Part shown: positions 1 through 49,623 of the stretch, piece after piece | How the letters are laid out: each line of letters opens with the position of its first letter | How positions within the stretch are numbered: position 1 is the stretch's first letter | NCBI GenBank assembly: GCA_003173865.1 | Contig: PJMF01000025.1 | Location: 1 to 49,623 of the forward strand | Direction of reading: 5' to 3' | Source: Minisyncoccota bacterium | GTDB lineage: Bacteria; Patescibacteriota; Microgenomatia; UBA1400; PJMF01 | Length of the DNA: 49,623 bases | Program-made: the position numbers and the translations under genes | Notes under the pieces: model-generated | What the model saw: the letters and a program-made list of their open reading frames with translations, nothing else | Told to the model about the DNA's origin: nothing | The model's database searches: none

Positions 1-1232
1 TGAGGTTTTAACATATTGAGTGCTTCTTTCGCTACTGCGACATCACTCCAGGGATACTCAGTGGTGCCGTAACACATGCTTTTTTCGTGGCCTTTGCCGA
101 AAATACCGATGACGTCACCTGGCTGGGCAAGTTTGTGCACTGCAAAGAAAATAGCTTCGCGACGATCGGCAATCGAGAGTACTTTCGCGTGATACGGAGC
201 GATGTTTTGTTTCATTTGGCGAATAATTCCCCATACGTTTTCAGTGCGGGGATCTTCAGCAGTAAAAATAGCGAGGTCAGCGACTTCCGCGCCCGTTCTT
301 CCCATGGAAACACGTTTTGCAATATCGCGTAAACCAGCGCAACCGAAGGCAGCGATCAAACGACCTTTACGTTTTTGCGCACGCATATCCTTTCGCAAAT
401 TTGTCAGTGCTTGCAGCAGACCGTTTGCTGTGTGTGCAAAATCAACGATCACTTTAATGTTGTTTACCTCACCGACTTCTTCCATTCGGCCCGGTACTCC
501 GGAAAATTGTTTCGTTGCCGTAATAAAATCTTTTTCTTTAATACTCATGATTTGTGAAATTGTGTAGACTAGACGCGCATTCATGCGGTTATACAGTTGT
601 GGAAAACGTTGATTGATCGTAGTCTCAACACTCTTGGGAAGTGCGTCAGTGGTAGAGTACGTATGAATTTTAGTCTTACTTTCTCTTAATTCTTTTTTCA
701 ATTTAGAAAACGAAAGTTCATTGTCTGCATTGATGACTGCGGTTTGGGCGCGCTTCGCGAGACTTGCTTTTGCTTCTAAATAGAGATCGTAGGTTGCATG
801 ATAATCCAAGTGCTCGTTAGTAATGTTGGTAATACCCACTAGGTTGGGTGTAATTCCCCACAAACGTTGCTGGTAAATACCATGAGAAGTGGCCTCAAGC
901 ACTAAGTACTCAAACCCTTCGTCCACCATCTTCCGCATAAACTTTTGTAGTTGCAATGGGTCTGGAGTCGTCACATGAAAGCCGGTATCAATCTCTTCTT
1001 CACCAATATAGGCGGCAACGGTGGTCAGGAGGGCCACTTTAAGTCCTGCTTGCTTGAGGACATGATAAAGGAGCGTCGACGAAGTCGTTTTGCCGTCTGT
1101 TCCCGTAATGCTAATGATTTTGAGCTTCTTGGCGGGAAAACCGTACTTGATCTGGGCCACTAGGCCTTTTAAAAGACCAGTCTTAACCAGGTGATACGGC
1201 TTTTTCGCGTGGTAAACAAGCTCTTTCCACAT
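1..1232 (-). CDS. murE: UDP-N-acetylmuramyl-tripeptide synthetase / Mur ligase (MurE-like), 3' part cut by window edge
   Basis: Not in the ORF track because it has no stop inside the window. Minus-strand translation from ATG at 1232: MWKELVYHAKKPYHLVKTGLLKGL...ISITGTDGKTTSSTLLYHVLKQAG...ITNITNEHLDYHATYDLYLEAK...HTANGLLQAL...AAFGCAGLRD...FTAEDPRTE...GKGHEKSM. Contains the Mur ligase P-loop (GTDGKTT) and later Mur motifs. Confidence 0.93.
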   Translation of the reverse strand, partial: MWKELVYHAKKPYHLVKTGLLKGLVAQIKYGFPAKKLKIISITGTDGKTTSSTLLYHVLKQAGLKVALLTTVAAYIGEEEIDTGFHVTTPDPLQLQKFMRKMVDEGFEYLVLEATSHGIYQQRLWGITPNLVGITNITNEHLDYHATYDLYLEAKASLAKRAQTAVINADNELSFSKLKKELRESKTKIHTYSTTDALPKSVETTINQRFPQLYNRMNARLVYTISQIMSIKEKDFITATKQFSGVPGRMEEVGEVNNIKVIVDFAHTANGLLQALTNLRKDMRAQKRKGRLIAAFGCAGLRDIAKRVSMGRTGAEVADLAIFTAEDPRTENVWGIIRQMKQNIAPYHAKVLSIADRREAIFFAVHKLAQPGDVIGIFGKGHEKSMCYGTTEYPWSDVAVAKEALNMLKP

Positions 1233-1238
1233 GGGGCT

Positions 1239-1244
1239 ATTATA
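1239..1244 (-). promoter_or_regulatory. -10 box TATAAT, 6 nt upstream of murE ATG (candidate leaderless start)
   Basis: Minus strand reads TATAAT-AGCCCC-ATG; the spacing would put +1 at or next to the A of ATG. Confidence 0.55.
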
Positions 1245-1313
1245 GCGTAGTTCAGGCAGCGGAAGGGGGTAATCTGATGGTTTGAGGAGCTTATTTAGGA
1301 GAGCCTATAATTA

Positions 1314-1342
1314 TTGATTTTCGGCCCAATTTGGGGTAAAAT
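1314..1342 (+). promoter_or_regulatory. Sigma70-like promoter TTGATT-17 nt-TAAAAT
   Basis: TTGATT at 1314-1319, 17-nt spacer, TAAAAT at 1337-1342; predicted start about 1349, upstream of the small plus-strand ORF. Confidence 0.5.
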
Positions 1343-1364
1343 AAGGCATAAGAAAAGGTTTTTT

Positions 1365-1379
1365 GCCGCGCGGCTTTTT
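1365..1379 (+). terminator. Terminator/attenuator-like palindrome GCCGCGCGGC followed by TTTTT
   Basis: gccgcgcggcttttt; short GC palindrome with U tract in the presumed leader. Confidence 0.35.
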
Positions 1380-1398
1380 GGTTTCCCGCGTTTTAAGG

Positions 1399-1421
1399 CC
1401 AGAAATACTTTCTGGTTCTTT
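1399..1421 (+). terminator. Second terminator/attenuator-like hairpin CCAGAAA-TAC-TTTCTGG + TTCTTT
   Basis: Perfect 7-bp stem followed by a U-rich tract, upstream of the 1518-1814 ORF. Confidence 0.4.
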
Positions 1422-1429
1422 AACATCCT

Positions 1430-1499
1430 TACAGAGAGTACTAGTGCGCATGGTTAAACCCTTCACGGGTAGATATCGTGCGTGCTTAAACTTTCTGTA
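1430..1499 (+). promoter_or_regulatory. Structured 5' leader element (three stacked helices) just upstream of the small membrane-protein ORF
   Basis: UACAGAGAGU(1430-1439)/ACUUUCUGUA(1490-1499), 10 bp; inner GCGCAU(1446-1451)/GUGCGU(1478-1483); apical ACCC(1458-1461)/GGGU(1467-1470) with UUCAC loop. RBS-like AAAGGA at about 1505-1510, then ATG 1518. Confidence 0.45.
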
Positions 1500-1517
1500 G
1501 AAAAAAAGGAAAAAACC

Positions 1518-1814
1518 ATGTTGTTCCAACCAAGTTTCAGTCGTAGTAGCCGAATCTGGCGTTCATTCAGGGAGATTGCAATTCCTTGTTTGAGGGTTGT
1601 CATCCTTTGGATGACGGGGATTGCAATAATTCTATTACACATTTGGGTATTTGAAATATCGTGGAATATCTTCGCGGTAAATATTTTAGGCACAAAGAGC
1701 ATTGATCCGTCCATGGCCTTCTTTGGGTTGTTGCTCATGTCCGTAATTGTTCCGCGGCGTTACAATCTCAGATTGTTTTTAGACATTATTGAACGTCCGG
1801 GACGTCCAAAATAA
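1518..1814 (+). CDS. Small hypothetical membrane protein (about 98 aa)
   Basis: ORF from ATG 1518 (AAAGGAAAAAACCATG) MLFQPSFSRSSRIW...; two hydrophobic stretches (CLRVVILWMTGIAIILLHIWVF; SMAFFGLLLMSVIV); followed by a strong terminator. Confidence 0.55.
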   Translation: MLFQPSFSRSSRIWRSFREIAIPCLRVVILWMTGIAIILLHIWVFEISWNIFAVNILGTKSIDPSMAFFGLLLMSVIVPRRYNLRLFLDIIERPGRPK

Positions 1815-1862
1815 TCGTTATTTCCTTTTTTCTCGCTTGCAATTTTTTGCAGCCTACAGACT

Positions 1863-1886
1863 GGACCCCCTCACGGGGGTCCTTTT
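1863..1886 (+). terminator. Intrinsic terminator after the small ORF
   Basis: GGACCCCC-TCAC-GGGGGTCC-TTTT, 8-bp perfect stem. Confidence 0.8.
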
Positions 1887-1975
1887 ACAACTACGTATAA
1901 TTTTTGAGAAAAAATTATTGATTCAGTTATTTCAATTTGATACAATCCCAACAGAGCTGGTAATAATAAACTATG

Positions 1976-2087
1976 TTGTGCCTAGATGTTCCCGAGTGGT
2001 ACACTCAACTTAAGTTTAGGAGCGACACAATTTAGCACCGCCGCTCTAATAAAATAGATCTGGGAAACCAGGTCTTTTTTATTTTTA
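1976..2087 (+). ncRNA. Structured small RNA, copy A of a tandem pair, ending in an intrinsic terminator
   Basis: P1 GUUGUG(1976-1981)/CACAAU(2027-2032); P2 CCUAGA(1982-1987)/UUUAGG(2016-2021); P3 GAGUG(1995-1999)-GUA-CACUC(2003-2007); loops UGUUCCC, AACUUAAG, AGCGA. Terminator AGATCTGG-GAAA-CCAGGTCT-TTTTT at 2057-2081. AATAAT at 1963-1968, 7 nt before the first P1 base. Confidence 0.72.
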
Positions 2088-2149
2088 ACCCTTTAAATCA
2101 TGTCTAAAAAATGATAAATTTAATATTGAAGTATGCAATAATAACTTAT

Positions 2150-2256
2150 GGAGTGCTCTAGTGTTCCTTCGGGGTACCTGAAGCTTGAGCTAGAGAGTTA
2201 CACTTTATAAGACGCTACTTCAATGAAGTGTCTCGCCTTGGCGGGATCTTTTGTTT
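2150..2256 (+). ncRNA. Structured small RNA, copy B of a tandem pair, ending in an intrinsic terminator
   Basis: P1 GGAGUG(2150-2155)/CACUUU(2201-2206); P2 CUCUAG(2156-2161)/CUAGAG(2190-2195); P3 UUCGGG(2168-2173)-GUA-CCUGAA(2177-2182); loops UGUUCC, GCUUGAG, AGUUA. Terminator TCTCGCC-TT-GGCGGGA-TCTTTT at 2231-2252. AATAAT at 2137-2142, 7 nt before the first P1 base. Confidence 0.72.
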
Positions 2257-2290
2257 ATCGAAAACCGTAACAAAAACACATTTGCTTGAA

Positions 2291-4012
2291 CTACCTATCC
2301 CCCGGCACGTTCAATAACATATACAACTTATCTGCAATGTGGTACCACAGCGGCGCCGCCGTTTCGGCCGCCCAAGGAGATTTTTTGGTGTCTTTTAACT
2401 TCACGATCATCACGAACTTGGGATCGTTTGGTGGGGCAAAACCAATAAAACTGGCAATTGTGCGATCTTTATCATAGTGACCAGCCACAGGGACTTGAGC
2501 AGTTCCAGTTTTCGCTGCAGCTAAATGTGTTTTGGAAGCCGTCCAGTGCGACTCACCTTTGTCCGCAGCGTAGACCATCATGCGCGTCACTGTATCAGCA
2601 GTTTCTGCAGAAACCACTCTGCCCTCTTCCACCGGTTGGACCTCCACATCAGTGTGCGTAACTGGATCACTGACGTGTTCAATAATAGTTGGACGCATCA
2701 TAATGCCATGATTTGCAATCGCGCCAACGGCACGAACCATTTGCATACTTGTAGTGACGACACCCTGCCCAAACGAACCAGTTGCTAAATCAATTGGTTT
2801 CCATTCACTATCTTTGCGTAGCGGGGTTCCCGTATCTTCTTGAAGTTCAATATGGGTGGGTTCGCCAATTTTAAAACGGTGTACGTAATCGAGAAACCGA
2901 TCTTTGCCGAGTAAATCAGAAATAAAAATCATGGCGGTGTTATCTGATTTGGCAAGTGCGTCGTTCATCGTGATATTAGGTGTGTACTCATCGTTCCAGG
3001 TTTTAATGGAGTACTCTGCAATTTGACGCGGGCCTGCACACTTCGTGCACGGCGTATCTTCTTTAATGACGCCGGTGTCAATTCCAGCGGCTACCGTCAA
3101 TACTTTAAAGATCGAGCCTGGCTCATAACTATCAGTCAGTGAAGGATTTTTATACGTACTTGGATCGGCAGTTTGAAACTGAGCTTGATCGTAACTGGGC
3201 GAGGCTGCCATGGCTAAGATTTTTCCAGTTTTAGGATCCATCACAATTACTTCACCAGCTGGAGATTGATAATACTCCAGACCTTTGCGCAGCATATCTT
3301 CAACCATGTACTGAATGTCACGGCGAAGGGTTAACGTGACGTTGCGACCGTCTTGTTGTTCAGTAGTTTGGTTGTGATCAAAAAGTAAGCGAAATCCTAA
3401 GCCATCCTTGAGAAAAGTACTTTGTTGGGTGTGACCTTTTAGTTCGCGATCAAGATCTCCTTCGACTCCAAAGTAACCTACATCATTGCCATCTTTGTCT
3501 TTGCCGACAAATCCCGTCACTTGCGCAGCCATCGAAGCTTCTGGATAATCTCTTGTTTCATACTGGTCAAAGCCTAGTCCACGCAGATGAAGACCATCGA
3601 TTTTTTGTTTCGTAGACTCATCAACTTTGTTTCTTAATGCCACCCATTTTAATTTGGGATCACTTAATTTAGATTGAATCTCCGCTGCTGTCGTCGCGAT
3701 TGCATCTGGAGTTACGAGCAATGGCGCGAGCATATTGGCTAGTGCGGCTGGATCAGTTTGAAGTACCCCTGGCTCAGCAAATAAACGAAACACATTTTTA
3801 TTCGTAACTAACGTTGCACCATCACTGGTAAAAATTTTACCTCGATGCGCAGCCACAGAAACACTTTTGGTGTATTGGAGTTGTGCCTGAGCTTGCAAAT
3901 CAGAGCGGTGCAGCACTTGCCAATAAAAAAGTCTTCCTACTAAGCAAAGAAAAAGAAAATCTAAAATAATCAGGACCACTTTCGTGCGTCGATGCTGGCT
4001 CAACGTATGCAT
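2291..4012 (-). CDS. ftsI: Penicillin-binding protein, FtsI/PBP2-type peptidoglycan transpeptidase
   Basis: N-terminal TM; SxxK in YEPGSIFKVL; SDN in KSDNTAMIF; KTG in AAKTGTAQVP; position in dcw cluster. Confidence 0.93.
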   Translation of the reverse strand: MHTLSQHRRTKVVLIILDFLFLCLVGRLFYWQVLHRSDLQAQAQLQYTKSVSVAAHRGKIFTSDGATLVTNKNVFRLFAEPGVLQTDPAALANMLAPLLVTPDAIATTAAEIQSKLSDPKLKWVALRNKVDESTKQKIDGLHLRGLGFDQYETRDYPEASMAAQVTGFVGKDKDGNDVGYFGVEGDLDRELKGHTQQSTFLKDGLGFRLLFDHNQTTEQQDGRNVTLTLRRDIQYMVEDMLRKGLEYYQSPAGEVIVMDPKTGKILAMAASPSYDQAQFQTADPSTYKNPSLTDSYEPGSIFKVLTVAAGIDTGVIKEDTPCTKCAGPRQIAEYSIKTWNDEYTPNITMNDALAKSDNTAMIFISDLLGKDRFLDYVHRFKIGEPTHIELQEDTGTPLRKDSEWKPIDLATGSFGQGVVTTSMQMVRAVGAIANHGIMMRPTIIEHVSDPVTHTDVEVQPVEEGRVVSAETADTVTRMMVYAADKGESHWTASKTHLAAAKTGTAQVPVAGHYDKDRTIASFIGFAPPNDPKFVMIVKLKDTKKSPWAAETAAPLWYHIADKLYMLLNVPGDR

Positions 4013-4013
4013 G

Positions 4014-4301
4014 TTACTGTCTCATGGCAACGGTGGTGGTGTGCGCTACAGGAACTAAGTTGTCTATAGCTACATATCCCTCGTTGAGAGCAGAGGTTGA
4101 GATGAATGCGATAGAATTACTTGCTTCAATTTGTTGGCGCAGCGCTTGCTCTTTATTTAAAGTAGCTTGCTTCTGAGCCTCTAACTGGTGAATTTGCATT
4201 CCGTATGAAACACTCTGGCTTCCTACGAAGATAGTATGAGCAATCATGCCTAACGTCAAGAGTGCTAAAAAGGTGTAGTACATTTTGAACTTTGTTTGCA
4301 T
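4014..4301 (-). CDS. FtsL-like septum protein (single TM plus coiled coil)
   Basis: 95 aa, one N-terminal TM then heptad-like region QLEAQKQATLNKEQALRQQIEA; located between rsmH and ftsI. Confidence 0.65.
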   Translation of the reverse strand: MQTKFKMYYTFLALLTLGMIAHTIFVGSQSVSYGMQIHQLEAQKQATLNKEQALRQQIEASNSIAFISTSALNEGYVAIDNLVPVAHTTTVAMRQ

Positions 4302-4313
4302 GTGACTTATCTC

Positions 4314-5183
4314 TTATTTTTTTTCAAAAATGCGCATCTTCGCGCTTCGTGCTCTTTTATTTGCCGCCAACTCTTCAGCTGATGGCTCGATAATATCTTT
4401 TGTTAAGTGATGTCCTTTATGTTCGAGTTCCCATGTTTTAAACATTTGCTTGACAATGCGATCTTCTCCTTCGTGAAATGCAATAGTTACAATGTGTCCG
4501 CCTGGTTCGAGAAGTTCCAGCGCTTGAGGTAAACCTTGCGCAATGCTGTCTAGTTCACTATTCACTGCAATTCTTAGCGCCTGAAAAACTTTTGTCGCGG
4601 GATTGAGATGAGATCTTTTCTCGTACTTTGCGTTCTCAATAATCCGAACCAGTTGGTCGGTGGTAGTGATCGGAGCTTTCTCCCTGAAGTACACGATCGA
4701 CTTAGCGATTCGTCGTGCTTCGTGTTCGCCGCCGTACTCGATGAAAAGGTCTGCTAGTTGCTTCTCACTCAGGAGAGCGAGAAGGTCTTTTGCTTTCACC
4801 CCTAATCGATTATCCATTCTCATATCGAGCTCAGCTGTACCTTCAAAGCTAAAACCTCTCGATTGGTCTTTGAGCTGATCGGTCGAAGTACCAAAATCAA
4901 AGAGCGCGCCGCTTGGTTTAATGTTTAATGAAGAAACGAAGTGACCAATTTTTTCGAAGTTTTCGCGAAGGAGAATTAATTTTTTTTGAGCAATTTCTTC
5001 TTCGAACTCATTCTCGCCAAACTCGATTGCTTCCTGATCAACATCAAAAGCGACGACGTTGCCGCCTTTCTGCAAAATCATTTCCGTGTGGCCACCTCGG
5101 CCAAATGTACCGTCGATGTACCAGTGTTCTGGTGTAACCTGTAAGGCTTCAACTGCTTCGTGAAGGAGGACGGTGATATGCAT
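4314..5183 (-). CDS. rsmH: 16S rRNA (cytosine(1402)-N4)-methyltransferase RsmH/MraW
   Basis: HITVLLHEAVEAL, DGTFGRGGHTEMIL, FDFGTSTDQLKDQSRGFSF, ATKVFQALRIAVNSEL; follows mraZ. Confidence 0.95.
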   Translation of the reverse strand: MHITVLLHEAVEALQVTPEHWYIDGTFGRGGHTEMILQKGGNVVAFDVDQEAIEFGENEFEEEIAQKKLILLRENFEKIGHFVSSLNIKPSGALFDFGTSTDQLKDQSRGFSFEGTAELDMRMDNRLGVKAKDLLALLSEKQLADLFIEYGGEHEARRIAKSIVYFREKAPITTTDQLVRIIENAKYEKRSHLNPATKVFQALRIAVNSELDSIAQGLPQALELLEPGGHIVTIAFHEGEDRIVKQMFKTWELEHKGHHLTKDIIEPSAEELAANKRARSAKMRIFEKK

Positions 5184-5596
5184 TAATTTTGCTCTGCGAT
5201 TTCTGCAGCGTTTTTTTCAAGTTGATCAATGTATGTGTGATATCTTTCAAGGTCCCAGAGTTCTACCCGCTGGTAGCTTCCTACAATCACGATGTTTTTT
5301 GCGAGCTGGGCAGTTGCTCGCAAATACTCGGGAAGAAGAAGTCTACCAGACTGGTCAAGCTCAACTTCTTGCGCTTCGTTCGTCATCAGACGAATAAAGT
5401 CGCGTTGGGCTTTTTTGGTAAAACTTTGTTGACTCAATTTTTCCATTTCTTGTGCAAATGTTTTGTTAAGGAACAGAAAAAGTCCGCCGTCTAATCCCCT
5501 TGTGATTACCCATTCGTTTCCAGCTTCCCGGAACTTCTTTGGTAAAGAAACGCGTCCTTTTTCTTCAATGGTGTGATAGTATCTGCCTATAAACAT
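5183..5596 (-). CDS. mraZ: Transcriptional regulator MraZ
   Basis: MFIGRYYHTIEEKGRVSLPKKFRE...VITRGLDGGLFLF...; first gene of dcw cluster. Confidence 0.93.
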   Translation of the reverse strand: MFIGRYYHTIEEKGRVSLPKKFREAGNEWVITRGLDGGLFLFLNKTFAQEMEKLSQQSFTKKAQRDFIRLMTNEAQEVELDQSGRLLLPEYLRATAQLAKNIVIVGSYQRVELWDLERYHTYIDQLEKNAAEIAEQN

Positions 5597-5609
5597 TTAT
5601 ATAAGATAC

Positions 5610-5626
5610 TTTACCATTATTTACCA
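5610..5626 (-). promoter_or_regulatory. Putative MraZ box: direct repeats TGGTAAA at 10-bp spacing
   Basis: Minus strand GTGGTAAATAATGGTAAAG between promoter and mraZ start. Confidence 0.6.
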
Positions 5627-5644
5627 CTTTTTAAATATGAGATT

Positions 5645-5672
5645 ATTGTAGACACATTAAGACTGGTGTAAA
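5645..5672 (-). promoter_or_regulatory. mraZ promoter TTTACA-16 nt-TACAAT
   Basis: Minus strand TTTACA (5672-5667), 16-nt spacer, TACAAT (5650-5645), upstream of the repeats. Confidence 0.55.
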
Positions 5673-5724
5673 GACAAAAAATAGGCGAAGGTGGTAAAAA
5701 TTCGATGATGCTACAATTGAGAGA

Positions 5725-6084
5725 ATGGTTTCCAGTCCCGAAGTTAATCCAGATCAAAGTGACGATATTGAACTCACAAGATTTCTGTATGCAGATTTCT
5801 TCGTAAGTTATTTTTCTCGATCAGTCGATTTGTCTTTGGAGGATAGAAGAGATTTTGAGAGCATTTTCAGTGCAGCTCTCCAATGCTCAAGTCTTTTATT
5901 TACAGAACCACCAGTAGGCTGGTCAGAAATTGTTTGCTTAGCAATTTTGAATACTTATTTATCAATGAATCCGTCTTTTCCCAATCTTTCTTTTACTGAA
6001 ATTGAAGATACAAAAGATGCAGCAATTAAGGGGGTAGTAAAATTATTTTCTGAGACTCGGCATTTTACGTTGTGGACGAATTGA
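5725..6084 (+). CDS. Hypothetical protein, possibly the 5' part of a longer gene interrupted by an in-frame TGA (frame continues to 6282)
   Basis: 119-aa ORF; after TGA 6082-6084 the same frame is open for 65 more codons (SPAQIKRNCERVCQRHLSELIGDLSTLTIFRKIEPKQIEDLRSRVQSSLSNEKEKRKKKLKRNLR) to TGA 6280-6282. TACAAT at 5712-5717, 7 nt before ATG. Confidence 0.5.
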   Translation: MVSSPEVNPDQSDDIELTRFLYADFFVSYFSRSVDLSLEDRRDFESIFSAALQCSSLLFTEPPVGWSEIVCLAILNTYLSMNPSFPNLSFTEIEDTKDAAIKGVVKLFSETRHFTLWTN

Positions 6085-6292
6085 TCACCGGCTCAGATAA
6101 AAAGAAATTGTGAACGGGTTTGTCAGAGACATTTATCAGAATTAATAGGTGATTTGTCCACACTTACTATTTTCAGAAAAATTGAACCTAAGCAGATTGA
6201 AGATTTAAGAAGCAGGGTCCAAAGCTCATTAAGCAATGAAAAAGAGAAAAGAAAAAAGAAACTTAAAAGGAATCTCCGTTGATCATATTTTG

Positions 6293-7105
6293 TTACTTCT
6301 TCACCGCCACATAGAGTTGCACCAAATTAACAGTCGCGGTAGCGGTCTTCCCGTCCACTTTCGTAGGAAACTCTTTCCAGTTCTGGCCGTCGTAGCCCAT
6401 GATGACGGCTTTAGGAGCATCTTCTTTCATTCTGATTGTGACGTTGGCACTACCTTGAAGAGGAGTTAATGCACTTACCGTATAGCCTTCAGAAACTGCT
6501 GTTCCAGTCAAGTTCTTGGGAAATCCAGGTGTATTGTAAATAATTAAGATTTTTTGCAAACCAAGATCCTTTGACTCGATTTGAAAGTAGGCATCTTTTG
6601 AACTAAATTGTGTCTCGCGTGTTTTGTTTTCAATGTATTTCCAGTCTTGTTTGAGTGTGTAGCTGTCTGGGCCGCCAGAAAATTTCAGCAACAATGTACC
6701 GCCTGCAACTTCCTCATGATACCGACAAGCACCACCTGCACTGCAACTGCCTAACAAAATATCTTTTGCAGCAGGTAAGTGATCTAAAGCGATTGCGCCA
6801 ACAGCACCTTCGAGATTAGTCCCTGTTTGGTACTCTAACTCAAAATCAGCAGAAGTAGCTGGTTTCTTTAACTCATTAACTTTCAAAGTAATATTATGAA
6901 TATCTTTTGGAGAAACAGTCACGTATGGACGGTCGTTTTCGGCAACAATATTGACTGGATCGGTAATTCTTTTCTTTTGTGGTTGCTGGGCAACTGTGTT
7001 ATCACTCGAAGAGGCAGTAAGTTTCTTGTAAATAAACACTCCTCCACCAATGAGCAAGACGACTACAACTCCGACCCCGATCATCATTGGTGTGTTTTTC
7101 TTCAT
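6293..7105 (-). CDS. Hypothetical membrane-anchored extracytoplasmic protein
   Basis: N-terminal TM MKKNTPMMIGVGVVVVLLIGGGVFIYKK followed by a probable extracellular domain; SD-like AAAGG before ATG. Confidence 0.7.
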   Translation of the reverse strand: MKKNTPMMIGVGVVVVLLIGGGVFIYKKLTASSSDNTVAQQPQKKRITDPVNIVAENDRPYVTVSPKDIHNITLKVNELKKPATSADFELEYQTGTNLEGAVGAIALDHLPAAKDILLGSCSAGGACRYHEEVAGGTLLLKFSGGPDSYTLKQDWKYIENKTRETQFSSKDAYFQIESKDLGLQKILIIYNTPGFPKNLTGTAVSEGYTVSALTPLQGSANVTIRMKEDAPKAVIMGYDGQNWKEFPTKVDGKTATATVNLVQLYVAVKK

Positions 7106-7156
7106 ATAGCCTTTCTTTTTTGTGTCTGATTAGTGTATCACATCTTCCTGAGACGA

Positions 7157-7705
7157 TTAATTTTTCTTGACACTTAAAAACTCATAACTGCGTAAGGGTC
7201 GTTCCGCGATTGAAGAAACATAGTCAAGAATGGATGTATACTTGGTCTCATTCATATCTTGATAACCAAGCTGAGTCACTACGAAACTCAGTTTCTGTTG
7301 GATAAACTGAAATGACGATGTTTTTTTCTCAAGCTCTTCAACAATCGATAAAATACTTTCAAAAAGCTCTTGCTCTTCTACGTCTTCAGGAAAGAGTCGA
7401 TCGACGATCTCAAGTACTTCCTGAAGTTTTTTAATACTGGTTAGGGATTTTTTTGTAGCAGAAAAGTCATTAATCAATCGTGTTTGAGTAAGCAGAGGCA
7501 AAGATTTTGTCTCAACCAAAAGGAGCGACACATGATTTCCTGGTTCCAGGAAAGCCCTTTGTGAAGAACTTAATTTGCGCACGCCCTTCGCCACGCACGT
7601 GAGTTTTCCTCTTTCAGCAGTCAAGATAGTGACGAGGCGGTTGGCCTCCCCAACATTACTGCGTTTCAATACGAGGGCTTGAAGAGTTGAGGTACGGCTA
7701 GACAC
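7157..7705 (-). CDS. recO: DNA repair protein RecO (short)
   Basis: TLQALVLKRSNVGEANRLVTILTAERGKLTCVAKGVRKLSSSQRAFLEPGN is the RecO OB-fold signature; GTG start. Confidence 0.85.
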   Translation of the reverse strand: MSSRTSTLQALVLKRSNVGEANRLVTILTAERGKLTCVAKGVRKLSSSQRAFLEPGNHVSLLLVETKSLPLLTQTRLINDFSATKKSLTSIKKLQEVLEIVDRLFPEDVEEQELFESILSIVEELEKKTSSFQFIQQKLSFVVTQLGYQDMNETKYTSILDYVSSIAERPLRSYEFLSVKKN

Positions 7706-7720
7706 AGTAAAAACCTCACT

Positions 7721-9715
7721 TTAGAACTTAGTTTCGTAGTAAATATCCTTATCTAAAGTTAATTTATCTTGACCGCCATTGACATCCATCAGTACTGGGA
7801 AATCTTTCACACCAGCTTGCTTCCACATCTTTAACTTATATGTAGTTGTGTCGGTGTATGGAACCGTATACTCAACTACGATTTTTGACTGACTCATCGG
7901 TTCAAGCTTAAACTCACCATCGATCACCGTGAAGTCACCCTCGTCGTATTGTTTCGCTGTCCCATCTGAGTATCCCTGCGCATTCACTAATTTTGAACCT
8001 TTCGGTACATAAATTCGATTCCAATCTCTTAATTGTGCATTCAAGCAGAGTAAACCAGCTTCAAGATTGCAGTTATCACCCTTGCGATTGTTGCGATACG
8101 TTAAGGTCAATTTTTTCGTGATTTGACCATTGGCTGGTACCGAAACCTCTTGTTGAATATCTGTCGTAGTGAATAAATTGGATTTTGCACCACCTAAGTT
8201 GGCATCAATAATGGCTATAAAATCTTGAGCTTTGGGATCAGATTGCAAACGACCAGCGGCACCCGCAGTTTCTGCGGCACTTTGCGCATTTGGATCCATA
8301 AAGTACATCTGCACGTGGCGACCTTGGATATTTTTCCATGCCGCTTCAAAGAGTTGTGGCCAGAGTGTTTTGGGAGCAGTGTATGCTTTCGTTAAAATTT
8401 GGCGCATCATTGGTCCCAGAATACCTTTACGATCTTGTCTGACAAAAGCAGTTGGTCGATCGGCAATTTCCGAAAGTGCATAGATAATTTGAGGACAGTC
8501 ACACTTTGGTGAATTTTCAGCCGTAAATGTGCCGTACGTATCTACTTGAACAGGGCCAAGAATTTTAAGTAAATCGACCAGCACATTGGTATCAACGCTA
8601 ATGACTCCGTCTAGTGATTTATCCGCATCGGGCAGTCCAGCATAATTACTCAAGAAAAGATCCATGGATTGTTTGAAGTCAGGATAAATATTCATGTCGC
8701 GAATGTTAAAGTACTTCTCGGTGGTGAGGTACTTACCCAAAATTTCTGGGATGGGAATTTTTTTCTTAAATTTCTTATCTAATGCATAAATATCATCGGA
8801 GCTTTCGGGAGTGACTTTGCCGTTTTCCACATTAATAATTGAGTACGCAGTCATGAAACCACCAGTTGGTCTGAGCTCGTTATTATTTTGGAAGAGAATA
8901 AAGTACTTGCGACGTTTGCCGTCACCACCCGCTACGGCTGGGAGTTGCTCTAACACCGGTCTAAATTGTGTCAACGCAGTTGCTGCGCCGTTACTCACAT
9001 CTTGAGCTTGGTGAATATAAGAACGTAATGGTTTACCTTGAAAGTTTTCGGGGTAACGATTTGGATCAATTTGCGCTAGCTCAGACTTCATGTCATTTAA
9101 GTTGGCTGAAATATTATCCAAAACTGGAGTGACTTTTTGGAGGGTTTCTAAAATAAGTTTCAAGCGGTCTTCAGCTGTACCTCCAGTAAATGTTCCCTGG
9201 CCTTTAAAACCCAGCACATCGGCGTAAGGTGTAATTGCTTCGAGCGATTTTAATCCTGCTGCCAAGCCTGCATCGGCAGCATTAAAGCCATGAATACCAT
9301 CTTGATAATAACTATGTACCACTGGAATTGCATTGTAAAAACTGAGTTTCGTATATGTGGCGCGCATTGCTTTTACTTTTTCAGCTAATGTTTTTACGCC
9401 ATCTTGGGCGGCAGGTAAGTTTTGTGCTTTAAATTGATCATAGGTCGCGTGAGCGCTGACTTGTAAGTCAGCTGACTGCGCTTTGAGTTGATTGACGACA
9501 GAATAGGTATACAACCCAATCGTGCCTGCTGCCGTGAACAACACCACAAGCACAATCAAAATTGCAAAAACAATTTTATGCCAAAGTTTTGGTAAAAACC
9601 TTCGTTGCTGAACTGGAGCAACGGGTGGTATTGACGAAACGGGTTGTGTCTCGATGGGCTCATTAAAATATGGAGCGGGCGTTTCTTCGTTGATGTAAGT
9701 TCCCATGTCATTCAT
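7721..9715 (-). CDS. DUF4012-family membrane-anchored protein
   Basis: N-terminal TM; KYFILFQNNNELRPTGGFMTAYSIINVENGK motif typical of DUF4012; start refined to ATG 9715. Confidence 0.8.
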   Translation of the reverse strand: MNDMGTYINEETPAPYFNEPIETQPVSSIPPVAPVQQRRFLPKLWHKIVFAILIVLVVLFTAAGTIGLYTYSVVNQLKAQSADLQVSAHATYDQFKAQNLPAAQDGVKTLAEKVKAMRATYTKLSFYNAIPVVHSYYQDGIHGFNAADAGLAAGLKSLEAITPYADVLGFKGQGTFTGGTAEDRLKLILETLQKVTPVLDNISANLNDMKSELAQIDPNRYPENFQGKPLRSYIHQAQDVSNGAATALTQFRPVLEQLPAVAGGDGKRRKYFILFQNNNELRPTGGFMTAYSIINVENGKVTPESSDDIYALDKKFKKKIPIPEILGKYLTTEKYFNIRDMNIYPDFKQSMDLFLSNYAGLPDADKSLDGVISVDTNVLVDLLKILGPVQVDTYGTFTAENSPKCDCPQIIYALSEIADRPTAFVRQDRKGILGPMMRQILTKAYTAPKTLWPQLFEAAWKNIQGRHVQMYFMDPNAQSAAETAGAAGRLQSDPKAQDFIAIIDANLGGAKSNLFTTTDIQQEVSVPANGQITKKLTLTYRNNRKGDNCNLEAGLLCLNAQLRDWNRIYVPKGSKLVNAQGYSDGTAKQYDEGDFTVIDGEFKLEPMSQSKIVVEYTVPYTDTTTYKLKMWKQAGVKDFPVLMDVNGGQDKLTLDKDIYYETKF

Positions 9716-9776
9716 AGACCGATAGTATAAAAAAAATCCAGACAATTAGTAAGTAGAACAAAAGAAATCAAATCGA

Positions 9777-10400
9777 TCACCACTTCGAGATCATTGCCTT
9801 TGGTGTCTTTAACAGGATGGTAATATCATTCAAGATTGAACGATTTTTCGTGTACTCAGCATCCATTTTGGCTCTCACTGCAAATGGTACTTCATTACGT
9901 CCGCCAGTTTGCCAAGGGCCAGTAATGCCAGGCTTTACGGAAAGAATCAAGTTAATGTATTTTTTAGTTTCAGGGTAACGTTCTGCTTGCTCTTTGAGTT
10001 CTTTTGCCAAATACGCTCGGGGACCCACGATGCTCATGTCACCTTTGAGGACATTATACAATTGAGGAAACTCATCAATCGTTAAAGATCGTAACACTTT
10101 CCCCAGTTTGGTAATGCGTGGATCATCCTGGAGCTTCCAGTCGCCTTTTTTAAATTTTTCCAGAAGTTCTTTGTCATGTTTGTGCAAAATGTCGTCAGCG
10201 TCTTTGACCATTGATCGAAATTTATATAAATTAAACTCTTTGCCATCTTTGCCAACTCGGCGGTGCCGAAAAATAACCGGCCATCCGGAGTCAAAGTAAA
10301 TTAAGATCGGCACGAAAATCCAGATCGGAAAAAATAAAATGCTCAGACTTATGGCCATGAACACATCAAGCAAGCGCTTTTGAACATCATATGAAGACAT
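9777..10400 (-). CDS. Polyprenyl-phosphate sugar phosphotransferase (WcaJ/RfbP-type priming transferase)
   Basis: KRLLDVFMAISLSILFFPIWIFVPILI...GWPVIFRHRRVGKDGKEFNLYKFRSMVKDAD...DEFPQLYNVLKGDMSIVGPRAYL...KPGITGPWQTGGRNE. Confidence 0.93.
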   Translation of the reverse strand: MSSYDVQKRLLDVFMAISLSILFFPIWIFVPILIYFDSGWPVIFRHRRVGKDGKEFNLYKFRSMVKDADDILHKHDKELLEKFKKGDWKLQDDPRITKLGKVLRSLTIDEFPQLYNVLKGDMSIVGPRAYLAKELKEQAERYPETKKYINLILSVKPGITGPWQTGGRNEVPFAVRAKMDAEYTKNRSILNDITILLKTPKAMISKW

Positions 10401-10402
10401 AT

Positions 10403-11506
10403 CTATAAATACTCTTTTTTACCTTCTTCTTTCAGACGCTCAACAATCTTTTTGACGTCTTGACTGTTATTTTTGTGCACAATCAATAAAATTTCATCGG
10501 TGTCGACGACGATCATGTCATTTACGCCATAGAGTGCGACGAGTCGATTCCCAGTGTGAATTAAATTATTTTGCGAACTGATCGCAAGCGTATGCGAAAC
10601 ATCACTATCACCAACGATGACGTTTCCGGACAAATCTTTCTTCCCTAAATCATACACAACTTTCCAGTCACCGACGTCGTTCCAACCAAAGTCGCCTGGA
10701 ATTAAGACAAGATTATCAGCTTTTTCGGAAATGGCGTAATCAATTGAGATTGATTGGGCTTGTTTATATATATCCGCTAATGCTGAGTGAAACTCAGCAG
10801 GTTGCATTGTAACGAGTGGCTTGGTTAATGCATACATTTCTGGCATGTACTTTTCAAATGCTTCAATCAATGCGTCGGCTGACCAGACATACATGTTTGC
10901 ATTCCAAAAATATTTTCCTGTAGAAAGAAATGCTTGAGCCGTTGCACTATTTGGTTTTTCAGTGAAGCTATCCACACGAAATGCCGACAGACTATGATCG
11001 ACATTGCGCATGTGTTCTCCAATTTTGATATAGCCGAAGCCTGTATCTGGGCGAGTAGGAGTAATCCCAACGGTGACGATTTGTTTTTTGTCAGCGGCAA
11101 TTTCAATTGCGGCTTCCATGACGTGCACAAACTCTTTTTCATCGACAATCACGTGGTCGGACGCACCATTAATGACGATTGCTTCTGGATCTTTTGATTT
11201 GGCAAATAACGTTCCCACGAGCATTGCCATTGCAGTGTCTTTTTTCTCTGGTTCAGCGATAATATTTTCAGCAGGCACTTGTGGAAGTTGGTCTTGAATT
11301 TCTTTTACATACATTTGGTTCGTTACCACAATGACTTGATTCCAAGGCACCACTTTTGTCACACGTAAACCCGCGACTTGAACCATCGTGTCTTTACTCG
11401 TCAACTTGAGAAACTGCTTGGGGGTTTTATTACGAGATTTTGGCCATAAACGGGTGCCACCACCTCCTGCTAAAATGACGGCGAAAACATGTTCAGCTTG
11501 ATTCAT
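10403..11506 (-). CDS. manC: Mannose-1-phosphate guanylyltransferase
   Basis: FAVILAGGGGTRLWPKSRNKTPKQFL...AEPEKKDTAMAM...SIDYAISEKADNLVLIPGDFGWNDVGDW. Confidence 0.9.
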   Translation of the reverse strand: MNQAEHVFAVILAGGGGTRLWPKSRNKTPKQFLKLTSKDTMVQVAGLRVTKVVPWNQVIVVTNQMYVKEIQDQLPQVPAENIIAEPEKKDTAMAMLVGTLFAKSKDPEAIVINGASDHVIVDEKEFVHVMEAAIEIAADKKQIVTVGITPTRPDTGFGYIKIGEHMRNVDHSLSAFRVDSFTEKPNSATAQAFLSTGKYFWNANMYVWSADALIEAFEKYMPEMYALTKPLVTMQPAEFHSALADIYKQAQSISIDYAISEKADNLVLIPGDFGWNDVGDWKVVYDLGKKDLSGNVIVGDSDVSHTLAISSQNNLIHTGNRLVALYGVNDMIVVDTDEILLIVHKNNSQDVKKIVERLKEEGKKEYL

Positions 11507-12624
11507 AAATACTCCCTTACTAATATTTCGATACGTGTTTTGAACTGATCTTTAAAAGATTGCTCTGAGTATTGTACGACAGTTTCTTGAATTTTGCCTG
11601 ACACCCATTTTCTTGATTCGAGAAAGTGAATTGCCTCCATTAATGCTTGAGGTGTGTGCTCACTAAAGTGAATACCTGAGACACCTTCTTCAACGGTTTC
11701 TGCTCCCCCACTTTTATTAAAGACGATCACAGGAATACCTAAACGTTGGGCTTCAAGTACCGTGATTCCAAAATCTTCTTCAGCAGGTGCCAAAAATGCT
11801 TTGGCATGATAATAGTATGCGGCAAGTTGATCCTCGTGTATAGCATTCAAGAATACGATGCTCGACTTACCACCGGCGATCTGTTGTAAACGCTGTAAGT
11901 CTGGCCCGTTACCAATAATCACTAAATTACGGTTGAGTCTTTTACAAACCTCAATTGCTAAATCAATTTTTTTGTAAGGAACTAAGCGTGAGACGATCAG
12001 ATAATACTCATCGGGAAGGCTTTCTGGTTTTTTAATATCCCGATGTTCTGGAGGAGATGCTGTTAATCCGACAGTTGGATAAAGATGTTGTTCAGTTGGG
12101 CGGTGGTAGTACTGTTGTGTGCGTTCAGCGATAAGTTGAGAAATGGGAATGTAAAAATCTGGTCGTAAAGCTGCAGCTTCATCCCACCAACGCAGATAAC
12201 GAAAAATTATTTTTCTCAACCAGCCGGTCAAGATATTTTTTTGATATTCTTCCGTATGACTCCAGAGATAACGAGTCGGCGTAAGTAAGTAACAAATATG
12301 GAGTTGGTTGGGTTTGGTTAAAACCCCTTTTGCTTCAGCACTCGTGATCGAGATAATTAAGTCGTAAGCCGATAAATCAAACGACTCAAACGCAAGTGGC
12401 ATAAAGAGCGAAAGTGAACGATGAAAACGAGCCGCAAATGGAATTTTTTGTAAAAATGAAGTTTTAACTTCAAAAACTGCTGCCCAAGGAGCTTTTTTTG
12501 CGTCGTATACCGAAGTGTATAAAGGTGCATCCGGAAATACTTCGTGAATGGCGAGTAAGACTTTTTCAGCACCTCCATATGGTGTATTCACGCGATCGTA
12601 AATGAGAGCTACTTTTGCAGGCAT
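11503..12624 (-). CDS. Glycosyltransferase family 4
   Basis: VALIYDRVNTPYGGAEKVLLAIHEVFP...YLIVSRLVPYKKIDLAIEVCKRL...APAEEDFGITVLEAQRLGIPVI; TGA stop overlaps the manC ATG. Confidence 0.88.
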   Translation of the reverse strand: MPAKVALIYDRVNTPYGGAEKVLLAIHEVFPDAPLYTSVYDAKKAPWAAVFEVKTSFLQKIPFAARFHRSLSLFMPLAFESFDLSAYDLIISITSAEAKGVLTKPNQLHICYLLTPTRYLWSHTEEYQKNILTGWLRKIIFRYLRWWDEAAALRPDFYIPISQLIAERTQQYYHRPTEQHLYPTVGLTASPPEHRDIKKPESLPDEYYLIVSRLVPYKKIDLAIEVCKRLNRNLVIIGNGPDLQRLQQIAGGKSSIVFLNAIHEDQLAAYYYHAKAFLAPAEEDFGITVLEAQRLGIPVIVFNKSGGAETVEEGVSGIHFSEHTPQALMEAIHFLESRKWVSGKIQETVVQYSEQSFKDQFKTRIEILVREYL

Positions 12625-13703
12625 GAGCGGTACGTATCCAACGTTTTTTGCGTCATTTCATCCCAGCTATATTGTGTAACGATTTTTTTACTTTTTTGAA
12701 TAAGTTGTTCTGTATCTAAAGACTCTAGTCTTTTTACACTTGCGCAAAATGAGTACACAGAGTGCGGATCGAAGTATAGTGCTCCGTCTTGATAAATTTC
12801 TTCAAAAATCGGAATGTCTGAAGCAAGGACAGGCGTTCCGGTGGCCATTGCTTCCACTCCGGTCAAGCCAAAACCTTCTGAAAAGGAAGGTTGGACAAGG
12901 GCAGTGCTTTTTTCGAGTAATTCTTTAATTTCACTATCTGATTTATACCCTAAAAATTCCACCTGGCGCTCCAACCCTTTCAATCTCACATAGGCTTTGA
13001 CGTCATCTTGAAAGACATTTCGTGTTCCCACAATCAAGAGACGATATTGACTCAGCTTGAGTAACGCATCGATTACTAGACGAATATTTTTATGAGGATA
13101 CAGTGAGCCCACATAAATAAATTGTTTCAATTTATGTGGTTGAGAAATTCTTTTACCGAGAAACGTCGAACTAATGCCCTCTTTGGTAACTACAATTTTT
13201 GCTTTTGCTTGAGGGTAGTAACGGCTGACTGTTTGGGCAATGGTTTGAGCTGGTACAAAAATCTTTTCAGCTCGAGCAATCATTTGCCCGACGATTTTTT
13301 TATACGCAAAGTATTTCAAAAAATAAAGCCAAGAAGGTAAAGTAGTTACTCGTGTACCGCGGAACTCATGCCATAACAAGTCGTGGATAGTTAAAATAAT
13401 TTTTCCCTTATAGAGGAGCGGCGCATTAAAATGAGGAACGTGCAGTAGATCGAGTTTTTCTTGAGTAAAGATTCCTGGTAATCGTGTTTGCTCAGTTAGC
13501 GAGTAGTGACGTATAGGGATAAATCGACGAACCACATTGGGTGCCTCGATATTAATATCAGCAGCTTGTCGTTGATCATGAAAAAAATAAACAAACGTAA
13601 CGTCAGGTGCAAGGGCAGGCAGACGGACGATTAAGTTTTCGATGTAACGACCAATCCCCGCATGTTGACGACCAGCGAGGCGGCAATCAATACCAATTTT
13701 CAT
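12609..13703 (-). CDS. Glycosyltransferase family 4
   Basis: IGIDCRLAGRQHAGIGRYIENL...FIYVGSLYPHKNIRLVIDALL...VQPSFSEGFGLTGVEAMATGTPVLASD. Confidence 0.9.
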   Translation of the reverse strand: MKIGIDCRLAGRQHAGIGRYIENLIVRLPALAPDVTFVYFFHDQRQAADINIEAPNVVRRFIPIRHYSLTEQTRLPGIFTQEKLDLLHVPHFNAPLLYKGKIILTIHDLLWHEFRGTRVTTLPSWLYFLKYFAYKKIVGQMIARAEKIFVPAQTIAQTVSRYYPQAKAKIVVTKEGISSTFLGKRISQPHKLKQFIYVGSLYPHKNIRLVIDALLKLSQYRLLIVGTRNVFQDDVKAYVRLKGLERQVEFLGYKSDSEIKELLEKSTALVQPSFSEGFGLTGVEAMATGTPVLASDIPIFEEIYQDGALYFDPHSVYSFCASVKRLESLDTEQLIQKSKKIVTQYSWDEMTQKTLDTYRSCLQK

Positions 13704-13712
13704 TCGGAAACC

Positions 13713-14144
13713 TTATTTTTTCTTCGGCATTGCACTCTTACTCTTCATTGGTTTTTTTACTTCGCAGTTACCACACTCACAATTTCCGTGATTATCACAC
13801 ATACACATTTCTTCACAGTCACCACCGCAACAGTCGTCACCCATCATGTTCATAGAGTTCAGCTGTTTCTCTAGAGATTTAATTTGCACGGACTTCATCA
13901 TGCTGACTAATCCTGCAAAAAGAAAGTAGGCAACTCCTAAAACAAATGAACCTGTTTGAATATACTCAAACGTTTTTGGTTCTTGAGTCAATTGTTGTGC
14001 TGCATAGTAGTACTTAAACAGAATTTGTGGTAAGAAAGCGGTGGTAAAAATACAAAAAACAAAAACGGTCAACGCTTGAAGCATTAACACCACTTGTTCT
14101 TGGCGTAATTGTGCAATCTTGAACTGGGTAGTAGCAAACTTCAT
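13713..14144 (-). CDS. Small two-TM membrane protein with Cys-rich (metallothionein-like) C-terminal tail
   Basis: Two hydrophobic helices, then GDDCCGGDCEEMCMCDNHGNCECGNCEVKKPMKSKSAMPKKK; ATG overlaps the stop of the upstream GT2 gene. Confidence 0.75.
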   Translation of the reverse strand: MKFATTQFKIAQLRQEQVVLMLQALTVFVFCIFTTAFLPQILFKYYYAAQQLTQEPKTFEYIQTGSFVLGVAYFLFAGLVSMMKSVQIKSLEKQLNSMNMMGDDCCGGDCEEMCMCDNHGNCECGNCEVKKPMKSKSAMPKKK

Positions 14145-15004
14145 ACGACTCCTTTTTTAAAATTTATAAATTTTATAATAAACGAACGAAAAAAAGATGG
14201 ATACTTATTTCGATAATGTTTATCGTAATATTGTAGCATCGTATCGTAAAAATGCGCAGACGTTTTTTTGACTACTTTGTTGTTTTTATTTGCTAGGCCA
14301 GATTGATATTTATGATGAATAATAACAGATTCCGGAAAATAGACAATTGAGTACCCCGCTTCCCGAAAACGTTTGCACCAATCTAAATCTTCGGCATACA
14401 TAAAGAACTGTTCGTCTAGCAAACCCACTGTATTTATCGCACTCGTGCGGACCAGCATTGCGGCGCCACTACACGCATCAATGAAGTGAGTGTGGGAAAG
14501 ATTTTTATATGTTTGATGATATTGCCCGAAAACTGGAATAAATGGCAACGCTTTCTCAAGTTTTGTGAAGTAAGTAAGTGAGGCCCATGGTGTTGGTTCT
14601 CCGCGGTGACTTGCCCAATCGAGGTGTCCATCGGACAGATTTAATCGAGGTGTCATCACCGCAACTTTCGGATGACTTTCCATATAAGCGAGCATCTTGT
14701 CCAAGTGCGTAGCAGCCGTAAACTGAGTGTCTGAATTAAGGAGCATGACATACTCAGTTTTGACGAGACGTAGCGCGACATTGTTGCCTGCGGCAAAACC
14801 GAGATTTTTTTCCAGTTCAATAATCTCTAGAAAAGGAAACTCTTCTTTTATGTGATGCAGGGAACGATCCGCACTGCCATTGTCGACGACTATTACTTTT
14901 GTCTCTATTTTCGATTGATGAAGGTGGTGGGCGTAAATCGATGCTACAGCTTCACGAACTAAATCTGGCGTATTGTAGTTGAGAATGACAAGTGTGACGT
15001 TCAT
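14141..15004 (-). CDS. Glycosyltransferase family 2 (rhamnosyltransferase-like)
   Basis: VTLVILNYNTPDLVREAVASIYAH...VDNGSADRS...ENLGFAAGNNVALRL...LLNSDT...DACSGAAMLVRTSAINTVGLLDEQFFMYAEDLDWCKR. Confidence 0.92.
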   Translation of the reverse strand: MNVTLVILNYNTPDLVREAVASIYAHHLHQSKIETKVIVVDNGSADRSLHHIKEEFPFLEIIELEKNLGFAAGNNVALRLVKTEYVMLLNSDTQFTAATHLDKMLAYMESHPKVAVMTPRLNLSDGHLDWASHRGEPTPWASLTYFTKLEKALPFIPVFGQYHQTYKNLSHTHFIDACSGAAMLVRTSAINTVGLLDEQFFMYAEDLDWCKRFREAGYSIVYFPESVIIHHKYQSGLANKNNKVVKKTSAHFYDTMLQYYDKHYRNKYPSFFRSFIIKFINFKKGVV

Positions 15005-16188
15005 ATGGCTTTATAAATACTGTCCAGCTTGTGGGCTATAGTTTTCCAGTCGTACTTGGCGCGCGTAAACTTCTTACCATTACTGCTCAGTTTTTCTTGG
15101 AGTTTTTGATCATTGAGAACGCGTACGGTCAGCTCCGCCAACTTTTCCGCCGTGTTTCCGATAAGCACGTGTTCCCCATGCGTTACTCCCAGTCCTTCAA
15201 CAGCTAAACTCGTTGCCACAATTGGAGTTCCCGCGGCCATGGCTTCGAGTACTTTGTAACGAGTTCCCTTCCCACTAAATACGGGAGCAACTAACACGTG
15301 TGCTTGTGTAAACGCGTCGCGAATGTCGGGAATTCCTCCAGTAATCGTAATTGAAGTGTCTTTCTGTTGATACTCAAAAATTTGTTTCGTGGGAGCGTTT
15401 CCAACAATCCAGAGTTTTGCGCCCAGTAACTTTTCTTTAATTTTAGGCCACACTTCTTGCACCAGAAAGTTCACTGCTTCTACATTTGGCAACCAATTAA
15501 ATGTGCCGACTGACAGGACAGTTGGTGCATCTGGTAAATTTCGTTTTTTCTCATCAAACCATTCCACGTCGACACCATTCGAAACTACTTCAATTTTTGT
15601 TGAATCGCCTATTTTTGCCGCAATAAATTGTTTATCTTCTTCGCTCATGGTAATGAGCGTATTACAGCTGCGCCAATAAAACTCTTCCCATTTTTTAATT
15701 TTATTAATGTCGATTTTGAGGAGACTTTTCAAAAAAGGAATTTTTAATCTGTCCGCAAAACTTTCATATCCTAAGTACTCGATCGTTTGTTCGACTAAAA
15801 TAATCGGAGTCGTGGTTTGTGGAATATGTGGCATCATGTAAAAAGTCTCAGCATGAATTAAGTCATAACTTCCTTTGGCCAGTTCCTTTTGAATTGCTTT
15901 ACGTGTTTCTGGTACATGGTTTCTGATCACTAAAAAAGGATAAGAAGAAAATGCGGTGTGAAAAATGTTTGACGCGGTAAACGGTTTTTTGGAGCGTTTA
16001 AAAACTTGTACTTTGTGACAGTACTTTTCAAGTTCAGGAATGTATTGACGTTCTGACTCTTCTTTAATTAAAGCAAAAAGAGTGACTTCATGTGTGTTTG
16101 CGAGTTTTTTGAGTAAGTTATACGTGCGAATCTGGCCGCCAGACAACAAGGGGTACGGCAAGTATGGCGTTAACATTAAAATTTTCAT
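15001..16188 (-). CDS. Glycosyltransferase family 4
   Basis: MKILMLTPYLPYPLLSGGQIRTYNLLKKLA...VLSVGTFNWLPNVEAVNFLV...VAPVFSGKGTRYKVLEAMAAGTPIVATSLAVEGL. Confidence 0.9.
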   Translation of the reverse strand: MKILMLTPYLPYPLLSGGQIRTYNLLKKLANTHEVTLFALIKEESERQYIPELEKYCHKVQVFKRSKKPFTASNIFHTAFSSYPFLVIRNHVPETRKAIQKELAKGSYDLIHAETFYMMPHIPQTTTPIILVEQTIEYLGYESFADRLKIPFLKSLLKIDINKIKKWEEFYWRSCNTLITMSEEDKQFIAAKIGDSTKIEVVSNGVDVEWFDEKKRNLPDAPTVLSVGTFNWLPNVEAVNFLVQEVWPKIKEKLLGAKLWIVGNAPTKQIFEYQQKDTSITITGGIPDIRDAFTQAHVLVAPVFSGKGTRYKVLEAMAAGTPIVATSLAVEGLGVTHGEHVLIGNTAEKLAELTVRVLNDQKLQEKLSSNGKKFTRAKYDWKTIAHKLDSIYKAI

Positions 16189-16195
16189 AACAGGA

Positions 16196-17671
16196 CTATT
16201 TTACACTGCGTGTCAGATCAAGAATAATGTACTCAGAAGTTTTTTGAACGGTTGTATATTTCTGTTCCAAAGTGCGCGCTTCATTATCATATGTTGTAGT
16301 GACGTAGTACTGCGCACCTTGTTTGATCTTTTTATCTATTTCATTTCCGATTGGCCAACCAGTGCGATTTGTCTGAAATAAAAAGGCTGTGTCACCTTGA
16401 TAAGGAGCAATGACTCGCGCATTCGGTGGAGTAAATTGATCAACTGCTTTTCCTGCCGAAACAATTGCTGGATTATTAATATTGTAGTACCCGCTCACTT
16501 CGTACCAAGAAAAATATGCCATCAAACACAGTACAAGCAAGGCAACGGGATAAATAACAACTGGAAGAGCATATTCTTTAGAGAGCTTGAGGATGGACCA
16601 CATTCCTCTGCCTAAAAGGACTGAGATCATTGGAGTGAGCATGTATTGATAGTAATCATGCTGGACATTTCCGGTGGCGATGACAACTAAATAGCCAAAC
16701 ATACATAGCGTCCATGTCCACGTGACGACATCAAAAAAGGAAAATTGTTTTTTAGTCTTTGTTATTACAAAGCCAAGAAAGAAAAAAACCGTTCCCCAAT
16801 AGCCGAGAATTAATCGACCCAATCGGTCGGCGAAGATCCAACGCCACCACGCTGGGCGCAAACGGATCCCATTTCCATTAAATAGCCAGTCTGAAGCTGG
16901 AATTCCACTTGGGAAGTGGGTAATCCAAGTTCTCCACCACATGAGTGGCACAAAGGTCGCTGCTAAGACGATCCACAACTCAACGTGCTTGAGTGATTTA
17001 AACTTCAACTGATACAGTGCTAACACTACCAACACAGGAACTAAAAAAATTGCGACGGGTTTCAAGAGCAATGCGAGTGCAAAACTCAAAAAAGTGATGA
17101 TAGTCCAAAAAACTTGTCTCAGCAGAGCTTTTGTCTTAATTGCATATACCCATTCTAAAAATCCTAACATCGCAACCATTTCTGCCATCACTAAACCAGC
17201 TTCCGGAAGCGCTGTGCGAGAGTAGTAGACAGTGTATGGAAGAGCTGCAAAAACTATTGCACTCAGAAATGAAACGGTCTTGTCCTTACTGACGCGAAAA
17301 GTAAAAGTGTACAGCGCTACTAATGTAATTAACGAAAAACCGATCGAGAATAAACGTGACACAACGACGATATTTAAACTTGGTTTCCAACGAATAACTT
17401 GCGCGATGACGTAATTTATAATCGGAAACTCAACCATTCGATAGCCCTCGAGATTATCTTTGCCACTGGGAATGTTCGAGAGATCCTGGAAATGTGGATA
17501 CAGAATTGGGTAGTTATGTTTTACAAACTCTCTGGTTACCGATACCGTGTCTGCTTGTCGCCAACTGTGCCAATCTGCTAAAGGAGTTGAAAGTTTATAA
17601 AGGCGAAATACAAGAGCGATGACGAGAGCAAAGGAAAGCAGCAAAAAATGGGACGTCAACACCCGTTTCAT
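16196..17671 (-). CDS. GT39/ArnT-like polytopic glycosyltransferase
   Basis: PLADWHSWRQADTVSVTREFVKHNYPILYPHF near the N-terminus, then multiple TM helices. Confidence 0.8.
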   Translation of the reverse strand: MKRVLTSHFLLLSFALVIALVFRLYKLSTPLADWHSWRQADTVSVTREFVKHNYPILYPHFQDLSNIPSGKDNLEGYRMVEFPIINYVIAQVIRWKPSLNIVVVSRLFSIGFSLITLVALYTFTFRVSKDKTVSFLSAIVFAALPYTVYYSRTALPEAGLVMAEMVAMLGFLEWVYAIKTKALLRQVFWTIITFLSFALALLLKPVAIFLVPVLVVLALYQLKFKSLKHVELWIVLAATFVPLMWWRTWITHFPSGIPASDWLFNGNGIRLRPAWWRWIFADRLGRLILGYWGTVFFFLGFVITKTKKQFSFFDVVTWTWTLCMFGYLVVIATGNVQHDYYQYMLTPMISVLLGRGMWSILKLSKEYALPVVIYPVALLVLCLMAYFSWYEVSGYYNINNPAIVSAGKAVDQFTPPNARVIAPYQGDTAFLFQTNRTGWPIGNEIDKKIKQGAQYYVTTTYDNEARTLEQKYTTVQKTSEYIILDLTRSVK

Positions 17672-19359
17672 TTTTTCACCTTTTTCTTTGTGATTGTTGA
17701 AACAGGAATGACTTTGAGCATTACGTTATAACTAATCAAGATGCCGGCAAGTCCCCAAAATGTTAATGCTACTTTTGAAGAAGCAAAGACATCAATGTAG
17801 ATTGCGTTTAAGAGAAGGCCAATAGTTCCACTAAATACTCCAATACTTAATGCTTTATCTAACATGTCACCCTTTTTATAGCCAAGATATGAAGTGTAAA
17901 GCACTACAGCCACACAACCATAAAATGTAATAAAGCCCAGTAATCCCGTCTCACCTAATGTGCGTAGGAAGTTGTCATCAGTGCTATCGGCTTCGGTAAA
18001 CTGGTCATTTGTCGCTTTATTGAGCGTTGCATATCCTTTTCCAAGTAAAGGATTCGATTCAAAGCCTTTAATTGCATTTGGCCACAGCGTATCTAGGCGA
18101 ATACCCATAGACAAACCATATTTAATAGCATTATCAGAATAAGTACGTGGCACTTCAGTTGGTTTATATGTGGTGACGCCGTTTGCCGAAGTGGTTGCGA
18201 CTAATTGAATATCTGGTATGTTTTTGTAGACATCTGCGGGTCGGTTGGCGGGCTTAGTTGTTTCAGGAACTTGATCAGTTGGTGTCAAAATACCTAGTTG
18301 AATGGCTTCATCAGTTGAGATTGCCCCTGGTGGTGGTGTAGCTGCCGCAATGACAGTTTCCGAACGTTTACCCATCAGATAGTCAGTGAAATCCTTACGA
18401 TCCTTATTTAGAGCATGGTAGGCATTGTGAACTGTTGGATTTGTATCAATGATCTGAGAAAGTCGCTCTGATAAATCAGCGCCAAACACCACAAATAAAA
18501 TTGTTGAAAACCCAAACACAAAAATTGTTCTGCTAAAAATAAACAGCAAACGATCACGCCACTCTTTTCTAACTAAGGAAGTAAAGAGAATCACTAAAAA
18601 GAGTGAACCAAGAAAAGCCACAAAAGATGAGCGTGACGCACTCTCAATGATGAGCCAAGTGCCAATCCAAAATGATGCGTGAAAAAAATACTTTGCCCGT
18701 CGATCTCTAACTTGATATGCAATTGCTAATAAAAGAGGAAGCGCGATGACTAAGTATGCTGCCATATCGTAGTGGCCAGCAAAAGTTGATTGCACTCTGG
18801 CATGTGGGGTTAAGTAAAGACGCACGCCTTTACTGAACTCCCGGTTCATCGTTGAGTACACCGGCCAGTACCAATACTTCTGCCCATACCCATACACACT
18901 CACACCAATCACCGTTAACGCGAAGATACTGATCAAAACCAGAACGTCCCGGCGCTTTTTGACTGCTCCAAACAAAATAAAGAAAAAGGAAAAATACTCT
19001 AAGTATCTAAAAAAATGTAAAGCACTTTTTTCGACATGAAGTGGTTGAAGTGGGATAGTATGAGTAATAAAAATTGCAGAGAGTAACGATAAGAAACTGA
19101 CGACACTATATGCCAAGATTGCCCAAAACATCCATGATTTCCACGCAACTTTCTTTCTAAGAACTTGAATAGCCCAAACGACGACGGTAAAAAGCAAAAC
19201 AAAATCCTCAAGGCGTACTCTAACGATATACTGTTCAATTGGACTCCAGACAGGAATTTTGGGATATAACGGAATAAAAGCAAGCAAAAAGCCCGCTAAA
19301 ATGAGTAAGATGTGTTCGTCGAGCCAATGGAGCAGTTTTGGCATAAATGCGGACTTCAT
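17668..19359 (-). CDS. O-antigen ligase / polymerase-like membrane protein
   Basis: Polytopic; ARVQSTFAGHYDMAAYLVIALPLLLAI and GKGYATLNKATNDQFTEADSTDDNFLRTLGETGLLGFITF resemble Wzy/WaaL signatures. Confidence 0.82.
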   Translation of the reverse strand: MKSAFMPKLLHWLDEHILLILAGFLLAFIPLYPKIPVWSPIEQYIVRVRLEDFVLLFTVVVWAIQVLRKKVAWKSWMFWAILAYSVVSFLSLLSAIFITHTIPLQPLHVEKSALHFFRYLEYFSFFFILFGAVKKRRDVLVLISIFALTVIGVSVYGYGQKYWYWPVYSTMNREFSKGVRLYLTPHARVQSTFAGHYDMAAYLVIALPLLLAIAYQVRDRRAKYFFHASFWIGTWLIIESASRSSFVAFLGSLFLVILFTSLVRKEWRDRLLFIFSRTIFVFGFSTILFVVFGADLSERLSQIIDTNPTVHNAYHALNKDRKDFTDYLMGKRSETVIAAATPPPGAISTDEAIQLGILTPTDQVPETTKPANRPADVYKNIPDIQLVATTSANGVTTYKPTEVPRTYSDNAIKYGLSMGIRLDTLWPNAIKGFESNPLLGKGYATLNKATNDQFTEADSTDDNFLRTLGETGLLGFITFYGCVAVVLYTSYLGYKKGDMLDKALSIGVFSGTIGLLLNAIYIDVFASSKVALTFWGLAGILISYNVMLKVIPVSTITKKKVKK

Positions 19360-20276
19360 TTTATCATGTCCTTAAAGATTGTGGCGTAGATCTTCGCTTT
19401 TTCTGGTTTGTTTATGATAGATTTAAAGAGAATAACTCGAAGAAAACATCCTGATCTCAGCAAAAACTTTAAGTAACTCATTTGCCAGAGGGGCTTGTGT
19501 TTGGACCAGATGTAGAGATAGCCTTTAAATTCACCCATAATGGCGTTTGCAGATGACGAACTTGCGCTGCCGATATGTGTGATAACTGCTTGAGGCTGAA
19601 TTTCTATGAGCCAGTGATGGTCACGTGCACGCATACAAAACTCAACGTCTTCGCCGTACATAAAAATGTTTTGGTCTAAAAGACCAACTTCATCAAAGAC
19701 AGTTTTTCTGACCATCATCGCTGTGCCACCAACCCAATCTTTATTCCTTATTTGTTGATCGCTGACATTGAAGCCAGTGTGTTGTGTTGAGGGAAGAAGT
19801 TTTTTAACGAGTGGTAAGTCGTCAATCATTAGCATGTGGAGCGCAATCGAAAATAAAGTGGGAAAAGAACCCCCTTGAGCTTGCGGTGTTCCATCTCGAT
19901 TAATTAGCGAAGCCGACAAAACTCCCACATGCGGATTTTTTTCGAGATACTCAATCATTTTAGTGAGAGTGTGTTCGTGAACGATAGTGTCGGAGTTCAG
20001 GAGAAGAATATATTGGCCTTGTGCTGTCGCAATTGCTTGATTATTTGCGCGCGCAAAACCAAGATTTTCTTGATTGACCAAAAGCTTGATGGGCCAGGTT
20101 TTGCACAACTCTTTTACTGCCGCGACGCTGTCATCTTGCGAATTATTATCTACCACAAAAACTTCAGTGTGGTTCTTTAACGTCTCTGAACGATCAATTT
20201 GAGTTTTGACCGAATGCAGAGTTTGAAGCGTCAGATTTTTAGTATTATAGGAAACAATAATAATTGAAAGCAGCAT
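19356..20276 (-). CDS. Glycosyltransferase family 2
   Basis: LSIIIVSYNTKNLTLQTLHSV...ENLGFARANNQAIA...LLNSDTIVHE...GGTAMMVRKTVFDEVGLLDQNIFMYGEDVEFCMRAR. Confidence 0.92.
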   Translation of the reverse strand: MLLSIIIVSYNTKNLTLQTLHSVKTQIDRSETLKNHTEVFVVDNNSQDDSVAAVKELCKTWPIKLLVNQENLGFARANNQAIATAQGQYILLLNSDTIVHEHTLTKMIEYLEKNPHVGVLSASLINRDGTPQAQGGSFPTLFSIALHMLMIDDLPLVKKLLPSTQHTGFNVSDQQIRNKDWVGGTAMMVRKTVFDEVGLLDQNIFMYGEDVEFCMRARDHHWLIEIQPQAVITHIGSASSSSANAIMGEFKGYLYIWSKHKPLWQMSYLKFLLRSGCFLRVILFKSIINKPEKAKIYATIFKDMIK

Positions 20277-20283
20277 AGCGATC

Positions 20284-20892
20284 TCACTGAAACCAGCGGG
20301 CTCTTCCCAATTTATAGTGCAGATCTCCTAATTTACGCATGCCGATCGGCTGTGCTGGCACGCCACCCACAATTTGCAGAGGTGCAACATCCTTTGTAAC
20401 AACTGCACCTGCGGCAATGACGGCGCCTTTACCGACTTTTACTCCTGGGAGCACAATTGCATTTGGCCCAATAAAAACATAATCTTCAACGTAATTATCT
20501 ATCTCGATGGCGTGAAAATCTTCATTCTGGATATCATGTTGCGAGTTAAAAATCATTGCCCCCGTTGCAATATCAACGTGATTACCGATATAAAGTTTTG
20601 CTCTTCCGTCAAGTACAACTCGTTCGCCAATAATTGTATCTTCCCCAATGGAAATGTTACGTGGATCGTACACTCTTACTCGCATGTGAAGTGTGGAGCC
20701 TTGGCCAATTTTCATTCCCGCAAGCCGGTAAAAAAAACGGCGAACATGGTGCACTGGTGTTTCAGCAACTCCCCACCATAAGAAGCCTGTCACAAATTCT
20801 AACCAAATCGACGCGAATCTGGATTGAATCTTCTTTTTTGTCTCAGCACTTGAAAGTACATTCCCGTCTTTGTCTTTAAATGGAGTCATCAT
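20284..20892 (-). CDS. Left-handed beta-helix acyltransferase (sugar O-acetyltransferase-like)
   Basis: Hexapeptide-repeat pattern ISIGEDTIIGERVVLDGRAKLYIGNHVDIATGAMIFNSQHD...VFIGPNAIVLPGVKVGKGAVIAAGAVVTKDVAPLQIVGGVPAQPIG. Confidence 0.9.
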   Translation of the reverse strand: MMTPFKDKDGNVLSSAETKKKIQSRFASIWLEFVTGFLWWGVAETPVHHVRRFFYRLAGMKIGQGSTLHMRVRVYDPRNISIGEDTIIGERVVLDGRAKLYIGNHVDIATGAMIFNSQHDIQNEDFHAIEIDNYVEDYVFIGPNAIVLPGVKVGKGAVIAAGAVVTKDVAPLQIVGGVPAQPIGMRKLGDLHYKLGRARWFQ

Positions 20893-20942
20893 GTTGAACA
20901 GTATACAAAATGACTCGACAAATGAACATCGTGAAAGACTAT

Positions 20943-21227
20943 CTATCTTTTAAGGGGTGAGAGGTTGAGTAACGTTTCGATCCGATCAATTCGTTTTGAT
21001 AGATAATGAATGTCTTGTTCAGAAATAGCAGCGAGATCTGTGTGTAATTCCAGCAAATGTTGGAAAGCGTTTTGTAGTTTTCGTTCAGATTTTCTTGATA
21101 GAATAGATTCTTTGTGAAGTGTGTTCAGCTGGTATTGTTGATGTTTTAATTCATGAGTTCCTTTCTCAATTGCTTCTTCCATTTCAAGAAGAGCAAATCT
21201 CGATTGATAAAGTTGCTGATCGTTCAT
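20943..21227 (-). CDS. Small hypothetical helical (coiled-coil) protein
   Basis: MNDQQLYQSRFALLEMEEAIEKGTHELKHQQYQLNTLHKE...; start refined to internal ATG 21227. Confidence 0.55.
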   Translation of the reverse strand: MNDQQLYQSRFALLEMEEAIEKGTHELKHQQYQLNTLHKESILSRKSERKLQNAFQHLLELHTDLAAISEQDIHYLSKRIDRIETLLNLSPLKR

Positions 21228-21276
21228 AAGCCGATGGTACGATGCAAACTGTAGGAAAAACCGTAACAAGAATGTA

Positions 21277-21300
21277 AGAGTCTGTTTGCAAACAGACTCT
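21277..21300 (-). terminator. Perfect 24-bp palindrome AGAGTCTGTTTGCAAACAGACTCT, probable terminator for the 21308-21550 gene
   Basis: 12+12 perfect inverted repeat; minus-strand 3' flank TTACATTCTTGTT is moderately U-rich. Confidence 0.5.
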
Positions 21301-21307
21301 AAGAATT

Positions 21308-21550
21308 TTATGACGAGGCCAAAGCAATTAACTTGGTTTGAGTTGCTTCAAGATGCAAGATATAGAGATGTAAACGGGTAAATTCTTTGTGTAACTGTGA
21401 GCCTTGCCATCTTTTTTCAGACTGAAATACCACAAACTCTTTTAGGAGCGACTCAAAGTCTTTGAGCTGAAGATTTAATCGATTTTCGACTTCATCATAC
21501 TCATGAATGAACTCTTGAACTAGTAAATGATATGGCTTGAATTTTCTCAT
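21308..21550 (-). CDS. Small hypothetical helical protein
   Basis: SD AAAGGAG-CACA-ATG at 21550; MRKFKPYHLLVQEFIHEYDEVENRLNLQLKDFESLLKEFVVFQ.... Confidence 0.65.
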   Translation of the reverse strand: MRKFKPYHLLVQEFIHEYDEVENRLNLQLKDFESLLKEFVVFQSEKRWQGSQLHKEFTRLHLYILHLEATQTKLIALASS

Positions 21551-21608
21551 TGTGCTCCTTTGTTTAAGTAACAATGAGCAATTCTACTATAGAAAGATTA
21601 AATTCTCA

Positions 21609-22607
21609 TTAAATTGGATATTTAATCTGCAAGTGAGCATATGCTTCAGGGGAAATGACTCGACCTTGTGGAGTTCTTTTGATAAAGCCAATTTGGATTA
21701 AGTAAGGTTCAAGCACTTCTTCAATCGTACCTGGATCTTCGCTGAGCGTAGCAGCAATAGTAGTTAATCCAACTGGACCACCGTGATGCTTCTCGATAAT
21801 TAACTGCAAAAAACGTCGGTCAGAATCATCAAGGCCAAGCGTGTCTACCGTCAATAAATTGAGTGCATCTCGTACATTCTCGGCAGAAATCACTCCGTCA
21901 TGTTTGACTTGGGCAAAATCGCGAACGCGTTTTAATAACTTGAGCGCGATACGCGGTGTGCCACGAGATCTTTTCGCCACTTCGAGTGCACTTGCATCAT
22001 CAAGTTCGATATCTAGTTTTTGCGCCGCTTTCTGCAGAATGATCTTCATCTTTTCTGGTTCGTAGTAACGCATTCGATGAATGACACCAAATCGATCTCG
22101 GAAAGGTCCGGTTAACGCTCCAAAGCGTGTTGTGGCTCCAACTAAAGTAAAGCGTGGCAAATCCAGGCGAAGAGTTCGGGCTGAAGGACCTTTTCCAATC
22201 ACGATATCAAGTGCAAAATCTTCCATTGCTGGATAAAGTGTTTCTTCGACGGCTTTGGGGAGGCGATGAATTTCATCTATAAAAAGCACATCTCCAGTTT
22301 GTAAATTAGTCAAAATTGCAGCTAAATCTCCAGTTTTTGCCAGCGCTGTTCCGGAAGTTACTTTGATGTTTGTTCCCATTTCTTTTGCAATTAAATGAGC
22401 AAGCGTGGTTTTCCCCAATCCAGGTGGGCCATATAATAAAATGTGATCAATCACGTCTTTTCGTTCGCGTGCTGCTTGGATCGCGATTCTCAAAGATTCC
22501 TTGACGTGGTCTTGACCATAAAAATCATTCCAATCAGCAGCACGTAAGGAAACAAATAATGCTTCTTCTTCGTTAGTGGTTGGAGATTGAAAGGTAAAAT
22601 CTGTCAT
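21609..22607 (-). CDS. ruvB: Holliday junction branch migration DNA helicase RuvB
   Basis: [21 protein letters not shown]...[24 protein letters not shown]...[15 protein letters not shown]...[20 protein letters not shown]. Confidence 0.97.
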
Positions 22608-22613
22608 ATTTTT

Positions 22614-23186
22614 TTAGGATTTTTGGCTAATGTGTCTAATACTTTGAGTGACGGCTTCTGCTGTCGTGATGTTTTCAATATCAACTACTTGAAGTGCTTG
22701 ATGAATAGCGGCTTCATCAAATCCCAGACTTTGTAATGCCAGTGTCACTTCTTGTCTTTGTGCAGAGAGGGGAGCTAAATCAAGTTCTTTGAGTTCACCG
22801 AGTTTTGTTCGTAAATCAATAATAATTTTCTGTGCTAGTTTTTTACCGATACGAGGTATAGAAGAAAAAAAGCTCGTATCCGCGTGTTGCACTGCATGAA
22901 TGACTTCACTCACTCCAGTGTTTAAAATGCTGAGCGCTGTTTTTGGTCCAACACCTGAAACATCAATTAAAAGGAGAAAAATTTCTCGATCTTGCTTAGT
23001 TGTAAAACCATAGAGTTCTAAAACTTCCTCGCGAACATGCGTGTAAATGAAAAGTTCTAATTCAGAAAGAGCAATGCTAGACAGCTTCACTTTTTCGCAC
23101 ACTTTGACTCCATATCCAACGCCATGTACTAAAAGAGTGAGACCATCTTTTTCTGGGATTGGTTTGCCGATTAAGTAGGAAATCAT
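22614..23186 (-). CDS. ruvA: Holliday junction branch migration protein RuvA
   Basis: MISYLIGKPIPEKDG...FTTKQDREIFLLLIDVSGVGPKTALSIL...IPRIGKKLAQKIIIDLRTKL; start refined to ATG 23186 (the ORF track start is TTG). Confidence 0.94.
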   Translation of the reverse strand: MISYLIGKPIPEKDGLTLLVHGVGYGVKVCEKVKLSSIALSELELFIYTHVREEVLELYGFTTKQDREIFLLLIDVSGVGPKTALSILNTGVSEVIHAVQHADTSFFSSIPRIGKKLAQKIIIDLRTKLGELKELDLAPLSAQRQEVTLALQSLGFDEAAIHQALQVVDIENITTAEAVTQSIRHISQKS

Positions 23187-23273
23187 ATACAATTACTACA
23201 TTCTTCTTTTTTCTTTTTCATTCGCAACACAATACTAGTGTATCACTTTATTTCATATAGTTTTTTTAAAATC

Positions 23274-23753
23274 CTAAAGTAGATTTGTTCTCCTGCTCGC
23301 TGCATGTGTCACAGTTGTTGCAATTGCGTCCATTACATCATCTAAAATTTTTTGTTCCTTTACTTGTGTACCAAGTTGCATGCGCAACATTCGATCAACT
23401 GCGTTTTTGTCGGCTCGACCATTTCCAGTGACAGCTTGTTTGATTTGGAGTGGCGTGTACTCAAAACATTGGATGTGATTGCGAAATAAAGTGCTCAGGA
23501 TGACACCACGCGCTTCACTCACGTGCATTGCTGTCTTTTGATTTTTAGAAAAAAACAAAGACTCAATCGCACACTCAACCGGATGATACTGAGAAATAAT
23601 TTCTTGCAACCTCGTGTCGATGGATCGATATCTTTCAATCAGTTCTCGATGTTTGTCAGTGAGCACAGAGCCATACGCTTCTACTGAAAAATTACCATCG
23701 AACATTTTGCCAATGCACCAACCAACTCGGTCATATCCCGGATCAATTCCCAT
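23274..23753 (-). CDS. ruvC: Crossover junction endodeoxyribonuclease RuvC
   Basis: MGIDPGYDRVGWCIGK...ECAIESLFFSKNQKTAMHVSEARGVIL...YTPLQIKQAVTGNGRADKNAV...DVMDAIATTVTHA. Confidence 0.93.
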   Translation of the reverse strand: MGIDPGYDRVGWCIGKMFDGNFSVEAYGSVLTDKHRELIERYRSIDTRLQEIISQYHPVECAIESLFFSKNQKTAMHVSEARGVILSTLFRNHIQCFEYTPLQIKQAVTGNGRADKNAVDRMLRMQLGTQVKEQKILDDVMDAIATTVTHAASRRTNLL

Positions 23754-23767
23754 AATAATGACAGGAT

Positions 23768-24943
23768 TTAAAGAGTTTGTAGTGTGCGTAAAACAACCTC
23801 AGCTGATTTTTGCCAACTAAATTTTTTGAGCTGTTCACGGCCTCTTTTGAGCATTTTGGCTCGCTCTTTAGCTGACATTTCAATAATTTTTTGAAGCGCT
23901 TTACTAATTTCAGTTGTATTTTGCGGATCGACCAAAAGGCCGGCATTACCGACGACTTCCGGCAAACTTGTGGTGTTAGAAACGATAGGAATACTTCCGT
24001 AGTGTAGTGCTTCTAAGGCAGGAATACCAAATCCTTCATACAGTCCAATTAAAACAGTGCACAGTGATTCACGAAACAAAATAATTTTCTCTTTCTCTGA
24101 AATATAACCAGTTAAAATAATTTTTTCTTTCAATGGAGAATCTTTAATACGCTCTAAGATTGGTTCGGCTAACCAACCAACTTTGCCGGCAATGACTAAT
24201 TGCAGCTCGTTCACTTTATTTCCATTAATAAATGGAGATTTTTTTGAAGAACTCCCTTTTTTTACGAGTTCTTCAAAAGCTTCTACTAAGCGAACAAGAT
24301 TTTTGCGCGGTTGAGTAGTTCCCACATATAATAAATAAGGTTGCTTAATGTTCCACTTTTTGAGGGTTTGAATTCTTTCACTTTCTTTTATCGTTAATTT
24401 TTGGTCCACGTTAATTGCAGGATAAGCAACAACAACTTTGTCGGGTTTTACTTTATATCGTTCAATGACATCTTTGCGGGTATGTTGACTAATTGCAATA
24501 ATTTTTTTGGCATGCTTCACACTATATCGAGTCCATTCGCTGAGCTGCAAAAAGTCCTTTTTTTTAAATTGACGTGGAAACTCTAAAAAAGCTAAATCCA
24601 TTACAGAGGAAACGTACGGAATGACACTCACGCGTGGTGCGTAGTGTCCAGGAGTGAAAAAGACGTCAATCTCGTTTTGATGCTTCCACAAATATAACGG
24701 AAGTGCAAATTGAGTCCACAATGCTTTTGGTCCAAATACTCGATACTTCCAACCTTTTCTCGTTGTTGGGAGCTCTTTTACAGGCGCATCAGTGAGTAAA
24801 ATTGTAAACAAAACATCTTCTTGGTCAGCCGTCATTTTCTCCAGTGTTGAAAGAAGTTCAAAGGCATACGCATTACTTCCAACTCGTTGTGAGACGTTTG
24901 CTTCATTGCCATCTATAGCAATGCGTAAGATCTTTTTTTTCAT
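23768..24943 (-). CDS. Glycosyltransferase family 4
   Basis: IAIDGNEANVSQRVGSNAYAFELL...LLYVGTTQPRKNLVRLVEAFEEL...IGLYEGFGIPALEALHYGSIPIVSNTTSLPEVVGNAGLLVDP; SD GGAG before ATG. Confidence 0.92.
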   Translation of the reverse strand: MKKKILRIAIDGNEANVSQRVGSNAYAFELLSTLEKMTADQEDVLFTILLTDAPVKELPTTRKGWKYRVFGPKALWTQFALPLYLWKHQNEIDVFFTPGHYAPRVSVIPYVSSVMDLAFLEFPRQFKKKDFLQLSEWTRYSVKHAKKIIAISQHTRKDVIERYKVKPDKVVVAYPAINVDQKLTIKESERIQTLKKWNIKQPYLLYVGTTQPRKNLVRLVEAFEELVKKGSSSKKSPFINGNKVNELQLVIAGKVGWLAEPILERIKDSPLKEKIILTGYISEKEKIILFRESLCTVLIGLYEGFGIPALEALHYGSIPIVSNTTSLPEVVGNAGLLVDPQNTTEISKALQKIIEMSAKERAKMLKRGREQLKKFSWQKSAEVVLRTLQTL

Positions 24944-26098
24944 TTAACTCCACTGATCAACGGCCCTTTTATATACCTGTAGCGTTTGTTCAGCAACTTG
25001 TTTCCAGTCAAATAAATGCAAGCGAATGATCATTTTTTGCAAACGAAGTTTTTGTTCGTCATGCGATTCTCCTAAGACTTTCACAATGCCTTGACGGATA
25101 CTTTCCACCGAAAGAGGGTCAATGAGCTCAGCAGCATTTCCCGCTACCTCGGGCATTGCTGCAACATTTGAAGTGACCACGGGAGTGCCAAAATAAAATG
25201 CTTCTAAAATCGGCAGACCGAACCCTTCGTAAAGACTTGGATACACAAAGACCTCGGCTTCGCTGTACAGAACTGCAAGTTGTTTGGCAGATACTTTTCC
25301 TAAGAAACGCACACCTTGGTGTTGATTGCCGAGTTGCTCCTCTACTCCATCCCAGCCACTTTCACCAGCAATCACTAACTCTACTTCTTTTGCAAGTGGT
25401 TGCCACGCTTTAATTAATTGAAGTAAATTTTTACGTGGTTCGCGTGTACCTACAAAAAGAATAAATGGTTTCGTAAGTTCTAGTTGAACTTTAATACTTT
25501 CTTGCTCGTCTTCGGTCAGTGCTTCACCAACATGTATCATTTCTGTAGGCAGAGCCTCATAAATTGTATGAACTTGAGATGGATGAAATCCCAACAACTC
25601 AATGCAGTCTTTTCGAGTTGAGTGACTTACGGCAATAATTTGAGCATTACGTTCTTTTAAAGTTTTCCACGAGGATTGATGCATCTGCAGTATTTTAGGA
25701 TGAGCTGTTTCAGAATACTTCATGATTGCCACGTCATGAATAGTTGAGACAAGTGGTACTTGGCGATCAGGAGGTTGAAGCCAATCCCACGAATGAAAAA
25801 CTTTAATGTGAGGAAGTAATTTCTTTACTGGATTTTTTTGTAAATGTAGCCACATGAGTTCATGAATTCGAGGGGCAGATTTATCAAGATAAAAATAAGG
25901 AGATAAACGAGCTTCGCGAGATACTTCTCGATAAAAATCTTCTAAAGGCTTTATTTGTCTGAGCGAGTTTCCGTAGAAAGAAAGTTGTACATCTCTTCTT
26001 TTTGCTAAAGCTCGTGCCAAATTAGAAGTGTAACGTGATACACCCCGATCATATACAAGTGAGGTAATGTCAATTCCAACCTGTAATGCATTCATCAT
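24944..26098 (-). CDS. Glycosyltransferase family 4
   Basis: VGIDITSLVYDRGVSRYTSNLARAL...ILFVGTREPRKNLLQLIKAWQPL...YPSLYEGFGLPILEAFYFGTPVVTSNVAAMPEVAGNAAELIDP. Confidence 0.92.
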   Translation of the reverse strand: MMNALQVGIDITSLVYDRGVSRYTSNLARALAKRRDVQLSFYGNSLRQIKPLEDFYREVSREARLSPYFYLDKSAPRIHELMWLHLQKNPVKKLLPHIKVFHSWDWLQPPDRQVPLVSTIHDVAIMKYSETAHPKILQMHQSSWKTLKERNAQIIAVSHSTRKDCIELLGFHPSQVHTIYEALPTEMIHVGEALTEDEQESIKVQLELTKPFILFVGTREPRKNLLQLIKAWQPLAKEVELVIAGESGWDGVEEQLGNQHQGVRFLGKVSAKQLAVLYSEAEVFVYPSLYEGFGLPILEAFYFGTPVVTSNVAAMPEVAGNAAELIDPLSVESIRQGIVKVLGESHDEQKLRLQKMIIRLHLFDWKQVAEQTLQVYKRAVDQWS

Positions 26099-26103
26099 AT
26101 GCT

Positions 26104-27555
26104 CTACTTCATTCCAATCGTGACTTGCTTTTTCGCAAATACATGGACGATTCCTAGTGGCGTTTTGGGCGTAATTTGATCAACTTCAACGTATCCATAA
26201 TTTTTAATAATCGAAATTAATCGTTGATGTGGATCTGTTAAATCGCGCAAGTAATCAAATACTAGCAGATACTGATACTTGGTTAACATCCGCAATTCAG
26301 CAGAATCTTGCAACTGATCCGTGTTGTAAACACCAGTACTTACCGCTGGGAAATGAGTCGTGTCATACCACACCCAAGGGGAAAAAGGTCCGGGAAAAGA
26401 AAAAATTACCACTGCGGAGTGTGAAGCGTACTTTTGTGTAATCTGCGTGTACAAGCTCCGCCAATCTTCGCGTTGATATTGGGGGTTTATCCAGTATTGG
26501 GTAATAGAAAAAATATTTATACACAGTAAAAGTCCTAGCAGGACTAAACCACCTTTATTTTTTGTTAAAGACTTTTGTGAAAAAGCGACAGCAGAAAAGA
26601 AAAGATAAAGAGCAGGCAGACAGAACAAGACGCGCTTGGGTTGTAAAATGGGAATCCAAAATGAAACTACCCATGCCAATACAATTGGTACTAAAAACCA
26701 AGTACTGAGGAGAAAAATGTTTTTTCTGAATGAAGTTATCTTGAAAGCCTGCCAAAATAAAAATCCGCTTAGAGTAACAATCATTACAGTGATGATTACA
26801 AACGGAAATGATGTTTCTAGATGAATTACGCCAAATACAAATTTTCCGTAAATTAAAAGGAGCGACTTGAGTTGACCAAAACCCACAATATTTTCCCATC
26901 CAGTGAGCTGAGTTCGCAGTAATTGGCCAGCACGTAATTGATTCAATAAAGATGGCATCCAAGGCAAGAAACTGAGTAAAGAAATCGTTGTCGCAATCAC
27001 AAAATGATTAATATGTTTTCTTTGAAACAAGCACATAAAAATAACTTGAGATAAAAAGAGAAATGGATAGAGATAAGAAGAGTACAAACCCAGACTAGTC
27101 AAAATTGAAAATAACACTACATCACGGCGATTCTTATTTTTTGTCAATTCCATTAGAGAGAGCCAGCTTAAAGTTGCAAACATGGCTGGTAACGCATATG
27201 GTCGTAACTCTTGAGAGTAAAAAATATGAAATGATGAAGAACTTAAAAGCAGTGCTGCAGTGAGGCCAACACGTTTACTAAATAATCTCTTACCAATTTG
27301 ATATGTTGCCCAAATTGTAATCAGTCCGGGAATTAAAGCCGCAGTACTGCGTAGCCACCATTCGCTGGTTGAAAAAGGGAGAGAAAAATGGACGAGTAAG
27401 TGGATTAAGGGAGGCTGAAAGTCATCAGTGATGTGCAGCTGTTGTGATAACGGCCGAGCACTTTCGAGCGCTTGTGCTGCTTCATCAAGCCAAAAAGATC
27501 CATTAAGGAATGGAATACGCAGTAAAAATGCTCCAATCAAAATCAGTATCAACAT
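26104..27555 (-). CDS. GT39-like polytopic glycosyltransferase
   Basis: LLRIPFLNGSFWLDEAAQALESARPLSQQ...; many TM helices. Start moved to internal ATG 27555 because the longer ORF overlaps the divergent gene. Confidence 0.82.
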   Translation of the reverse strand: MLILILIGAFLLRIPFLNGSFWLDEAAQALESARPLSQQLHITDDFQPPLIHLLVHFSLPFSTSEWWLRSTAALIPGLITIWATYQIGKRLFSKRVGLTAALLLSSSSFHIFYSQELRPYALPAMFATLSWLSLMELTKNKNRRDVVLFSILTSLGLYSSYLYPFLFLSQVIFMCLFQRKHINHFVIATTISLLSFLPWMPSLLNQLRAGQLLRTQLTGWENIVGFGQLKSLLLIYGKFVFGVIHLETSFPFVIITVMIVTLSGFLFWQAFKITSFRKNIFLLSTWFLVPIVLAWVVSFWIPILQPKRVLFCLPALYLFFSAVAFSQKSLTKNKGGLVLLGLLLCINIFSITQYWINPQYQREDWRSLYTQITQKYASHSAVVIFSFPGPFSPWVWYDTTHFPAVSTGVYNTDQLQDSAELRMLTKYQYLLVFDYLRDLTDPHQRLISIIKNYGYVEVDQITPKTPLGIVHVFAKKQVTIGMK

Positions 27556-27597
27556 GGCAATAAGTTTATCACCCTTCCTCACTTCTGTACTTTTGGA

Positions 27598-27603
27598 TAT
27601 ACT
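27598..27603 (+). promoter_or_regulatory. -10 box TATACT, 6 nt upstream of the UXS-like ATG (candidate leaderless start)
   Basis: TATACT-CAGCCA-ATG (27610). Confidence 0.45.
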
Positions 27604-27609
27604 CAGCCA

Positions 27610-28593
27610 ATGGAAAATACTCAGTTTTTTGCACAAAAACGAATTTTACTTACTGGTGGAGCCGGATTTATTGGTTCCCACTTGGCAGAAGTACTTTTAA
27701 GTTTGGGAGCTGAAGTTACCGCAGTCGATAACTTACTCACTGGCAGTGAGCATAATATTGCTCATTTACAGTCAGTATCAAAGTTTCGCTTTATTAAAGC
27801 TGATGTCACGAGTTCTCCGGAGACATATTTAGCAAGTGATTTTCTTCCTGATGTTATTTTGCACTTTGCTTCGCCTGCAAGTCCGCCACTTTATCAAAAA
27901 CATCCCATCGAAACGTATTTGGTCAATAGTTTGGCTACACATACATTGCTCCAGTATATTGTGCATAAATCTCCCGTAACTCGCTTTCTTTTCGCGAGCA
28001 CATCAGAAGTGTATGGTGATCCTCAACAACATCCTCAGGCTGAAAGTTATTTCGGAAATGTAAATCCGAATGGGATTCGCTCTTGTTATGATGAAGCAAA
28101 ACGTCTAGGTGAAACAATTTGTGGCGTGCATGCTCGAGATCTGAATGTTGATACACGGATTGTCAGAATCTTTAATACATATGGACCCCGTATGGATCTC
28201 AACGATGGTCGAGTAATTCCTCAATTTATGAAGCAGTTACTTCATCATCAACCTTTTTCCATTTATGGCGACGGGACTCAAACGCGTTCGTATTGTTATG
28301 TGAGTGACTTAGTTGAAGGAATACTTCGTTTCGTTGCTGCCGATGGTTTGCAAGGTGAAACTATTAATCTGGGCAATCCTGAAGAACATACTATCTTGGA
28401 AACTGCCCAAGTTATTCAGAGCTTAGTCACCGAAGTGAAACCTGAACTTGAGTTTCATCCATTACCTAAAGATGATCCTACTCGGCGTCGTCCAGATATT
28501 TCTAAAGCAGAGAAATTATTGAACTGGCATCCAAGAGTTGAGTTAGTCCAAGGTCTCGAACAAACCTTGAAGTACTTCCAAGACTATGTTTAA
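27610..28593 (+). CDS. NAD-dependent epimerase/dehydratase, UDP-glucuronate decarboxylase (UXS)-like
   Basis: LLTGGAGFIGSHLAEVLLSLGAEVTAVDNLLTGSEHNI...HFASPASPPLYQKHPIETYLVNSLATH...SEVYGDP...YDEAKRLGET...RIFNTYGPRMDLNDGRVIPQF. Confidence 0.9.
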   Translation: MENTQFFAQKRILLTGGAGFIGSHLAEVLLSLGAEVTAVDNLLTGSEHNIAHLQSVSKFRFIKADVTSSPETYLASDFLPDVILHFASPASPPLYQKHPIETYLVNSLATHTLLQYIVHKSPVTRFLFASTSEVYGDPQQHPQAESYFGNVNPNGIRSCYDEAKRLGETICGVHARDLNVDTRIVRIFNTYGPRMDLNDGRVIPQFMKQLLHHQPFSIYGDGTQTRSYCYVSDLVEGILRFVAADGLQGETINLGNPEEHTILETAQVIQSLVTEVKPELEFHPLPKDDPTRRRPDISKAEKLLNWHPRVELVQGLEQTLKYFQDYV

Positions 28594-29845
28594 AAGAATA
28601 CTTCAGAATCGTTTTCTGCAGAGTAGTTTCATTGTGACGGTTGCGTCTTTTCTTGTGAGTATCTTCAATTGGGGATTTAACTTAATCATTGCAAAAAGTA
28701 TGAGCCTTGCCGACTACGGCGAGTATACTTCTGTTCTTTCGTACGTCATTTTATTTACGATTCCGTTTGGGGCATTTGGTTTTATTCTGATTCGTAAGTT
28801 GGGTAGTATTAATAAAGATGAACGGCAAGTATATGGTCGTGGCATGGAAGTGTTGCTTTATCAAAAAATTCTACAAAATAATTTGCTTTTGGCTGTGGTT
28901 GGAATTGGACTTTTTTTACTTCTCGCTTGGAAAGCAAATCTGGAGAGTATCAGTGTTCTCTACATTCTTGTTACGGTAATTGTGACTCTTTTACAAACTT
29001 TTTATCTTTCGGCTTTTCAAGCATATGAATTATTTCTGATATATGGAATTTATTTAAGTGGAATGAGTTTTCTGAGACTTCTCTGTGGAGCTATTTTTAT
29101 TCGTCTTTTTCCACATTTGCAGTTTTTGTATCTCAATCTATTCGGTTTAGCACTACTCCAAATTTTGATTGGTCATTTTATTCAAGTGAGAACGAAGCAA
29201 AAACTACACAAACAACTTTCTTTCCCGAATGTTTTCACTTATTTAAAAAGACCTTCAATTTACATTCCTTTATTGGCAACACTGGGCATTCTTGGTATAG
29301 CCAATATCGATATTATTTTGGTTAAAAAATTGATGATGAGCTCCGATGCAGGATTATATGGAGCGGTCACTTTGCTGGCTAAAGTTATTCTTTACGTCAC
29401 TGCTCCAATTTCATCAGTTGGATATATTTTCTTTACTGGAAAAGAACATAAGCAGCACGTGAATCAAATTTTTTGGCTCATTGCTGGGTGTACAATGATT
29501 GCGGGCATCGGGGCAGTGATTTTTTACTCGCTTTTTTCACAATTTGTCATTCATCTTTTCTTTGATGAGCGATTTGCAAGTATCGGCAGCCTTTTGTGGC
29601 TCAGTGGGATCTACGGTACGCTTTATTCATTGGTTACTTTATTTTCGCATTACTTTGTGGCAAAAAATTCTCGAGTAAGCTTAGCTCCACTAGTATGCTT
29701 GCTTGGTCAAGTATGTGGTATTTATTTTTTTCATGACTCACTTCGACAGGTTTTGATGGTGAATAGTGGTGCTTTGATTATTTTGGTGATTGCATATGGA
29801 TTGGGTTTTGTTATTAATAGAAGAGATGCCGATTACATTGCATAG
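28586..29845 (+). CDS. Polysaccharide flippase (Wzx/MATE-like oligosaccharide transporter)
   Basis: SSFIVTVASFLVSIFNWGFNLIIAKSMSLADYGEYTSVLSYV... with about 12 hydrophobic segments. Confidence 0.85.
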   Translation: MFKRILQNRFLQSSFIVTVASFLVSIFNWGFNLIIAKSMSLADYGEYTSVLSYVILFTIPFGAFGFILIRKLGSINKDERQVYGRGMEVLLYQKILQNNLLLAVVGIGLFLLLAWKANLESISVLYILVTVIVTLLQTFYLSAFQAYELFLIYGIYLSGMSFLRLLCGAIFIRLFPHLQFLYLNLFGLALLQILIGHFIQVRTKQKLHKQLSFPNVFTYLKRPSIYIPLLATLGILGIANIDIILVKKLMMSSDAGLYGAVTLLAKVILYVTAPISSVGYIFFTGKEHKQHVNQIFWLIAGCTMIAGIGAVIFYSLFSQFVIHLFFDERFASIGSLLWLSGIYGTLYSLVTLFSHYFVAKNSRVSLAPLVCLLGQVCGIYFFHDSLRQVLMVNSGALIILVIAYGLGFVINRRDADYIA

Positions 29846-30629
29846 TTCAGCACATTTTTTGAGTTTAATTGTTCCCGCTTACTGCCAAGAAGAAACGATC
29901 GTCAAAAATATTCGCCAACTTCGGAATGTGTTAAGCGAGATTCGCTACAACTACGAAATTATTGTTGTCGTTGATGGTATGGTCGATGATACTTTTGAAA
30001 AGTTACGGCAAGCAAAAATTCCCAAAACCACAATTCTTTCGTACGAAAAAAATCGCGGTAAAGCGTACGCGGTTCGTTTCGGGATGAAACAGGCCAAGGG
30101 TGACTACATTATGTTTATCGATTCTGGAATGGAGATTGATCCAAACGGAATTTCAATGTTGATGGAACACATGGAGTGGTATGACGCAGATATTATCGTA
30201 GGCTCAAAACGGCACCCAGCATCTTTAGTCGGGTACACCATTCCGCGTAAGATTCTGAGTTACGGTTACTACTACTTCGTTAAGTCATTGTTCGGTATTT
30301 CGGTAAAAGATACCCAAGCAGGAATTAAAATTTTTAAACGATCGGTTTTGGAAGGCATTTTGCCTCGTTTAGTAGAAAAACGATTTGCCGGTGACTTGGA
30401 AATGTTGGTTGTCGCCAACTCGATGGGATTTCGACGCATTTATGAAGCACCGATCAAACTGAACTACGAGTTGAGCAAATTATCTTCAGCCGCAACGTGG
30501 AACTCAATCTACTTTATTTTTGCTGATACACTTGCTATCTTTTATCGTTTACATTTTCTACATTACTACAGCCAAGCTCATCAACGTTTCGTTGAACCAA
30601 GAGAAGTCTATAAATTTGCGACAAAATAA
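29826..30629 (+). CDS. Glycosyltransferase family 2 (dolichyl/polyprenyl-phosphate mannosyltransferase-like)
   Basis: LSLIVPAYCQEETIVKNIRQL...IIVVVDGMVDDTFEKLRQ...NRGKAYAVRFGMKQAKGDYIMFIDSGMEIDP; start refined to ATG 29826. Confidence 0.88.
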   Translation: MPITLHSSAHFLSLIVPAYCQEETIVKNIRQLRNVLSEIRYNYEIIVVVDGMVDDTFEKLRQAKIPKTTILSYEKNRGKAYAVRFGMKQAKGDYIMFIDSGMEIDPNGISMLMEHMEWYDADIIVGSKRHPASLVGYTIPRKILSYGYYYFVKSLFGISVKDTQAGIKIFKRSVLEGILPRLVEKRFAGDLEMLVVANSMGFRRIYEAPIKLNYELSKLSSAATWNSIYFIFADTLAIFYRLHFLHYYSQAHQRFVEPREVYKFATK

Positions 30630-30641
30630 TTGGAGAACTGT

Positions 30642-31583
30642 ATGTTTAAAAATGCCAAAATTTATGTTGCCGGACATCGCGGCTTAGTTGGGTCTGCTAT
30701 TGGGCGTTGTTTGGAAGCTCAGGGCTTTACGCAGATTTTGACTCGTACCAGACAAGAGATGGATCTTACTGACCAGCGTGCAGTTGCGCGTTTTTTTGAA
30801 AAAGAGAAACCAGAGTACGTGTTTTTAGCGGCAGCAAAGGTTGGCGGAATTTGGGCAAATAAGACGCACAAAGCAGACTTCATTTATGACAACTTACAAG
30901 TTCAAAATAATGTCATTTTTAATTCCTGGAAACATAAAGTAAAAAAGCTGCTTTTTCTTGGCTCATCGTGTATTTATCCCAAAATGTGCCCTCAACCAAT
31001 TAAGGAAGAGTATCTCCTGACGGGTCCACTTGAAGAAACAAATGATGCGTACGCGGTGGCCAAAATTGCCGGTATTACTATGTGTCAAAGTTTTAACTCC
31101 CAATATGGTACCAATTTTATTTCAGCTATGCCTACCAATTTGTATGGACCAAATGACAACTTCGATTTGCAAAATTCTCACGTTTTGCCTGCTTTAATTA
31201 GAAAATTTCATGAAGCCAAGACCAATAAAGAAAGATCAACGGTGCTGTGGGGCACTGGCGAAGTCTACCGCGAATTTCTCTACGTCGATGATCTTGCAGA
31301 TGCGTGTGTATTTTTGATGAAAAAATATAATGAATCTCAAATCGTCAATATTGGGACCGGACAAGACTTAATGATTAAAGACCTTGCGGAAAAAGTAAAA
31401 CACATTGTTGGCTTTGAAGGCAAGATCAAATGGGATTCATCCAAACCAAATGGAACGCCACGCAAGTTGTTAGATGTGAGTCGTTTATTTAAGTTAGGGT
31501 GGAAACCTACGACAGCTCTAGAGGATGGCATCGAAAAAGAATATCAGTGGTTTTTAAAGCATTATGCCGCCATTAACTCGTAA
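30642..31583 (+). CDS. fcl: GDP-L-fucose synthase-like epimerase/reductase
   Basis: SD GGAG-AACTGT-ATG at 30642; AKIYVAGHRGLVGSAIGRCLEAQGF...FLAAAKVGGIWANKTHKADFIYDNLQVQNNVI...LFLGSSCIYPKMCPQPIKEEYLLTGPLEETNDAYAVAKIAGI. Confidence 0.92.
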   Translation: MFKNAKIYVAGHRGLVGSAIGRCLEAQGFTQILTRTRQEMDLTDQRAVARFFEKEKPEYVFLAAAKVGGIWANKTHKADFIYDNLQVQNNVIFNSWKHKVKKLLFLGSSCIYPKMCPQPIKEEYLLTGPLEETNDAYAVAKIAGITMCQSFNSQYGTNFISAMPTNLYGPNDNFDLQNSHVLPALIRKFHEAKTNKERSTVLWGTGEVYREFLYVDDLADACVFLMKKYNESQIVNIGTGQDLMIKDLAEKVKHIVGFEGKIKWDSSKPNGTPRKLLDVSRLFKLGWKPTTALEDGIEKEYQWFLKHYAAINS

Positions 31584-32670
31584 ATTTTATTTTTTTATTG
31601 GAACAGAAGCTGAACTCATTAAGTTGTTTCCTGTTTTGCGTGAGTTTCAAGTCCGCCGAGTGCCTTTCACAGTAATTGCTTCGGGTCAAAATAATATTCA
31701 ACAGAGTCAGTTACTCAAGATTCTCAAAATAAAAAAAATTGATATCGTGTTGCACGATGATTCGATTCATCAGTCCGTCTTCGGTCTCTTTTCCTGGTTT
31801 CTCAAAACGCTTTTGTTTGCCACTCTTAAGTTAAGAAGTGACTTGGCAGCCGATCGCCATCTTGAAAAAATCATGATTGTGCACGGAGATACCGTTTCTT
31901 CGGTGATGGGAGCGATCATCGGTAAGCTTTATGGATGTACGGTAGTTCACTTGGAAGCTGGACTACGTTCGTTTAATTTTTTGCATCCATTCCCAGAAGA
32001 AATTGATCGAGTTCTTGTTTCGCGGATGGCGACACTTCACTTTTGTCCCAATAAATGGTCAGTTAATAATCTCAAAAGAAGAAGAGGCAAAAAAATAAAT
32101 ACTTTTCAAAATACGTTATTAGATAGTTTGAATTTGGCCGTCAAACAGAAGGTACCTTCCCCGTTGCTCAAAAAATTAGCTCGGCGCAAGTACTTTGTTT
32201 TTGTCTGTCATCGACAAGAAAACCTACTCAATCCAACCATAATTGAGTTTCTACTTGGAGAAGTGATTCAATTTTCTAAAAAAATCACGTGTGTTTTCAT
32301 TCTGCATGAACTGACACGCGTGACACTGGAAAAAAAACAACTTCTGCACATGGTAGAAAAGCAACCAAGTATTATCACCACTCCCCGGCTTCCGTATGTG
32401 GAGATGATGCAGCTTTTAGAAGGAGCAGAGTGTCTAATTACTGATGGCGGGAGTAATCAAGAAGAAGCATATTATTTAGGTAAACCGTGTCTTTTGCTCA
32501 GACAAAATACCGAACGGATTGAAGGACTAAATCAAAATGTGGTTTTAAGTAAAAATGAACTACAAGTGATTCATGACTTTATGAAGAACTACAAAAAATA
32601 TAATCGACCAAAAGTGCGATCAAAAGTGAGCCCAAGCAAAATAATTGTAGACAACTTAGTTAAAGGATAA
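31564..32670 (+). CDS. UDP-N-acetylglucosamine 2-epimerase (WecB)-like protein
   Basis: FYFFIGTEAELIKLFPVLREF...VHGDTVSSVMGAIIGKLYGCTVVHLEAGLRSFNFLHPFPEEIDRVLVS...LITDGGSNQEEAYYLGKPCLLLRQNTER. Confidence 0.82.
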   Translation: MPPLTRKFYFFIGTEAELIKLFPVLREFQVRRVPFTVIASGQNNIQQSQLLKILKIKKIDIVLHDDSIHQSVFGLFSWFLKTLLFATLKLRSDLAADRHLEKIMIVHGDTVSSVMGAIIGKLYGCTVVHLEAGLRSFNFLHPFPEEIDRVLVSRMATLHFCPNKWSVNNLKRRRGKKINTFQNTLLDSLNLAVKQKVPSPLLKKLARRKYFVFVCHRQENLLNPTIIEFLLGEVIQFSKKITCVFILHELTRVTLEKKQLLHMVEKQPSIITTPRLPYVEMMQLLEGAECLITDGGSNQEEAYYLGKPCLLLRQNTERIEGLNQNVVLSKNELQVIHDFMKNYKKYNRPKVRSKVSPSKIIVDNLVKG

Positions 32671-32671
32671 T

Positions 32672-33634
32672 ATGCGCGTCATTAATCGTAGTAGCTCGGG
32701 ATATAAACAAGATCCCACAAAGTACTTTAACTTTCAACGTTTTGCAAAGCAGTGTGGAGATTTTGTTTTAATTGAGGGGGCGTTTGAACAAGCGACGCTA
32801 TGGAAGCAGTTTGCTTTTTCCGATAAAGAACTAAAGAAAATTCTGAAGAAAAAAATTGTCCGACTTGAGTTCGAAGAACCAAATAAATTTTTTATTGGTG
32901 ACAATCCGGACTCTTATGATGGAGATTTCTATAAAATATTTACGCTTTGCCCATACACGGCAGAATGGCTCAATAAAAAACATCGTGTTCAGAAAAGAGT
33001 TCCTTTCTTTTTTCCTTTTAATGAGGAATTCATTCCTATAAAAACAAAAAAGAAGTACGACATTATCTACACAGGTCACATCGTATCGAAGCAACTTTTC
33101 CGGGATCTCAAAATTATCAGTCGTTTTAATTATCGCTTTGCCTCTAACTCAAAACATCCTTTAGTCACAAATCAAAGTGTGTCGTATGAAGAAAAAATGA
33201 AACTGATTTCCCAAACAAAGATTACACTCGTGCAGAACCTACTCTATCCAAAACTATGGCAACTTTTTAATATTTGGAGAATTGCTGATTTTCAAAAAAA
33301 CAAGGCTTTTAAGCTCATTCCTTCCTGGTATACACCTTGGAAACTTTATCCATTTGAGCCCATTGTCGTTCCCCAATTGAAGTCTCGCGTTTTTGAAGCT
33401 GCCTTTGGCAGATCACTCATTCTTTGTAAAAAAGATCCCTTCAACATTATTGAACGCTATTTCGAACCTGGAAAAGAGTTTGTTTACTTTGAAGAAGGTA
33501 AGTTGGAAGAAAAAATTAAGGAAATCTTAGCGAATTATAAAAAGTATGAACCGATTATTGAAAGAGCGTATCGCCGCGCCAAAAACAACTACACCACCGA
33601 AAAGTTTGTGAAAAACTACTTGGAGAAGCTATGA
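32672..33634 (+). CDS. Glycosyltransferase (CgeB/DUF3880-like)
   Basis: YDIIYTGHIVSKQLFRDL...VVPQLKSRVFEAAFGRSLILCKKDPFNIIERYFEPGKEFVYFEEGKLEEKIKEIL. Confidence 0.7.
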   Translation: MRVINRSSSGYKQDPTKYFNFQRFAKQCGDFVLIEGAFEQATLWKQFAFSDKELKKILKKKIVRLEFEEPNKFFIGDNPDSYDGDFYKIFTLCPYTAEWLNKKHRVQKRVPFFFPFNEEFIPIKTKKKYDIIYTGHIVSKQLFRDLKIISRFNYRFASNSKHPLVTNQSVSYEEKMKLISQTKITLVQNLLYPKLWQLFNIWRIADFQKNKAFKLIPSWYTPWKLYPFEPIVVPQLKSRVFEAAFGRSLILCKKDPFNIIERYFEPGKEFVYFEEGKLEEKIKEILANYKKYEPIIERAYRRAKNNYTTEKFVKNYLEKL

Positions 33635-34599
33635 AGAAGTTTATTGTCATCACCTCAATTTTTGCACCCACACAAGCTGTGAAAGATTTTGCCAAGTTAG
33701 AAGATTGGCAGTTGATTGTTGTAGGAGACCAAAAAACACCTCCTGGTTGGAAACATCCTGGTGTTACTTATTTATCACCTTCAGATCAGCAAAAGCTGGA
33801 CTTTCACGGTATTGATCAACTCCCGTGGAAAAGTTATGGTCGAAAAAATGTTGGATATCTTTATGCCATGCTACACGGTGCAGATATTATTGCCGACACA
33901 GATGACGATAATATCCCATACAAAGATTGGGCAAAATCAATCAAGTTTGAAGGAAACTTCACGACACTCAAGTCATCAGGATTCATTAACATTTATAAGT
34001 ACTTCACGAAAAAACATGTTTGGCCACGAGGTTATCCACTGAATCGAGTACTAGAACAAGAAAAAATAAAGGAAATGCAAAAAAAGCAAAAAGTTGGCGT
34101 ATGGCAGTTTTTAGCTGATGAAGATCCAGACGTTGATGCAATTTATCGTTTAACAAATAACACCCCAATTTACTTCAAAAAGCGCCCACCGCTGGTACTC
34201 GAAAAAGGCACACCTTCTCCATTCAATTCACAGAATACTTTTTTTAGCAAGGAATTTTTTCCGCTTCTGTACTTACCCGTTTTTGTCACTTTTCGGTTTA
34301 CCGACATTTTGCGTGGTTTAATTGCACAACCGTTGCTTTGGAATGAAGGTGCACGCTTGGGCTTTGGTCATGCTACAGCTATTCAAAAAAGAAATCCACA
34401 TGATTACTTGAAGGACTTCGAATCTGAAATTCCTTGTTATCTCTATCCAGAAAAAGTGATTGAAGTTGTTCAAAGCTCAATCAAAGCACAGGCAACTTTA
34501 AAAGTTAATTTGCTGAATGCGTATAAAAAGCTGCACGCGGCAAATATAGTGCCAGAAAATGAAGTAACTTCAGTTCATGCATGGTTGAAGAATTTTTAA
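33631..34599 (+). CDS. STELLO/DUF288-family putative glycosyltransferase
   Basis: FIVITSIFAPTQAVKDFAKLEDWQLIVVGDQKTPPGW...LPWKSYGRKNVGYLYAMLHGADIIADTDDDNIPYKDW. Confidence 0.75.
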   Translation: MKKFIVITSIFAPTQAVKDFAKLEDWQLIVVGDQKTPPGWKHPGVTYLSPSDQQKLDFHGIDQLPWKSYGRKNVGYLYAMLHGADIIADTDDDNIPYKDWAKSIKFEGNFTTLKSSGFINIYKYFTKKHVWPRGYPLNRVLEQEKIKEMQKKQKVGVWQFLADEDPDVDAIYRLTNNTPIYFKKRPPLVLEKGTPSPFNSQNTFFSKEFFPLLYLPVFVTFRFTDILRGLIAQPLLWNEGARLGFGHATAIQKRNPHDYLKDFESEIPCYLYPEKVIEVVQSSIKAQATLKVNLLNAYKKLHAANIVPENEVTSVHAWLKNF

Positions 34600-34603
34600 A
34601 TAT

Positions 34604-35329
34604 ATGAGTGACAAAGTGTATCAACTACTCGATTGGGACACAGCCTTTTTTGGGTATAAAGTTGCGCGCATTCTTGACCCGTACATGACTGATGAGAGAT
34701 TACGAATTATTTTAGATGAGCTGCGTGCTCAAGCAGTGAAAGTAGTTTATTGGAATAGTGCTTCAACAAATGCCATTTCAAGTGACATTATCGTGCAATA
34801 CGATGGTTTGCTTGCAGATGAAAAAACAACGTACGTAGGAAATTTACAAAATACGCCTGAAATGATCGGAAGGCCCGCAAGAATTGTTTCCTATCTTCAT
34901 CACGCACCTAATCAACAATTGACCTCGCTCGCGTTTCAAAGTGGAGAGTTCTCTCGTTTTAAAAATGACAAACATTTTACTCATCGTGAGTTTGAAAGAC
35001 TCTATACAGAGTGGCTAAACAAATCACTTACGGGGCAAATTGCCGATGAAGTTTTGGTTTGTGTAACAGATGAGGTAGAAGCAGGAATGCTTACACTTAG
35101 AATTAAAAATGAACGTGCTGACATTGGCATTTTTGCAGTTGACCAACATTTTCGTGGCAAAAAAATTGGGACATCTTTGTTTCGCTCGGCCATTGCCAAG
35201 GCGCAAGAATGGAACTGTTCTCACATTCAGGTGGTGACTCAAAAGAAAAACCAAGTTGCATGTCGATTTTATGAACATATTGGTCTCATTGTAGAAAGTG
35301 TGCAAAACGTTTACCATTTTTGGTTATGA
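34604..35329 (+). CDS. GNAT acetyltransferase, WecD-like
   Basis: LDWDTAFFGYKVARILD N-terminus; FAVDQHFRGKKIGTSLFRSAIAKAQEWNCSHIQVVTQKKNQVACRFYEHIGL GNAT motif. Confidence 0.85.
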   Translation: MSDKVYQLLDWDTAFFGYKVARILDPYMTDERLRIILDELRAQAVKVVYWNSASTNAISSDIIVQYDGLLADEKTTYVGNLQNTPEMIGRPARIVSYLHHAPNQQLTSLAFQSGEFSRFKNDKHFTHREFERLYTEWLNKSLTGQIADEVLVCVTDEVEAGMLTLRIKNERADIGIFAVDQHFRGKKIGTSLFRSAIAKAQEWNCSHIQVVTQKKNQVACRFYEHIGLIVESVQNVYHFWL

Positions 35330-35339
35330 AGATGAGTGA

Positions 35340-35345
35340 TATGAT
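35340..35345 (+). promoter_or_regulatory. -10-like TATGAT, 6 nt upstream of the WecE-like ATG
   Basis: TATGAT-CAAAAT-ATG (35352), in the short gap after the GNAT gene. Confidence 0.35.
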
Positions 35346-35351
35346 CAAAAT

Positions 35352-36494
35352 ATGAACATTCCCTTCAATAAGCCTCACTTAACTGATAAAGAAATGGGGT
35401 ACATTAGTAACGCTCATGCTTTGGGCCGACTTTCTGGAGATGGTTTCTACACCAAAAAGTGTCACTCATGGTTAGAAAAAAGAATGAAGACAAAGAAGGC
35501 GCTTTTAACTCACTCGTGTACGGGTGCATTGGAAATGATGGCAATTCTTGCAAATGTCAAAAAAGGTGATGAAGTCATCATGCCGTCATTTACGTTTGTT
35601 TCAACCGCAAATGCGTTTGTTCTGCGTGGCGCTATTCCAGTCTTTGTAGATATTCGTCCCGATACTTTAAATCTGGATGAAAAGTTGATTGAAGGAGCAA
35701 TTACTCGCAAAACCAAAGCAATTGTTCCGGTGCATTATGCGGGTGTTGCTTGTGAGATGGACACGATCAAGAAAATTGCACGAAGACATAATCTTCTCGT
35801 TTTAGAAGACGCTGCACAAGGAGTTTTTTCTAAATATAAAGGCAAAAATTTAGGCACGATTGGTGAGATGGGTGCATATAGTTTTCATGAGACAAAAAAT
35901 GTAATTTCTGGTGAGGGTGGCGCTATTTTAGTGAATGATCCAAAATTTGTCGAACGTGCTGAAATTATTCGAGAAAAAGGAACCAACCGAAGCAAATTTT
36001 TTCGAGGGCAAGTAGATAAATATACATGGGTGGATATTGGCTCATCGTATCTTCCAGGGGAAGTTATTGGGGCTTTTTTGATGGCACAACTAGAAAAGGC
36101 CGCTGAAATTACCAAAAAAAGAATCAGGATCTGGCGCAAATATCATAAAGCGTTTGCTGAGCTGGAAGAAAGAGGTTTTTTGCGCCGGCCTATTATTCCA
36201 GAAACCTGTGAGCATAATGCTCATATGTACTACATTTTAGTAAAAAACCTGAAAGTAAGAACTGAGCTTCTCGAATTTTTGCAAAAAAAGAATATTTTGT
36301 CGGTGTTTCACTACATTCCACTTCACTCATCTCCGGCTGGCAAGAAGTATGGAAGAAAACATGGCAGTATGAAAGTCACGAATGATATTTCCGATCGTTT
36401 GACTCGTTTGCCTTTATTTTACGATCTGACTACGCAAGAAATAGATCATGTGATTAAATCGATTCACACTTTTTTTGAGAAGAAACAAAAATGA
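35352..36494 (+). CDS. DegT/DnrJ/EryC1/StrS aminotransferase, WecE (TDP-4-keto-6-deoxyhexose transaminase)-like
   Basis: IPFNKPHLTDKEMGYISNAHALGRLSGDGFYTKKCHSWLEKRMKTKKALLTHSCTGALEMMAIL...GDEVIMPSFTFVSTANAFVLRGAIPVFVDIRPDTLNLDE...SFHETKNVISGEGGAI. Confidence 0.93.
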   Translation: MNIPFNKPHLTDKEMGYISNAHALGRLSGDGFYTKKCHSWLEKRMKTKKALLTHSCTGALEMMAILANVKKGDEVIMPSFTFVSTANAFVLRGAIPVFVDIRPDTLNLDEKLIEGAITRKTKAIVPVHYAGVACEMDTIKKIARRHNLLVLEDAAQGVFSKYKGKNLGTIGEMGAYSFHETKNVISGEGGAILVNDPKFVERAEIIREKGTNRSKFFRGQVDKYTWVDIGSSYLPGEVIGAFLMAQLEKAAEITKKRIRIWRKYHKAFAELEERGFLRRPIIPETCEHNAHMYYILVKNLKVRTELLEFLQKKNILSVFHYIPLHSSPAGKKYGRKHGSMKVTNDISDRLTRLPLFYDLTTQEIDHVIKSIHTFFEKKQK

Positions 36495-37564
36495 ACACAA
36501 GAGTTCTTCCTCGTCTCACGATAGTGATTGCTACTTTTCAATCAGGTAAGATTTTGCCGAAAGTTCTTGAATCGGTTCGTAAACAAACCTTACCTGCTGA
36601 CCAACTAGAAGTCTTAATTGTTGATGGTGGCTCCACAGACAATACTCGTGAACTCGCAAAAAAATATCACTGCCGCTGGATTGATAATCCACGGACTGAG
36701 CCTGTTTACGCTAAATTTTTAGGTTATCACGAGGCAAAGGGACAGTACTTACTTTACTTAGATCACGACGAAGTGATAGAAAACAAATTAAGTTTGGAAA
36801 AAAAACTAAAAGTTTTCGATGACCAACCTCAAGTGAAGGCAGTCATTGGCAGTGGATATAAAAATCCCAAAGGTTGTGCATTTATTAATAATTTTATTAA
36901 TGAGTTCGGTGACCCATTTTCTTTTTTTATTTATCGCTTATCAAAAGACGATCGTTTCTTTTTTCAAGAAATGAAAAAAAGATATCCTTGTGTCAGAGAA
37001 AATAAAGATTATGCTGTTTTTGACTTTCAAAAAGTGAGTGTTTTACCAATTATCGAACTGTGTGCTGCAGGAAGTATTGTTGACGCTCACTACATGAAGA
37101 AAAATTTTCCTGAGACGTTGAGTAAACCTGAGTTAATTCCCCACTTTTTTTATCTTCTTCAATTTCGTTCATCGCAACTCGGTATGACCAAAAACGATGC
37201 ACTCCTTCACTACTCTTCAGATACACTTAAAAAGTATTTTAATAAAATAAAGTGGCGAGTGAAAAACAACATTTATCACACCAAAGACATGGGGATGTCA
37301 GGGTTTGGTGGTCGCGAAAAGTTTCTACCTTTTTCGATGAAATTAAAAAAATTTTTGTTTTTACCATATGCCTATAGTTTAATTTTGCCAACACTCGACG
37401 CAGTGTATTTAGTTGTTACGCGTAAAGATATGCGCTACTTTGTACATGTTCCCCTCATTATCTATACTGCTAACTTGATTGTATATCACCTGGCACTTAA
37501 AGTGTGTGGAGTGACGCTCCAACTTAAAAGTTACGACGAATCAAAGGTGGTCAGCCGAGTATGA
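36491..37564 (+). CDS. Glycosyltransferase family 2
   Basis: LTIVIATFQSGKILPKVLESVRKQTLPADQLEVLIVDGGSTDNTRELAKKY...YLLYLDHDEVIENKLS. Confidence 0.9.
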   Translation: MNTRVLPRLTIVIATFQSGKILPKVLESVRKQTLPADQLEVLIVDGGSTDNTRELAKKYHCRWIDNPRTEPVYAKFLGYHEAKGQYLLYLDHDEVIENKLSLEKKLKVFDDQPQVKAVIGSGYKNPKGCAFINNFINEFGDPFSFFIYRLSKDDRFFFQEMKKRYPCVRENKDYAVFDFQKVSVLPIIELCAAGSIVDAHYMKKNFPETLSKPELIPHFFYLLQFRSSQLGMTKNDALLHYSSDTLKKYFNKIKWRVKNNIYHTKDMGMSGFGGREKFLPFSMKLKKFLFLPYAYSLILPTLDAVYLVVTRKDMRYFVHVPLIIYTANLIVYHLALKVCGVTLQLKSYDESKVVSRV

Positions 37565-39687
37565 AGAGAAAATTGAGACATGTTTCTTTTTGGATGGGAA
37601 TCTTTTTCATCTATGTATTGCTTACTGCGTTTATTTTTCGTCATCGTGTTCCCTACCTCAATACACGGTACGCGATGCCCGATGTAGATACAGATGGCGG
37701 GTTATGGTATCAGTGGTTTTTGGTGTTTAAAGATCAACACAAGTTGGTATACGATTTGGTCAACTTAACTGCTTATCCATTTGGATATGATATTGCTTTT
37801 TCACCAGTAGTTAATCTTATTTATAGCGTTCAAGCGTTTATTTTAAAAAATGTTTTAGGTTTTTCATGGCAAAACTTAATTCTTATTACCAATCTTTCTA
37901 CATTGCTGGTGCATCCTTTTTCGGCTTTGGGAGCGGCTTTGTTAACGTACTACCACACGAAGAATAAAGCAGTGAGCTTCTTGGGTGGACTGATGTATGG
38001 ATTTTGTTTTTACTTGATATTTCTGGGCCGTGGAGAGATGTCGATTAATCACTTGGAGTTTGTGCCGTTTTATTTCTTGTCGCTTTTTTACTTTCTGGAT
38101 CGCAAAAATACTTTCTCATTAACCTTATCAGTACTAATGTTTAGTATCACATTTCAAGCCGATGCATACTATGCTTTCTTTTCGGGAATTTTTTCTAGTC
38201 TCATTCTCCTTTTTTATAAAAAAGCAAGTTTCGTTGAGACATTAAGAACACTTTTTACTTACTACTTTTGGCTCTTCTTAATTACTTTTCTCACAAATTT
38301 TAATTTTGTAGTTGGAAATCTCTACATGTTTGATCACATGCAGCTCATTCAAACAGGACGAAATTCCCAGCCACGAAATGAACTTTTGCCACTTTCTTAT
38401 TACTTTACTTTACAACCCAATGCGTGGCTGATTCGCACTTTTGGCCAAGTTGCACAATTCTTAGCTCTTATTTTGCCGACCATCGCCTACCTCGGAATCA
38501 CTTCAGTACGTAAAAATCGATTGTATTTGTTACTGTTTGGTTGTTATCTCTTAGCGATTGCGCTTTCAGCATATATTCCTGATTTATTTTGGCTCAACAT
38601 TCTTTACTTCCAGTTTTTTGGGATGTTTCGCGGTGTGGCTCGTTTAAACATGTTCGCATTTCTTTTTTTGAACTTACTTATTACCTTCACTTTGGCGAAG
38701 TACTTCCGCTTCGAAGCGATGAAAAAACATTCATTTAGAGTATTTGGTGCAATTTTTTTGCTGATTATTTTTTTAATCTTACTTCTTGCGCAAGTAGACG
38801 ACGCAACCTGGGATAAAACAAGTGATTTTTCAGAAGTAGCGAAGTTATATCAACCACTGAAGGATAATCCTAATATTCATGCGATCGCTCCTTATCCGAT
38901 GGTACTTGGAGCTGGAGATGTCGGGTTTCCAGGTACGTATCAATTACTTGGACAAATTATTCATAATAAACCATTGGCGAGCGGTGTCAGCCCTTTTTCA
39001 CAATTGCTTGTGAATTATCGAAATAAAGTGGAAGATATCAATAATCCTCAGACGATCGATTTTTTGACACAGTATGGAGTCGATACAATTGTTCTCTACA
39101 ACAAGCATATTTATAACTCTGATCAGATTAATGCTCGATTTAAGCAGGATCCGCGCCTTCAGTATGTGGGTCACTATACATCCAGTGCTGATCAAGGATT
39201 TATATCAGCTCTTGACCTGTCTAAAGATATTAGCGTCTACCAAATTAAATCAGTTGTCGAGAAAAATCGTCATCCTGAGCCACTTTTCTTTACTGCCGAA
39301 GATCATCAACCTCTTCCTTATGATCAGGTTTCTGCCCAGAAATATATTCTTCATCTTAATGATATTCATTCTCAAAAAACAATTGTTTTCAATTCTCCTT
39401 ATTCTGAAAAGTGGAAAATATATAAGGGTAATTTAAGTTCTGCATCTGATTTATCTTTTTTGAAAAACCCACCCATTTTTGAGGACACACACCTGTTGTT
39501 TCACGAGTATCAAAATTCTTGGAGTGTAGACCCACAAGTAGGAACTGAAGTAACTATTTTTTTTGCGCCCCAAGCGAGATATTATCTAGGAGATTTGATT
39601 AGCTCACTTGTTACGTTTGGTTGTATCTGTATCATCATTATTTTTTACTTTAAGCCCGCCAGAAAGAAAGTTGATGAAAAGATTTAG
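37561..39687 (+). CDS. Large polytopic membrane protein (YfhO/GT-C-like)
   Basis: 708 aa, many TM helices in the first ~410 aa, then a soluble C-terminal domain and a final TM. Confidence 0.7.
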   Translation: MKRKLRHVSFWMGIFFIYVLLTAFIFRHRVPYLNTRYAMPDVDTDGGLWYQWFLVFKDQHKLVYDLVNLTAYPFGYDIAFSPVVNLIYSVQAFILKNVLGFSWQNLILITNLSTLLVHPFSALGAALLTYYHTKNKAVSFLGGLMYGFCFYLIFLGRGEMSINHLEFVPFYFLSLFYFLDRKNTFSLTLSVLMFSITFQADAYYAFFSGIFSSLILLFYKKASFVETLRTLFTYYFWLFLITFLTNFNFVVGNLYMFDHMQLIQTGRNSQPRNELLPLSYYFTLQPNAWLIRTFGQVAQFLALILPTIAYLGITSVRKNRLYLLLFGCYLLAIALSAYIPDLFWLNILYFQFFGMFRGVARLNMFAFLFLNLLITFTLAKYFRFEAMKKHSFRVFGAIFLLIIFLILLLAQVDDATWDKTSDFSEVAKLYQPLKDNPNIHAIAPYPMVLGAGDVGFPGTYQLLGQIIHNKPLASGVSPFSQLLVNYRNKVEDINNPQTIDFLTQYGVDTIVLYNKHIYNSDQINARFKQDPRLQYVGHYTSSADQGFISALDLSKDISVYQIKSVVEKNRHPEPLFFTAEDHQPLPYDQVSAQKYILHLNDIHSQKTIVFNSPYSEKWKIYKGNLSSASDLSFLKNPPIFEDTHLLFHEYQNSWSVDPQVGTEVTIFFAPQARYYLGDLISSLVTFGCICIIIIFYFKPARKKVDEKI

Positions 39688-40468
39688 ATTTATTTTTTTG
39701 CAAATAAATGGTCTTTTTCCATTTCTACTCCCGTTAGCTCATATCTTCACGGGTTTTCATTTTTTTCGTGGTATTTTTGCATATATGCGTGACTATGGGA
39801 CGTATAAAAAAATGGATCAGAAACTCAAAAGTCCTTTTCCCCTGAAGTTCTTTCAAACGTATCCCATGTACTTTGATCGCTACGATAAGGCAGGTGAAGT
39901 ACCTCGTCATTACTTTTATCAAGATCTTTGGGCTGCCCAGAAAGTATATCGGTCAAAAGTAAAGGTTCATTATGACATCGGAAGTCGAGTTGATAGTTTT
40001 ATCTCGCATTGTTTAGTTTTTTGTAAAGTGATTATGTTGGATATTCGACCGCTGAGTTACAAGATTAAAAATCTTGAGTTTATCCAGGCAGATTGCATGA
40101 ACATGTCAAACATCAAGTCAAACAGTATTCAATCAATCTCGACACTGCATGTTTTCGAGCATTTTGGTTTAGGAAGATACGGTGATCCCATCGATCCGCT
40201 GGGTTACCAAAAGGCAATTAAAGAGCTTGTTCGAGTGACCAAAAAAGGAGGCAATATTTATTTTGGGACACCCATTGGAAAACAGCGTTTAGAATTTAAC
40301 GCACATCGCGTTTTTAATCCTCTCTATATCGTAAAGCTTTTCAAAGGGTGTAAATTAATTGATTTTAGTGCCGTGGATGATAATAATAATTTCGTCGAGA
40401 AGGCTAAACCAAAAGACTTTGTGAAGAGCGATTTTTCCTGTGGACTTTTCCATTTTAGAAAGCTGTAG
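39674..40468 (+). CDS. DUF268-like protein (methyltransferase-fold)
   Basis: Start refined to ATG 39674; VHYDIGSRVDSFISHCLVFCKVIMLDIRPL...FIQADCMNMSNIKSNSIQSISTLHVFEHFGLGRYGDPIDPLGYQKAIKELVRVTKKGGNIYFGTPIG. Confidence 0.8.
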   Translation: MKRFRFIFLQINGLFPFLLPLAHIFTGFHFFRGIFAYMRDYGTYKKMDQKLKSPFPLKFFQTYPMYFDRYDKAGEVPRHYFYQDLWAAQKVYRSKVKVHYDIGSRVDSFISHCLVFCKVIMLDIRPLSYKIKNLEFIQADCMNMSNIKSNSIQSISTLHVFEHFGLGRYGDPIDPLGYQKAIKELVRVTKKGGNIYFGTPIGKQRLEFNAHRVFNPLYIVKLFKGCKLIDFSAVDDNNNFVEKAKPKDFVKSDFSCGLFHFRKL

Positions 40469-41610
40469 TGACAAAAAATGTTATTATTTTATCTCATTTG
40501 TATACGACGGTTCCGGTAAGGGATCTAGAAGAATATTTTCTCCACAAAAAAGTTGAGAACTTGCTTTTTATTGCGCATCCCCTTTTTTATCAAAAAGATC
40601 GACCCGGCGCATTTTTTTCACTGTACCATAAAGGAAAAATAATTAAGCAAGGCAGTTTACCACAAGTATATTTACCGAGTATTCTTCAGTACTTAAAAGA
40701 TACTCTTCTTACCTTATATTGGGTGATCCTTACCGGAAGAAAATGGGATCTTATTGTATCTTTAGATAATTTGAATACGATTGCGGCAATTTTGTTACGG
40801 AAAATAGGGAAAGTGAAAAAAGTCATTTACTACACAATTGACTTTGTTCCAGTTCGTTTTCAAAATACATTGCTGAATGATGTTTATCACTATTTAGATC
40901 AAGTATGTTTGACACATGCGGATAGTACTTGGAATGTTTCTCCTCGAATTGCTGAAGGTCGCGAAAAAGTAAGAGGTTTATTGCAGTCTGTTTATAACAA
41001 ACAGATCACCGTCCCGATTGGCATTTGGTTTGATCGTATTGCACGAAAAAAGTTTTCAGAAATTGAAAAACATGTGATCGTGTATGCAGGCGGTTTAGCT
41101 GAGCATCAGGGAGTTCAACTGGTCTTAGACGCTCTGCCCCAAATCGTCGCCAAAATTCCAGACATAAAATTTAAAATTATTGGTATTGGTAACTATGAAG
41201 CCACCCTCAAACAAAAAGTAAAAAAGCTTAAGCTTTCTAAGTATGTTGAGTTTTTGGGATACAAAGAAACTCATCAGGAAGTTGAAGAAATTCTGTCAAG
41301 TTGTGGGTTGGCAATGGCAATGTATAGTGAAAAACTCGATAAATGGTCTTACTACGCTGACCCTTCGAAGATAAAAACATACTTAGCTGCAGGTCTCCCT
41401 GTGTTGACAACTTCTTTAACGCACATTGCAAAAGATCTCGCATCCCACCATTGTGGTAAAGTTATAGCGTATAACAAAGATGATCTAGCAACTGCCGTCT
41501 GTACACTTTTAAGTAATCCACGGCAACACTCTGAAATGAGAAAAAATGCCGTCAATTTTGCAAAGGAGTTCGACTGGAATAGCGTTTTTGATAGAGCGTT
41601 GAAGACATGA
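40468..41610 (+). CDS. Glycosyltransferase family 4
   Basis: GTG start; VIVYAGGLAEHQGVQLVLDALPQI...FLGYKETHQEVEEILSSCGLAMAMYSEKLDKWSYYADPSKIKTYLAAGLPVLTT. Confidence 0.88.
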   Translation: MTKNVIILSHLYTTVPVRDLEEYFLHKKVENLLFIAHPLFYQKDRPGAFFSLYHKGKIIKQGSLPQVYLPSILQYLKDTLLTLYWVILTGRKWDLIVSLDNLNTIAAILLRKIGKVKKVIYYTIDFVPVRFQNTLLNDVYHYLDQVCLTHADSTWNVSPRIAEGREKVRGLLQSVYNKQITVPIGIWFDRIARKKFSEIEKHVIVYAGGLAEHQGVQLVLDALPQIVAKIPDIKFKIIGIGNYEATLKQKVKKLKLSKYVEFLGYKETHQEVEEILSSCGLAMAMYSEKLDKWSYYADPSKIKTYLAAGLPVLTTSLTHIAKDLASHHCGKVIAYNKDDLATAVCTLLSNPRQHSEMRKNAVNFAKEFDWNSVFDRALKT

Positions 41611-43568
41611 AAAAAATTAATGTACTTTTTTTGTTTTTAGTGGGTGTAGTAGTTACCGGTTGGCTGTGTAGTGTTTTTGTTTTACAACACTGGAATCCTA
41701 CTCCACCAAATTTTGATCGATTTCAACAATATCAAAATGCAAGTGGTTTACTTCCTCACTTTTATACTAGTCTTCCTCTTTCTCCAACTGAAAAAAACAA
41801 CATCATTTTGCAAAGAGAGTACGGAAAGTACAAAATTGATGTCTTCATTTCGACCGGTAGTGCGGAGTTTACTCCACTTCAACCCCCCACGATGGTGTAT
41901 CTTCACTCGCCCAGTGATGTGTACCCAATACCACAGCTACATGATAGCAAAGCTAAAATTCAAGTGTATGCCACCAAGGTTGGGGTTGCTCCCGAGGATC
42001 AACCAAAAATAGAAATAAAAAAACAATCCGCCACTTTATTCAAAGTAACGCTGAATCATTTTTCCTTAACTCAGGAAGAAGTATTTCTCAACATCTTGGG
42101 TTCGGGGTGGAAGTCCTCGGTGCTCTCTGAGCAACTACCAAACCAAGTGGTTTTACAAATATCATACTGGCCCTACTTTTTGTTAGACAAAGTGAGTCTA
42201 ATCTTCAAAGTGTTGATTTTACTTATTGTTGTCATCGGATTAGTCACTAACTTCGTATGTAAATTTGACACTCGTTTGTTTCAACAATTCTTCAAAATCA
42301 AGAAAATATCAAAAAAAAACTTTCATCAATTACATGTCGTTTGTCGTAAATATAGATTTCTTGCATTTTGTATTACGGTGTTAGGAGTATATGTCTTTAT
42401 CACACAAGATCATTCTATTGTTAACTCCTTTTTTCTTGTTTTTACTTGGGTCGTTGCGCTAAATGGATATCGTAGTAAAAGTAACTTTACATTTATATTT
42501 CCGGTGTCATTTTTATTTTTATTGGTGCCGATTTTTTATTACTTTGGAGCTCCGCCAAATTTGATTGCAGATAGAGTTATAGTTCTCCTCTATATCTTTC
42601 TCGTCGCTGGATTATTGATTAAAATATGTGAGCTTATTTCGGATCTTTCACATCTCAATGATTTTAGAGCGACAGTAAAGATGATTTTGAGTGATTTTCG
42701 TGACTGTGTATTATTTATTATTCATACAATGCTGATTTCTTCGGAAACCTCTTTGAGATTTTTCCAGAGAATAAATCTTATTTCAACCAATTACTTTATT
42801 GTTTTTAACAATCACAAAATTAAACTCTTGCAAAAAGGCATTCATCACAACATTGTGCTTCGAGTGCAAAAAAGCCTCACTATTTTTGGACTCGTCATTT
42901 TGTTAAACATACTTGGTTTTGTTCGTGACGCAACCCATAGAGTAATTAGAGGTAATCAGCTTTTAATTAAGATGCTGAGATCGATGTTTTGGGCAATTTT
43001 AAAGATGACTGTATTGAAAGTGATTGAAACTATTTTTCGTTTACTTCTTTCTACTTTTATTATTTTGCCATTTATTGAGTTTTCAAGAGAAATAAAGTTT
43101 TACACAAGTTATTTCTTGTTTAATCCTTATCTTGCTTTTTTTATACATACGTTTATTTACCAGATAGTGTTTATTGTTATTTTCGTATTACTCGGGATAC
43201 ATATGAGAAAGTCGCATTACAAAAAACCATTTCTTTTATTACTTTTCTTTTCATTTACCATTGTTCAAACGTCAATTTTTCAAGCAACCACACACTTAAT
43301 GAATACCACACCTACGATTACCGCCATTACGCCATCAGAAGCGTCGTTATGGCGAGAAATTAGAATTTATGGTCATCACTTCGGCGAAGCCCAGTATAAA
43401 GACTCTAGAGTAATACTTAGTGGTGTCCCTCATCGAGTTTTGAAGTGGACAGATGATGAAATCATTTTTATGACTAACCCTGCTAACTCAAAATCAGGCA
43501 ATTTACAGATCACCAGCAATGATGGAAAAGAAAGCAATACTGTTCGCTTTACTTACAATAATGAATAA
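41607..43568 (+). CDS. Polytopic membrane protein with C-terminal IPT/TIG-like domain
   Basis: Many TM helices; C-terminus PTITAITPSEASLWREIRIYGHHFGEAQYKDSRVILSGVPHRVLKWTDDEIIFMTNPANSKSGNLQITSNDGKESNTVRFTY. Confidence 0.75.
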   Translation: MKKINVLFLFLVGVVVTGWLCSVFVLQHWNPTPPNFDRFQQYQNASGLLPHFYTSLPLSPTEKNNIILQREYGKYKIDVFISTGSAEFTPLQPPTMVYLHSPSDVYPIPQLHDSKAKIQVYATKVGVAPEDQPKIEIKKQSATLFKVTLNHFSLTQEEVFLNILGSGWKSSVLSEQLPNQVVLQISYWPYFLLDKVSLIFKVLILLIVVIGLVTNFVCKFDTRLFQQFFKIKKISKKNFHQLHVVCRKYRFLAFCITVLGVYVFITQDHSIVNSFFLVFTWVVALNGYRSKSNFTFIFPVSFLFLLVPIFYYFGAPPNLIADRVIVLLYIFLVAGLLIKICELISDLSHLNDFRATVKMILSDFRDCVLFIIHTMLISSETSLRFFQRINLISTNYFIVFNNHKIKLLQKGIHHNIVLRVQKSLTIFGLVILLNILGFVRDATHRVIRGNQLLIKMLRSMFWAILKMTVLKVIETIFRLLLSTFIILPFIEFSREIKFYTSYFLFNPYLAFFIHTFIYQIVFIVIFVLLGIHMRKSHYKKPFLLLLFFSFTIVQTSIFQATTHLMNTTPTITAITPSEASLWREIRIYGHHFGEAQYKDSRVILSGVPHRVLKWTDDEIIFMTNPANSKSGNLQITSNDGKESNTVRFTYNNE

Positions 43569-43588
43569 AAAAATGCTACTATAAGAAG

Positions 43589-45157
43589 GTGAAAAAGATT
43601 CATTATTTTGCTTTATTTGTCATTTTTTGTGTCGCACTTATATATAGATTACCCCATCTAAATACACCATTTTGGGTGGACGAGTTCTCGAGTAGTGGAC
43701 AGGCTAACTTGATTCTTAAGTATGGGCCGCGAGTTTTCACCCAACAAGAGAGTTACTTTGAACACGAGAACATTACAACTTACTTCATTATTGCTTTTTT
43801 CTTTAAGTTTTTTGGGGCTTCAACGACAACAGCTCGCTTGCCTTCAGTCTTTATTGGAGCGCTCGTACCTGTTCTGGTGTGGTTATTGACTCAACAACAA
43901 TTTAAAGATAAAAGGATTAGCTACGCAGCAAGTATTTTAACGTTATTATCCTACGCCGAAATTACTTGGTCTAGGCAAGCTCGAGGGTACGTACTCCAAC
44001 AGGATTTTCTTTTACTCACGCTTTTACTTTATTTTCAGTTACTGAAAACAAAAAAGAAAAAACATATTTTCATGTTGTGCATCTTGTTAGGAGTGACTGC
44101 CATATTTGGCTTTTTAACACACGTGATCTACTTTGTGCTCCTTGGCGCAATTATGACTCACCTGGCGTATTTTTATCGCAGAAACTTTTTGAAAGCAATC
44201 AAAAATCCATTGAGTTGGTTATTTATTTTTTTGGTAGGAGTAATCGTCGTGGTGACAGGGACAGTGAAACAAATGAACGGAACATTTGTTTTTCTCTCGC
44301 AGCATGGGCTGAATAATAACTTTTGGTACTACCACTCTCTTTTATGGCGACAGTATGGCTTAGTCCTCTTTCTGGGACTTTTTGGTTGGGTAGTGGCCTT
44401 TTTACGTAAACATATTGCAGCGAGTTTGTTCTTTCTCTACTTTATGTTTTATTTATTCTTTTTTGTCTTTTTATTTAATCCCTATACCAGTCGATACATG
44501 CTTTCTCTTTTCCCGCTCCTTTTCATTGGTGTAGCCTATGCTTTTGGAGTTTTATCTGATGTTCTCTTGAAGGAGTTGCCTCAAAAAAGAAAGTTATATT
44601 TATTGCTCCCTCTTTTATTGACTTTTGCTGTAGTCATCAACGGCGATAAATTCGTGCTTAAGCCGCACTCTTTTTATTCTGTAAATCATGACCAACGAGA
44701 TATTGCTTTAGTTGATTATGATGAAGTCTACAACCTTATCAAGCAAAAGGGAGATCTTCAACAAGGACAAACCGTGGTGATCGATACATGGCCCGACAGA
44801 GCTCGTTGGTATCTTGGCTCGGAGTTTCAGCCTCTTTATGAATACCATTGGGCTTTTGCACCTGGTTTAGTCAATGGCTTGGAAATGAGGACACTTTTTG
44901 CTACTTATCCGGATGGTGAAAAATACTTACCCAAAACTGGGGGTGTACGATTCGTGAGCGAGTTATCGGACCTTCAGCGAGTGATGAAAAAATATCCCAA
45001 AGGCTTTCTGTGGATAGACGATGCGTCACTGCCTAAAGATGTCATGGATTATGCAGAAAAAAATCTAAAAAAAGAACTTTTTGTAAATCACTATCCACTT
45101 GATGACAATCCTTTTTCGATTTGGCCAGCAACGCTCTATAGCTGGGGAATAAACTAA
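43589..45157 (+). CDS. GT39-like polytopic glycosyltransferase
   Basis: GTG start; IYRLPHLNTPFWVDEFSSSGQANLILKYGPRVF...TTTARLPSVFIGALVPVLVWLL. Confidence 0.82.
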   Translation: MKKIHYFALFVIFCVALIYRLPHLNTPFWVDEFSSSGQANLILKYGPRVFTQQESYFEHENITTYFIIAFFFKFFGASTTTARLPSVFIGALVPVLVWLLTQQQFKDKRISYAASILTLLSYAEITWSRQARGYVLQQDFLLLTLLLYFQLLKTKKKKHIFMLCILLGVTAIFGFLTHVIYFVLLGAIMTHLAYFYRRNFLKAIKNPLSWLFIFLVGVIVVVTGTVKQMNGTFVFLSQHGLNNNFWYYHSLLWRQYGLVLFLGLFGWVVAFLRKHIAASLFFLYFMFYLFFFVFLFNPYTSRYMLSLFPLLFIGVAYAFGVLSDVLLKELPQKRKLYLLLPLLLTFAVVINGDKFVLKPHSFYSVNHDQRDIALVDYDEVYNLIKQKGDLQQGQTVVIDTWPDRARWYLGSEFQPLYEYHWAFAPGLVNGLEMRTLFATYPDGEKYLPKTGGVRFVSELSDLQRVMKKYPKGFLWIDDASLPKDVMDYAEKNLKKELFVNHYPLDDNPFSIWPATLYSWGIN

Positions 45158-45158
45158 C

Positions 45159-46355
45159 GTGTTAGTCACTCTATTTAAACGCTCAACTTCTTTTTTTGTG
45201 GGGTCACTCATTGGTAAGTTACTTAGTTTAGGTGTCTTTATATTGCTGGCGAGAGCACTCCATGTCGATAAATTTGGCGCCTTCACTTTTTTTGTTACCT
45301 TACAAACGATAGTCACGGTCATTGCAGATTTTGGTCTTAATCAATGGTACCAGAAACACGTTAAACCAAATCAAGAAGTAAAAACTTTTCAGCAAGTTGT
45401 GAGTAATCGCAGCGTTTCCTTAGTTATTTCTTTGTTGTGTATTGGCCCATTTTTTCTTTATACACGCACATTTTCCCCTGTAATTACAGTAATCTTTCTG
45501 GCAAGTTTAATTCCTGAAGCATTTTTATCTATTATTGATGGTTATTATCTTGAGAAAGGAGAGTCTTGGAAAGTTGCTTACAAAATTCCTCTAAAGATGT
45601 TTATTGTCGGCATTGGGTACTTTATTTTTAGAAATATGTTTACTTTAGAAGTAGCAACATTCCTTTTATTAGGAAGTTCTGTATTAAGTTTAATACTTCT
45701 TTTTCCCTGGAAAACACTTAATAAATGGCATTTTTCATTTTCTCATATTCAAAAAACGTTTTCTGAGTCATCAGCATACGCATTTTTGATTGTTACTTCT
45801 TTTCTCTATGCTCGTGGGGATTCTTTAGTAATTCAATACACAAAAGGAAATATCGATCAAGGAATTTATGGAGTTGCGTATAGATACTTAGAAAGTTTGA
45901 GTTTACTTCCTTCTGCCGTAGCACAAAATTTATTCCCAATGGCAGCAAAGAAAAATAGTTTAACGCAAAAGTACGTTGTGCAACTGGTTGCGATTAACGC
46001 TCTTGTAGGCTTTTTTGTTGCCATAGTGACGTATCTGCTTGCTGATACATTAACTGTTGGTCTCTTTGGACCGTCATATTTTGCATCTGCTCCTCTTGTG
46101 AAGATTTTTGCAGCTGTTATTTTTTTCTTTTTTATCAATGCGCCGCTAAGTACCGTCGTTCAAAGCTCCACGCTTGTGCGCAAATTCTTGCCGTTTGGCG
46201 TCCTTAATACCTTACTAAATCTATTACTTAATATTTATCTTGTGCCTCGTTTTGGAATTACAGCGGCGGCATGGACCATGTTGACAACTGAAGTTACGGG
46301 CCTCGTGATTAATCTCATCTTTGCAAAAAAGGTTTTTTCGTATGGAACAAAGTAG
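45159..46355 (+). CDS. Second polysaccharide flippase (Wzx-like)
   Basis: GTG start; FFVGSLIGKLLSLGVFILLARALHVDKFGAFTFFVTLQTIVTVIADFGLNQWYQKHV. Confidence 0.85.
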   Translation: MLVTLFKRSTSFFVGSLIGKLLSLGVFILLARALHVDKFGAFTFFVTLQTIVTVIADFGLNQWYQKHVKPNQEVKTFQQVVSNRSVSLVISLLCIGPFFLYTRTFSPVITVIFLASLIPEAFLSIIDGYYLEKGESWKVAYKIPLKMFIVGIGYFIFRNMFTLEVATFLLLGSSVLSLILLFPWKTLNKWHFSFSHIQKTFSESSAYAFLIVTSFLYARGDSLVIQYTKGNIDQGIYGVAYRYLESLSLLPSAVAQNLFPMAAKKNSLTQKYVVQLVAINALVGFFVAIVTYLLADTLTVGLFGPSYFASAPLVKIFAAVIFFFFINAPLSTVVQSSTLVRKFLPFGVLNTLLNLLLNIYLVPRFGITAAAWTMLTTEVTGLVINLIFAKKVFSYGTK

Positions 46356-47892
46356 TTTGAGTATTATTATCATTCACTGGAATACGCCAGAGCTTTTGCG
46401 AGAACAACTTGCCCAATTGATGTCGTTCTCATCTTTAGGAACTGCCGAAGTCATTGTGGTGGATAATGCTTCAGGAACATCATTAGCACCTTTAGTAGAA
46501 GAGTGGAAGAACCTTCGCTTTATAAAGTTAAAACGTAATGAAGGTTTTGCTTTTGCTGCAAATCAAGGCTTTTTAAATGCACACGGCGAGTGGTTACTTT
46601 TCTTGAACCCCGATACTTTTTTCGAAGAAGAGCAAATTACCGAATTACTTAAAGTTGCTGAAAAAGAGCACCTCACTGCGTGTTCACCCCATGATTCCTC
46701 ACCAAACTACCAAAAACCAGTTCCCACGTTGTTGAGTTTGCTTATTGAATTTACTCCCCTTCATCGAGTATTTTCAACAGAATCCCTTCAGCCGAAAACT
46801 TTAGTTGGTGGTCATTTGCTTATCAAGAAAAAGGTCTTGGAAAATCTTGGGGGATGGGATGAACGATTTTTTCTCTGGTTTGAAGACTCTGACTTAAGTA
46901 AACAATTACTAGAAAGATCTTTACAATTCCGTTCAATCAGCACAATAAAGACCAAGCATCTGGGTGCTCAGTCTTTCCAAAAGATAACAAAGAGTAAAAA
47001 AAGGAACATCTTTTTTATATCAATGGAGATGTATGGGAAAAAACATTTTTCTTTTCTTGCAAATGTCATACTTCAGGCTGTCAAACGTCATTTTACCAAC
47101 CATACACTGCTACCCGAAGATCCTCGTATTACTGCGAGTATTGTAGTTCCAAATGTAAATCAAGATATTCTTGAGGAATTTTTACGAGTGAATTATCATT
47201 TTTTTGATTTTTCACATACGCAACTTATTGTGGTCACCTCTGCTCGACAGTACTTTCAATTAAAAAAACAGTATCCCGAAGTGATCTTTATTTTTGAAGA
47301 AAAAAACAAAGGTTTTGCAGCGACTGTCAACACTGGACTGCGCAGGGCAACGGGTCGATATGTCGGAACGGTGAATGATGACACGATCTTAAATGAAAAC
47401 TTTATTCATCAATTACTCCCCTTTTTTAAAGAAAGCGTTGCCAGTGTTTCGCCGGTAATTAAAAAAATGAATGGACAAATTGAGTCATGTGGCATCAATG
47501 TGGCTAATAATGGTAGAGCAGTAATCAATACGCAGAGTACAGACTATTTTATTTCCCAGGCATTTAATGGAGCTTGCGTCCTTTTTGCGCGAGATGCTCT
47601 CGAACACGTGGGCCTCTTTGATGAAAGATTTGGATCTTACTTGGAAGATATTGATCTCGGCTTGCGGTTTACATCCGCAGGCTTTTTAAACATTGCGACC
47701 AATGCAACTGAAGTTACGCATAAAGGTCAGCAAACTTCTCAAAAAATGTCACGCAAAAAGGCTTGGCTTGACATGAAAAATTGGTGGCTCGTCATGCTAA
47801 AAAACTTTAGCTTAGTGCACTGGCTGAGATATGCACCACAAATTTTAATAGAAAGACTTCGCAACCTCTCCGGTTATATCAAGTCTCGTTAG
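46342..47892 (+). CDS. Glycosyltransferase family 2, two GT2 domains in one polypeptide
   Basis: LSIIIIHWNTPELLREQLAQL...DNASG...NEGFAFAANQGFLNAHGEWLLFLNPDTFF, then ASIVVPNVNQDILEEFLRVN...NKGFAATVNTGLRRATGRYVGTVNDDTILNENF...GACVLFARDALEHVGLFDERFGSYLEDIDLGLRF. Confidence 0.9.
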   Translation: MEQSSLSIIIIHWNTPELLREQLAQLMSFSSLGTAEVIVVDNASGTSLAPLVEEWKNLRFIKLKRNEGFAFAANQGFLNAHGEWLLFLNPDTFFEEEQITELLKVAEKEHLTACSPHDSSPNYQKPVPTLLSLLIEFTPLHRVFSTESLQPKTLVGGHLLIKKKVLENLGGWDERFFLWFEDSDLSKQLLERSLQFRSISTIKTKHLGAQSFQKITKSKKRNIFFISMEMYGKKHFSFLANVILQAVKRHFTNHTLLPEDPRITASIVVPNVNQDILEEFLRVNYHFFDFSHTQLIVVTSARQYFQLKKQYPEVIFIFEEKNKGFAATVNTGLRRATGRYVGTVNDDTILNENFIHQLLPFFKESVASVSPVIKKMNGQIESCGINVANNGRAVINTQSTDYFISQAFNGACVLFARDALEHVGLFDERFGSYLEDIDLGLRFTSAGFLNIATNATEVTHKGQQTSQKMSRKKAWLDMKNWWLVMLKNFSLVHWLRYAPQILIERLRNLSGYIKSR

Positions 47893-49073
47893 GCCACCCA
47901 GTGTCCTTGAATAAAGAGCAGCGTATTAATCAGTAAAAAAATAAATGAAATAAGTAGCCAAATATATTTGGCTACGCGAACTTTCTGCAAGTACTCGGCT
48001 AAAAAGATAAACGTGCAGAAGCATGCCAGAAAATATCGAGGCATGCTCGAAAATGTGCCTGTAAGCGTGGGTAAGAAAAAAGCCGCTAATGCAAAAAACA
48101 TGTAAGACCAACGAACATGTTTGCTGAGCTTACTCATCAATAATAAAACTAGCAAAACTGTCCCAGTAAAAAATTCTTGAACATATGCAAAATAGCGCCA
48201 ATCAAATGGTCGTGCAGTGAAAAGAATATGCAAAGCCCGCCATACAACCTGCGGATAAAAAACAAGTTGTTCTTGGCGGCCAGCACCAAACTCTTTTTGA
48301 ACGTGAGCAAAGTACAACGGATCGTGAAACTCGCTCAGTTGCAAAAAAGTCATGTAAGAGAGGAGACCGAGTGAACCGAAACCAATCCAAAAAAGTTCTG
48401 GCCAATGATGCTTAATCATACTTCCAAAATTTCTCGAAAAACGTTGCTGCTGCCAAAGTTCAATCAGTAAAGCAGGAATAAGAAATATACCTACTACGCG
48501 GCTTGAGCTCGCTAAAGCAGTTGCAACTCCAGCCATCCACCAGCATTTTTTCTCTGCAGACCAAAATGCCACAATTACTAAAAAAAGAAAGAGTGATTCT
48601 GTATATTCTGCACCCAAAAAAAACGACGTTGGCCACAAAAAGAACACCCATACACAGCACCACGCAGTTTGTGTATTAATCTTCTCTTTCACAAATCCAA
48701 ATAAAGTAATTAAAAAACTTAATCCAAAAAAATTACTTATCAATAAACCAAAAAGGAAGACATTCAACTGTCCATCAAAAATGACTCGAAACGTATGCAA
48801 TATGACAAACGGATAGAGGGGAAAAAATGCTTGGACGAGACCAATTCCTTTGTATCCATAGTCAGCAATAAGTAAGTAATGCACTCCGTCAAAATTTGCC
48901 CAACTATACAACCAACGAGGCATGTGCGTTCGAACGAGGACATCATCAGCGTATGGAAATGTCGGCGCATATGGTAAGAAATGATCAGCGTAGTTTCCCC
49001 ACGCAAATAAAACTACTCTCCATAGGAAAAAAAATAAAACGAGTAAAAAAAGCTGTCGTCTAGGAATGTTCAT
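47889..49073 (-). CDS. PIG-V-like (Gpi18-related) mannosyltransferase membrane protein
   Basis: WANFDGVHYLLIADYGYKGIGLVQAFFPLYPFVI...FFLGAEYTESLFLFLVIVAFW...WWMAGVATALASSSRVVGIFLIPAL; start refined to ATG 49073. Confidence 0.83.
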   Translation of the reverse strand: MNIPRRQLFLLVLFFFLWRVVLFAWGNYADHFLPYAPTFPYADDVLVRTHMPRWLYSWANFDGVHYLLIADYGYKGIGLVQAFFPLYPFVILHTFRVIFDGQLNVFLFGLLISNFFGLSFLITLFGFVKEKINTQTAWCCVWVFFLWPTSFFLGAEYTESLFLFLVIVAFWSAEKKCWWMAGVATALASSSRVVGIFLIPALLIELWQQQRFSRNFGSMIKHHWPELFWIGFGSLGLLSYMTFLQLSEFHDPLYFAHVQKEFGAGRQEQLVFYPQVVWRALHILFTARPFDWRYFAYVQEFFTGTVLLVLLLMSKLSKHVRWSYMFFALAAFFLPTLTGTFSSMPRYFLACFCTFIFLAEYLQKVRVAKYIWLLISFIFLLINTLLFIQGHWVA

Positions 49074-49623
49074 TTTTAGTTTTCGATGCATACATCAGTA
49101 TTAAAACTCCTGCAAAAATACTCACACTATTCCCAATTAACCTGGGCAATGTATGTTGGGTAAATTGAGTATGAACTACAAAATGACCTGCTGGCAATTG
49201 GTACGCAATTCGTCCACCAATAATTGAAGAATCAACATAAGACGCTACGTGCCAGTTTTTTTCGTCTAGTAATTTGTAATGTGTTTGCCATCCCGGAAAA
49301 TTCATCGTAGGTTCAGTGATAGTCATTGGGGCAAGGCTTGAGATAGTATAACTGCGGCGTGAGCCTCGCCAGTCTTCGACGTGAACGTCTACTGTAGAAC
49401 CATTTTCCATCACTTTCGGAGCTGGATGCCAATCTTGAACATTTTCAAATGTAAAAGTAGTCGCGCGATTTTCATTTAAAGTGCTAGTACTTTGAGAGAA
49501 AAAGTTGTAGTCAATGATGTCATGATGAAAGTAATCTGCAGGATGTAACCGAGTGAATGCAATAAACTGGAACACCAGCAAGATCGACAATCCTATACGC
49601 CAAGATCGACGAACGTTTTCAAA
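49060..49623 (-). CDS. C-terminal part of a larger membrane protein, truncated at the window edge
   Basis: Frame is open to the window end (FENVRRSWRIG-LSILLVFQFIAFTRLHPADYFHHD...); the track start at 49590 is TTG and probably internal. Confidence 0.65.
   Translation of the reverse strand, partial: FENVRRSWRIGLSILLVFQFIAFTRLHPADYFHHDIIDYNFFSQSTSTLNENRATTFTFENVQDWHPAPKVMENGSTVDVHVEDWRGSRRSYTISSLAPMTITEPTMNFPGWQTHYKLLDEKNWHVASYVDSSIIGGRIAYQLPAGHFVVHTQFTQHTLPRLIGNSVSIFAGVLILMYASKTKNEHS

Follow-up and report, generated by a model that had tools for sequence, protein, structure and literature searches.

Within the window, by which we mean the whole stretch of 49,623 nucleotides that was analysed, two short elements, A and B, lie in tandem on the plus strand inside a cluster of cell-wall and division genes (positions 3-5596), all of which are encoded on the minus strand. 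An earlier note, made from the sequence alone, had described both as plus-strand RNAs with defined helices, loop motifs and terminators, and all of these are present in the sequence. The locus raises the question of what kind of RNA A and B are, and what two such RNAs might do at this place. The features of the region are the following:

3-1232, minus strand: Mur-ligase-like gene (by eye)
1482-1814, plus strand: reading frame of 110 aa that precedes RNA A and lacks a Pfam match
1918-1946, plus strand: promoter of RNA A, TTGATT-17-TACAAT, 5 nt before helix P0 (9/12 consensus bases, shuffle p 0.048)
1952-2048, plus strand: RNA A, RF02964 (DUF3800-V), 57.5 bits, model positions 1-96 of 96; orphan
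1962-1968, plus strand: AAUAAUA internal loop of RNA A, between helices P0 and P1 (alignment A1, columns 13-19)
2056-2085, plus strand: intrinsic terminator of RNA A (AGATCTGGgaaaCCAGGTCT and T tract), with an A tract before it
2092-2120, plus strand: weak promoter-like site of RNA B, TTTAAA-17-TAAATT (8/12, shuffle p 0.28)
2127-2222, plus strand: RNA B, RF02964 (DUF3800-V), 77.3 bits, model positions 1-96 of 96; orphan
2137-2143, plus strand: AAUAAUA, conserved internal loop of RNA B (alignment A1)
2230-2257, plus strand: intrinsic terminator of RNA B
2291-4012, minus strand: penicillin-binding protein (FtsI-like) gene, convergent with RNA B; not DUF3800
4314-5183, minus strand: MraW
5183-5596, minus strand: MraZ

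A and B are orphan members of the DUF3800-V RNA family

When the whole window was searched against Rfam 15, elements A and B were the only two matches, both to family RF02964 (DUF3800-V) and both far above its gathering threshold of 37.4 bits. A and B are therefore members of an already catalogued family, reportedly described by Weinberg and co-workers in 2017, and not a new RNA; what is novel is the arrangement, an orphan tandem pair inside a known family. The earlier note had taken them for a small RNA family that it did not recognise and had proposed a comparison with Rfam as a check; that comparison gives a clear match to a known class, and the scores rule out a new family. The proximity to DUF3800 genes that gave the family its name is absent from A and B, for which we found neither a DUF3800 gene in the window nor a detectable remnant of one beside the two RNAs, while it is seen for most other copies and for a third copy from the same genome, C, which lies on another contig (C13) and likewise matches RF02964 over its full length. 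Since this proximity is an association and not part of the definition of the RNA, the membership of A and B stands.

The two neighbours are not each other's closest relatives. A is 80% identical to C and only 56% to B, and shares with C the features of a sub-variant (GGUAAUAA at the start of a loop and GCACCGCC in a 3' strand) that differ from the common, classical form. B belongs to this common form and is 76% identical to a copy from a Magasanikbacteria assembly (G508). The low identity and the different nearest relatives rule out a recent tandem duplication, and the pair rather represents two sub-variants placed side by side.

Structure, covariation and transcription signals

Alignment of 20 homologues (alignment A1) places the start of the RNA about 24 nt upstream of the helix that the earlier note had called P1 and reveals an outer helix, P0 (columns 4-12 with 111-118), which encloses P1, P2 and P3. 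In B, P0 consists of UGAAGUA/UACUUCA and GC/GC around a bulged U, in A of AGAGC/GCUCU. P1 is also longer than in the Rfam model and extends into CUU/AAG in most copies, so that P0 and P1 both reach past the Rfam helices. In the AAUAAUA loop between them, columns 13-17 and 19 are invariant and column 18 is kept in 19 of the 20 homologues.

The helices covary far beyond chance, as the earlier note had supposed from two sequences. RNAalifold on the 20 sequences yielded 31 pairs, 22 of them with double changes. For the 32-pair structure named here, 94.5% of the cells pair, double changes occur in 23 of the 32 pairs (13.7 +/- 2.0 in shuffles) and the covariation score is 0.557, compared with 0.252 for shuffled sequences and at most 0.13 for slid structures; this structure was adjusted after viewing the same sequences, so that the whole-structure counts lean somewhat its way, and the Rfam helices within it were fixed beforehand. 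B keeps 32/32 consensus pairs and every conserved unpaired base, while A, like C, keeps 25/32 of the consensus-column pairs, and A retains all conserved unpaired bases but one. Across the 20 aligned copies, conservation is on average higher at internal unpaired positions than at paired ones, and there is no variable single-stranded stretch that could be used as a guide. In two homologues (L117:4827-4941 and L118:5011-5125), about 19 additional nt are inserted between P3 and P2 and probably fold into a hairpin.

To locate promoters, upstream regions were scored against TTGACA-N16-18-TATAAT. In most copies a promoter lies 4-7 nt before P0, and two homologues, G508 and G510, show all 12 of the 12 consensus bases. 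The promoter of A occupies the same place as these two, and that of C also has 9/12 consensus bases; the site before B scores no better than shuffles (8/12, p 0.28). With its promoter just before P0, A is predicted to start near position 1952. The AATAAT that the earlier note had read as a -10 box, with transcription starting at P1 (position 1976), is the near-invariant loop inside the RNA, and its conservation in 20 homologues together with the promoter further upstream rules this box out. A terminator similar to that of A, with compensated base changes, follows copy C, and at many loci with an adjoining DUF3800 gene the terminator hairpin lies between an A tract and a T tract; such a hairpin, flanked on both sides, could serve both converging transcripts.

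A and B do not lie upstream of a gene on their own strand, as a riboswitch or leader would, but are followed by a convergent gene. Equipped with a terminator each and with a promoter that is clear in A and weak in B, they are autonomous RNAs, and this part of the earlier interpretation, along with the existence of homologues and the covariation, stands, while the new family and the start site with its -10 box had to be given up.

DUF3800-V RNA co-occurs with a clade of DUF3800 proteins

Homologues outside the locus are present across the phylum, though in few genomes. The RNA was found in 14 of 384 genomes of the phylum, three of which carry a divergent sub-type associated with a different DUF3800 clade; none was found in 142 other relatives. 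It occurs in 1-3 copies per genome, and its presence is patchy even within genera. A profile of the DUF3800-V protein gave strong matches in nine of the same 384 genomes, and all nine have the RNA. Taking as the RNA side of the test the 11 genomes with classical or A/C-type RNA, nine genomes have both partners, two the RNA only and none a strong protein match only (Fisher p = 1.2e-16; both the cut between strong and weak proteins and the decision to exclude the divergent RNAs were made once the lists had been seen, and p is 4e-14 when all matches are counted). The profile was built partly from RNA-adjacent proteins and is thus tuned to that clade, which in itself does not make clade members lacking the RNA invisible to it.

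The divergent sub-type, characterised by a UUCCCAUCCAUC stretch and found beside the different DUF3800 clade at three loci (L107, L111 and L112), may deserve a family of its own. Scans were also made with a DNA pattern derived from A and B; the pattern is narrow, and the scans are uninformative on the full range of the family. None of its seven matches in a viral collection was confirmed by the RNA model. A genome collection gave 35 matches, with the RNA in six of the 14 that were run through the model; the other 21 were set aside by title and could hold more members.

Of the 20 aligned copies, 16 face a convergent DUF3800 reading frame at a distance of 9-54 nt (two of these frames are broken and one is divergent), and the usual layout is an RNA convergent with DUF3800 and a terminator between the two. 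This bears on the proposal of the earlier note that A and B are independent trans-acting small RNAs that act on mRNAs and have nothing to do with DUF3800 function. A and B indeed stand alone and carry transcription signals of their own, and two other genomes, G287 and G189, likewise have orphan copies. However, most copies adjoin DUF3800, every surveyed genome with a strong DUF3800-V protein carries the RNA, and the loops are fixed across distant hosts, unlike the seeds of mRNA-pairing RNAs, which adapt to local targets. We therefore consider action on mRNAs improbable.

Orphan RNAs and broken partner genes

The four aligned copies without a DUF3800 neighbour are A, B and those of G189 and G287. 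The DUF3800 gene of G287 carries another RNA, DUF3800-IX, and the DUF3800-V gene of G189, located on another contig, stops after about 95 residues. In two further genomes, G198 and G510, an intact RNA stands beside a damaged DUF3800 gene, so that in all four genomes the RNA is intact where DUF3800 is broken or absent. In G189 the break coincides with a short tandem duplication followed by hairpin-rich sequence (L129:3601-4099), which by eye resembles an IS200/IS605 end. An approximately 80-bp repeat adjoining the G189 orphan locus (L101:5997-6075) occurs many times in G189 and in its congener G246. When G246 was considered as a possible empty site for this orphan, the upstream flank proved not to be homologous.

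The damaged genes in G198, G510 and G189 raise the possibility that A and B are decaying, inactive remnants of RNA-DUF3800 modules whose protein genes were deleted. The weak promoter of B would fit, as would the absence of the RNA from 142 relatives and its patchiness within genera, from which the module appears to come and go. Against this, B retains its complete structure and all conserved unpaired bases, A lacks just one of the latter and has its promoter and terminator, and no trace of DUF3800 is detectable beside either RNA. Given this conservation, any loss would have been recent, or selection persists; decay of both RNAs is a serious contender that we nevertheless judge to be rather doubtful. 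That the RNA outlasts the nuclease gene would suit an RNA that restrains the nuclease, but the same asymmetry may also be expected from decay, as a 660-bp gene is a larger target than a 100-bp RNA.

The scattered orphans and the patchy distribution, taken with an RNase H-like fold of the protein, could also suggest a MITE-like mobile DNA element for which DUF3800 would serve as a transposase in trans. We regard this as very improbable, because the compensatory changes point to selection that maintains pairing in the RNA, the flanks of A and C share nothing evident past the RNA and its terminator, and no genome has more than three copies.

The protein partner is a predicted RNase HII-like nuclease

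The only DUF3800 gene of the genome (PF12686) lies on contig C13, convergent with copy C and 36 nt away from it; the assembly is 95% complete in 32 contigs, and a further DUF3800 gene could be missing from it. C is located downstream of genes that by eye are FtsA-like and FtsZ-like (L007:3496-8328), between the DUF3800 gene and a gene with a weak match to PDC-S04, a candidate defence model; this neighbour has no Pfam match above cut-off.

The C13 protein has 222 aa and was modelled from 13 homologues with a mean pLDDT of 91. In fold the model most resembles archaeal RNase HII and human RNase H2 (E values starting at about 1e-5, TM near 0.5); a sequence search of the PDB returned nothing significant. 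Residues D6, E7, D131 and D178 are invariant among DUF3800-V proteins and presumably correspond to the DEDD set of RNase HII. Judging from the model and these invariant residues, the DUF3800-V protein is predicted to be an RNase HII-like nuclease. Phage records gave no match, and plasmids one partial DUF3800 match at 34% identity. DUF3800 has been described as a nuclease of the RNase H fold that is accessory in Cas12a2-branch, V-A2 and VI-F CRISPR loci, and has been linked to putative ncRNAs (PMC10910872, PMC12669027).

All 13 DUF3800-V proteins match the PADLOC candidate-defence model PDC-M04A, with moderate scores (best 9.8e-11), and the neighbours of RNA-V loci include, among the matches listed, four Fic proteins, restriction-modification genes and other PADLOC candidates, which hints at a possible role of the module in defence.

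A putative RNA-nuclease module with two orphan RNAs

Our preferred reading, to which we assign a probability of roughly 60%, is that A and B are orphan DUF3800-V copies, that the RNA and the predicted nuclease form one putative ribonucleoprotein module used in host conflict, and that A can serve the C13 protein in trans. In such a module, an RNA of about 100 nt and four helices would be transcribed from its own sigma-70-type promoter, convergent to the DUF3800 gene, and end at the terminator. It would work through its fixed structure and not as a variable guide, for which it has no variable single-stranded stretch, and would most likely restrain or license the nuclease; the host conflict might be defence or of a toxin-antitoxin-like kind. 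RNA A, sharing the special features of C, could be recognised and bound by the C13 protein. RNA B is likelier a leftover of a module since lost, either a remnant or a spare antidote, in view of its weak promoter, its different sub-variant and the lack of a cognate protein in the 95%-complete assembly.

With one nuclease gene, one cis RNA and two orphans, one of the same and one of the other sub-variant, this single genome amounts to a natural experiment, which makes recognition in trans and the direction of regulation directly testable for RNAs that had been catalogued without a known function. To this catalogue the survey adds the close convergent placement of RNA and gene, a promoter from which the 5' end follows, reciprocal co-occurrence with the protein and the predicted RNase HII-like fold with its invariant DEDD residues.

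Comparison with known systems

The DUF3800 accessories of type V-A2 and VI-F CRISPR loci belong to the same domain family and share the RNase H fold (PMC10910872, PMC12669027), but no Cas family is among the top 25 neighbour families listed at RNA-V loci.

A second likeness is to TnpB of IS607, an RNase H-fold (RuvC) nuclease whose RAGATH-18-derived RNA was first found computationally (PMC11061315); in both cases a gene for an RNase H-fold nuclease adjoins a structured RNA. The DUF3800-V protein is smaller, at 222 aa, and its RNA has no guide-like variable end segment. Following this parallel, DUF3800 could depend on the RNA as an activating cofactor or scaffold, as TnpB does, and the RNA would then not be an inhibitor. 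RAGATH-18, which also came from structured-RNA searches, proved to be the guide RNA of IS607 TnpB (PMC11061315), and the strict co-occurrence fits a cofactor and an inhibitor equally well. Yet RNA-V has neither a variable tail nor a variable loop, its terminator following close after P0 and its loops being conserved, and it is still found where the nuclease gene is damaged or missing, so that activation appears to us possible but unlikely.

An RNA that restrains the nuclease, one of the two actions considered in our preferred reading, recalls type III toxin-antitoxin systems (ToxIN), with which the module has in common a compact two-gene locus that pairs a putative nuclease with a small structured RNA ending at a terminator of its own. 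In those systems, one operon holds a tandem array of short RNA repeats and, behind a terminator, the toxin gene (PMC5086642), whereas here a single RNA is convergent with the protein gene; and the best fold matches of DUF3800 are RNase HII and H2 and not the endoribonuclease fold of ToxN, CptN and TenpN. On a bolder view, which we offer as speculation, the module would be an RNA-controlled RNase HII-like nuclease in which a convergent, separately transcribed RNA restrains the nuclease, a new RNA-antitoxin layout, and the orphans would be spare antidotes acting in trans, A against the resident module and B against an incoming one of the other sub-variant. Closest of all is the DUF3800-V family itself: A and B differ from its usual loci in being a tandem pair without an adjoining DUF3800 gene, and agree with it in having the same structure and, elsewhere in the genome, the family's usual partner.
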